In this document: positions 1 through 42,170 of the stretch, piece after piece | Position numbering within the stretch: the first letter of the stretch is position 1 | Layout: each line of letters begins with the position of its first letter | NCBI GenBank assembly: GCA_900314465.1 | Contig: OMVK01000036.1 | Location: forward strand, 1-42,170 | Reading direction: 5' to 3' | DNA: 42,170 bases | From: an uncultured bacterium | GTDB taxonomy: Bacteria > Bacillota_I > Bacilli_A > RF39 > UBA660 | Position numbers and translations under genes: made by a program | The notes under the pieces: model-generated | What the model was told of the DNA's origin: nothing | Databases searched by the model: none | What the model saw: the letters and a program-made list of their open reading frames with translations, nothing else

Positions 1-377
1 ATAAATAATATTAGAAATAATTTAGTATATCTTTTATTATATAAAATATTGCCTAATATAAGTGAACATATAAACATTATTATCCAGAATTTTATTATTC
101 TAAAATATATATAGTTAACTATTATATAAGAAAACAAATAATATGATATAAGCATAGATATCATAAATAGTAAATAATATATATTAAATGATTTTTTATT
201 ATTTGATAATATAATAAATAATGTTCCTATTACTAACCATAGTATTATACCTGATGATATCCATCCAAAATATTTTATTATATTATCTCCTGGTATTATA
301 TCTCCCCATTTAGATAATATTCCAATTAGTATACCTGTAATAATTATAATAGTTATTTTTAACAGTTTATTATTCAT
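1..377 (-). CDS. Partial integral membrane protein (C-terminus beyond window edge)
   Basis: An open frame on the minus strand starts at ATG 377 and runs off the left edge without a stop (about 125 residues visible). It begins MNNKLLKITIIIITGILIGI and is dominated by hydrophobic stretches, with at least three membrane segments (about residues 7-22, 39-58 and 66-95). A short motif GDIIPGDNIIKYFGW lies between the first two. A weak SD-like AGGT lies just before ATG 377. An alternative ATG at 392 has no SD. It sits downstream of the tmRNA terminator in the same orientation, so it is probably a separate transcription unit. I do not recognise the family; function unknown. Confidence 0.7.
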   Translation of the reverse strand, partial: MNNKLLKITIIIITGILIGILSKWGDIIPGDNIIKYFGWISSGIILWLVIGTLFIILSNNKKSFNIYYLLFMISMLISYYLFSYIIVNYIYFRIIKFWIIMFICSLILGNILYNKRYTKLFLILF

Positions 378-402
378 AATACCTACTTTCATATTTTTTA
401 AT

Positions 403-428
403 AAAAAAACTATCTCAATATGGGATAG
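403..428 (-). terminator. Rho-independent terminator of tmRNA
   Basis: On the minus strand a CTATC...GATAG stem (410-414 with 424-428, one internal mismatch, short loop) is followed directly by seven U residues (403-409). It lies 40 nt past the tmRNA CCA end and before the next gene. Confidence 0.7.
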
Positions 429-468
429 AATTATATTAACAAACTTTTTTGTTTGATTAAATACTTAA

Positions 469-829
469 TGGTGGAGCCGATGAGAATTGAACTCATGTCC
501 GAATTACTCTTCTAAGTAGCGTCTACAGGTTTAGTTAAAATAATAATTTCATAAGTAAACGTATTTTAACAAACTAATACTTACTAGATTTTATAATATT
601 CGATTATTAATCTAAAATCTAAAATTAATAACTATATTTCGTATATATAAACCAATAGTAGAACTACGAAATAATTAAACTATCAGCGCTCAATCGCAAA
701 ATTATGCGAATGCAAGAGCAGTATTATAATTTTTATTGTCAGTTAATTTAAACTGTTTGCATCTTAGGAGTTTGCATGCCACCTGCAACTAAATCAAGAC
801 TATAACCCGTCGAAACCAAGTACGACCCC
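469..829 (-). ncRNA. ssrA: tmRNA (transfer-messenger RNA)
   Basis: A 361-nt one-piece tmRNA. The 5' end GGGGTCGTACTTGG (829 downward) and the 3' end with the T-arm sequence GTTCAATTC and terminal GGCTCCACCA (469-478) form the alanyl-tRNA-like domain. The tag frame is at 702-740: resume codon GAC, preceded by TTAACT, then DNKNYNTALAFA and stop TAA. With the alanine carried by tmRNA, the tag is A-DNKNYNTALAFA. A CGCA/TGCG hairpin overlaps the end of the tag frame. It rescues stalled ribosomes with SmpB and marks the product for proteolysis. The GAC resume codon and the AFA ending resemble tags of mycoplasmas rather than the LAA ending of Bacillus. Confidence 0.95.
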
Positions 830-873
830 ATTTAGTAATATTAATATTAACATACTAAATTAAATATTTCAAA

Positions 874-1173
874 TTATTTATTATCGGTATCATCTTGACC
901 TTTAACGTCAATAATTATTTCTCCATCTTTAGTATATAAATATTTTTCACGAGCATATTTAGCAATATATTCAGGATCTTGTAATTTATTTACTTCATCT
1001 TTTAAAGTATCTTCTTCACTTATTAAATTATTATAGTGCTCTTCTAACTGTGCTTTAGCTTCAACATTTTTATATATTTTCTGCCAATTACTATAACAAG
1101 TATAACCAATAAAGCTTATAAGTCCAAATATTATTCCAATATAAGTTAATAATCTTAAATGATATTTACTCAT
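874..1173 (-). CDS. divIC: DivIC/FtsB-family cell-division protein
   Basis: 99 residues with a short cytoplasmic N-terminus, one membrane segment (about 8-28), a coiled coil (about 30-66) and the family signature LQDPEYIAKYAREKYLYTKDGE (first part 65-75). This is the architecture of septum formation initiator proteins, which join FtsL and DivIB/FtsQ in the divisome and act on the outer face of the membrane. An AAGGAG SD precedes the ATG. In B. subtilis divIC lies on this same arm beyond spoVG and mfd, which agrees with the position. The tail (QDDTDNK) is short and acidic. Whether to call it DivIC or FtsB cannot be settled by eye. Confidence 0.85.
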   Translation of the reverse strand: MSKYHLRLLTYIGIIFGLISFIGYTCYSNWQKIYKNVEAKAQLEEHYNNLISEEDTLKDEVNKLQDPEYIAKYAREKYLYTKDGEIIIDVKGQDDTDNK

Positions 1174-1268
1174 ATATATACTCCTTCATAATAATTATAT
1201 TTAATTATTAAATAAATATCATATTATTTAACTAATATCTTGATTATTTTACATATATTTTTACATAT

Positions 1269-1293
1269 AAAAATCACTTTTTTCAAAGTGATT
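1269..1293 (-). terminator. Rho-independent terminator after spoVG
   Basis: A nine-base-pair stem AATCACTTT/AAAGTGATT (1272-1280 with 1285-1293, 4-nt loop) starts one base past the spoVG stop. It is followed on the minus strand by a short U run (1269-1273). Confidence 0.75.
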
Positions 1294-1294
1294 C

Positions 1295-1585
1295 TTATTT
1301 ATCTTCTTCTTTAGAATTTTCGGAGTTTTCTAATTCTTTTTTATATTCATCTAAAATTGCATTTGTGAATAATTCACGAGTTTCACTGTTGATAGGATGA
1401 GCTATATCACGATATTCTCCTGGAGCAACTTGTTTACTTGGCATTGCTAAAAATAAACCGTTGTTACCCTCAAGAATTCTTATATCATGTACGACAAATA
1501 CTCCATCAATAGTAACAGAAGCAAAGCCTCTCATCTTTGAGTTCTCATTATTTACTATGTTTACACGCACATTAGTAATTTTCAT
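1295..1585 (-). CDS. spoVG: SpoVG-family RNA/DNA-binding regulator
   Basis: 96 residues from the chosen start, beginning [11 protein letters not shown] and containing the conserved core [20 protein letters not shown] and [10 protein letters not shown], a near-complete match to SpoVG. The family is a small dimeric nucleic-acid-binding protein. In sporulating species it affects septation, and in non-sporulating Firmicutes it acts as a general post-transcriptional or transcriptional regulator. In-frame alternatives are GTG 1594 and ATG 1588. ATG 1585 gives the family-typical MKIT start and puts the GAGAGG SD 8 nt away. It has its own promoter and a terminator, so it is a single-gene unit. The C-terminus is acidic ([13 protein letters not shown]). 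Confidence 0.93.
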
Positions 1586-1616
1586 CATGTTCACCTCTCT
1601 ATAACTTATTAATATT

Positions 1617-1646
1617 ATTATAGTCTACTTTACATATAAAAATCAA
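1617..1646 (-). promoter_or_regulatory. Sigma-A type promoter of spoVG
   Basis: Minus strand: -35 TTGATT (1641-1646), 18-nt spacer, -10 TATAAT (1617-1622), about 30 nt before the spoVG start and immediately downstream of rsmA. Confidence 0.7.
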
Positions 1647-1656
1647 TATTATAATT

Positions 1657-2433
1657 TTAATACCTTTTTATGATATCTATAAATACATCTATTGGTATGT
1701 CTTCAGCTCTATTAGTAATATTATATCCATGACTTTCTAAAATATTATTTATTTTATCTAAATCATAATCGTATAAGTTATTTTTTAAATTCTTTCTTTT
1801 ATGTAAAAAAGCATCTTTTATTAGTTTAGATAGTTTATTAGTATCAATATTATCAATATTTTCTTTTATTTTTAAACTAATTATACATGAATCTACTTTA
1901 GGTATTGGTATAAATTCTTTTTTATAAACAATAAATTCTTTATTTATTATATAAAAGTAATCTAGATAAGCAGTAATTGCCCCATATTCTTTGGTACCAG
2001 GTTTGGCAGTTAATCTATCTCCGACCTCATTTTGTACCATATATATTTGTTTATATGGAATATTCTTCATATTAGCTATCTTAGTTATAATAGGTGTAGT
2101 TATATAATATGGTAAATTACCTACGATATATAATTTATCATATTTGTATTCTTTTAATATATTATCTAAATCAACATTTAATATATCTTCATATATTATC
2201 TTAGATTTATTATTAATTAATTTATTTAAATATATATCTAATGATTTATCTATTTCATATCCGATATAATAACTATTCTTTTTTACTATTTTTTTTGTTA
2301 AAGCTCCACTGCCTGGGCCTATTTCTATAATTAAATCATTTTCACTAGCATCTATTAGATTTATTATTTTATCTATTATAGATTGATTTTTTAAAAAATT
2401 TTGTCCATATTTCTTCTTAAAATTAAATTCCAT
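1657..2433 (-). CDS. rsmA: 16S rRNA dimethyladenosine transferase RsmA/KsgA
   Basis: 258 residues. It shows the KsgA signatures in order: GQNFLKN near the N-terminus (10-16), SAM-binding EIGPGSGALT (37-46), the acidic ribose-binding GYEID (58-62) and the catalytic NLPYY (106-110, the family form of NPPY), with a helical C-terminal domain containing HKRKNLKNNL. The enzyme dimethylates two adjacent adenines in the terminal helix of 16S rRNA during 30S maturation. It is slightly shorter than most KsgA proteins (about 270-290). In B. subtilis the order is tatD-yabE-rnmV-ksgA. Here rnmV is absent and the yabE-like gene abuts rsmA, with a hairpin terminator between them. Confidence 0.96.
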   Translation of the reverse strand: MEFNFKKKYGQNFLKNQSIIDKIINLIDASENDLIIEIGPGSGALTKKIVKKNSYYIGYEIDKSLDIYLNKLINNKSKIIYEDILNVDLDNILKEYKYDKLYIVGNLPYYITTPIITKIANMKNIPYKQIYMVQNEVGDRLTAKPGTKEYGAITAYLDYFYIINKEFIVYKKEFIPIPKVDSCIISLKIKENIDNIDTNKLSKLIKDAFLHKRKNLKNNLYDYDLDKINNILESHGYNITNRAEDIPIDVFIDIIKRY

Positions 2434-2449
2434 ATTTACCTCTTTAAAT

Positions 2450-2490
2450 AAAAAAAGATATGAGTCTATTATCTAGACCAACCATATCTT
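2450..2490 (-). terminator. Terminator/attenuator between 3D-domain gene and rsmA
   Basis: Minus strand: outer stem AAGATATG/CATATCTT (2483-2490 with 2455-2462), inner stem GTCTA/TAGAC, then seven U residues (2450-2456). It overlaps the last codons of the upstream gene, so rsmA is likely reached by readthrough or has its own weak promoter. Confidence 0.75.
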
Positions 2491-3017
2491 AATACATCAT
2501 ATGTTGTTCTTCTTCTACCAACATTTGTTATAGCATATTCTTGTGATGGTACTAATAAATCTAAGTTATTACCTACTACTCCGCGATCTAAAACTATGGC
2601 AATTATTGGCTCATTTGATATACCATTTGCATTAAATCTTACTATTGAACCACATGCTAAATTTCTTGATGATGCAACTATTCTGACATTACCGTAAGTT
2701 GAATCAGTAAATGTCGTTGTGCCATCTAAAACATTTTGACCAGTACAACCAAGTTTTCCACTACATAATGGACAATTTGCAGCATATCCTGTCAAATCAC
2801 CAGTATATGTATCAAGTGGATAATATAAATCTTCCATTAACATAGAATCATATTTAATAGCCATTGCTGTTAAATCTAGTGTTTTATTTATATTTTCATT
2901 AGTTACTTTATCATTTTCTTTTGTAACATTAACAGTAGTTAGATTAAATATAATAACAAATATTATTAGTATTTTTGATAATTTAAATACTTTTGAAAAG
3001 ATATTTTTCACTACCAT
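2469..3017 (-). CDS. Membrane-anchored or secreted 3D-domain protein (YabE-like)
   Basis: About 182 residues. An N-terminal hydrophobic segment (about 14-30) follows a basic leader, so it is a signal peptide or membrane anchor. The C-terminal half is a 3D (three-aspartate) double-psi beta-barrel domain: TGDLTGYAANCPLCSGKLGC, then VASSRNLACGSIVRF, VLDRGVVGNNLDLLVPS. In YabE, YocH and related proteins this domain is a lytic-transglycosylase-like cell-wall enzyme. The G5 and DUF348 repeats of B. subtilis YabE are missing, so this is a minimal version. Four cysteines around CPLCSGKLGC could bind metal or form disulfides. The start is uncertain: GTG 3020, ATG 3017 or GTG 3011 all follow AGGGTG closely. 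The neighbours tatD and rsmA are the same as around yabE. Confidence 0.85.
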   Translation of the reverse strand: MVVKNIFSKVFKLSKILIIFVIIFNLTTVNVTKENDKVTNENINKTLDLTAMAIKYDSMLMEDLYYPLDTYTGDLTGYAANCPLCSGKLGCTGQNVLDGTTTFTDSTYGNVRIVASSRNLACGSIVRFNANGISNEPIIAIVLDRGVVGNNLDLLVPSQEYAITNVGRRRTTYDVLRYGWSR

Positions 3018-3049
3018 CACCCTATAAGTAAATTATAGTAGTATACATA

Positions 3050-3805
3050 TTAAATGTCAAAAACATCTGAAACATTTTCTTCGGTTTGTTTTGATACATC
3101 ATCAAGTGTAATACCTTTTAATTTAGCTAGGTATTCTGCGATTATTTTAATATTTTTAGGTTCATTTCTCATACCACGATATGGAGTTGGTGCAAGATAT
3201 GGTGAATCTGTTTCTAATAATATTCTATCTAATGGTATTTCTTTTATTACATTACTAATATTTGAATTTTTGAATGTCATAACTCCACCTATACCAAAAT
3301 AATAACCCATCTTTAAGTATATTTTAGCTGTTTCAAGAGAACCTGAGAAACAATGTATTACACCATGCACTTTATATTTTTTTAATGTATTAATAGTATA
3401 TTCAGTAGCATTTCTTGAATGTATTACTACTGGTTTATGATATTTTTCAGCTAATTTTAATTGATATTCTAATAATTCTATTTGTTCTTTTTTATGTGTT
3501 TTATCATGATAAAAATCTAATCCTATTTCACCCAAAGCAACAAATTTAGGATTATTAATATTATCTTCAACTATTTTAGTAAATTCAGTAAGTGATTCTT
3601 CAAAATTTTCTGGAAATATACCTAAGCAAATATAAACATTATTATATTTTTTAGCTAAATCTATTATTTCTAAATTAGATTTAATAGTATCACCTGCAAC
3701 TATTATTTTATTAACATTATTATTTTTAGCATTAGCTATTATTTCATCTATATTATCATAATATTCCTTAAAAATATGTGAATGAGTATCTGTTAATGTA
3801 ATCAT
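3050..3805 (-). CDS. tatD: TatD-family metal-dependent DNase
   Basis: 251 residues, the full length of the family. Metal ligands of the amidohydrolase-type TIM barrel are visible: TDTHSH (H8, H10), LGEIGLDFY (E93), VIHSR (H129), IHCFSG (H151) and LLETDSPYL (D200). TatD proteins are magnesium-dependent 3'-5' exonucleases on DNA/RNA, linked to repair of oxidative damage. It starts one base after the mfd stop, so it is translated from the same long operon. Upstream metS, which precedes tatD in B. subtilis, is not here. Confidence 0.95.
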   Translation of the reverse strand: MITLTDTHSHIFKEYYDNIDEIIANAKNNNVNKIIVAGDTIKSNLEIIDLAKKYNNVYICLGIFPENFEESLTEFTKIVEDNINNPKFVALGEIGLDFYHDKTHKKEQIELLEYQLKLAEKYHKPVVIHSRNATEYTINTLKKYKVHGVIHCFSGSLETAKIYLKMGYYFGIGGVMTFKNSNISNVIKEIPLDRILLETDSPYLAPTPYRGMRNEPKNIKIIAEYLAKLKGITLDDVSKQTEENVSDVFDI

Positions 3806-3806
3806 A

Positions 3807-6800
3807 TTATTCCTTACTTTCTATCATATTTATTATTTCAGATAATAATTTCACTTCATAATATATAAAATGTTTTTCAATATTAACTGTAGGTAATATT
3901 ATTTGTATCTTTCTATCTATATATTTTAATCTGTATTTTGGATTAATATTATAAGTTATTAAGAATAATTTATCTCCTTCGATTTTATCTGAGATATCTT
4001 CAGGTATTTCAATGGTTATGGTGTTTTCTGTCTTTTTAACATTTTTGATATGCAATTTTTCTGCTAATTTTTCAAACCATTCTTCATACATATATATTTC
4101 TAGCGAATTATCTATTTTACCAAAGCGATCTTCGATTTGACTTTTTACATCTTCAAGTGTTGCTTGATCTTTAATTGTATTTATCATATGATGTATTTCA
4201 ATCTTGATATCATTATCTTTGACATATTGATCAGATATATGATTTGATACTTCGATTAATGGTTGTGAGTCATCTTCTTCTTGTACTTCTTCACCATTTA
4301 ATTTCTTTATTTCATCATTTACCATTTCTGTATATAATTCAACACCAACCGAATCTATAAAACCGGCTTGTTCTGAACCTAGGATGTCACCTGCACCACG
4401 GATTGATAAATCTCTCATTGCTATCTTGTAACCTGAACCTAATTCAGTAAAATCTTTGATTGATTGTAATCTCTTAACTGCTTGGTCTGATAAGATTTTA
4501 GACTGCTTGTATGTAAGATATGCATATGCAATACGATTAGATCTTCCTACTCTTCCTCTTAATTGGTATAACTGTGCAAGTCCAAAAGAATCGGCATCTA
4601 TTACAATTAGAGTATTAACATTTGGTATATCAATACCTGTTTCAATAATAGTTGTACATAATAATATGTTATATTTTTCATTAACAAAGTCTTCGATAAT
4701 ACTTTCTATTTTATTTTTATCCATTTGTCCATGAGCTACAGCAAGTTTAGCTTCAGGTACTAATAGTCTTATTTTAGTTGCAAAATCTTCGATTGATTGA
4801 ACATGATTATATAAAATGAATACTTGTCCTTGTCTAGATAATTCTTTATAAATAGCATCTTTGATAATGAATTCATTTTCTTCGAGTACATATGTTTGAA
4901 CTGGATATCTATTAACTGGTGCAGTATCTATAATAGATAAATCTCTTAAACCAGACATTGCCATTTTAAGTGTTCTTGGTATTGGTGTTGCCGATAGAGT
5001 TAAAACGTTTACATTCTTCTTGATGTTTTTTAATTTTTCTTTTTGTTCAACACCAAATCTTTGTTCTTCATCTATTACTAGTAAACCTAAATTTTTATAT
5101 TGTATTTTTTGGTTAAATAATTTATGAGTACCAATTACAATATCTACCTTACCATCTTTAAGTCCTTCGATTACTTCATTTACTTTTTTTGTGGATGTAT
5201 ATCTATTTAATAATTCGATATTTACGGCAAATTCTTTAAATCTATCTATGGCATTATTATACTGTTGTCTTGAAAGTAGTGTCGTTGGACATAGATAAGC
5301 AACTTGAAACCCATTAATAACTGTTTTAAACATAGCTCTAAATGCTACTTCTGTCTTTCCAAAACCTACATCACCACAAAGTAATCTATCCATAGGTACT
5401 TCTGAATCTAAATCTTTTTTTATTTCTTTAATAGATTTATTCTGATCAGATGTAGCATCATATTCAAATTCCGAATCAAATATTTCTTCTTCTGGATAAT
5501 CATGATATGGTATACCTTTAGTATTTGCTCTTTCAGCATATAATTTTATTAATTCTGTAGATATATCATGTACCTTCTTAGATACTCTTAATTTTGTCTT
5601 AGCCCAACTAGTTGAATTTAATTTATCTATATGTGGTTTTGTTCCATCAGCATCCGAATATTTATAAATTGTTGTTATTTTCTCAACAGGTACATATACT
5701 TTATCATTACCATCATAATTTATTAATATATAATCTCTTACTAAATCACCATATTTAACAGGAACAATACCACCATATATACCAATACCATGTTGAACAT
5801 GTACAACGTAATCACCTATTTTTAAATCATTAAAATCTTTTATTTTCTTACCTATATGATAAGAATTATGATAATTAGTATATACTCTTTCATCATCTAT
5901 ATCATATTCTGATATAAATATATGTTTATTTATAATAAATCCTTCATTTATTTTTATATTAAGAATATTAATACATTTTTCTTTAATAGAACCTATATTA
6001 GCATCAGGTATTAATTCTTTTATTTTCTTTATTTGACTATCTCTAGATAAACATATTACTAAGATATTATCTTTACAATTTATTTCACAAAAGTCTTTTA
6101 AATTATCATAATTACCTTTAAATTTAATTATAGGCTTAGAATCATATATATTGCTACCTTTGATATTATTGATAGTTTCTATTTTAATATAATTTGTTAA
6201 TTCTATTTCATCTAAAGAATACATAAATTTTTTATCAACATTTATATGTTTTGATTCTGAGTATTCTTTTATATCATTTAGTATTTTGTCATATGCATTA
6301 GTTATTTGTGTTTGATTTATTATAAATGTCATATGATTATTCATATAATCTGCTAGAGAACTATGATTATTTGTATTTATTTCATCTATTGGTAATATTG
6401 TATATTTATCTATATCATTTATTGATAATTGTGTATTTTCATCAAAATATCTAATAGAATCAATTTCATCACCAAAGAATTCTATTCTGATTGGATGTTC
6501 ACTTTCAATTGGATAAATATCAATTATATATCCTCTTATAGCATATTCACCTGTTGTTGTTACTAATGATGTTTCTTTATAACCAATATCAATTAATTTT
6601 TCAATAAATTTATCGCGTTCAATTGTATCACTTTTATGTATTTCAATATTATATGTCTTAAATTCATCTTTAGATGGTAAATATCTTAAGTATCCCATTA
6701 AATTAGTTACAATTATTGTTTTTTGATTTTTTTTAAGTCTTTCTAGTGTTTCAAGTCTTTTAACTTTTAAATCTGGAGATAGAGCTACAGCAACTGATGA

Positions 6801-7016
6801 TAAAAAGTCATCCATCGGAAAAAGACATACATCATTAATGTATGTTTGTATTTTTTGATATATCATATTAGCATCAAATAAATTATGAGTTAATATTAAT
6901 ACGTTATTATCATATTCTTTATAATAATTAACATAATATAATATTTGTAATTCATCTGATAAACCACATACGATATCTTCATTTTTATATTTGAATATAT
7001 CTCTTAGAAAGTCCAT
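3807..7016 (-). CDS. mfd: Transcription-repair coupling factor Mfd
   Basis: 1069 residues. The N-terminal UvrB-like module contains GYIIDIYPIESEHPIRIEFF. The RNA-polymerase-interacting domain follows (GDYVVHVQHGIGIYGG then VRDYILINY). The RecG-like translocase has Walker A GDVGFGKT (about 547), DEEQ box (about 649) and SATPIPRT (about 675). The C-terminal regulatory domain begins around 900. It displaces stalled RNA polymerase and recruits UvrA to transcribed-strand damage. Domain III of its helicase is related to recG, also in this window. Eight bases separate it from pth and one base from tatD. The pth-mfd adjacency is as in B. subtilis. An AGGTGA SD precedes the ATG. Confidence 0.97.
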   Translation of the reverse strand: MDFLRDIFKYKNEDIVCGLSDELQILYYVNYYKEYDNNVLILTHNLFDANMIYQKIQTYINDVCLFPMDDFLSSVAVALSPDLKVKRLETLERLKKNQKTIIVTNLMGYLRYLPSKDEFKTYNIEIHKSDTIERDKFIEKLIDIGYKETSLVTTTGEYAIRGYIIDIYPIESEHPIRIEFFGDEIDSIRYFDENTQLSINDIDKYTILPIDEINTNNHSSLADYMNNHMTFIINQTQITNAYDKILNDIKEYSESKHINVDKKFMYSLDEIELTNYIKIETINNIKGSNIYDSKPIIKFKGNYDNLKDFCEINCKDNILVICLSRDSQIKKIKELIPDANIGSIKEKCINILNIKINEGFIINKHIFISEYDIDDERVYTNYHNSYHIGKKIKDFNDLKIGDYVVHVQHGIGIYGGIVPVKYGDLVRDYILINYDGNDKVYVPVEKITTIYKYSDADGTKPHIDKLNSTSWAKTKLRVSKKVHDISTELIKLYAERANTKGIPYHDYPEEEIFDSEFEYDATSDQNKSIKEIKKDLDSEVPMDRLLCGDVGFGKTEVAFRAMFKTVINGFQVAYLCPTTLLSRQQYNNAIDRFKEFAVNIELLNRYTSTKKVNEVIEGLKDGKVDIVIGTHKLFNQKIQYKNLGLLVIDEEQRFGVEQKEKLKNIKKNVNVLTLSATPIPRTLKMAMSGLRDLSIIDTAPVNRYPVQTYVLEENEFIIKDAIYKELSRQGQVFILYNHVQSIEDFATKIRLLVPEAKLAVAHGQMDKNKIESIIEDFVNEKYNILLCTTIIETGIDIPNVNTLIVIDADSFGLAQLYQLRGRVGRSNRIAYAYLTYKQSKILSDQAVKRLQSIKDFTELGSGYKIAMRDLSIRGAGDILGSEQAGFIDSVGVELYTEMVNDEIKKLNGEEVQEEDDSQPLIEVSNHISDQYVKDNDIKIEIHHMINTIKDQATLEDVKSQIEDRFGKIDNSLEIYMYEEWFEKLAEKLHIKNVKKTENTITIEIPEDISDKIEGDKLFLITYNINPKYRLKYIDRKIQIILPTVNIEKHFIYYEVKLLSEIINMIESKE

Positions 7017-7024
7017 GTTATCAC

Positions 7025-7570
7025 CTAATTATATTTGCACATAAAATTTTCAATAGTATCATAATTAAAATTTTCAATTACATCATAGATATATTTATAA
7101 TTTTCTTCAATTTTATTTTTATCTTCTTTAGATAATTTACCTAATACATAATCTTTGGTATCAATATTTTTATCATGTCCCATACCTATTTTTATTCTTA
7201 TAAAGGAATTAGTACCTAAATTATTAATAATATCTTTGATACCATTATGTCCACCTGAAGAAGAATTTTTCTTAATACGAAACTTACCTACTGGTAAATC
7301 TAAGTCATCTTGAATTACTAAGATGTCTTTAATATCTATATTAAAATAATCAACAAAAGATTTTACAACACCACCAGATAAATTCATGTAACTTTGTGGC
7401 TTTAAGAATATATATTTTTGATTATTAATATTTGTTTCATAATATAAACCATTAAATTTTTTAGACCATTTTACATTACCTAAATAAGAATCTAATACAG
7501 AAAAACCTGCATTATGTCTTGTATTTTCATATTCTTTTCCAGGATTTCCAAGTCCTACTATTAACTTCAT
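7025..7570 (-). CDS. pth: Peptidyl-tRNA hydrolase
   Basis: 181 residues from ATG 7570. The start MKLIVGLGNPGKEYENTRHN is the family N-terminus with N9 and the catalytic H19. QDDLDLPVGKFRIK carries the catalytic aspartate region and SSSGGHNGIKDII the conserved GGHNG. It cleaves peptidyl-tRNAs released by abortive translation. The frame stays open upstream to 7615, but that would overlap trmN6 and add a non-family leader. ATG 7570 lies one base after the trmN6 stop, so translational coupling is likely. Confidence 0.96.
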   Translation of the reverse strand: MKLIVGLGNPGKEYENTRHNAGFSVLDSYLGNVKWSKKFNGLYYETNINNQKYIFLKPQSYMNLSGGVVKSFVDYFNIDIKDILVIQDDLDLPVGKFRIKKNSSSGGHNGIKDIINNLGTNSFIRIKIGMGHDKNIDTKDYVLGKLSKEDKNKIEENYKYIYDVIENFNYDTIENFMCKYN

Positions 7571-7571
7571 A

Positions 7572-8282
7572 TTAGTTCTTCCCTTCAAATATTCCTTGAT
7601 AAGTTTTATCATCATGCTTCAAAAAAACAGGTTTATCTATTTTAACATAATTTTTACCATTGTAAATTGACTCTATTAAAATAAATACACATTTGTTATC
7701 TTTATATGTATATATAGGTACTATTCTTTTTATACCAAAATGATATTTATCTAATAAGATAATAATATCAGTTAATCTTTCTGGTCTATGAACTAAGTAA
7801 AAATATCCACCATTATTCAATAGTTTTGAAGATATTCTAATAATACTTTTTAAATCTATTTTTATTTCATGTCTTGCGATAGCTTTTATCTTATTTTCAT
7901 TTTGAATTATATTATTTTTAAAATATGGAGGATTACAAGAAACAATATCATATTTATTTATAAAAGATAAATTATTTATATCATCATTAATTAATTTGAT
8001 ATTAGTTATTTTATTATAATTAATTGATTTTATACCTAAATCATATATTTCTTTTTGTAATTCTACACCGGTTATTTCTAGTTTATTACCATATTTTTTA
8101 GACAAAATCATAGGTATTGGAGCATTACCTGTACATAAATCTATTATTTTATTATCATTTTTCTTTATTTTTATAAATTCTGCTAATAATACTGAATCAA
8201 CACTAAATTTAAAATATAATGGATTTTGATATATTTTATAACCATAATCAAATAAATCATTTAATTCAATTGTTTGATTCAT
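7572..8282 (-). CDS. trmN6: tRNA1(Val) (adenine-37-N6)-methyltransferase, TrmN6/YabB type
   Basis: 236 residues. It is a class I SAM methyltransferase with motif I DLCTGNAPIP (48-57), the ribose-binding acidic residue in GVELQ, and catalytic NPPYFKN (117-123), which marks N6-adenine methylation. The length and the FKFSVDSVLLAEF N-terminal region are those of the YfiC/YabB group. It overlaps the ricT gene by 17 nt and sits in the same place as yabB (yaaT-yabA-yabB) in B. subtilis. Here yabA, the DnaA/DnaN-bridging replication regulator, is missing between ricT and trmN6. Confidence 0.9.
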   Translation of the reverse strand: MNQTIELNDLFDYGYKIYQNPLYFKFSVDSVLLAEFIKIKKNDNKIIDLCTGNAPIPMILSKKYGNKLEITGVELQKEIYDLGIKSINYNKITNIKLINDDINNLSFINKYDIVSCNPPYFKNNIIQNENKIKAIARHEIKIDLKSIIRISSKLLNNGGYFYLVHRPERLTDIIILLDKYHFGIKRIVPIYTYKDNKCVFILIESIYNGKNYVKIDKPVFLKHDDKTYQGIFEGKN

Positions 8283-9045
8283 ATGTTTTTAATTCTCCAT
8301 TTATATCTACGGTATATTCTTTTTTTAATACATTTAAACTAACAACCTTACCAGTACCATCTGGTGTTTCTACTTTTTGCCCTATTTTAGGTAGCATTTT
8401 TCGATGTTCAGTGTATACATCATCTTCATATGAAAGACAGCATAATAATCTGCCACATAAACCATTAATTTTAGATGGATTTAAAGCTAAATCTTGATTT
8501 TTGGCCATATTAATACTAATTGAACACATGCCATCTAAGAATTTTGAACAACATAGCTCTCTTCCACATAAACCTATACCACCTACAATTTTTGATTTGT
8601 CTCTGACGCCAATTTGATGAAGTTCGATTCTTGTCTTGTACTTAGCAGCAAGAACTTTTGCAAGATCACGAAAGTTAACACGATCATCAGCAGAAAAATT
8701 AAATACCAATTGCTTTCTATCTAATGAATAATCAGCATTATGTATTTTCATTGGTAAATTCAGTTCTTTTACTTTCTTTTTAGCATATTTGATAGCATCA
8801 TTAGCATCTTTTAAATTTTTTAAGAATTTATCATAATCTTCATCTGTTTTTAAACGTATTACTTCCTTCATAGATTCTTTAGGTATATCAACATTATCTT
8901 TGACATCAGTATTAATTACTCTAGCATATTGAAGACCATTTTCAGTATCTACTATTACATAATCATTTGATTTTAATTCCAAATTATTATTAACAAAATA
9001 ATATATATTACTATTATTATGAAATTTAACACTTACTATTTTCAT
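8266..9045 (-). CDS. ricT: PSP1-domain protein RicT (YaaT)
   Basis: 259 residues with a PSP1 domain. The diagnostic cysteine cluster is complete: GLCGRELCCSKFLDGMC (C160, C165, C166, C174) and GLCGRLLCCL (C197, C202, C203). In B. subtilis RicT with RicA and RicF forms an iron-sulfur complex that guides RNase Y and is needed for biofilm, competence and sporulation gene expression. It is three bases downstream of holB, as in B. subtilis. RicA/RicF partners are not in this window. Its presence alongside a comK homologue is consistent with a retained competence-type regulatory layer. Confidence 0.93.
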   Translation of the reverse strand: MKIVSVKFHNNSNIYYFVNNNLELKSNDYVIVDTENGLQYARVINTDVKDNVDIPKESMKEVIRLKTDEDYDKFLKNLKDANDAIKYAKKKVKELNLPMKIHNADYSLDRKQLVFNFSADDRVNFRDLAKVLAAKYKTRIELHQIGVRDKSKIVGGIGLCGRELCCSKFLDGMCSISINMAKNQDLALNPSKINGLCGRLLCCLSYEDDVYTEHRKMLPKIGQKVETPDGTGKVVSLNVLKKEYTVDINGELKTYESNN

Positions 9046-9048
9046 ATA

Positions 9049-9912
9049 TTACTCCCATAAAAGAAAAAATTTATAAATTATTAAATCTTTATTAACATTA
9101 TATTTCATATCATCAACTATTGTATTTAACGTATTTAATCTTTTAGATAATACTTCAATATCACTAGTATTAATTAAATCTAATACTTGTGTTGCATATG
9201 ATATATTACTATATGTATTTGATACAACATCTTCAAATTTAATTGAATATATTTTCTGCATAAGTTTTATTATTTTTTCTATATCTATTCTATCTTTATT
9301 TGATAATTCTTTTGTATTTGCAAGTAATTCATATTTAGGTATATTATTCATTTTGTTTATAAAATATGTTGTTATATCATAATATTTTTCATAATCTTCT
9401 TTTGTTATATTTAATAGATCTAATACATTTTCTAATCCATAATGTAAATTATATATTTCACATCTACTTTTTATTGTTGGTATTATGGCATCTAAGTTAT
9501 TTGTAATAAATATGCCAATTATTCCATTTTCAGATTCTTCAAGAAATTTAAGTATCTTATTAGCAGCTGAACTATTCATTTTTTCTGCTTCATTTACTAT
9601 ATATACTTGATAATCATTAATTATTGGTTTAGTTGCAAAAGTAGATAATAAATAATTAATACTATCTACATTTATTTCTTTATTAGTTGGATTTATTTCA
9701 ATTACATCTGGATTTGTTTTAATATCGATAGTATGACATATATTACAAGTACAATCTTCTTTTCCACCATTCTTACAATTAATTTTCTTTATTAATTTAT
9801 AAACATCTTTATTAGTATCCGAAATATTATTTGTAACAAACAAAAAAGCATGAGAATTATTATTCTCACTAAATGATTTATAGATAATATCAAATGTTTC
9901 TTGTGTTTGCAT
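9049..9912 (-). CDS. holB: DNA polymerase III delta-prime subunit
   Basis: 287 residues, AAA+ clamp-loader fold without a usable Walker A (HAFLFVTNNISDTNKD where GPxGxGKT would be), as expected for the ATP-non-binding delta-prime subunit. A zinc module is visible (CKNGGKEDCTCNIC, about 46-59), plus NEAEKMNSSAANKILKFLEE and the SRC motif (IKSRCEIYN). It works with DnaX (tau) and delta to load the DnaN clamp. It is five bases after recR and three bases before ricT. The tmk and yaaQ/yaaR genes found here in B. subtilis are missing. Confidence 0.93.
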   Translation of the reverse strand: MQTQETFDIIYKSFSENNNSHAFLFVTNNISDTNKDVYKLIKKINCKNGGKEDCTCNICHTIDIKTNPDVIEINPTNKEINVDSINYLLSTFATKPIINDYQVYIVNEAEKMNSSAANKILKFLEESENGIIGIFITNNLDAIIPTIKSRCEIYNLHYGLENVLDLLNITKEDYEKYYDITTYFINKMNNIPKYELLANTKELSNKDRIDIEKIIKLMQKIYSIKFEDVVSNTYSNISYATQVLDLINTSDIEVLSKRLNTLNTIVDDMKYNVNKDLIIYKFFLLWE

Positions 9913-9917
9913 ATATA

Positions 9918-10517
9918 TTATATTTCCTTTCTATCTGATAAAGCTTTATCTAGTGTCACAGAATCAAGATAATCAATATCAACACCAACAGGTATTCCAT
10001 ATGATAGTCTAGAAACTTTTATATTTTTCTTTTCAAATATTTTTTTAATATAAAGTGTAGTTGTTTCTCCTTCGATAGATGGTTTTAAGGCAATTATAAT
10101 CTCAGCATTGGGATCATTACTATCTATTCTATCAATTAAGCTACCAATATTTATATCTTCCGGATATATTCCGTCAATCGGAGATATTAGTCCATTTAAA
10201 ACATGATATTTACCTTTAAAAGTACCACTTTTTTCAAACATAAAGACACTTTTATAGTCTTCAACAACACATATTACATTCTTTTTTCTTGTTTCATCAT
10301 CACAAATATAACATACGTCTTTATCTGTTAAATTACCACAAATTTTACATCTATGTAATTTATTCTTACATTCTACAATAGATTTTGAAAAGTCGCTAAT
10401 TTCATCATCATCTAAATCAAGTAATGATAAAGCAAACCTCTCAGCACTTTTTTCACCTATTCCTGGTAACTTTTTGAATGAATTAATGGCATTTTGTAAT
10501 GGTTCAGGATAAGCCAT
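9918..10517 (-). CDS. recR: Recombination mediator protein RecR
   Basis: 199 residues, the standard length. It has an N-terminal helix-hairpin-helix (KLPGIGEKSAERFA, 16-29), a C4 zinc finger (C57, C60, C69, C72 in CKICGNLTDKDVCYIC), a Toprim domain beginning VICVVEDYKS (81-90), and the C-terminal GIPVGVDIDYLDSVTL. It acts with RecF and RecO to load RecA at gaps; recF is in the same origin cluster. One base separates it from ebfC, the classical dnaX-ebfC-recR order. Confidence 0.96.
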   Translation of the reverse strand: MAYPEPLQNAINSFKKLPGIGEKSAERFALSLLDLDDDEISDFSKSIVECKNKLHRCKICGNLTDKDVCYICDDETRKKNVICVVEDYKSVFMFEKSGTFKGKYHVLNGLISPIDGIYPEDINIGSLIDRIDSNDPNAEIIIALKPSIEGETTTLYIKKIFEKKNIKVSRLSYGIPVGVDIDYLDSVTLDKALSDRKEI

Positions 10518-10518
10518 T

Positions 10519-10818
10519 TTACATCAATCCGCCTAATTGCTTACTATAAGAACCTAATTTGTCTTCGATATCTTTATTTATTTTATCAACAGCATCATTA
10601 AATGCAATTTTAATCATGTCTTCTAAAATATCTGAATCATCATTTGTAAAAGTATCCATATTTTTTAATTTAACACTTTTAACTTTTTTATCACCAGTCA
10701 TAGTTATTTCTACTAATTCTGATTCACCAACATATTCACTTGAATATATTTTTTCTTGTTTTTTTTGTATTTCTTTTTGCATTCTTTGTGCTTGTTGTAG
10801 CATAGCTTGCATATTCAT
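10519..10818 (-). CDS. ebfC: YbaB/EbfC nucleoid-associated protein
   Basis: 99 residues with the family start MNMQAMLQQAQRMQKEIQKK, a beta sheet core (VGESELVEITMTGDKKVKSVKL) and a C-terminal helix ending in a GGLM-type tail. It forms a tweezer-like DNA-binding dimer. It is nearly always encoded between dnaX and recR, as here (12 nt after dnaX, 1 nt before recR). Confidence 0.95.
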   Translation of the reverse strand: MNMQAMLQQAQRMQKEIQKKQEKIYSSEYVGESELVEITMTGDKKVKSVKLKNMDTFTNDDSDILEDMIKIAFNDAVDKINKDIEDKLGSYSKQLGGLM

Positions 10819-10830
10819 AATTATATTCTC

Positions 10831-12411
10831 CTATTCTATATTAACATTATTACCAAACATATCTTCTGCTAAACTTACTGAATCTTGACTTGAATTTATA
10901 TATTCAGAATCATCTTGATATTCATATTTTTTATTTTTATCAAATTTGGATACGATATTTTTAAACTCGGTAGCAGATACAAATATCATACCATATTTAG
11001 TATTATATAAATTATTAAATTTAATTTCCAATGTATGTAATTTTGAATTATTTACTATTTTAGTGCTATTAGATTCCGTTGTAAATAAAACGTTTGTTGA
11101 TGATACAACCATGGGTTCTGAGCTTTTTACTACATAAGCTAAATTATCAGAATTATCACTAATAATTTTTTGTTTAAATTCATTCCATTTATCAACAAAT
11201 TCTTTTTTTAAAGTTTTTGAAGCATCTACAAACGAATTATTTACTCTAATATTAATAAATTCATCACAAATTTTGTAATATTGTTGACTATCTTCCTTAA
11301 TATAGTTATTTATATCTATCTTATTACTAGTAGAAATTATTTCCCGGGAAATAATTTGGTTAATATCTCTACTTGATAAACGATATTTATCATCATTTAT
11401 ATAAGATATTAATTCTAATTCTAATAATAAATATCCATTAGAATTAGAATTTAATTTATTTATTAAGTTATTTAATGAACTTATTAAATCTTTTAATTGA
11501 TTAAAAGCACTGGTTGATATGTTCTTTTTTTTCATATCAATAGCCTTTTGTAAATAATTATCAAGCATCTTATTTATTAACATTTTTATATCAATGCCAG
11601 AAGATTTAATTTTATTTATTATATTTATTAATTCTTCGATATTATTTTTTATTATTGAAAGATATATATTATTTATATCTTCATCAGATACTGTACCATA
11701 ATTTTTTTCAACAATATCTAGCGTTACATCATCTGATACTTTTGATATTTGATCTAAAATACTTAATGCATCACGCATACAACCATCAGATAAATATGCA
11801 ATTTCAGACAATGCCTTATCATCATATTTTATTTGTTCTTTTTCACATATATCTTCAAGATGTTTAATTATTAAGTCTTTATCGATTCTTGAAAAATCAA
11901 ATCGTTGGCATCTAGATAAAACAGTAATTGGTACTTTTTGTATATCTGTGGTCGCAAGAATAAATATTACGTTTTCAGGTGGTTCTTCAAGAGTTTTTAA
12001 AAATGCATTCCAAGCTGAATTAGATAGCATATGTACCTCATCAATTATATAAATTTTATATTTACCCATTGATGGCGCTATTTTGACATTATCGATTATT
12101 TCACGGATATCATCTACACTATTATTACTTGCTGCATCTAATTCAACTATGTCAGGATTAGTCGAAAAATTAAGACAATTATTACATTTTTCACAAGAAA
12201 TACCATCTTTTGAGTTTTCACACTCTAATGCTTTAGCAAAGATTTTAGCAGTACTTGTTTTTCCTGTACCTCTTGGTCCCGTAAATATATAAGCATGAGC
12301 TATTTTATTTTCAATTATTGAATTTTTTAATATTCTTACTATATTATCTTGTCCAATTAATTCATTAAAGTTTGTTGGACGGTATTTTCTGTATAGAACT
12401 TTATAATTCAT
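10831..12411 (-). CDS. dnaX: DNA polymerase III subunit gamma/tau
   Basis: 526 residues. The AAA+ clamp-loader ATPase has Walker A GPRGTGKT (45-52), zinc cysteines C64, C73, C76, C79, Walker B IIDEVH (122-127) and the SRC arginine-finger motif (166-168). The C-terminal third is a low-complexity, asparagine/serine-rich tau-like region. It is the motor of the clamp loader and bridges polymerase and helicase. It heads the dnaX-ebfC-recR-holB-ricT-trmN6-pth-mfd-tatD gene string. A Noc-type 24-bp palindrome lies inside it (11334-11357). An A8G run at 11524-11531 is discussed among the rejected items. Confidence 0.97.
   Translation of the reverse strand: MNYKVLYRKYRPTNFNELIGQDNIVRILKNSIIENKIAHAYIFTGPRGTGKTSTAKIFAKALECENSKDGISCEKCNNCLNFSTNPDIVELDAASNNSVDDIREIIDNVKIAPSMGKYKIYIIDEVHMLSNSAWNAFLKTLEEPPENVIFILATTDIQKVPITVLSRCQRFDFSRIDKDLIIKHLEDICEKEQIKYDDKALSEIAYLSDGCMRDALSILDQISKVSDDVTLDIVEKNYGTVSDEDINNIYLSIIKNNIEELINIINKIKSSGIDIKMLINKMLDNYLQKAIDMKKKNISTSAFNQLKDLISSLNNLINKLNSNSNGYLLLELELISYINDDKYRLSSRDINQIISREIISTSNKIDINNYIKEDSQQYYKICDEFINIRVNNSFVDASKTLKKEFVDKWNEFKQKIISDNSDNLAYVVKSSEPMVVSSTNVLFTTESNSTKIVNNSKLHTLEIKFNNLYNTKYGMIFVSATEFKNIVSKFDKNKKYEYQDDSEYINSSQDSVSLAEDMFGNNVNIE
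11334..11357. promoter_or_regulatory. Noc-binding palindrome (NBS 1) inside dnaX
   Basis: A perfect 24-bp palindrome whose central 14 bp are ATTTCCCGGGAAAT (11339-11352), identical to the B. subtilis Noc consensus. It is flanked by AAATT/AATTT arms. It is coding sequence of dnaX, as many Noc sites in Bacillus are intragenic. Confidence 0.85.
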
Positions 12412-12458
12412 AACTCACCTTCTCGATTGTTATTATATCATATATAATTATCTAAATA

Positions 12459-12884
12459 TCACCTGTTTAACGTTGTTTTAAAGAAATTTTGATAATCTTT
12501 TTTATATTTATTCATTAAATTTTCATTTATTATTATAGTACATTTGTTCGTTTTTGTATAGTGATGATTATCTGAATTTTTAATTAAATAGTAGACATTT
12601 TTTATTCTAGCATTTTTAATAACTTCAAAGCACATATCACATGGTTCCAATGTAACATAAAGATCACATTCACTTAGTCTCCAGTCTTTAATATTTTGTT
12701 CTGCATTTCTAATAGCTATTATTTCAGCATGATTTGTTACATCATATTTATTTATTCGATCGTTATGTCCTTTACCTATAATTTTGTTATTATTAACAAC
12801 AACTGCTCCAACTGGTATATCGCCTGTTTTAAAGCAGATGTATGCTTCTTTAATTGCTTTATTCATAAAATATTGTTTATCCAT
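12459..12884 (-). CDS. tadA: tRNA-specific adenosine deaminase TadA
   Basis: 141 residues. Zinc/catalytic motifs are HAEIIAI (H52, E54) and TLEPCDMC (C82, C85), with GDIPVGAVVV at 21-30. It converts A34 to inosine in tRNA-Arg(ACG). It is slightly short for the family, and the C-terminal helix is divergent (NSDNHHYTKTNKC). It lies between SRP RNA and dnaX, the same order as yaaJ-scr-dnaX in B. subtilis except that SRP RNA is upstream of tadA here. Confidence 0.93.
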   Translation of the reverse strand: MDKQYFMNKAIKEAYICFKTGDIPVGAVVVNNNKIIGKGHNDRINKYDVTNHAEIIAIRNAEQNIKDWRLSECDLYVTLEPCDMCFEVIKNARIKNVYYLIKNSDNHHYTKTNKCTIIINENLMNKYKKDYQNFFKTTLNR

Positions 12885-12894
12885 ATTTCCTCAC

Positions 12895-12974
12895 AAAAAA
12901 AGAGCACACAACTGGTGATTATTATGGCTGCTGCATTCCTGCTCTGACCAGGTTCTAATACAGTTATTGCTCTT
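12895..12974 (-). ncRNA. ffs: Small SRP RNA (4.5S type)
   Basis: An 80-nt hairpin RNA on the minus strand. The conserved apical domain reads ACCTGGTCAGAGCAGGAATG followed by CAGCAGCCATAA, matching the SRP helix 8 internal loops and tetraloop region. The ends pair (AAGAGCA with TGCTCTT) and run into seven U residues (12895-12901), which serve as its terminator. It binds Ffh for co-translational membrane targeting. It has its own strong promoter. Confidence 0.92.
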
Positions 12975-12979
12975 CAAGC

Positions 12980-13009
12980 ATTATAACATAGTATATGTTT
13001 AAATTTCAA
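12980..13009 (-). promoter_or_regulatory. Promoter of SRP RNA
   Basis: Minus strand: -35 TTGAAA (13004-13009), 18-nt spacer, extended -10 TGTTATAAT with TATAAT at 12980-12985. The predicted start is 5-6 nt downstream at the SRP RNA 5' end. Confidence 0.85.
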
Positions 13010-13021
13010 TCTCAAACAACA

Positions 13022-13037
13022 TGTTTCACATGAAACA
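13022..13037. promoter_or_regulatory. parS site 1
   Basis: TGTTTCACATGAAACA differs from the perfect palindrome TGTTTCACGTGAAACA at one central base. The 16-bp parS consensus in Bacillus is TGTTNCACGTGAAACA. Confidence 0.85.
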
Positions 13038-13067
13038 TATTATATTTTTTATATTTATTTTGTTTAG

Positions 13068-13091
13068 AAATTATTTCCCAGGAAATAATTT
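13068..13091. promoter_or_regulatory. Noc-binding palindrome (NBS 2)
   Basis: A 24-bp palindrome with the same AAATT/AATTT arms as NBS 1. The core ATTTCCCAGGAAAT has one central mismatch. Confidence 0.8.
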
Positions 13092-13141
13092 GATTAATAA
13101 TTTATAGTAAAAAGTACGTAATTGTGTCATTATTGTTTATA

Positions 13142-13157
13142 TGTTTCACGTGAAACG
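13142..13157. promoter_or_regulatory. parS site 2
   Basis: TGTTTCACGTGAAACG has 15 of 16 bases of the perfect parS palindrome. It is preceded by TGTTTATA, as are parS 3 and 4 in similar form. Confidence 0.87.
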
Positions 13158-13209
13158 TTAATATTATATTTTCAAAAATCTAAAACGATAAAACGCATAT
13201 CACTCATTT

Positions 13210-13238
13210 TTTATAGTATAATATTTTTTCTTTGTCAA
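13210..13238 (-). promoter_or_regulatory. Putative sigma-A promoter in the parS spacer
   Basis: Minus strand: -35 TTGACA (13233-13238), 17-nt spacer, -10 TATAAA (13210-13215). It would send a transcript through parS 1-2 toward SRP RNA and tadA, a second start for that unit. The -35 falls inside the direct repeat at 13231-13254; the second copy of that repeat has no matching -10. Confidence 0.5.
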
Positions 13239-13254
13239 AGTTTCACATTGACAT
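13231..13254. repeat. Direct repeat copy 1 in the parS array
   Basis: A 24-nt sequence (begins TTTGTCAAAGTTTCACATTG, ends ACAT) repeated exactly at 13391-13414. It contains a parS half site (GTTTCAC). Each copy lies 56 bp before a full parS site. Confidence 0.9.
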
Positions 13255-13286
13255 GCTTTTTTATATTTTCGTATTGTTTATAACAA

Positions 13287-13302
13287 TGTTTCACGTGAAA
13301 CA
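13287..13302. promoter_or_regulatory. parS site 3
   Basis: TGTTTCACGTGAAACA is a perfect 16-bp parS palindrome. Confidence 0.93.
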
Positions 13303-13390
13303 TATATGAAAATAATGTATTATTTTGTTACTTAATATTGTTATCTAGTATTTCTTGTTAATTTATACTTCATTGAACCACTTAGTTACT

Positions 13391-13414
13391 TTTGTCAAAG
13401 TTTCACATTGACAT
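13391..13414. repeat. Direct repeat copy 2 in the parS array
   Basis: Identical to 13231-13254 over 24 nt and exactly 160 bp away. parS 3 and 4 are also 160 bp apart, so a [repeat + parS] unit was duplicated. Confidence 0.9.
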
Positions 13415-13446
13415 TGTTATGCTATTTCATGGTTTATAATTTTGAA

Positions 13447-13462
13447 TGTTTCACGTGAAACT
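13447..13462. promoter_or_regulatory. parS site 4
   Basis: TGTTTCACGTGAAACT has 15 of 16 bases of the parS palindrome. Confidence 0.87.
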
Positions 13463-13490
13463 ATTAATATATATTATATTTATAAATTTA

Positions 13491-13514
13491 ATATTATTTC
13501 CTGGGAAATAATAT
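13491..13514. promoter_or_regulatory. Noc-binding palindrome (NBS 3)
   Basis: Core TATTTCCTGGGAAATA (13495-13510) has one central mismatch to the Noc consensus, with palindromic AT flanks. It lies just beyond the gyrA terminator. Confidence 0.8.
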
Positions 13515-13550
13515 TAAAAATAAAAGAAGATTATTGGTCTTCTTTTATTT
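13515..13550 (-). terminator. Rho-independent terminator of recF-gyrB-gyrA
   Basis: Minus strand: a 13-bp stem (13538-13550 with 13518-13530, 7-nt loop) overlaps the gyrA stop codon and is followed by a U-rich stretch. It isolates the gyrase operon from the parS spacer. Confidence 0.85.
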
Positions 13551-16089
13551 CATTGTATTCATTTGTAGGATTATTTTCATTTTCAATACTATCGTAATCA
13601 AATACACTTACCGTTGAAACATATTGTTCATCTTTAAGATTCATCAATTTTACTCCTTGAGTTACTCTACTCAATTGAGATATCTGATTTATTGGAATTC
13701 TAATAACCATACCTGATTCAGTAATTATCAACAAGCTTTGATTGTCTTTGATTATCTTATGTGCAATCATTGGACCATTCTTCTCAGTTACTTTAACAGC
13801 AAGAACACCTTTAGATCCACGTTTTGTCTTACGATATTCACTTAGTAATGTACGTTTTCCATAGCCATTTTTAGTAATAATTAATAAATTATCATCATCA
13901 TGACCAACATCCATACCAGTACATAAAGCATCATCTAGATTTATTCCTCTTACACCTGTTGCTGTTCTGCCCATTGGTCTAATTTCATTTTCATCAAATA
14001 CTACTATCTTTCCTGATGTAGTTCCTAAAATAATATTCATATTTCCATCAGTTAACTTAACATCTATTAGTTCATCATCATCATGTAAAGTTATAGCAAT
14101 TTTCCCCGATTTTCTAATATTTACATATTCATCAATAGATGTTTTCTTAATTATTCCATTTTTTGTAGCAAATACCGAATATTTGTACGTATTATCATTA
14201 TGAGGAATGTTGATAATTGCATTAATCTTTTCATCTTTTTCAATTTGAATTAGATTAATTATTGGTAATCCCTTAGCAGTTCTACCATATTCTGGTATTT
14301 CATAACCTTTTAATCTATAAACTTTACCTTTATTAGTAAATATTGCAACATAATCATGTGTCGATGAATTTATTAGGAATTTAACATAATCTTCTTCATT
14401 AGTAGTAATTCCTCTAACTCCTACTCCACCACGATTTTGTTCTTTATAAACATCTGCATTCATTCTCTTGATGTAACCTTTATTAGTAACAGTTATAATA
14501 ATGTTTTCTTCAGGAATTAAAGATTCATCTTCGATATAATCTACTGCAGTCATATCGATATAAGTTCTTCTTTCATCGCCATATTTATCAGCAATTTCTT
14601 GAAGTTCATTCTTTACTATTTCTTTTACTTTCTCATCTGAATTTAATATTGCATTATATTCATCTATTGCTTTTAATAAGTTATCTCTTTCTTCTTCAAG
14701 CTTCTCTAATTCAAGTCCTGTTAGACTACGTAATCTCATTTGTAAAATATCTGATGCTTGGATATCATCAAGACCATACTTTTCTATTAATTTAGCTTTA
14801 GCTATATCTTCAGTTTCTGAACTTCTAATGATATGTACAAAATCGTCAATATTTTTAATTGCGATTATTCTACCTTCACGTAAATGAAGTGCTTTTTCTG
14901 CTTCATTAAGATCAAATCTTGTTCGTCTAACGATAATTTCTTTTTGATAATCAGTATATTTTATTAAAATATCTTTTAATCCGAGACATTTTGGAACTTG
15001 GTTATCAAGCATTAAGAAATTTATTCCAAAAGTTGTTTGAACTGGCGTTAATTTATATAAGTTATTAACAATTACATTAGCATTTGCTTCTTTTTTAAGC
15101 GTAATAACTATTCTTACACCATTTTCTAAGTTACTTTCATCATGTAAATCTGTTATTCCTTCGATAACTTTATTTCTTGCTAAATCAGCAATCTTTTCTA
15201 TTAATTCCTTCTTATTAACTCCATAAGGTATTTCATGAATTACTATTTGTTGATGATTATTATGTTCAATAATTTCAACTTTACTACGAATAGTAATTGT
15301 TCCCTTACCTGTTTCATAAGCTTTTCTAATACCAGAATTACCTAGGATTGTAGCTCCAGTTGGAAAATCTGGTCCTTTAACATCTTTCATTAAATCATCA
15401 AGAGTTATATCAGGATTATTAATGACATCTATACAGCCTTTGATGACTTCTCTTAAATTATGAGGTGGTATATTTGTTGCCATACCAACAGCTATTCCCA
15501 TTGTTCCATTAACTAAGATATTTGGAAATCTACTTGGTAAAACATTAGGCTCTTTAATTGTGGCATCAAAGTTATCACTAAAATCAACAACATCTTTCTT
15601 TAAATCTCTTACCATTTCAAGAGATATTTTTGATAAACGAGCTTCAGTATAACGCATTGCTGCTGCTCCATCACCATCAAGAGATCCAAAGTTTCCATGT
15701 CCTTCGATTAATGGATATCTATAACTAAAGTCTTGAGCCATTCTTACTAATGCATCATAAATTGATGAATCACCATGTGGGTGTAGTGAACCCATAACAT
15801 CACCGACAGCCTTAGCCGACTTTCTAAATGGCTTATCAGGAGTTATTCCATTAGAATACATAGAGAATAATATTCTTCTATGAACAGGTTTTAAACCATC
15901 TCTTAAATCAGGAATAGCACGTGATACGATAACACTCATTGAATATTCAAGAAAGGAAGTTTTTATTTCGCTTACAATATCATTTTCAACAATATCTGAA
16001 CCATCAAGTGCTGATACAGCTGTAGAAACTACTTCTTCTTTATCACCATCAGTATACTTTTTTGGTGTTTTATCTTCATTATTATCCAT
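13531..16089 (-). CDS. gyrA: DNA gyrase subunit A
   Basis: 852 residues from ATG 16089. The frame is open to an ATG at 16107, but that lies inside the gyrB end, and the AGGAGG SD (16095-16100) is 5 nt before 16089. An acidic, 40-residue N-terminal extension precedes the GyrA core (SFLEYSMSVIVSRAIPDLRD). The winged-helix QRDR reads HPHGDSSIYD (S108 and D112, the quinolone-sensitive residues). The catalytic tyrosine is in MRYTEAR (Y148). A C-terminal beta-pinwheel with a GyrA-box-like KRGSKG follows. It breaks and rejoins DNA to introduce negative supercoils with GyrB. Confidence 0.97.
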   Translation of the reverse strand: MDNNEDKTPKKYTDGDKEEVVSTAVSALDGSDIVENDIVSEIKTSFLEYSMSVIVSRAIPDLRDGLKPVHRRILFSMYSNGITPDKPFRKSAKAVGDVMGSLHPHGDSSIYDALVRMAQDFSYRYPLIEGHGNFGSLDGDGAAAMRYTEARLSKISLEMVRDLKKDVVDFSDNFDATIKEPNVLPSRFPNILVNGTMGIAVGMATNIPPHNLREVIKGCIDVINNPDITLDDLMKDVKGPDFPTGATILGNSGIRKAYETGKGTITIRSKVEIIEHNNHQQIVIHEIPYGVNKKELIEKIADLARNKVIEGITDLHDESNLENGVRIVITLKKEANANVIVNNLYKLTPVQTTFGINFLMLDNQVPKCLGLKDILIKYTDYQKEIIVRRTRFDLNEAEKALHLREGRIIAIKNIDDFVHIIRSSETEDIAKAKLIEKYGLDDIQASDILQMRLRSLTGLELEKLEEERDNLLKAIDEYNAILNSDEKVKEIVKNELQEIADKYGDERRTYIDMTAVDYIEDESLIPEENIIITVTNKGYIKRMNADVYKEQNRGGVGVRGITTNEEDYVKFLINSSTHDYVAIFTNKGKVYRLKGYEIPEYGRTAKGLPIINLIQIEKDEKINAIINIPHNDNTYKYSVFATKNGIIKKTSIDEYVNIRKSGKIAITLHDDDELIDVKLTDGNMNIILGTTSGKIVVFDENEIRPMGRTATGVRGINLDDALCTGMDVGHDDDNLLIITKNGYGKRTLLSEYRKTKRGSKGVLAVKVTEKNGPMIAHKIIKDNQSLLIITESGMVIRIPINQISQLSRVTQGVKLMNLKDEQYVSTVSVFDYDSIENENNPTNEYNEIKEDQ

Positions 16090-16099
16090 TTTTTCCTCC

Positions 16100-18046
16100 T
16101 TAAACATCTAAGTTTTGAACGTATCCAGCATTTTCAACAATGAAATCACGCCTTGGTTCAACATTATCACTCATCAATAAGTCAAATGCTGCATCTGCTT
16201 GCATAGCATCTTCAACTGTTATTCTTCTTAATACTCTATGCTCTTTAGACATAGTTGTATCTCTTAATTCAATTGGATCCATTTCTCCTAATCCTTTGAA
16301 ACGATTAACAGTAAATGATGATTTGTATTTATCAGGAATATTAGCTTTAACTTTTTCTAGATCATCATCATTTTGTACTAAAACAGTCTTTTTGCCATAT
16401 GTAACTTTATATAATGGAGGTTGTGCTGCATATACATATCCACCTTCAACAACAGGTTTAAAATATCTATAAAATAATGTTAACAAAAGTGTTCTTATAT
16501 GTGCACCATCAACATCAGCATCAGTCATGATTATAATTTTATGATATCTTAATTTACTAATATCAAAATCATCACCAATACCTGTTCCAAATGCAGTAAT
16601 CATTGACTTTATTTCTTCATTATTTAATGCTCTATCAAGTCTTGCTTTTTCAACATTTAATATTTTACCTCTTAATGGTAGTACTGCTTGAGTATTGAAA
16701 TCTCTACCTGATTTAGCACTTCCACCGGCAGAATCTCCCTCGACTATGAATATTTCACATTCAGACGGATCTTTTGACTTACAATCAGTTAATTTACCCA
16801 TGAAATTAATGCCATCCAATGCTGACTTACGTCTAGTTGTCTCTCTTGCTCTTTTAGCAGCTAATCTTGCTTGTGATGCTAATGCACATTTTTCAACAAT
16901 TACCTTTGCAGTTTTAGGATTTTCCATTAAATATCTTTCGAAACCTTGAGAGAAGATATCAGATGCTATCTTTTTAACTTCAAAATTACCTAATTTAGTC
17001 TTTGTTTGTCCTTCGAATTGTGGATCTGGATGTTTACATGAAATAATCATTGTTAATCCTTCACGTACATCATCACCAGTTAACGGTTCATCTTTATCTT
17101 TTAATATTCCCGTATTTCTGGCATATTTATTAATAATTCTTGTCAAAGCAAGTTTTACACCATCTTCATGAGTTCCACCCTCAACAGTATGTATATTATT
17201 AGTAAATGAATAAATACTTGAATTATATCCATCATTATATTGTAGTGCTACTTCAATTACGATATCATCTTCAGAGCCTTCTAAATATATAACATCACCA
17301 ATATTATTCTTATTTTTATTTAGATATTCCACATATTCTTTGATACCACCTTCATAGTGATATGTAGCTCTTCTAATATTTTCAGTTCTTTCATCTATTA
17401 AAGATATACGTAATCCTTTATTTAAGAAAGCTAATTGTCTTAATCTTTCTTCAAGTGTATCCCAATCAAAAGTTGTTGTTTCTTTAAATATTGTTGGATC
17501 TGGATTAAATTTTACTTCAGTACCATGAATATTTTCATCACATGAACCTATTACTGCTAAATCTCCAACTGGTTTTCCACCATGTTCAAATCTTTGAAAA
17601 TAGATATGTGAATCACGATATACTTTTACTTCAAGCCAATCTGATAAGGCATTAACAACAGATGCACCAACACCATGAAGTCCACCAGATACTTTATATC
17701 CTCCACCACCAAATTTACCACCTGCATGTAAGACCGTAAAAATGGTTTCAATTGTTGATTTTCCGCTCTTAGCATTCATACCCGTTGGCATTCCACGTCC
17801 ATTATCACGAACAGATACAACATTTCCTGGTTCAATAGTTACTTGAATATCTGTACAAAATCCTGCTAATGCTTCATCAATTGAATTATCAACAATTTCC
17901 CAAACTAAATGATGTAATCCTCTTGATGATGTTGTACCAATGTACATACCAGGTCTTTTTCTTACTGCTTCAAGTCCTTCAAGTACTTGTATCTCACTAT
18001 CATCATAAGCATCTATTTGTTCTTGTAATGTAGGTTCTTTACTCAT
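16100..18046 (-). CDS. gyrB: DNA gyrase subunit B
   Basis: 648 residues from ATG 18046, chosen because AAGGAGG lies 6 nt upstream. The longer frame to 18070 has no SD. The GHKL ATPase shows [11 protein letters not shown] and DNGRGMP, the glycine-rich lid [15 protein letters not shown], and the Toprim domain [14 protein letters not shown] with [11 protein letters not shown]. The C-terminus ends GYVQNLDV. It overlaps recF by 8 nt (ATGAGTAA), so translation is coupled; gyrA starts 10 nt after its stop. Confidence 0.97.
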
Positions 18047-19136
18047 ATTTTTCCTCCTTAATATTTCCATTTTTTATCTTAAATATTTTACTACCACTCT
18101 TTAACTTCTTTGATATTTTAGTTAATTCAGTAGTTGTAATAAATGTTTGAATATCATCATCAATAAAATCAAGAATATTATGTATCTTTTTCTTATCTAA
18201 TTCACTAAATAAATCATCTAATATTAATATTGGTGTAATACCTTTGTCTTTTCTAAATATGTCTATTTCAGACATTTTAAATGCTATTATAGCATTTTTT
18301 TGTTCACCTTCTGAACCATAATCTCTTAAATTCTTATTATTTATATAAAAATTATAGTCATCATGATGAATACCAATATTAGTTTTACCCAAAGTAATAT
18401 CTCTATCTAAATTTTTTTTATATATTAATTTTAATTCATCTTTATTTTTGTTAATAAAATCAGATTTATAAACAATATTTAAACCAGATTTACCTGTTAT
18501 TTTTAAATAATCTTCTTTTATATAATTATTTAAATTATTAATAAAATTAAATCTATATTCATATATTTTTAGACCTAATTCTATTAACTTATCATCTAAG
18601 ATATCTAAATAACTTTTTGATGCATTAGCATTAAAATATAACATTTTTAAATAGGAATTACGTTGTTTCAAAACATGATTATAGTTAGATAATATTTTCA
18701 AATATTCATTACTATACTGTGATAATTCAATATTTATTAGCCTTCTTCTTGTATTAGGTGTATCTTTTATTAATTTTAAATCTTCTGATGTAAATAATAT
18801 AATATTAATATTAGATAAATAATTACTTAATCTATCTATTTTATTATTATTAATAAAAACTGTCTTAGAATCTTTAGATAATACTACTTTATATTTATTC
18901 TTAATATTATCTTTAATAGTACCTTCTACCATACAATAATCATTATTATCTTTAATAACTATTGCATCTTTAGAACCCCTAAAAGATTTAGTAAAAGCAA
19001 GTACATATAATGCTTCAACTATATTAGTCTTACCTACTCCATTCTCACCTATAATAATATTTTTAGAGGAATCAAATGATAAATTCAATTTAGAATAATT
19101 ACGAAAATTAGTAAGTTTTAAATTAAGAATTTTCAT
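18039..19136 (-). CDS. recF: DNA replication and repair protein RecF
   Basis: 365 residues from ATG 19136 ([14 protein letters not shown], the family start), with a GGGGG SD 5 nt upstream. SMC-like ATPase: Walker A GENGVGKT (30-37), signature [13 protein letters not shown] and Walker [13 protein letters not shown]. It loads RecA at gaps with RecO and RecR. It heads the recF-gyrB-gyrA operon. The S4-domain gene rlbA (yaaA), usually just upstream of recF, is missing; a comK-like gene occupies that place. The upstream promoter overlaps a 24-bp palindrome. Confidence 0.95.
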
Positions 19137-19182
19137 ATAAACCCCCATATGAATTGTTTTTAGGTGCTTTTTAGACTTTTTT

Positions 19183-19212
19183 AATACATCTATACATAGA
19201 TGTATTATAACA
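19183..19212 (-). promoter_or_regulatory. recF promoter overlapped by a 24-bp palindrome (putative operator)
   Basis: Minus strand extended -10 TGTTATAAT (TATAAT at 19204-19209). Its last bases are the first of a perfect inverted repeat with arms AATACATCTA/TAGATGTATT (19183-19192 and 19197-19206, 4-bp centre). No good -35 is visible. There is no U run after the repeat, so an operator or leader hairpin fits better than a terminator. Confidence 0.55.
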
Positions 19213-19229
19213 CAATTAATTAAGTTATT

Positions 19230-19694
19230 TTAATAATTTAAACGATTTTTGTCATTTTTATTAATTTTAAAAGCAAGTTTATATGCTCTAAGTATTTGGT
19301 TATCTAAAATATTTTTAGATACAGATAAACAAATAACTCTATTATTAGTAAATCTAATATAAGATTTATCTAATATTTCATCATAATAATTAGTACTTAT
19401 ATTAAATAAATTTAACCAGCAGCAACTTGATAATCTAGGACTTGATGTTGGAAAAAAAATAATAGGATTAATTTCATCAACGATAATTGGTGCTTTATAA
19501 GAATATCCAGTTAATTTCTTAGTTCCAAGTAATCTTCCACCATAAGTAGAACCATGATATATGCAATTAGAATTAATAATAGCATTAGGTTTTCTTGCAA
19601 TAATATAACTATTATCGGCATCATATACAAGTGAGCTTTTCTTTCCATATGGCAATATAGCAAGTGTCTTAGATGTTATAACATAATCTTTCAT
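19230..19694 (-). CDS. comK: ComK-family transcription factor (C-terminally short)
   Basis: 154 residues. The ComK signatures line up in order: KTLAILPYG near the N-terminus, CIYHGSTYGGRLLGTKKLTG (compare CRFFGSSYAGRKAGT in B. subtilis), KAPIIVDEINPIIFFPTSSP, CCWLNLFNI, and NILDNQILRAYKLAF near the end. ComK binds paired AT-boxes in the minor groove and switches on DNA-uptake genes. B. subtilis ComK is 192 residues; this one stops before the segment holding FMLYP, the MecA/ClpCP recognition motif. An AAGGAGG SD lies 6 nt before ATG. It is separated from dnaN by a terminator, and upstream are two tandem AAAAAAGGAG-like motifs and one AAAA-N5-TTTT box (19761-19773), which is weak evidence in such AT-rich DNA. 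Confidence 0.82.
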   Translation of the reverse strand: MKDYVITSKTLAILPYGKKSSLVYDADNSYIIARKPNAIINSNCIYHGSTYGGRLLGTKKLTGYSYKAPIIVDEINPIIFFPTSSPRLSSCCWLNLFNISTNYYDEILDKSYIRFTNNRVICLSVSKNILDNQILRAYKLAFKINKNDKNRLNY

Positions 19695-19778
19695 AATTTT
19701 CCTCCTTTCATGTCTAGTATGCTAGCAATTATTTTTCTCCTTTTTTCTCCTTTTTTTCAAAAAATTAAATTTTTACAT

Positions 19779-19801
19779 AAAAAAAAAGCAAAATTGCTTT
19801 T
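19779..19801 (-). terminator. Rho-independent terminator of dnaN
   Basis: Minus strand: 7-bp stem AAAGCAA/TTGCTTT (19794-19800 with 19785-19791) followed by nine U residues, immediately after the dnaN stop. Confidence 0.85.
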
Positions 19802-20923
19802 TTAATATGTCTTAATTGGTAAAATTAGTTGAATTAAAGATTCATCACTTGCACTCTTAATAATAATTGGTTTAGAATCACTGTTCATAAGTATAAGTAT
19901 ATCTTCATCTTCAAATGTTCTTAAAGCTTCCATCATATATCTTGCAGAAAAACTAATAGATATTGGATCAGTTACATTTCTTTCAACTTTAATTTTATCT
20001 TCTACTTTTCCTATTTCACTTGCATAAGATGAAATTGTTAATTCATCACCTTCAGCTTCCATTTTAACAATATTACGATCCTTATTTTGTGTTAATAAAG
20101 CTGCACGATCAATAGATGCATAATAATCATTTAACTTAGTTGTAATAATATAAGCAAAATCTGTAGGTATAAAATTAGATGTATTTGGAAATTCTCCAGC
20201 AAGTAAATTAGATTGGAATACTATATTTTGATATTTAAACATAATCTTTTTACTAAAGATATGTATTTCAACAATGGAATCATTATCTTCAAGTATATGA
20301 TCAAGTTCACTAATATTTTTACCAGGAATAACAATATTTACTGATTCATTATATGGTTCACCTAAAGTTATAGTCTTTTTAGCAAGTCTATAAGAGTCTG
20401 TTGCAATACATTCAAGTGTATCACCATTTATTTTTATGTTTAACCCAGTTAATATAGGTCTTGATTCTTGTGTTGATATAGCGAATATTGTTTGATTAAT
20501 CAATCTCTTTAAATCTGATGATTTAAGTTCGATATGATTAGCATTTTCTTCAAGTGATATTTCTGGATAATCTAAACTATTTAAACAATTTAAGTTATAT
20601 TTAGAATTTTCAGTATAAATAACTATCTTTAAATCATCTACTACTTCAAAATTAATAATATCGCTAGGCATTTTCTTAATAATATCTAGTATATATTTAG
20701 ATTGAATAATAATAGTACCTTCTGAATCTATAGATTCAATATCTTTTGCTGGTATAAATGATTTAATAGTTAAATCAGTATCACTAGCTGTTAAAGATAA
20801 TCCTTCTTTTGTTAATTCAAATTTAATACCATTTAATATTGGAATAATATTTTTAGATGATATTGCTCTACTTACATTTGTAAGACTACTTAATATAATA
20901 TTTTTTTTAATAGAAAATTTCAT
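19802..20923 (-). CDS. dnaN: DNA polymerase III beta subunit (sliding clamp)
   Basis: 373 residues, standard length, with three clamp domains. It starts MKFSIKKNIILSSLTNVSRA and contains SRPILTGLNIKINGDTLECIATDSYRLA in the middle domain and a C-terminal SDESLIQLILPIKTY in which LILPIK closely matches the family end LILPVR. As a dimer ring it tethers polymerase to DNA. It follows dnaA as usual and is terminated by a strong hairpin before the comK-like gene. Confidence 0.97.
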   Translation of the reverse strand: MKFSIKKNIILSSLTNVSRAISSKNIIPILNGIKFELTKEGLSLTASDTDLTIKSFIPAKDIESIDSEGTIIIQSKYILDIIKKMPSDIINFEVVDDLKIVIYTENSKYNLNCLNSLDYPEISLEENANHIELKSSDLKRLINQTIFAISTQESRPILTGLNIKINGDTLECIATDSYRLAKKTITLGEPYNESVNIVIPGKNISELDHILEDNDSIVEIHIFSKKIMFKYQNIVFQSNLLAGEFPNTSNFIPTDFAYIITTKLNDYYASIDRAALLTQNKDRNIVKMEAEGDELTISSYASEIGKVEDKIKVERNVTDPISISFSARYMMEALRTFEDEDILILMNSDSKPIIIKSASDESLIQLILPIKTY

Positions 20924-21052
20924 TTTTCTTCCCTCTTTCTTAATTATTTATATTTTATATATTATTATTATAGATGTTGAAACTGTTGAAAACTCATGAT
21001 TTATACACAATATCGTAATTTGTTATTGTTGAAAACTTTTGAGTTGTTAACA
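20924..21052. other. dnaA-dnaN intergenic region with DnaA-box-like motifs
   Basis: Contains TTATACACA (21001-21009), one base from the DnaA consensus TTATCCACA, and two copies of TGTTGAAAA (20984-20992, 21027-21035) plus TGTTGAAAC (20975-20983). These TGTTGAAA motifs recur in the spacer upstream of dnaA, giving the two-part (bipartite) origin layout known from B. subtilis. The dnaN start and its SD (GAGGGAAG) are at the left end. Confidence 0.6.
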
Positions 21053-22417
21053 TTAACTTATTATTTTATCTTTAATTTCTTTAATTTCGTTCCTTAATTT
21101 TTCATCAGTTTTTAACTGTTCTTCTACTTTATCACAGGCATGTATTACTGTAGCATGATCTCTATTGAATTCAAGTCCTATTTTTTCGATAGTTTCATCT
21201 GTATTCATTTTACATAAATACATAGCAACTTGTCTTGCATTGTTGATAACTGCATTTCTTTTCTTACTCTTAAGCGATTCTTCGGTTAAGTCGTAGTATT
21301 CTGCGACCGCTTTTCTTATTTTTGCTATATCATTTGATAAGTAAATTGAACTATTTAAATAATCTTTTAGGGCTTCTTTTGCAAAGTCTAAATCTATTTT
21401 ATCATTATTATACATAGCTGTGTATGCATATAACCTATTTATTGCACCTTCTAGGTGTCTAACATCTGATTCTGAGTTATTGGCGATATACTCAAGTACT
21501 TCAGGTTCAATTAGCTTACTAGTTTCATGACCGGCAATTTTATTTTTTAATATTTTCAGTTTTAAATCGTAATCCGGAGGCATAATATTTACTGGAAGTC
21601 CCCAAGTAAAACGAGTTCTTAAACGTTCCTCTAATAATTTTAAATCATCAGGAGATCTATCAGATGATATTATTATTTGTTTATTTAAACCGTGCAAAGT
21701 GTTGAAAGTGTTGAAAAACTCATCTTGACTCTTATTTGCATTACCAAGCATTTGAATATCATCAATTAATAAGACATCGATATTACGATATTTATCTTTA
21801 AAGTTTTTAACTAAATTGAAGTTATCTTCTCCAGGCTTTTTACGATTTATCTCGGTAAAATCGTTAATAAATTGTTCAGATGTTATATATAATACTGATA
21901 AATTAGTGTTTTGAACAATATAATTACCAATCGCATTCATTAAGTGAGTTTTTCCTAACCCACTCCTACCCCATAAAAATAAGGGATTATACAATTTTCC
22001 TGGTGATTCTGCAACTGCTAATGAAACTGTTTGTGCAAGTCTATTTGAATCCCCTACTACAAAATTATCAAATGTATAATTTTGATTTAAATTGTTATTA
22101 ATATTTTTGTTTTCAACAATAATATCTTGATTACTATCTTCTTCTTTAATTACTTCGATTTTTTTATCATCATTGCTTTCAGTAACTAATACAAAAGTGT
22201 AATCTTTTCCCGTAACTTCCTTGATTCCTTCGTCAATTAAATCACTATATTTAGTTTCAATAAAGTTCTTTTTAAACTCACTAGTTATATAAATTTTAAA
22301 TTCATTATTATCAATACTTAATAATTTAGTGTCCTTAAACCAAGTATTAAATGAAATATTGGTAAGTTTTGAACTAAAATAATTAAGAATTTTTTGCCAA
22401 ATTTCCTCCGTTTTCAT
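21053..22417 (-). CDS. dnaA: Chromosomal replication initiator DnaA
   Basis: 454 residues. Domain I is at 1-75 (EEIWQKILNYFSSKL, NTWFKD) and a short asparagine-rich linker at 85-113. The AAA+ domain has YTFDNFVVGDSNRLA, Walker A GRSGLGKT (150-157) and Walker B VLLIDDIQML. The helix-turn-helix domain IV has the signature NRDHATVIHACDKV. The recognition helix is canonical, yet most boxes around the gene are not. The SD is AGGGTGG, close to ATG. Confidence 0.98.
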   Translation of the reverse strand: MKTEEIWQKILNYFSSKLTNISFNTWFKDTKLLSIDNNEFKIYITSEFKKNFIETKYSDLIDEGIKEVTGKDYTFVLVTESNDDKKIEVIKEEDSNQDIIVENKNINNNLNQNYTFDNFVVGDSNRLAQTVSLAVAESPGKLYNPLFLWGRSGLGKTHLMNAIGNYIVQNTNLSVLYITSEQFINDFTEINRKKPGEDNFNLVKNFKDKYRNIDVLLIDDIQMLGNANKSQDEFFNTFNTLHGLNKQIIISSDRSPDDLKLLEERLRTRFTWGLPVNIMPPDYDLKLKILKNKIAGHETSKLIEPEVLEYIANNSESDVRHLEGAINRLYAYTAMYNNDKIDLDFAKEALKDYLNSSIYLSNDIAKIRKAVAEYYDLTEESLKSKKRNAVINNARQVAMYLCKMNTDETIEKIGLEFNRDHATVIHACDKVEEQLKTDEKLRNEIKEIKDKIIS

Positions 22418-22755
22418 TTAACCACCCTGTCTAAGCTCATTTCAATTTAAATTTTAAATTTTTTTGTTGATAAAGTAAATAGATAATAATTGTTAACAAA
22501 GTTTTCAACGAGTTATTAATAAAGTTATTAACAATTACTTGCCTATAATATCGCATATTAAATAGGTTTTCAACGCTTTCAACAAATTTTTAAAAATAGT
22601 TTTTGTTGAAAGTTGAAAAGTTATTAACAATGAACGTTGAAAATGTTGAAAACTTTGTTAATTATTAACAATTACGAACAATGAACTAATTTTGGTTGAC
22701 TTAAAAAAATTATTATAATATAATAACTTTGCTTTGAGATGTGGAGGTGTTGCTC
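22418..22755. other. oriC: Replication origin spacer (oriC) between dnaA and rpmH
   Basis: A 338-bp non-coding region at the point where gene orientation flips from all-minus to all-plus. It is packed with nine-base motifs two mismatches from the DnaA box: TTATTAACA at 22525, 22621 and 22662; TTGTTAACA at 22490; TTTTCAACG at 22502 and 22567; CTTTCAACA at 22576; and the reverse form TGTTGAAAA/G, CGTTGAAAA at 22604, 22635 and 22644. The 22702-22728 stretch is pure A/T except for one C and could be the unwinding element; it also carries the rpmH promoter. No exact TTATCCACA is present. Confidence 0.8.
22696..22724 (+). promoter_or_regulatory. Promoter of rpmH-rnpA-yidC-jag
   Basis: -35 TTGACT (22696-22701), 17-nt spacer, -10 TATAAT (22719-22724), 32 nt before the rpmH start. 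Confidence 0.85.
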
Positions 22756-22878
22756 ATGAAAAGAACTTATCAACCAAATAAAAGAAAAGCAGCAAAGAAA
22801 CATGGTTTCTTTGCTCGTAAGAATTCAAAAGTTTTAAATACACGTAGAGCAAAAGGCCGTAAAGTACTTTGCAAATAA
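22756..22878 (+). CDS. rpmH: 50S ribosomal protein L34
   Basis: 40 residues: starts [20 protein letters not shown] and ends [11 protein letters not shown]. This is the L34 sequence with highly basic composition. It is about four residues shorter than the usual 44 because the NGRKV-type segment in the middle is compressed. The SD GGAGGTG lies 7 nt before ATG. First gene of the right replichore, next to rnpA as in nearly all bacteria. Confidence 0.96.
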
Positions 22879-22881
22879 GAT

Positions 22882-22903
22882 AACCACCACATGTGGTTTT
22901 TTT
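22882..22903 (+). terminator. Intrinsic terminator/attenuator between rpmH and rnpA
   Basis: Stem AACCAC/GTGGTT (22882-22887 with 22893-22898) and a seven-U run (22897-22903) right after the rpmH stop. It would make L34 mRNA more abundant than rnpA mRNA. Confidence 0.8.
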
Positions 22904-22923
22904 ATTTTGAGTAGGTGACATTT

Positions 22924-23238
22924 ATGAGAAAATATGAAATAGTTAGAAGCCATGATGATTTTGATAATATAATTAAGAATGGTAAATGTGTAAAAAATAA
23001 ATATTATATTATATATAATAAGGATAATAGTCTTAATTATGCAAGATTTGGTATAGCAGTAGGAAAGAAAATAGGTAATGCTGTTACTAGAAATAAAATT
23101 AAAAGACAAATTCGCTCAATAGTTTCTAATAATAAAAAATTATTTCCAATTAGTAAGGATTATATTATAATAATTAAGAAATCAATTTTGGAAGTCGATT
23201 ACAAGACTATGGAAAATGAGATTAAAAATTTATTATAA
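22924..23238 (+). CDS. rnpA: Ribonuclease P protein component
   Basis: 104 residues from ATG 22924; the in-frame GTG at 22915 is part of the AGGTG SD. It shows NYARFGIAVGKKIGNAVTRN and the RNR-type motif RNKIKRQIRSI on the basic helix that contacts P RNA. It supports tRNA 5' maturation. The gene is 45 nt beyond rpmH behind the attenuator, and yidC follows at 11 nt. Confidence 0.94.
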   Translation: MRKYEIVRSHDDFDNIIKNGKCVKNKYYIIYNKDNSLNYARFGIAVGKKIGNAVTRNKIKRQIRSIVSNNKKLFPISKDYIIIIKKSILEVDYKTMENEIKNLL

Positions 23239-23249
23239 GGAATATTATT

Positions 23250-24200
23250 ATGAAAGAAAAAAAGAATAGATTTAAAAAAGTAATACTTGTATTACTAGTT
23301 ATGTTTTTATTAACTGGTTGTACTAAGAATTTAAAAAATGAAAATAATCAGGCTGTTACCAATCCTGAAACAGGGCAGTCTTTAACTGCTAATATATTAT
23401 GTCTTCCTGAAGATGAGACATTGCTTAATATATATAAGGAAAATAAAGATAGGCTAGGGGTTAACTTAGACTCACTTGATATATGTTCTAATATGCACGT
23501 TGGAGCAGGTGATAATTATGATGGCTTATGGTCACAAATATTTGTAAGACCACTTGCTTGGTTAATTATTAAATTAGGCTTATTAGTTAATAACTATGGT
23601 ATTTCAGTTATGTTAATTGGTTTAATTATTAGGTTAATATTACTTCCATTTACTATAACAAGTACAAAACAAAATGAAAAAATGAAAGAAATGCAACCTG
23701 CACTTGCTAAATTAGAGAAGAAATATGAAAACAAAACAGATGCTGAATCACAAAGTAGAAAAGCACAAGAAACATTAGTACTTTATCAAAAATATAAAAT
23801 TAATCCAATGACTTCTTGTTTAGTATCATTTATTCAACTTCCTTTATTCTTTGCCTTTCTAGAAGCAATTAATAGAACACCAGCAATATTTGAAAATTAT
23901 TTAGGACCTTTCCAATTAGGAACTACACCAATATTTGGTTTAACACATGGTAACTATTGGTATATATTATTAGTTGTACTTATTATGGTATTTACAATAC
24001 TTTCGTTTATTACAAGTATGTCATCAATGAGTGGTAATAGCGATCAACAAAAACAAACCCAAATGATGATGATAATGATGATAGTATTTATTGGTATTGC
24101 ATCACTTCAATTACCAAGTGCAATTGCTTTATACTGGGTAGTTACAAATGCATTTAGTGTAGTACAAACTTATATAGTAAGAAAGGTTGGTAGTAAATAA
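23250..24200 (+). CDS. yidC: Membrane protein insertase YidC (SpoIIIJ type, lipoprotein)
   Basis: 316 residues. A lipoprotein signal peptide with lipobox LLTGC (C24) is followed by an extracytoplasmic segment to about 85. Five membrane segments then form the YidC core, including IIRLILLPFTI with the conserved groove arginine, MTSCLVSFIQLPLFFAFLEA, and the last two segments around LPSAIALYWVVTNAFSVVQTY. A charged coiled-coil hairpin (KMKEMQPALAKLEKKYENKT) lies between the first two core segments. It inserts membrane proteins alone or with Sec, fed by the SRP whose RNA is also in this window. Its stop overlaps the jag start (TAATG). Confidence 0.95.
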   Translation: MKEKKNRFKKVILVLLVMFLLTGCTKNLKNENNQAVTNPETGQSLTANILCLPEDETLLNIYKENKDRLGVNLDSLDICSNMHVGAGDNYDGLWSQIFVRPLAWLIIKLGLLVNNYGISVMLIGLIIRLILLPFTITSTKQNEKMKEMQPALAKLEKKYENKTDAESQSRKAQETLVLYQKYKINPMTSCLVSFIQLPLFFAFLEAINRTPAIFENYLGPFQLGTTPIFGLTHGNYWYILLVVLIMVFTILSFITSMSSMSGNSDQQKQTQMMMIMMIVFIGIASLQLPSAIALYWVVTNAFSVVQTYIVRKVGSK

Positions 24201-24811
24201 TGAAAGAACATACTTATGAAGGAAAAAACGAGGAAGAATTAGTTAAAGAAGCTTACAAAGATTTATCTGTAGATCAAAGTAATTCTTATTATTATGTTAC
24301 TAAAGAAAAAGTTGGATTATTAAAAAAAGAAGTAGTAACTATTCATATGGTTACTCAAGAAGAAGTAATTGAATTTATTAAAGATTATCTTACTAAATTA
24401 ACTAATGATATGGGCATTAAAACAACTATGGAAACTGCTGTTAGAGATGATCATATAATTATTAGAATGTTTTCTGATAATGATTCTTTACTAATAGGTT
24501 ATGAAGGAAGAACATTAAAAGCATTAACATTAGTACTTAAACAAGTAATAAATAATCAAATACATCAAAATTTAAATATCAATTTAGATGTATCTAATTA
24601 TCAAGAAAAAAGAGATAAAAGAATTGAAAGACTTGCTAAAAATATCGCAAGAGAAGTTGAACAAACAAAAAATCCTGTCACTATGGAAAATATGAATAGT
24701 TATGAAAGAAGAATTGTTCATAATATACTTGCTGATTCAGATAAAGTTTATACTAAATCTGAAGGTGAAGAACCAAATAGACATGTAATCGTATATCCAA
24801 AAGAGAGTTAA
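24200..24811 (+). CDS. jag: Jag/KhpB RNA-binding protein
   Basis: 203 residues: Jag N-terminal domain (1-52), KH domain (about 75-150, with IGYEGRTLKALTLVLKQVIN) and R3H domain (about 155-200, with MNSYERRIVHNILAD and RHVIVYP). The linker between the first two domains is unusually short. KhpB with KhpA binds RNA and influences cell elongation in other Firmicutes. It is translationally coupled to yidC, the conserved pairing. Confidence 0.93.
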   Translation: MKEHTYEGKNEEELVKEAYKDLSVDQSNSYYYVTKEKVGLLKKEVVTIHMVTQEEVIEFIKDYLTKLTNDMGIKTTMETAVRDDHIIIRMFSDNDSLLIGYEGRTLKALTLVLKQVINNQIHQNLNINLDVSNYQEKRDKRIERLAKNIAREVEQTKNPVTMENMNSYERRIVHNILADSDKVYTKSEGEEPNRHVIVYPKES

Positions 24812-24823
24812 ATCTCTTTTTTT
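24801..24823 (+). terminator. Rho-independent terminator after jag
   Basis: Stem AAGAGA/TCTCTT (24801-24806 with 24813-24818, loop GTTAAA) with seven U residues (24817-24823), overlapping the jag stop codon. Confidence 0.82.
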
Positions 24824-24838
24824 ATATCTTTATTATTA

Positions 24839-24861
24839 AAATTATTTCTAGAAAATAATTT
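24839..24861. promoter_or_regulatory. Degenerate Noc-type palindrome upstream of mnmE
   Basis: Left arm AAATTATTTC and right arm AAATAATTT are those of the 24-bp Noc sites. The centre is TAGA instead of CCGGG, one base shorter. It lies 56 bp upstream of the perfect site at 24895 and may be a decayed or half-strength site. Confidence 0.4.
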
Positions 24862-24894
24862 TAATAAATATACTAATATTTTTATATAGGTAGT

Positions 24895-24918
24895 AAATTA
24901 TTTCCCGGGAAATAATTT
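24895..24918. promoter_or_regulatory. Noc-binding palindrome (NBS 4) at the mnmE-noc operon promoter
   Basis: A perfect 24-bp palindrome, identical to NBS 1 in dnaX, with core ATTTCCCGGGAAAT (24900-24913). It ends 5 bp before the -10 element and covers the -35/spacer region of the operon that encodes Noc. Confidence 0.85.
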
Positions 24919-24929
24919 AGTGTTATAAT
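24901..24929 (+). promoter_or_regulatory. Promoter of mnmE-mnmG-rsmG-noc
   Basis: Extended -10 TGTTATAAT (TATAAT at 24924-24929). No consensus -35; the -35 position (24901-24906) is TTTCCC, part of NBS 4. It is 25 nt before the mnmE start. Confidence 0.65.
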
Positions 24930-24954
24930 AACGCCTGTAAAGGGGATGACTCTA

Positions 24955-26307
24955 GTGAATGAAAATATATGTGCTATATCTACTGCACTTGGTGTTGGGG
25001 CTATATCAATTGTAAGATGTTCTGGGACTGATGTTATAGATATTGTTAGTAAAATATATAAAGGAAAAGACTTACATAAAGTAGATAGTCATACAATTAA
25101 TTATGGACATATTGTTAGTAATGGTGAAATTATTGATGAAGTATTAGTAAGTGTTATGAGAGCACCTAAAACATTTACTAGAGAAGATATAATTGAGATA
25201 AATTCACATGGTGGTATTGCAACAACTAATAAGATTTACGAACTTTTACTTGAAAATGGATGTCGTGCAGCATTACCTGGTGAATTTACTAAAAAAGCTT
25301 TTTTAAATGGAAGAATAGATTTATTACAAGCTGAAGCTACTAACGATTTAATATTAAGTGATACTGATGAATCAAGAAAATATGCAATTAGTAGAATGGA
25401 TGGTAATTTATCTAAATTAATAAAAAAAGATAGAAAAAAATTAATAAGTTTACAATCAGAATTAGAAGTTGAATTTGATTATCCAGATGAATTTGATGGA
25501 CCGGAAATGACTAATGAAAGATTATTAAAATCATTAAATATTATTAAAGAAGATTTAAATAGTCTAATTGAACATGCAAGTGACGCTAAAATCATTAAAG
25601 ATGGTATTGATGTTGCTATTATTGGTAAACCTAATGTAGGTAAAAGTAGTATATTAAATAATTTGCTTGATGAAAATAAAGCGATTGTTACTAATATTGC
25701 TGGTACTACAAGAGATATTGTTGAAGGTTCTATTATGCTTTCTGGTATTAAATTAAATTTAATTGATACTGCGGGTATTAGAGAAACAGATGATATCGTA
25801 GAAAAAATAGGTGTAAATAAATCACTTGAAGTATTAAAAAATGCTAATTTAGCAATATTTGTATTAGATAATTCAGAAAAAATATCTGATGAAGAATTAA
25901 ATCTAATTAATAATACAAACATTAATAAAATAATATTTATTAATAAAAATGATTTAAATAGTAATATAGATATATCTAAAATTAAATCTAGTAATATTAT
26001 TTATGGTAATACAATTAATGCTAATGGACTTGATGATTTGAAAAAGAAAATTATAGATTTGTTTAATTTAGACGAAATAAAAAATAATAATTATAATTAT
26101 TTATCTAATGCAAGAGATATTGCTTTATGTATGAATGCATATAATTCAATTATGAATGCTATTACTTCGGTTAATAATAATATTCCATATGAAATGATTG
26201 CGGTTGATTTAAAAGATGCATATGATTATTTGGGTGAAATTATCGGAGAAAAGTATGATGAAGATGTAATTGATGAAATGTTTTCTAAATTTTGTGTAGG
26301 AAAGTAA
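24955..26307 (+). CDS. mnmE: tRNA modification GTPase MnmE
   Basis: 450 residues from GTG 24955 (MNENICAISTALGVGAISIV). An in-frame ATG at 24946 sits directly on the AAAGGGG SD, so the GTG, 9 nt downstream of it, is preferred. The N-terminal tetrahydrofolate-binding domain is at 1-115. The helical domain is interrupted by the G domain with G1 GKPNVGKSS (224-232), DTAG and NKND motifs, and the C-terminal FCVGK motif carries the conserved cysteine. With MnmG it installs the (carboxymethyl)aminomethyl group at wobble U34. Confidence 0.95.
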   Translation: MNENICAISTALGVGAISIVRCSGTDVIDIVSKIYKGKDLHKVDSHTINYGHIVSNGEIIDEVLVSVMRAPKTFTREDIIEINSHGGIATTNKIYELLLENGCRAALPGEFTKKAFLNGRIDLLQAEATNDLILSDTDESRKYAISRMDGNLSKLIKKDRKKLISLQSELEVEFDYPDEFDGPEMTNERLLKSLNIIKEDLNSLIEHASDAKIIKDGIDVAIIGKPNVGKSSILNNLLDENKAIVTNIAGTTRDIVEGSIMLSGIKLNLIDTAGIRETDDIVEKIGVNKSLEVLKNANLAIFVLDNSEKISDEELNLINNTNINKIIFINKNDLNSNIDISKIKSSNIIYGNTINANGLDDLKKKIIDLFNLDEIKNNNYNYLSNARDIALCMNAYNSIMNAITSVNNNIPYEMIAVDLKDAYDYLGEIIGEKYDEDVIDEMFSKFCVGK

Positions 26308-26316
26308 GGGATACTT

Positions 26317-28170
26317 ATGAAATATGATGTTATTGTTGTAGGTGGTGGACATGCTGGTTGTGAAGCAGCTAATGCATCTGCTAAACAGGGACTTAAAGTT
26401 TTACTTATAACTTCTGATTTAAAAAATATCGCGGATATGCCTTGTAATCCGGCAATTGGAGGAACTGCTAAAGGTATTGTTGTTCGTGAAATAGATGCTT
26501 TAGGTGGTTTAATGGGTAGGGTAGCTGATGTTTATCACTTACAAATTAAAATGCTTAATTCAGGTAAAGGACCAGCTGTTATGTCACTAAGAGCACAGGG
26601 TGATAAAGTAGCATATCCTAAAAATATGTTAAAAGAATTAAGAAGTATTAAAACACTTGATATAGTTGAAGGTATGGTTGAAGATTTAATTGTTGAAGAT
26701 AAAACTATTAAAGGTATTAAAACTGATGATGGAAGAACATATTATTGTACTTGTTTAGTATTAACTACTGGTACATATTTAAAATCTAAAATACTTGTAG
26801 GTGATACACATAAATTTGAAGGTCCACATGGAGAAACTTCATCTAAACATTTATCAGATAAATTAAGAGATTTAGGTTTTGAAATTCAAAGACTAAAAAC
26901 AGGCACACCACAAAGAATAGACCCTGATACTGTAGATTATTCTAAATTACAAGTTGAAGAAGGAGATAAAACTCCATGGACTTTCTCATTTGATTTAGAC
27001 CCTCAGTATGATGTAAATAAACAAAGAGTCTGTTATTTAGTTTATACTAATGAACATACTCATGATATTATTCGTAAGAATTTAAAAAGATCTGCAATGT
27101 ATGGTGGATATGCTGAAGGTATTGGTCCAAGATATTGTCCATCAATCGAAGACAAAGTCGTAAGATTTGCTGATAAAAAAAGACATCAATTATTCCTAGA
27201 GCCTGAAAGTGATTATTATCCTGATTTATATTTACAAGGTTTTAGTACATCAATGCCTATCGATGTTCAAGAAGAAATGGTTCATTCATTGGTTGGTTTA
27301 GAACATGCTAAAATACTTAAATATGCTTATGCTATTGAGTATGATGCTATTAATCCATTACAAATGCTTCCATCAGAAGAATCAAAAGTAATTCATAATT
27401 TATATACTGCTGGACAAATAAATGGTACAAGTGGATATGAAGAAGCAGCTGGACAAGGTATAATTGCAGGCATTAATGCTGGTTTAAGATGCAAAAATAA
27501 AGAACCATTAATATTAAAAAGAAATGAATCTTATATTGGTGTATTAATAGACGATTTAGTAACTAAAGGTACTAAAGAACCTTATAGACTACTTACTAGT
27601 CGTGCAGAATATAGATTAGTATTAAGACATGATAATGCTGATTTAAGATTAAGAGAATATGGATATCAAGTGGGTTTAATTAATGAAGAGCAACATAATA
27701 GATTACTAAAGAAAAAAGAAGATATAAATAATCTAATAAATGAACTTAAAACTATTCATATTAAGCCAAAAGAATTAACAAAAGAAGTACAAGATAAAAT
27801 AGGTAATATTAATAAAGGTGAATCTTTATATGATTTATTAAAGAGACCTGAAATTAGAATTAATGATTTAATATCTTATTTAAATAATAATTATAATAAA
27901 GATGTCTTAAATACTGTAGAAATATCTATTAAATATGAAGGTTATATTGCAAAGACTAATAGAGAAATAGAAAGAATGCTTAAACTTGAAGAAAAGAAAA
28001 TACCTAATGATATAGATTATTCTAAAGTTATTAATCTTGCATCAGAAGCTAGACAAAAACTTGAAAAAGTAAGACCATTAACTATTGCTCAGGCATCAAG
28101 AATATCTGGTGTTAATCCAGCAGATATCGCTGTATTATCAGTATATTTAAAGAAAGAATATGGAAAATAA
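26317..28170 (+). CDS. mnmG: tRNA uridine-34 modification enzyme MnmG (GidA)
   Basis: 617 residues. FAD dinucleotide motif VVGGGHAGCEAA (6-17), DMPCNPAIGGTAKG, conserved PRYCPSIEDKVVRF and LFLEPE in the insertion domains, TAGQINGTSGYEEAAGQG, and the C-terminal helical domain that meets MnmE (ASRISGVNPADIAVLSVYLK). It is the FAD partner of MnmE in U34 modification, nine bases after mnmE. SD is AAGGGAT. Confidence 0.97.
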   Translation: MKYDVIVVGGGHAGCEAANASAKQGLKVLLITSDLKNIADMPCNPAIGGTAKGIVVREIDALGGLMGRVADVYHLQIKMLNSGKGPAVMSLRAQGDKVAYPKNMLKELRSIKTLDIVEGMVEDLIVEDKTIKGIKTDDGRTYYCTCLVLTTGTYLKSKILVGDTHKFEGPHGETSSKHLSDKLRDLGFEIQRLKTGTPQRIDPDTVDYSKLQVEEGDKTPWTFSFDLDPQYDVNKQRVCYLVYTNEHTHDIIRKNLKRSAMYGGYAEGIGPRYCPSIEDKVVRFADKKRHQLFLEPESDYYPDLYLQGFSTSMPIDVQEEMVHSLVGLEHAKILKYAYAIEYDAINPLQMLPSEESKVIHNLYTAGQINGTSGYEEAAGQGIIAGINAGLRCKNKEPLILKRNESYIGVLIDDLVTKGTKEPYRLLTSRAEYRLVLRHDNADLRLREYGYQVGLINEEQHNRLLKKKEDINNLINELKTIHIKPKELTKEVQDKIGNINKGESLYDLLKRPEIRINDLISYLNNNYNKDVLNTVEISIKYEGYIAKTNREIERMLKLEEKKIPNDIDYSKVINLASEARQKLEKVRPLTIAQASRISGVNPADIAVLSVYLKKEYGK

Positions 28171-28173
28171 TAT

Positions 28174-28887
28174 ATGGATATAGATAAATTTATTGAAGAA
28201 GTAGATAAATTAGGATTAAAATTAACAGATAATATGTTAAATAAATTAAATATTTATAAAGAATATTTAGTTGAATATAATAAACATACTAATTTAACTA
28301 GAATAACTGATGATGAAGATATCTATTTAAAACATTTTTATGATAGCTTAACTGTATTAAAAACTATAGATTTAAATAAATATGATAATTTAATTGATAT
28401 AGGTAGTGGTGCTGGTTTTCCAGGAATGGTTATTGCCATTTGTTTTCCTAATTTACAAGTAACACTACTTGATTCATCTAATAAAAGAATAGATTTTTTA
28501 AATAATTTAATTAATAAGTTGGATATTAATAATGTTAAAACAGTATGTGAAAGAGCGGAAGAATATGCTAGAAACAATTTAGATTCATATGATATTGTTA
28601 CTTCACGTGCTGTTGCTAATTTAGAAATACTTTCTGAATTATGTATACCATTAGTTAAAGTAGCTGGATATTTTATCGCATTAAAAAGTAATATTGATAA
28701 TGAACTTAATAATTCTAAAAATATTATTAAAATATTAAATGGTAATATTGAAAATATATATAAATTTACATTACCAGATAATAAATCTATTAGAACTATT
28801 ATTAAAATAAAAAAGGTAAATAAAACGCCAAATGGATATCCAAGAGAGTATGCAAAAATTAAAAGATGTGTTGAAAAACATAGCTAA
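28174..28887 (+). CDS. rsmG: 16S rRNA (guanine-527-N7)-methyltransferase RsmG (GidB)
   Basis: 237 residues. SAM-binding motif IDIGSGAGFPGMVIAI, LLDSSNKRIDFLNNL, and SRAVANLEILSELC, all RsmG signatures. The N-terminal YNKHTNLTRITDDEDIYLKH is also typical. It methylates G527 in the 530 loop of 16S rRNA. It begins 3 nt after mnmG with a weak SD and precedes noc, exactly as in B. subtilis. Confidence 0.95.
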   Translation: MDIDKFIEEVDKLGLKLTDNMLNKLNIYKEYLVEYNKHTNLTRITDDEDIYLKHFYDSLTVLKTIDLNKYDNLIDIGSGAGFPGMVIAICFPNLQVTLLDSSNKRIDFLNNLINKLDINNVKTVCERAEEYARNNLDSYDIVTSRAVANLEILSELCIPLVKVAGYFIALKSNIDNELNNSKNIIKILNGNIENIYKFTLPDNKSIRTIIKIKKVNKTPNGYPREYAKIKRCVEKHS

Positions 28888-28929
28888 ATAAATTATATTT
28901 ATTATAGAGAATAGGAAGAGGGAATTCCC

Positions 28930-30069
28930 ATGAAGATGGAATCACAAATTAGACTTGTAAATATGGATGATATAATTCCTAATAGATTTCAACCTCGTTT
29001 ACAATTTGATACTGAAGCTTTAAATGAACTTGCAGCATCAATTAGAGTTCATGGAATTATTCAACCTTTAGTTTTACGTAGAGTAGGAAATAAATATGAA
29101 ATAATAGCTGGTGAACGTAGATATAAAGCATCGCAGCTTGTTGGTTTAACGCAAGTTCCTGCAATTATTTGTGCACTTGATGATAATGAATCGGCTGAAG
29201 TTGCTATTATTGAAAATACTCATCGTAAAGATTTAAATCCTATCGAAGAAGCAAGATCATATAAAAAATTACTTGATAGAAAATATATTACTCAAGATCA
29301 ACTTGCTCAAAGACTTGGAACATCACAATCTAATATTGCTAATAAAATAAGATTACTTTCACTTGATGAAAATGTACAACAAGCTTTACTTAAAAATCAA
29401 ATAAGTGAAAGACATGCAAGATCTTTACTTAAATTAACAGATAAGATGGCACAAGTTAATTTTTTAAATAAAACAATTAATGAAAGACTTACTGTTAAAC
29501 AACTTGATGATGAAATAGCTAAATTTTTAGGAACTTATAAAGCACCAGCTAGTACAACAGGTGCAATTAATACAAATTCAATGTATGATGTCAATGTTAA
29601 TGATATTATGAATAATAGTACTAATATTGATGCAAATGGTAATATTATTAATAGACCACAATATCAGTATCATTCTAAGATTAAAGAAGATCCAAATAAA
29701 AAAGATTCACTATTCTTTAATAATCTTGAAAATGCACCTGCAACACTTGATGATCCTACATTAAATTTTGGTTTTAATCCGTTTGAAACAAAAGATTTAA
29801 CTGACTCTAATGGAATGCTTGATCTTGAAAATGCTCAAGGAATTGACGATGAACTTGAAGATGATGATTCTGCAAAAGATTCAAGCAGTGAAAATACTAA
29901 AACAGTATATAAAGATAGAGAATATAAGTCACTTGCTGATGTTAAACAAGGTATAAAAGATATTATAAACAATGCTATAAAAAATGATGTTGATATTAAA
30001 TTAGAAGAATTTGATTTTGATAATATTTACCAATATGTAATAAGAATATCAAAGGATAATGATAAATAA
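28930..30069 (+). CDS. noc: Noc-type ParB-family nucleoid occlusion protein
   Basis: 379 residues. N-terminal CTPase core with PNRFQPR (17-23), GIIQPLVLR, GERRYKA (62-68) and ENTHRKDLNPIEEA (95-108), then a helix-turn-helix domain TQDQLAQRLGTSQSNIANKI. Residues separating Noc from ParB are Q133, K139 and R161 (in ERHAR), all Noc-like; S144 replaces the usual Noc lysine. The C-terminal EEFDFDNIYQYVIRI matches the Noc dimer domain. Two oddities: an in-frame stop 18 bp upstream rules out the N-terminal amphipathic membrane helix of Bacillus Noc, and an insert of about 125 residues (205-330, Asn/Asp-rich) makes it about 100 residues longer. GGGAATTCCC, a 10-bp palindrome, lies between SD and ATG. 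soj-spo0J do not follow. Confidence 0.88.
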   Translation: MKMESQIRLVNMDDIIPNRFQPRLQFDTEALNELAASIRVHGIIQPLVLRRVGNKYEIIAGERRYKASQLVGLTQVPAIICALDDNESAEVAIIENTHRKDLNPIEEARSYKKLLDRKYITQDQLAQRLGTSQSNIANKIRLLSLDENVQQALLKNQISERHARSLLKLTDKMAQVNFLNKTINERLTVKQLDDEIAKFLGTYKAPASTTGAINTNSMYDVNVNDIMNNSTNIDANGNIINRPQYQYHSKIKEDPNKKDSLFFNNLENAPATLDDPTLNFGFNPFETKDLTDSNGMLDLENAQGIDDELEDDDSAKDSSSENTKTVYKDREYKSLADVKQGIKDIINNAIKNDVDIKLEEFDFDNIYQYVIRISKDNDK

Positions 30070-30404
30070 TGGAAAAGATTTCTTTTAAATTAATTACTAA
30101 TGGTGAAACTATTATTGATAAAAAAGTAAATTATTATATTAATAATAATAAAATGTATTTTATTATAGATAAAGATAAATATTCATTTGATATAAATGAT
30201 AATATCTTAACTAAAGAAAATAACGAATCATTAATAACAATTGATATGCAAAAAAATATAATTAATTATTATTTGAAAAGTGTTACTAGAACAGCTTATT
30301 TACCATTAGAATATAATAATTTAATAAAAGAAGAAAAAAGTATCATATTTAATTATAAAGTTCCTGAAAATGATATTGAAAATACAATAATGATAAATTA
30401 TTAA
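30069..30404 (+). CDS. Small beta-rich protein, possibly DUF1934 (YwiB-like)
   Basis: 111 residues, overlapping the noc stop by one base (TAATG). Alternating hydrophobic/polar pattern suggests antiparallel beta strands throughout (ISFKLITNGETIIDKKVNYY, KMYFIIDKDKYSFDI, SLITIDMQKNIINYYLKS, SIIFNYKV). No signal peptide or membrane segment. Size, fold pattern and position just before rpoE recall the calycin-like DUF1934 proteins that neighbour argS-rpoE in Bacillus, but I see no diagnostic motif; treat that as a guess. Function unknown. It shares noc's transcript and terminator. Confidence 0.72.
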   Translation: MEKISFKLITNGETIIDKKVNYYINNNKMYFIIDKDKYSFDINDNILTKENNESLITIDMQKNIINYYLKSVTRTAYLPLEYNNLIKEEKSIIFNYKVPENDIENTIMINY

Positions 30405-30415
30405 TATTTTAAATG

Positions 30416-30444
30416 ATTATAGTTAATACTATAATTGTTTTTTT
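30416..30444 (+). terminator. Terminator of the mnmE-noc operon
   Basis: 7-bp stem ATTATAG/CTATAAT (30416-30422 with 30429-30435, 6-nt loop), then TG and seven U residues (30438-30444). Confidence 0.8.
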
Positions 30445-30468
30445 ATGTAACGATTTTATCATTTTTTA

Positions 30469-30496
30469 TTGACAACTATAGGGTTTATGATAAAAT
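30469..30496 (+). promoter_or_regulatory. Promoter of rpoE
   Basis: -35 TTGACA (30469-30474), 16-nt spacer, extended -10 TGATAAAAT (TAAAAT at 30491-30496). The leader is about 50 nt. Confidence 0.78.
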
Positions 30497-30551
30497 TATT
30501 GTGTTTTTATATATGGTTAATTTTGTTTAGGTATTACTGGGAGGTAATTAT

Positions 30552-30995
30552 ATGGTTAAGAAAACATTAAGTACTGAAGAACTTGAAAGTATGAGCTATA
30601 CTGATGTTGCGAATTATGTTCTTGAGCAAAATAATAAGAAAATGAAAATCGAAGATTTATTCATGAGTGTTATAAAACTTCGTGGTGATGATCCTGATAA
30701 AATATTTGAAAGTAAAATTGGGGACTTTTTTAGCCTAATATCTACTGATAAAAGATTTGTAATGCTTGATAAAGGATATTGGGATTTAAGAGTTAATCAT
30801 AAAAATAAAATAGATTTATCTAGTGATGATGAAGAAGACGATGATGAAGAAATTGTCGATGATACTATAGATGATGATTCAAATGAAGATGATAAGATTG
30901 ATTATGATGAATCATATGATCCTGATGATGATCCTGACGATGATGACTTATCTGGACTAGTAGTAATTGATAATGATGAAGAAACAGAAGAGTAG
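30552..30995 (+). CDS. rpoE: RNA polymerase delta subunit
   Basis: 147 residues: N-terminal winged-helix HARE-HTH domain (about 1-80; SMSYTDVANYVLEQNNKKM, GDFFSLISTDKRFVML, GYWDLR) and a C-terminal tail from about 92 made almost only of Asp and Glu. This is the delta subunit specific to Firmicutes; it speeds polymerase recycling and reduces non-specific initiation. The SD GGGAGG is well placed. It precedes prfA at 34 nt. Confidence 0.93.
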   Translation: MVKKTLSTEELESMSYTDVANYVLEQNNKKMKIEDLFMSVIKLRGDDPDKIFESKIGDFFSLISTDKRFVMLDKGYWDLRVNHKNKIDLSSDDEEDDDEEIVDDTIDDDSNEDDKIDYDESYDPDDDPDDDDLSGLVVIDNDEETEE

Positions 30996-31029
30996 ATATA
31001 TCTTTTTATAATTATGAAAGAGGTATATT

Positions 31030-32094
31030 ATGATAGAAAGATTAGATGTAATTGAAAAAAAGTATAATGAATTAGAAAGTGAACTTAATAATCCTGAAGT
31101 TTTAAATGATTATAATAAATTAAGTAAAATTAATAAAGAAAAATCAGAGATTGAAGAGACTGTTACAACTTATAGAGAATACAAGAAAAATAATGAAGAA
31201 ATTGAAGGATTAAAAGCAATGCTTAATGATCCAGAAATGAAAGATATAGCTTTAGAAGAATTAGAAGAAGATAATAAGAAAAAAAGTAATCTTGAAGAAA
31301 AATTAAAAATATTATTAGTTCCTAAAGATGAAAATGATGGAAAAAATATTATAGTTGAAATTCGTGGTGCAGCTGGTGGAGATGAAGCAAATATTTTTGC
31401 CGGTGACTTATTTAGAATGTATCAACATTATGCAGATAAAAATGGATGGAAAGTTGAAGTTGAAGAAGCATATGAAGGTGCAGCTGGTGGATATTCACAA
31501 ATAGTTTTTTCAGTTAAAGGTAATAATGTATATTCAAAATTAAAATATGAGTCAGGTGCTCATAGAGTTCAAAGAGTTCCTGTTACTGAATCAAACGGAA
31601 GAATACAGACATCAACTGCAACTGTTTTAGTTATGCCTGAAGCTGATAAAATAGATTCTGAAATAGATATGAAAGATGTAAGAATAGATATAACTCGTGC
31701 ATCAGGTAATGGTGGACAAGGTGTTAATACCACAGATTCAGCCGTTAGACTTACACACATACCAACTGGAATAGTAGTATATCAACAAACAGAACGTTCA
31801 CAATTAATGAATAAAGAAAAAGCATTTAAAATACTTGCTACTCGTTTATATGATTTAAGATTAAGAGAACAAGAAGAAAAAGAAGGAAAAGAAAGACGTT
31901 CTAAGATTGGTACAGGAGATCGTTCAGAAAAAATAAGAACATATAATTATCCACAAAATAGAGTAACTGATCATCGTATTGGTTTTTCTGTAATGAACTT
32001 AGAGAAAGTTATGGACGGCGATTTAGATCCAATAATATATGCTCTAACTACTGAAGATATTAAAAGAAAACTTGAAGATGAAGAAAATAAATGA
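31030..32094 (+). CDS. prfA: Peptide chain release factor 1
   Basis: 354 residues. Catalytic GGQ at 228-230 in ASGNGGQGVNTTDSAVRLTH, and the stop-codon-reading PxT motif as PVT (184-186) in QRVPVTESNGRI, which identifies RF1 (UAA/UAG). An N-terminal coiled coil and FAGDLFRMYQHYA follow the family. It ends in TGA, showing UGA is a stop and that RF2 must exist elsewhere. The prmC gene, which methylates the GGQ glutamine, overlaps its end. Confidence 0.97.
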   Translation: MIERLDVIEKKYNELESELNNPEVLNDYNKLSKINKEKSEIEETVTTYREYKKNNEEIEGLKAMLNDPEMKDIALEELEEDNKKKSNLEEKLKILLVPKDENDGKNIIVEIRGAAGGDEANIFAGDLFRMYQHYADKNGWKVEVEEAYEGAAGGYSQIVFSVKGNNVYSKLKYESGAHRVQRVPVTESNGRIQTSTATVLVMPEADKIDSEIDMKDVRIDITRASGNGGQGVNTTDSAVRLTHIPTGIVVYQQTERSQLMNKEKAFKILATRLYDLRLREQEEKEGKERRSKIGTGDRSEKIRTYNYPQNRVTDHRIGFSVMNLEKVMDGDLDPIIYALTTEDIKRKLEDEENK

Positions 32095-32803
32095 TTTAGA
32101 TTATAAATTATTACAAGATAAATATAAAGATAATATAGATTATGCTTTAAAAAAAATAAATGAAGATTATCCTATTCAATATCTAATAGGTTATGTAGAC
32201 TTTTATGGTTATCGAATAAATGTCGATGAAAGAGTATTAATTCCTAGGTATGAAACAGAATATTTATTAGAAAAGACTATTAATTATATACATAAATATA
32301 AGTTAGAAAATAGTAATGTATTAGATATAGGTACGGGTTCTGGTTGTATAGATATTGTATTAAAAAAGAAAATAAGTAGTTTAAATATAGATACGATAGA
32401 TATTTCAAGTGATGCATTAGATGTAGCAAGAGAAAATTATAAAATAAATAATGTATCTATAAATATAATAAATGAAGATATTAAAAAATATAAAACTACT
32501 AAAAAATATTCAATTATTATATCTAATCCTCCATATGTAAGTAATAATGAAGTTGTTGGACCAGAAATTAAATATGAACCTAAAAACGCTATATATGCAA
32601 GTAATAATGGACTTGAATATTATGATTATATATTAAATAATATAAGTAATAACTTAGCAAATCATTATCTTATTGCTATGGAAATAGCTTATAATCAAGG
32701 TGATTATTTATACGATTTATCTAGAAGTATATTTAAAGATGCTAATGTGGCAATAGAAAAAGATTTAAGTAATAGAGATAGGTATTTATTTATTATTAAA
32801 TAA
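32078..32803 (+). CDS. prmC: Release factor glutamine methyltransferase PrmC
   Basis: 241 residues from ATG 32078 (an in-frame TTG at 32072 is less likely). N-terminal substrate-binding YPIQYLIGYVDFYGYRINVDERVLIPRYETEYL (key part PIQYLIG...LIPRYET), SAM motif VLDIGTGSGCIDIVL and catalytic NPPYVSNNEV (NPPY at 150-153). It methylates the GGQ glutamine of RF1/RF2. It overlaps prfA by 17 nt, so expression is coupled to its substrate. Confidence 0.94.
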   Translation: MKKINDLDYKLLQDKYKDNIDYALKKINEDYPIQYLIGYVDFYGYRINVDERVLIPRYETEYLLEKTINYIHKYKLENSNVLDIGTGSGCIDIVLKKKISSLNIDTIDISSDALDVARENYKINNVSINIINEDIKKYKTTKKYSIIISNPPYVSNNEVVGPEIKYEPKNAIYASNNGLEYYDYILNNISNNLANHYLIAMEIAYNQGDYLYDLSRSIFKDANVAIEKDLSNRDRYLFIIK

Positions 32804-32815
32804 AAGGAGAATATT

Positions 32816-34069
32816 ATGAAGAGATTAATTATAAAAGGCGGTAATCTTTTAAATGGTACTGTCAAAATTTCTGGTGCAAAAAATAGTATAGTTGCTTTAC
32901 TTCCTGCATCAATGTTAACAAGAGGTAAATGTGTTATACATAATGTTCCTGATATTTCTGATGTACATATATTAATTGATACTATGAGGTTTTTAGGATC
33001 AAAAGTTGAATTTAATAATGGTACTATTACTATTGATAATAGTAATATTGTTAATAAAAAAATAGATGCTGAATATGCTACTAAATTAAGAGCTTCTTAT
33101 TATTTTATGGGGTCTTTACTTGGTAAATATCATCATGCTGAAATAGCATATCCAGGTGGTTGTATAATAGGTTCAAGACCAATAGATATTCATTTAAGTT
33201 CATTTAGAAAATTAGGTGCAAATATTCAAGAAAAAGATGGACATTATATAATGGATACTGATGAAATAGTTGGCAATGAAATATTTTTTGATTTTCCATC
33301 AGTTGGTGCGACTATTAATGTTATGTTAACTGCAGTATTAGGAAAAGGAACAACCAAAATTATCAATGCTGCAAGAGAACCAGAAATAAAAAATGTTGCT
33401 GATTTCTTAATTTCAATGGGTGCTAATATAGAAGGTGCTGGTTCAGGAATAATTACTATTAATGGAGTTAGTGAACTTCATGATGGTGAGATAACTGTTA
33501 TTCCAGATCGTATTGAAGCAGGTACTTATATAATTCTAGGTGCTTTATTAGGTGAAGATTTTACTGTTGAAGGCATTGTCGAAGAACATTTATATGCACT
33601 TTTATTAAAGTTAAAAGATGCTGGCGTTACATATAAAATAGATGGAAATAAAATACATATTAATAAATGCGATAATTTAAAAGGTGTTAATGTTAAGACT
33701 GGTGTATATCCTGGTTTTCCAACAGATTTAGGACAACCAATGAGTACTTTTTTAACTCAATGTTTTGGACAGTCTGTATTTGAAGAAACAATTTATGAAA
33801 ACAGATTAAGACATATACCGCACTTAAATCATATGGGTGCAAATATCAATTCATTAAGTTCAAAAGCTGTAATAATTGGACCATCAGAACTTGTTGGTAA
33901 AAAAGTAAAAGCAACAGATTTAAGAGCTGGTGCTGCAATGCTTGTTGCTGGTATGATAGCTAGTGGTACTACTACTATTGAAAATATCGAACATATCTTA
34001 AGAGGATATGAAAATATCGTAGATAAATTAAATAATGTTGGTGCTGATATAACATATATTGACGATTAA
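32816..34069 (+). CDS. murA: UDP-N-acetylglucosamine 1-carboxyvinyltransferase MurA
   Basis: 417 residues. Starts MKRLIIKGGNLLNGTVKISGAKNS. The active-site loop YPGGCIIGSRPIDIH has the catalytic cysteine (C116), the fosfomycin target. Further conserved stretches are PDRIEAGTYIILGA, YPGFPTDLGQPMSTFLTQ and DLRAGAAMLVAGMIASG. It commits UDP-GlcNAc to peptidoglycan synthesis, so this organism makes a cell wall, unlike true mycoplasmas. SD AAAGGAGA. It follows prmC at 12 nt and ends the rpoE-prfA-prmC-murA unit. Confidence 0.96.
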   Translation: MKRLIIKGGNLLNGTVKISGAKNSIVALLPASMLTRGKCVIHNVPDISDVHILIDTMRFLGSKVEFNNGTITIDNSNIVNKKIDAEYATKLRASYYFMGSLLGKYHHAEIAYPGGCIIGSRPIDIHLSSFRKLGANIQEKDGHYIMDTDEIVGNEIFFDFPSVGATINVMLTAVLGKGTTKIINAAREPEIKNVADFLISMGANIEGAGSGIITINGVSELHDGEITVIPDRIEAGTYIILGALLGEDFTVEGIVEEHLYALLLKLKDAGVTYKIDGNKIHINKCDNLKGVNVKTGVYPGFPTDLGQPMSTFLTQCFGQSVFEETIYENRLRHIPHLNHMGANINSLSSKAVIIGPSELVGKKVKATDLRAGAAMLVAGMIASGTTTIENIEHILRGYENIVDKLNNVGADITYIDD

Positions 34070-34076
34070 TATTAAT

Positions 34077-34112
34077 ATATAGTCTAGTAAAAAATATTAG
34101 ACTATATTTTTT
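34077..34112 (+). terminator. Rho-independent terminator after murA
   Basis: 10-bp stem ATATAGTCTA/TAGACTATAT (34077-34086 with 34098-34107, 11-nt loop) followed by a U run (34107-34112). Confidence 0.85.
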
Positions 34113-34152
34113 ATTCAAGTATGCTATTTTTAAAATAGAGATGAGCGTATAT

Positions 34153-34604
34153 ATGAAGAAAAATATTGTTATAGTAGTACTTAGTATATTAATAGTTTGT
34201 TTAATTTGTTGGACATGTTATTTATCTTTTTTACTGAATATTTAAATAATACAAAAAAGAATAATAATGATGCTATAAGTACACCTGTTGTTACAACTAC
34301 TGCTACAGAAACAAAAACTAATATTATTACTTATAGTAGTATAAAAGGTATATATGATGTATAAAAAGATACTTATAATGAAGATGATAGACAATCTGAA
34401 GCTGATGGAGTTAGTCCAGTACATAAATTAATACTTGCAGAAAATGGTGTTTATAAGATGATAGATTCTTATTTATCGTATATTGATAGTACAGGTTATT
34501 ATACTATTGATTCTAATATTAAAACAAGTATTAGTGATGAATTATATTCAGTGATTGAATTAGGTAAACAAGATAACCAAAATTATTTAGAAACTACTAA
34601 CTAG
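34153..34604 (+). pseudogene. Decayed gene for a membrane-anchored or secreted protein
   Basis: ATG 34153 opens MKKNIVIVVLSILIVCLICW, a typical signal or anchor segment, then stops at TAA 34243 after 30 codons. At a six-T run (34227-34232) shifting frame as if one T were lost restores a long frame: TEYLNNTKKNNNDAISTPVV, Thr-rich, then an in-frame TAA at 34362, then DTYNEDDRQSEADGVSPVHK and KMIDSYLSYIDSTGYY to a final TAG at 34602-34604. So one frameshift and one nonsense mutation break an ancestral frame of about 150 codons. The Thr/Asn-rich linker after the anchor suggests an extracellular domain. Family not recognised. The T-run indel could be a sequencing error, but the stop is independent. 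Confidence 0.72.
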
Positions 34605-34615
34605 TTAGTTTTACT

Positions 34616-34700
34616 TGATTTTATCTATATTTTTGTTATATACTAATCGAGTAATAAATTTCTATGGCATGAATGTGTCATGGCGGAAGGAGAATGTTAA
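34616..34700 (+). promoter_or_regulatory. rpmE promoter and structured leader
   Basis: -35 TTGATT (34616-34621), 17-nt spacer, -10 TATACT (34639-34644). The 50-nt leader holds a small hairpin CATGA/TCATG (34669-34682) immediately before the GGAAGGAG SD, a layout suited to autoregulation by L31. I cannot confirm that it matches a known L31 leader class. Confidence 0.5.
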
Positions 34701-34904
34701 ATGAAGAAAAATTTACATCCTGAACAAGTTCTATGTACTTTTACATGTGCATGTGGAAATACATTCCAAGCTTATAGTAATGTTAAAGAACGTCAATTAG
34801 ATGTTTGTTCTGAATGTCATCCATTCTATACTGGAGCACAAGGTAAAAAGAAAAAGACTGGATCTGTAGAAAAATTCAATAAAAAATACAATCTTGATAA
34901 GTAA
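34701..34904 (+). CDS. rpmE: 50S ribosomal protein L31 (zinc-binding form)
   Basis: 67 residues: MKKNLHPEQV start, the two zinc half-sites CAC (in FTCACGNTF) and CSEC (in LDVCSECHPFYTGAQ), then a basic tail. With four cysteines this is the C+ type of L31, which holds zinc and contacts 5S rRNA and bridge B1b. It is a single-gene unit with its own promoter and terminator. Confidence 0.96.
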   Translation: MKKNLHPEQVLCTFTCACGNTFQAYSNVKERQLDVCSECHPFYTGAQGKKKKTGSVEKFNKKYNLDK

Positions 34905-34930
34905 AAAGCGACTATTTAAGTCGTTTTTTT
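34904..34930 (+). terminator. Terminator of rpmE
   Basis: A-rich stem with CGAC/GTCG core (34909-34912 with 34920-34923), extended by G-U and A-U pairs, and a seven-U run (34924-34930). Confidence 0.75.
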
Positions 34931-34998
34931 GTTAAATAAACAAATATTAAAAATATTTTATTTATTAATAATGATATAATTTATTAAGGTGGTTATTA

Positions 34999-36000
34999 AT
35001 GGGTAAAATTAAATACATGTTAGAACGTATTACACATATGAATTATGGAAATATGTTTAAAACAATAGATAAAATACATAATATAACTAATAAAAATAAG
35101 TTTTCTATATTTTGTGATGTAATATATACGGGATTAAAATATGGTGCTGGTTATGTAGATTATTATCAATTTCAAATGTATAAGATGAATGATTCGGAAA
35201 AAGCAACTATTATTACTAGAGGTGTTAATAATAGTATTATGAAGAAATATAATAATCAATCAGAAATATATAAATTTGAAGATAAAGTTACATTTAATAA
35301 ATTATTTAATAAATATTTAAATAGAGATTGGATATATTTAAAGGAAGCTAGTATAGATGATTTTAAAAAGTATTTAAATGGTAAAGATTATGTTATTGTT
35401 AAACCTTTAGACTTATCTTGCGGTAAAGGTGTTGATAAAATTAATGTTAAAAATGTTAATGTTAATGATTTATATAATAAATTAATAGAATCTGGACAAA
35501 CTTTAGTTGAAGATGTAGCTAAACAAAATAAAATACTTGATGATATATATCCTTATTCAGTTAATACTTTAAGAGTTGTTACTTTAAATTATAAAGTGGT
35601 TACGGCTTATTTAAGAATAGGTAATAATAAGAATGTCGTAGATAATTTTAATCATGGTGGTATGGTAACAGTTATTGATGTTGATACAGGTATGATTAAT
35701 TATCCAGCAATTGATAAAGATACAAATGTTTATCAAGAACATCCAATGACGCATAAGAAAATAGTAGGTGTAAAAATACCTATGTGGGATGATGTTAAGA
35801 AGATGTGTGAAGAGGCAGCTCATGTCGTTCCAAGTGTTAAATATGTTGCTTGGGATGTTTGTCTTGGACCTGATAAACCATGTTTAATCGAAGGAAATGA
35901 TTTTCCAGGTCATGATTTATATCAATTACCTGTACATAGAAAAGGAAATACTGGATTGCTTCCAAGATTTAAAAAAGCAATGGAGGAGAATGAAAAATGA
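34999..36000 (+). CDS. ATP-grasp protein (sugar-transfer-associated type)
   Basis: 333 residues. ATP-grasp features: KDYVIVKPLDLSCGKGVDKI (ATP-binding strand and glycine-rich loop, about 131-150), YSVNTLRVVTLN, and the metal-binding end VAWDVCLGPDKPCLIEGNDF with GND and PG. This pattern fits the ATP-grasp family found beside polysaccharide and teichoic-acid genes, which ligates a carboxylate to an amine or hydroxyl. Substrate cannot be told from the sequence. No signal peptide. SD AAGGTGG. It overlaps rpiB by 4 nt (ATGA), so the two are translationally coupled. Confidence 0.75.
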   Translation: MGKIKYMLERITHMNYGNMFKTIDKIHNITNKNKFSIFCDVIYTGLKYGAGYVDYYQFQMYKMNDSEKATIITRGVNNSIMKKYNNQSEIYKFEDKVTFNKLFNKYLNRDWIYLKEASIDDFKKYLNGKDYVIVKPLDLSCGKGVDKINVKNVNVNDLYNKLIESGQTLVEDVAKQNKILDDIYPYSVNTLRVVTLNYKVVTAYLRIGNNKNVVDNFNHGGMVTVIDVDTGMINYPAIDKDTNVYQEHPMTHKKIVGVKIPMWDDVKKMCEEAAHVVPSVKYVAWDVCLGPDKPCLIEGNDFPGHDLYQLPVHRKGNTGLLPRFKKAMEENEK

Positions 36001-36449
36001 AATTAGCAATAGCAACTGATCATAATGGTGTTGAACAAAAGAAAGAATTAATTAAATATTTAATAGATGAACTTGGATATAAAGTTGAAGATTTAAGTCC
36101 TAATAATACTCCAACTGATGATTATCCAGATTATGCCCTAAAAGTATCTAATTATGTTATTAATCATGAAGTTGATTATGGTATTTTAATGTGTGGTACT
36201 GGTATTGGCATGAGTATTGCTGCAAATAAAGTACCAGGTATTAGAGCAGCTAAAGTAAGTAATGAACGTGAAGCATTTTTAACTAGAAATGATAATAATA
36301 GTAATGTAATATGTCTATCATATGCTGAAGATATGAATCTTCTTAAAAAGATGCTTAAAACGTTTTTAGAGACACCTTTTAGTAATGAAGAAAGACATAT
36401 AAGAAGAATTAATAAAATAAAAGAAATAGAGGAAACTAATGAATATTAA
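35997..36449 (+). CDS. rpiB: Ribose-5-phosphate isomerase B
   Basis: 150 residues. IATDHNGVEQK (D8, H9), TDDYPDYA and the active-site CGTGIGMSIAANKVPGIRAA are all RpiB signatures, followed by FLTRNDNNSNVICL. It interconverts ribose 5-phosphate and ribulose 5-phosphate in the pentose phosphate pathway; the related LacAB reaction is a less likely alternative. In B. subtilis ywlF (rpiB) is on the same arm, near prfA-prmC. Confidence 0.93.
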   Translation: MKLAIATDHNGVEQKKELIKYLIDELGYKVEDLSPNNTPTDDYPDYALKVSNYVINHEVDYGILMCGTGIGMSIAANKVPGIRAAKVSNEREAFLTRNDNNSNVICLSYAEDMNLLKKMLKTFLETPFSNEERHIRRINKIKEIEETNEY

Positions 36450-36636
36450 TTTATTAATATATGCCGTATGCTTATTTGCTTCAGTATTTGCTGTATCAGG
36501 TATTAATATTGAGAAATTTGTAAGAACTAAAGCAGTATGGGAAGCAAGAATACTTGCATATTTACTTATCATGTCTTTAACATATTTATCTGGTTCACTT
36601 ATTATTAGTGTATATGAAAACATATTGAGTATTTAG
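36439..36636 (+). CDS. DUF1146 (YwzB-like) small membrane protein
   Basis: 65 residues with two membrane segments (about 3-20 and 38-58) and the family motif INIEKFVRTKAVWEARILAYLLIMSLTYL (key: R-x-K and EAR-L, then SL-YL-G). DUF1146 proteins are widespread in Bacilli and often near ATP synthase, murAA or spoIID genes; function unknown. It overlaps the rpiB end by 11 nt. Confidence 0.82.
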   Translation: MNINLLIYAVCLFASVFAVSGINIEKFVRTKAVWEARILAYLLIMSLTYLSGSLIISVYENILSI

Positions 36637-36653
36637 TATTCAATATATTTTTG

Positions 36654-36750
36654 AAATAAAAATAGAGACTATCTTGCGATAGTCTCAAAGAATAAAAAGG
36701 GGTTGGCTAGTGTGATACTAGCACCAATTCGCCTATAAGTGAATTGGTAC
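36654..36750 (-). ncRNA. Candidate trans-acting small RNA (C-rich type)
   Basis: About 97 nt on the minus strand between the DUF1146 gene and recG. In order: a perfect 8-bp hairpin ACCAATTC/GAATTGGT (36741-36748 with 36723-36730, 10-nt loop); a 6-bp hairpin GCTAGT/ACTAGC (36717-36722 with 36706-36711, 5-nt loop); a single-stranded CAACCCCTTTTTATTCTTT; and a terminator with a 9-bp perfect stem GAGACTATC/GATAGTCTC (36678-36686 with 36665-36673, GCAA loop) and a U-rich tail. No start codon is inside. The exposed CCCC-U5 stretch is complementary to Shine-Dalgarno sequences, as in C-rich staphylococcal sRNAs such as RsaE. Not matched to any family I know. Confidence 0.65.
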
Positions 36751-36755
36751 TTAAT

Positions 36756-36784
36756 ATACTACTCATGAAACGATATTTTGTCAA
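36756..36784 (-). promoter_or_regulatory. Promoter of the small RNA at 36.7 kb
   Basis: Minus strand: -35 TTGACA (36779-36784, consensus), 17-nt spacer, -10 TAGTAT (36756-36761). Start expected near 36750, just before the first hairpin. Confidence 0.65.
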
Positions 36785-36821
36785 CACTTTTTGAATAAAA
36801 TAAAAATATAATGGAGGGTCT

Positions 36822-38816
36822 ATGGAATTAATTAATATAAAAGGTATTGGTAGTAAAACAATAGATAATTTACATAAATTAAATATCTATACTGTAGATG
36901 ATTTAATAAGATATTATCCATATAGATATAATGTCTATAGACCTATGGATTTAAATAATGTATCTTATGATGATACTTTAGTATTAGTAGGTAAAGTTGC
37001 ATCTAAGATAACTAGTTTTAAATCTAGTAAAATAGAAGTAATACATTTTAATTTTGAAACTTGTAATAAATTAATAAAAGTAAGTTTATATGGAAGAAGT
37101 TATATAGCTAAAAGTTTATATATAGGTAAATATATTACTTTAATAGGTAAATATGAATATATAAAAAATAATTTTAATGTATCAGATATTAAATTATATC
37201 CAATTAATTCTACAGAAATAGAACCTGTATATCATTTAGTTAATGGTATTAAGAAATCATTTTTAACTAGAGTTATTAATAATACTTTGGCTAGTATAGA
37301 TAATATAAATGATTTAATACCTAGTTATATAAATGAAAGATATAATCTATTAGATGAATTAAAAAGTGTAAGAGAAATACATAAACCTAGTAATATAGAT
37401 ATGCTTAAAAAAGCTGAAATTAAACTTAAATATGAAGAATTATTTGTATTTATGTTTAAAATTAATTTACTTAAGATAAAAAATAAATTAAATAGTGATT
37501 TTATTATTAAAAATGTTACTAATGATATGAAAGATAAATTACTTAGTTATATACCATTTGAATTAACAAGTGATCAAAATAAAGCATTAGATGATATTAT
37601 TAATGATTTTAATGATGTTAAAAGAATGAACAGGTTAATACTTGGCGATGTTGGTTCGGGTAAGACAATCGTAGCTTTTCTTGCATGTATATTAAACTCA
37701 ATGGTTGGTTATCAAAGTGCTATTTTAGTACCTACTGAAGTACTTGCTAAACAGCATTATGATAATTTTATAAGTTTATTTTCTAAATTAAATTTAAATG
37801 TTTGTTTATTAACTGGTTCTTCTAAAGAAAAAGATATTGTTAAAACTAATTTAAAGAATGGTAATATTGATATATTAATAGGTACACATGCACTACTTGA
37901 AGATAGTGTATCATTTAAAAATTTAGGTTTAGTAGTAACTGATGAACAGCATCGTTTTGGGGTTAATCAAAGAAAATCTTTACAAAATAAAGGTAAATTT
38001 GTTGATGTTTTATACATGAGTGCAACACCAATACCAAGAACATATGCCTTAACTATTTATGGTGATATGGATATATCGATGATAAAAACTAGACCTAAAG
38101 GAAGAAAAGATATAATAACTACTGTTCATAAATTTAAAGATATTAATATTGTATGTAATGAATTAAAGATTGAACTAAATAATAATCATCAAGCATATGT
38201 AGTATCTCCATTAATTGAAAATGATGATGAAGCAACAAATGAACTATCTGATTTAAAAAAGATAAAGAAATTACTCGAAGATAATTTAACTAATAAATAT
38301 AATATAGGTATCTTACATGGTAAGATGAAAGATATTGATAAAGAAAATATTATGAATGATTTTAAAAATCATAAGATAGATATATTAATATCTACTACTG
38401 TTATTGAAGTAGGTATCGATGTTAGTAATGCTACTATGATGATTATATTTAATGCCGAAAGATTTGGTTTATCTACATTACACCAATTAAGAGGAAGAGT
38501 AGGTAGAAATTCACTTCAATCAAAATGTATATTAATAAGTGATTCTGATAGTGAAAGACTAAACGTAATGGAAGAATCTAATGATGGTTTTTATATATCT
38601 GAACAAGATTTTAAACTTAGAGGTTCAGGTGACTTATTTGGTATAAAACAGCATGGAGATATGTCATTTAAAATAGCAGATTTAACAAAAGATTATAAAA
38701 TATTACTTCAATGTCAAAAAGATTCTGAAGAATTCATAAATAATAATATTGAAAATAATTTTAGAGATTATAAATATTATCAAGAATTAGTTAATAATAT
38801 TATAGATAATGACTAG
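36822..38816 (+). CDS. recG: ATP-dependent DNA helicase RecG
   Basis: 664 residues. N-terminal wedge (OB) domain (about 1-160; GIGSKTIDNLHKLNIYTVDDLIRYYPYRY), then SF2 helicase with Walker A LGDVGSGKT (about 274-282), DEQH box (374-377), MSATPIPRTYAL, and motif VI QLRGRVGRN. It remodels stalled forks and branched DNA. The SD GGAGGG is 3 nt from ATG in this frame. The gene is downstream of the small RNA promoter in divergent orientation. It has the same SF2 translocase module as Mfd in this window. Confidence 0.96.
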   Translation: MELINIKGIGSKTIDNLHKLNIYTVDDLIRYYPYRYNVYRPMDLNNVSYDDTLVLVGKVASKITSFKSSKIEVIHFNFETCNKLIKVSLYGRSYIAKSLYIGKYITLIGKYEYIKNNFNVSDIKLYPINSTEIEPVYHLVNGIKKSFLTRVINNTLASIDNINDLIPSYINERYNLLDELKSVREIHKPSNIDMLKKAEIKLKYEELFVFMFKINLLKIKNKLNSDFIIKNVTNDMKDKLLSYIPFELTSDQNKALDDIINDFNDVKRMNRLILGDVGSGKTIVAFLACILNSMVGYQSAILVPTEVLAKQHYDNFISLFSKLNLNVCLLTGSSKEKDIVKTNLKNGNIDILIGTHALLEDSVSFKNLGLVVTDEQHRFGVNQRKSLQNKGKFVDVLYMSATPIPRTYALTIYGDMDISMIKTRPKGRKDIITTVHKFKDINIVCNELKIELNNNHQAYVVSPLIENDDEATNELSDLKKIKKLLEDNLTNKYNIGILHGKMKDIDKENIMNDFKNHKIDILISTTVIEVGIDVSNATMMIIFNAERFGLSTLHQLRGRVGRNSLQSKCILISDSDSERLNVMEESNDGFYISEQDFKLRGSGDLFGIKQHGDMSFKIADLTKDYKILLQCQKDSEEFINNNIENNFRDYKYYQELVNNIIDND

Positions 38817-38915
38817 AATTTACATGTTTTTATAAATTTAAGTCTTAATAAATAAATATCAATTATCTTTTTATTATAATATTATTATAATATATAATAA
38901 AGAGGTGTAATAACT

Positions 38916-40466
38916 ATGAATATCGAACGACAAATATTAGAAACTCAAAATCAAGTATCTCAATATTATACAATGCTTAGAATATGTTCAAAATTTCTTA
39001 ATTATAAAAATGAAAGACAAAAAAATGTTATATCTTCATATTTACTAGCATTAGATAGTAATGATAATAAACATATTGATAGAACATACAAAAAATTAAT
39101 TAATGAATTATCAAGTATTAAAGATGCAAAAGTGTCATATTCATCTATTTCTAATGCTTTTGAAAATAATAATATTCATTTAAGTGATAATAAAATTAGT
39201 TCAATTGCTAGTAGTCCTTTAAATTATGTAAAAGAATATGCAAATTTATTATATAATACTAGAATTAAATTAGAAAATCTAAAAAGAAATATTGGCAAAT
39301 CTAATACTCAAGAAAAAAGCATATCTAATAAGACTTCTAGTTTTGAAGAAAGTAAAAAAGATAGTGATTATAGTAGTATAGATACTTATTCAGAATCTGT
39401 TTTATCATCAAGTAACGAAAGAAAAGTTGAAGAAGCTAAAATAATTATGGATAAATATATGAATTCTAAGAATAATTCAAGTATATCTTATGACGAATTA
39501 GAAACATTAAAAAAGGTTTATCCAGAAATAGCGGATTATGGTGGACTAAGTACTTCAAGTGTTGAAAATTTAATAAAGATTAAACAAATAATGAACAGAT
39601 TGACTGATTATGATGCAAAGTCAAATATAAATGTCATGGTTAATGATATGATGAAACTTGGAATTTACACAGTTGATGTAATGCAAGATTATTTATATAA
39701 TGATAGAAAAATAAATAAGAAGTTTTCATCAGAATATTCTGTAAATGCATTATTATCTAATTACGAAAATTCCTATAATAAATTTATGAAAATATATAAT
39801 AAACTTGATGATTCTTCTAAAACTAAAGTAACAAATATAATAGAAAATAATCAATACTATAATAATTTGTTTAATAGAAATATGATTGTATCAAGAGAAG
39901 ATATAAAAAATAAAATAAATTCTATTGTTTCTAAAAAGATTGTTGAAAATTATTATTCTGATTGTAATTTAGATAATATTGTGGAATATCAAATCTTTTT
40001 AAGCAGGGCTACAAGTTTAATGACTATTGATGAAATAGTATCTATTTATGAACAAATTATTGCAAAAAGAGAAATAAGTAATGATACCTATACTCCAAAA
40101 GATGAAGAAGATGCTAAAAATATGGCATTGTTTAATAATAAAGAAAATATAGCATTAGAAAATGCTTTTGCTAGCATTATTATGTCTAGATTAGGTATTT
40201 CAAAAAATATTAATACAAATGATGAAACATATGATTATGATTTAGTAAAAACAGCAGTTATTATAAAATATCTTAATAGAGATCCATCAGAAAAAAGAAA
40301 TAAAGAATATTTGGATAAAGCTAAGGCATTAGACCTAGATAATTTAAGATTACAAAATGTTCGTCATATAGGAAGAGTAGGAAAAACACTTCAAAAATTA
40401 GGATTATTTAAGTTACATAGAAATACTAAACAAGAAGAACAAGAAAATGTGGCTAGTAGGAGATAA
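38916..40466 (+). CDS. Unknown protein, 516 residues, helical
   Basis: Not recognised. No signal peptide or membrane segment, so cytoplasmic. The N-terminal 115 residues look helical (QILETQNQVSQYYTMLRIC...). A Ser/Asn/Lys-rich linker follows at about 120-170 (SNTQEKSISNKTSSFEESK). The rest (170-490) is helical with many charged residues, and the tail is basic (HRNTKQEEQENVASRR). There is no enzyme motif. Asn, Lys and Ser content is even higher than in the neighbours. SD AGAGGTG. The 99-aa gene starts 4 nt after its stop, so the two probably share a transcript. It is the first of three accessory-looking genes before the integrase. Confidence 0.75.
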   Translation: MNIERQILETQNQVSQYYTMLRICSKFLNYKNERQKNVISSYLLALDSNDNKHIDRTYKKLINELSSIKDAKVSYSSISNAFENNNIHLSDNKISSIASSPLNYVKEYANLLYNTRIKLENLKRNIGKSNTQEKSISNKTSSFEESKKDSDYSSIDTYSESVLSSSNERKVEEAKIIMDKYMNSKNNSSISYDELETLKKVYPEIADYGGLSTSSVENLIKIKQIMNRLTDYDAKSNINVMVNDMMKLGIYTVDVMQDYLYNDRKINKKFSSEYSVNALLSNYENSYNKFMKIYNKLDDSSKTKVTNIIENNQYYNNLFNRNMIVSREDIKNKINSIVSKKIVENYYSDCNLDNIVEYQIFLSRATSLMTIDEIVSIYEQIIAKREISNDTYTPKDEEDAKNMALFNNKENIALENAFASIIMSRLGISKNINTNDETYDYDLVKTAVIIKYLNRDPSEKRNKEYLDKAKALDLDNLRLQNVRHIGRVGKTLQKLGLFKLHRNTKQEEQENVASRR

Positions 40467-40470
40467 AAAT

Positions 40471-40770
40471 ATGAACGAAATTAGCTTAGATGAATATATG
40501 AATAATTTCAAGACACTAACACTACCTGAAAAGAAAAATTTAGTAATTGAACAACTAAAAGTATTAGCTAGTCTTACTAATGGTATGTGTCAAAGTTTAG
40601 ATATTGATAATGAAATACAATTAAATAAAGATGTAACTGAAGTAAAAGATGGTATATCATCCGAAGACGATTTTGTTGAAGCAGTAATGGTATATTTAAT
40701 ATCTATACAAGATTCATTATGTGATTTTGATGACAAATTAACTGAAGATTATATGAACATTAATAATTAG
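40471..40770 (+). CDS. Unknown small acidic protein, 99 residues
   Basis: Start chosen at ATG 40471 (MNEISLDEYMNNFKTLTLPE) because AGGAGAT is 6 nt upstream and the longer frame would begin inside the previous gene. The protein is acidic (DIDNEIQLNKDVTEVKDGISSEDDF) and mostly helical. No motif recognised. Probably co-transcribed with the 516-residue protein; a strong promoter for the next gene follows 4 nt after its stop. Confidence 0.7.
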   Translation: MNEISLDEYMNNFKTLTLPEKKNLVIEQLKVLASLTNGMCQSLDIDNEIQLNKDVTEVKDGISSEDDFVEAVMVYLISIQDSLCDFDDKLTEDYMNINN

Positions 40771-40774
40771 ATTT

Positions 40775-40803
40775 TTGACGATTAATATAGGTAATGATAT
40801 AAT
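40775..40803 (+). promoter_or_regulatory. Promoter of the metallopeptidase gene
   Basis: -35 TTGACG (40775-40780), 17-nt spacer, extended -10 TGATATAAT (TATAAT at 40798-40803). The leader is only about 20 nt and contains the SD AAAAAGGGGTT (40815-40825). Confidence 0.82.
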
Positions 40804-40831
40804 ACTTCTTAATTAAAAAGGGGTTTATATT

Positions 40832-41662
40832 ATGAAAATTAATACTATGGATGATTTATATGAATTATTAGAATATTTAAGTAAAAATAATTATATATTA
40901 CGTGAAGAAGATTTAAAAAATATATTAGAATTTTTTGTGCATCAATTAGGTTTAGAAGATTATGTATCTAATATAGATATATCTTATGACAAAAAGAATA
41001 GTAATAAACTTGGTTATTACTCTTTTTATAATAAAAAGATAACTATCAATTATAATAACATTTATAATAATATAATGAGAGATTATAAATATTATGATAA
41101 TTTAACTTTAAATGAAAGATTTATTGAAACAATATTACATGAATTAACTCATGCATACCAGTATTATATACATGATTTACATGATAAAAGTTATATAGAC
41201 CTAGTTGAATTAAGTAAATATAGATTAGCTGATTCATATATTGAAAGTGGTTTACAAAATCATCAATATAAAGTATTTAAGAAAAATAATAGATTATATA
41301 GTTATACTTTTTCTCCATTAGAAGTGTCTGCAAGAAGAAATGCGAGAAAAACTCTACTAGAAGAGATAAATAAAAAATTAAATATAAATGTAAATTATGC
41401 TAATTGGTATTTGTTATGTGAATTAGATGATGATTTAGAAAGATGTTATACATTACATAATGGTAAGCTTGAATCACCTTATACAAAGTATTTAAGAGAA
41501 ATGGAAAAATATTCTAGATTAGAACCAATAAAAGTAATTAAGTGTTCTAAGTTGCCTGCAGATTTGAGAGCTGATTGTGGCTTAGATTTAAGTTTAAAAG
41601 AATATGCAGATTTAAGAACAAAATATTTAGATGATATAAATAATTATAGTATACATAGATAG
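40832..41662 (+). CDS. Putative zinc metallopeptidase (HELTH motif)
   Basis: 276 residues, no signal peptide. HELTHAYQYY (103-112) is a zincin HExxH motif with the catalytic glutamate E104; FSPLEVSARRNAR 58 residues later offers E164 as a third ligand (gluzincin-like spacing, inference). A strand KLGYYSFYNKKITIN precedes it, as in minimal metallopeptidase folds. The C-terminal 100 residues (from about 175) look helical and may form a substrate-binding cap. Family not identified; SprT-like or phage/toxin-associated peptidases are alternatives. It has its own strong promoter, and its SD is exactly complementary to the C-rich stretch of the small RNA at 36.7 kb. Confidence 0.72.
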   Translation: MKINTMDDLYELLEYLSKNNYILREEDLKNILEFFVHQLGLEDYVSNIDISYDKKNSNKLGYYSFYNKKITINYNNIYNNIMRDYKYYDNLTLNERFIETILHELTHAYQYYIHDLHDKSYIDLVELSKYRLADSYIESGLQNHQYKVFKKNNRLYSYTFSPLEVSARRNARKTLLEEINKKLNINVNYANWYLLCELDDDLERCYTLHNGKLESPYTKYLREMEKYSRLEPIKVIKCSKLPADLRADCGLDLSLKEYADLRTKYLDDINNYSIHR

Positions 41663-41683
41663 TAAATATTTTAATATTACTAA

Positions 41684-41712
41684 TTGACATAAAATTATTA
41701 TTTTTGTAATAT
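41684..41712 (+). promoter_or_regulatory. Promoter of the small RNA at 41.7 kb
   Basis: -35 TTGACA (41684-41689), 17-nt spacer, -10 TAATAT (41707-41712, 4 of 6). The start would be at about 41719, the first base of the first hairpin. Confidence 0.55.
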
Positions 41713-41718
41713 TATTAT

Positions 41719-41832
41719 AGCAAGATAATAAAATATCTTGCTGATAATCTCTAACACGATTTTTACTTTTGTTAGAGGATATCAACCAAAACCCCCTGAA
41801 GACGGAACGAATCAATGTTCCGTCATTTTTTT
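41719..41832 (+). ncRNA. Candidate small structured RNA next to the integrase
   Basis: About 114 nt. Hairpin 1: perfect 9-bp AGCAAGATA/TATCTTGCT (41719-41727 with 41734-41742). Hairpin 2: perfect 8-bp CTCTAACA/TGTTAGAG (41749-41756 with 41770-41777, 13-nt loop). Then an unpaired ATATCAACCAAAACCCCCTG, and a strong terminator GACGGAAC/GTTCCGTC (41801-41808 with 41817-41824) with seven U residues (41826-41832). The order hairpins, C-rich strand, terminator matches the small RNA at 36.7 kb, though the sequences differ. Its 3' end is the last conserved-looking element before the integrase, so it could contain the attachment site. Confidence 0.6.
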
Positions 41833-41854
41833 GCCTTTATTTTCAAGGCTTTTT
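41833..41854 (+). terminator. Second terminator in tandem behind the small RNA
   Basis: Stem GCCTT/AAGGC (41833-41837 with 41845-41849) and five U residues (41850-41854), directly after the first terminator. Confidence 0.6.
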
Positions 41855-41893
41855 ATAATTTATAATATTTAAAAAATGCTTTTACATTTACTT

Positions 41894-41918
41894 TTACATT
41901 TCCCACTAGGAAATGTAA
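41894..41918. terminator. Hairpin between the small RNA and the integrase 3' end
   Basis: Perfect 10-bp inverted repeat TTACATTTCC/GGAAATGTAA (41894-41903 with 41909-41918, loop CACTA). On the plus strand a six-U run follows 3 nt later; on the minus strand a U run follows about 15 nt later. Probably a terminator that separates convergent transcripts; it may lie near the element boundary. Confidence 0.5.
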
Positions 41919-41925
41919 GAGTTTT

Positions 41926-42170
41926 TTAGTCTAATTTATTCATCGTTTGAACTATCTCATCCATCTTATTTTTAAACAGGTGAGAGTAGGTATTTAATGT
42001 TTCATCAATTTTCGCATGACCTAGATATTTGGCAACAATCATAATACTTGCACCATTATTAATTAAAACTGAAGCACAAGAGTGTCTAAAGTCGTGAATT
42101 CTAATTCTTTTAACACCAGCTTTTTGCATATATCTTTTTTTATGTTTTAGTAATACATCTGGATGGATTG
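41926..42170 (-). CDS. Phage/ICE tyrosine integrase, C-terminal part (N-terminus beyond window edge)
   Basis: The minus-strand frame is open to the right edge, so the gene is cut by the window (81 codons visible including the stop). The visible catalytic end is IRIHDFRHSCASVLINNGAS (box with H-x-x-R), LGHAKIDETLNTYSHLF (histidine and nucleophile tyrosine) and a short helical tail. This is the pattern of Gram-positive phage and integrative-element integrases (LINNGA, YSHL). It is the first gene here oriented against replication, and marks the left end of a mobile element that continues to the right. The attachment site is expected close to its 3' end, between about 41.66 and 41.93 kb. Confidence 0.9.
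   Translation of the reverse strand, partial: IHPDVLLKHKKRYMQKAGVKRIRIHDFRHSCASVLINNGASIMIVAKYLGHAKIDETLNTYSHLFKNKMDEIVQTMNKLD

Follow-up and report, generated by a model that had tools for sequence, protein, structure and literature searches.

The stretch analysed here, 42,170 nucleotides from an uncultured bacterium (GTDB lineage RF39; UBA660) and hereafter called the window, raises the question of which protein reads the parS sites at a replication origin where noc is present and parA and parB are not. An earlier note, made from the sequence alone, had described a noc-like gene followed by a small ORF and rpoE instead of soj-spo0J (parA-parB), together with four good parS sites at 13.0-13.5 kb, and had proposed that either spo0J has moved or the Noc is a natural dual-specificity ParB/Noc serving both parS and NBS. 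The genes concerned are the following.

28930-30069, + strand: noc, a Noc-clade ParB paralogue of 379 aa (PF02195 and PF17762 matches, closest PDB relatives, tree position).
30069-30404, + strand: ORF of 111 aa whose start overlaps the noc stop, present also in L016 and L017, which are close relatives.

Profile searches detected ParB_N (PF02195) and HTH_ParB (PF17762) domains in the noc product, and its best PDB relatives in a structure-database comparison were the Geobacillus and Bacillus Nocs 7ng0 and 7nfu, confirming that the gene is noc-like. The protein scored 267.6 bits against NCBIfam TIGR04285, under the curated cut-off of 315 bits. In our tree the Nocs of the family formed one clade (support 99) that joined the Nocs of other families, separate from all ParBs (support 100), the assignment of these outgroups to Noc or ParB resting on tree topology. 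The gene order was also as described, with rpoE (TIGR04567, 50.2 bits against a cut-off of 42) next after the 111-aa ORF, and the window search for a ParA or a second ParB found none. The 111-aa ORF had no Pfam or NCBIfam match. It is probably translated together with noc and was seen only near close relatives.

A site search of the window returned the four parS sites and, in addition, four NBS that the earlier note had overlooked.

11337-11354: NBS inside dnaX, TTATTTCCCGGGAAATAA, exact match.
12886-12983, - strand: small SRP RNA flanking the composite cluster (RF00169, 59.7 bits).
12985-13530: composite parS/NBS cluster between gyrA and SRP RNA/tadA (site positions, family loci).
13022-13037: parS 1, TGTTTCACATGAAACA.
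13071-13088: NBS between parS 1 and parS 2, TTATTTCCCAGGAAATAA, exact match.
13142-13157: parS 2, TGTTTCACGTGAAACG.
13287-13302: parS 3, perfect.
13447-13462: parS 4, TGTTTCACGTGAAACT.
13494-13511: NBS at that end of the parS cluster which is nearer gyrA, TTATTTCCTGGGAAATAA, exact match.
24898-24915: NBS in the jag-mnmE gap, TTATTTCCCGGGAAATAA, exact match; the same gap has an NBS in relatives.

The parS sites, each at 0-1 mismatch, are far over chance, since with looser matches included there were 9 strand-matches against 0.98 expected from shuffles. All four NBS match the 18-bp palindrome TTATTTCCYRGGAAATAA exactly, compared with 0.32 expected. They all lie on the window's contig, and a search allowing up to 2 mismatches to the 14-bp core found no further NBS in the 1.15-Mb genome. 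A perfect 19-bp direct repeat, GTCAAAGTTTCACATTGAC, is also present between parS sites (13234-13252 and 13394-13412) and is not expected by chance; its inverted GTCAA/TTGAC arms flank a parS-like half site.

Two other features of this origin region were recorded. A ComK-family protein (PF06338, E=1e-35) is encoded at 19230-19694 on the - strand, between dnaN and recF, a position retained in those family loci read that cover it; a competence regulator within the dnaA-dnaN-recF region is unusual. The dnaA-rnpA gap (22417-22915) is nearly devoid of consensus DnaA boxes, with one single-mismatch box, TTATCAACA, and contains numerous GTTGAAA/GTTAACAA-like repeats. This origin may use divergent DnaA boxes.

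The genome does contain another ParA and ParB. The assembly (1.15 Mb, 87 contigs, 94% complete) has on contig C38 a second ParB (C38:4050-4328) directly after a ParA (C38:4663-5211), in chromosomal surroundings that include an MscS channel, tilS and ftsH. The N terminus of this ParB reads ...ALGRGLEQLF and thus carries the LGRGL ParA-contact motif, and in the tree the protein falls among the ParBs of the same family. The earlier note had named a second ParB with the residues R-T/H-A/T-G as the finding that would count against a dual-specificity protein. Such a ParB is essentially what C38 encodes: the alignment gives R-I-N-S at the specificity positions, which departs from that pattern and retains the invariant parS-type arginine. 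With a ParA ATPase, an LGRGL ParB bearing the parS-type arginine and origin-near parS, the C38 operon and the window's sites together show the features of a ParABS system. Contamination is an unlikely source of the operon, given the position of the ParB in the family clade, the neighbouring tilS-ftsH and the presence of ParB_N proteins in 116 of 117 family genomes, nearly all of which have two, a ParB of about 295 aa and a longer Noc.

Loci that keep noc-parA-parB together and loci that do not, the window among the latter, each made up about half of those read. The passage from linked to split order is a single change on the Noc tree, and in split genomes with both genes on one contig noc and parB are 24-103 kb apart. 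We conclude that soj-spo0J moved once, in the window's subclade, to a place that is still origin proximal. Of the two possibilities raised at the outset, it is thus the relocation of spo0J that holds, and because a separate parA-parB operon exists, the idea of one protein for both sites is left without support.

Of 46 family ParBs, 11 have serine in place of glycine at the position equivalent to ParB 201 (for instance L001 1003-1899, - strand), and the ParB of this genome is one of them. Position 201 of ParB is, to our knowledge, described as an absolutely conserved glycine. Engineered ParB variants with dual specificity reportedly often have S or T at 201, so that if any protein here were promiscuous, the ParB would be a likelier candidate than the Noc.

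The Noc itself was examined at the four positions that distinguish the two specificities.

29326-29328, + strand: codon of Q133, equivalent to Noc Q158 and ParB R173, contacting NBS base 1 (alignment; role from PMC7383237).
29344-29346, + strand: codon of K139, the permissive lysine, equivalent to ParB 179 (alignment).
29359-29361, + strand: codon of S144, equivalent to ParB 184, varying within the family with K in 0 of 41 (alignment).
29410-29412, + strand: codon of R161, equivalent to ParB 201, contacting NBS base 6 (alignment).

All four residues are as the earlier note had stated, Q133, K139 and R161 with S144 in place of a lysine. Its reading of S144 as the mark of a partial or intermediate set did not survive comparison with relatives. 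Q133 and R161 are invariant in the family Noc alignment, and the code Q-K-x-R occurs in 40 of 41 family Nocs, where x is S, N, T, A, Q, G, V or E and never K. The second lysine is missing too in most listed outgroup Nocs of the same class. We therefore rejected S144 as an intermediate state; it is family typical.

According to PMC7383237, NBS binding needs no more than one lysine, at either 179 or 184, and Q173 favours NBS base A1 and R201 favours C6. The deep mutational scan described there found R173 to be invariable among parS-specific variants and Q at 173 to be incompatible with parS binding. The text does not report the exact Q-K-S-R set. The promiscuous engineered intermediates that it names (RKAG, RTKG, RKKG and RKKR), which bind both sites, all keep R173, so that the analogy drawn from them holds only in part: the window Noc resembles the engineered ParB-to-Noc series in combining a single permissive lysine with Q173 and R201 equivalents, but it has Q where the named promiscuous variants have R. 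S144 probably acts like the neutral residues of those mutants, and judged by its residues the window Noc would recognise NBS and not parS.

The idea of a single protein that binds parS as well as NBS and takes the place of Spo0J drew on a window with parS but no parA or parB, and on a fourth specificity residue other than lysine. The first point is answered by the complete ParA-ParB pair elsewhere in the genome, and the second by the identical Q-K-x-R set of genomes that keep noc-parA-parB together. The window Noc also lacks the LGRGL-type ParA motif, and its Q and R, at the first and last positions, are respectively incompatible with parS binding and of the NBS type (PMC7383237). Given the separate ParB, these residues and the cognate NBS in the genome, we reject dual specificity of the Noc as extremely improbable, and no such protein need be invoked to explain a window that has both Noc and parS.

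We then considered where NBS occur in the family. Exact sites were found in 106 of 117 genomes, mostly 1-8 in each and 22 in G022, leaving 11 genomes with none; a reversed control pattern gave 0 matches across the 117. Bases outside the search pattern were also conserved among the 81 distinct NBS, with T at -1 in 98% and A at -3 to -5 in 72-84%. In 12 genomes with few, long contigs, all 31 exact NBS were on the noc contig, no more than 33 kb from noc (median, 17 kb). The distribution expected of Noc sites, over much of the chromosome and absent near the terminus, was not found in these genomes. Degenerate NBS elsewhere in relatives were considered and rejected, 1-mismatch sites away from the origin being few and at about the level of the reversed-pattern control. 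In six genera, represented by the window and L089, L090, L093, L053 and L065, an NBS lies 1.02-1.12 kb into the dnaX coding sequence. One other family of the class (G143) likewise has origin-clustered NBS. NBS span the origin-proximal two-thirds of the chromosome in B. subtilis and lie within 700 kb either side of the origin in S. aureus (PMC5540599), the figures for Bacillus-type NBS being published counts; the confinement seen here may represent the extreme of this known origin bias.

Within the origin region the sites are concentrated further. In 24 loci whose gyrA-tadA gap is complete, these gaps, 15.6 kb in all, contain 29 NBS and 92 parS (parS at up to 2 mismatches), and the surrounding 451.6 kb of origin DNA contains 30 NBS, a 28-fold difference in NBS density. 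NBS were present in this gap in 15 of the 24 loci, and in 13 of 20 genomes with coordinates listed for both sites an NBS is no more than 500 bp away from a parS. Some loci display regular arrays. At L102, 13 NBS alternate with 12 parS in units of about 80 bp, running to the contig end; L082 has five parS-NBS pairs with starts 28-29 bp apart, L103 three pairs at 60-61 bp, and L062 a composite unit of 62 bp. Interleaving is not obligatory, since 9 of the 24 gaps have no NBS and 11 of the 117 genomes no exact NBS at all. The differing unit lengths between genera suggest that parS and NBS were combined, or their combination amplified, on more than one occasion. Inside a single genome an array likely grew by tandem duplication, and its units may then reflect duplication and not independent selection. 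We found nothing relevant in the open-access literature on composite parS-NBS arrays, on a helix-less Noc or on Noc in RF39, which is weak evidence of novelty.

Sites placed by dnaA-gyrA, dnaX, mnmE and noc could mean that the Noc mainly regulates replication initiation or origin genes, being loaded over the dnaA region and restraining origin firing. There is a precedent, as S. aureus Noc restrains initiation (PMC5540599), and NBS do occur near dnaA. They concentrate, however, in the parS gap and not in the dnaA-dnaN or dnaA-rnpA gaps (1 in dnaA-rnpA), and no DnaA contact motif is known. We regard this role, as the main one, as quite improbable.

The architecture of the protein bears on nucleoid occlusion. 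AlphaFold2 gave the window Noc a confident core at about residues 5-205 and two further regions.

29545-29919, + strand: low-complexity acidic linker that joins the DNA-binding domain to the C-terminal one, residues about 206-330 (209-326 mostly at pLDDT about 40; composition and recurring short motifs).
29920-30060, + strand: C-terminal domain, residues 331-377, predicted compact (pLDDT about 90; helix 335-351, strands 356-362 and 367-373).

An N-terminal helix was predicted in all Noc homologues examined by Adams et al. and is needed for division inhibition in B. subtilis (PMC4331003). We found no N-terminal extension before the ParB domain in any of the 41 family Nocs. The window protein has only 5 residues ahead of its ParB_N match, and in the model residues 1-4 are of low confidence and 7-11 already form the first strand, leaving no membrane-targeting amphipathic helix at its N terminus. 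A missed upstream start encoding such a helix was rejected, as the open frame starts 5 codons upstream. Some outgroup Nocs of the class also have no obvious N-terminal helix, so its loss extends beyond the family; others retain short amphipathic-looking N termini.

The CTP motif GERR is present in 41 of 41 family Nocs and EN..R in 40 of 41, the automated search having chosen another stretch in L087. At 29212-29226 the window has ENTHR in this motif, as do L016 and L017, most other family Nocs having EN.QR. The linkers of the 41 proteins range from 80 to 405 aa and contain 19.5% D+E and 6.7% K+R. Three short motifs recur in them, A.DI in 17 of 41 (1.7 in shuffles), L..LL in 13 of 41 (0.9 in shuffles) and KFF in 11 of 41 (0.4 in shuffles); the counts include related sequences and show recurrence, not independent origin. 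A linker segment with two phenylalanines could still bind the membrane.

These data were set against ordinary nucleoid occlusion, in which a few origin NBS would be enough in a genome of about 1 Mb, the KFF..L-type linker motif, or else a partner, would reach the membrane, and NBS and parS would overlap only through the crowding of both site types near oriC. The recurrence of KFF and the short amphipathic-looking N termini of some outgroup Nocs fit this proposal, as does the origin bias of NBS known in B. subtilis and S. aureus (PMC5540599), but the linker is acidic, and the family's NBS extend over tens of kb only, leaving most of the nucleoid uncovered. The 28-fold density in the parS gap and the strictly alternating arrays exceed what general crowding would give. 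We consider ordinary occlusion unlikely. With no helix and no genome-wide sites, the family Noc is unlikely to cover the nucleoid, and an origin-specific job is the better reading. By descent and by its predicted DNA code the window protein is a Noc; we refrain from classing it among nucleoid-occlusion factors, because the membrane helix and the chromosome-wide sites, by which Noc function is usually defined, were looked for and not found.

The explanation that we favour, and think probable, is that the family Noc is an NBS-reading, Noc-clade CTP clamp restricted to the origin, not a chromosome-wide occlusion factor, and acts beside a relocated ParA-ParB. In other species it is established that ParB, like Noc, is a CTP-dependent clamp, which is loaded at its own site and then slides (PMC8429893). 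The family Noc would nucleate on NBS near the origin, close with CTP and slide on the same origin DNA where parS loads ParB clamps. With NBS placed within the parS array and beside it, the two clamps would come to share one origin domain. The acidic linker, and not an N-terminal membrane helix, would then recruit or tether a partner at the origin, for segregation, replication control or division. Candidate jobs may include a part in the partition complex, replication control, or a link through the linker from the origin to the membrane or the division machinery. In one more specific version, the Noc would be a dedicated component of the partition complex in a two-protein centromere, with NBS built into the parS array, the two clamps side by side and the linker recruiting a partner; we put this forward tentatively, as possible and somewhat short of an even chance.

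The favoured explanation places the family Noc between known systems. It shares with the Nocs of B. subtilis and Geobacillus (7nfu, 7ng0, 7ol9) its ancestry, a position after rsmG, the Q/K/R residues, an identical NBS core, the CTP motifs, a C-terminal domain of the dimerisation type and the absence of a ParA motif. It differs in having no N-terminal amphipathic helix and a long, acidic, motif-bearing linker, and in its few NBS, which lie no farther than about 33 kb from the origin and in many cases alternate with parS, whereas theirs, by published counts, number tens over much of the chromosome. S. aureus Noc likewise has origin-biased NBS with the identical core, as well as a known non-division role in initiation control, but its 41 sites are spread across about half the chromosome and the protein appears to be associated with the membrane (PMC5540599), compared with 1-8 exact sites in nearly all genomes of the family. 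ParB/Spo0J has the same fold and CTP motifs, and in this family its parS sites share an intergenic cluster with NBS; it forms a separate clade, reads R-x-x-G/S where Noc reads Q-K-x-R, and carries the ParA-activating N-terminal motif that Noc lacks.

Noc is thought to derive from a ParB duplication, followed by changes in DNA contacts, acquisition of a membrane helix and a new distribution of sites. The present family keeps the DNA code, without the helix and with its sites in and around the centromere. It thereby separates the ingredients of Noc and offers a natural test of which of them occlusion needs. The strict parS-NBS arrays, in turn, allow a direct test of how two related CTP clamps behave together, whether by cooperation, by mutual exclusion or simply by sharing an origin domain.
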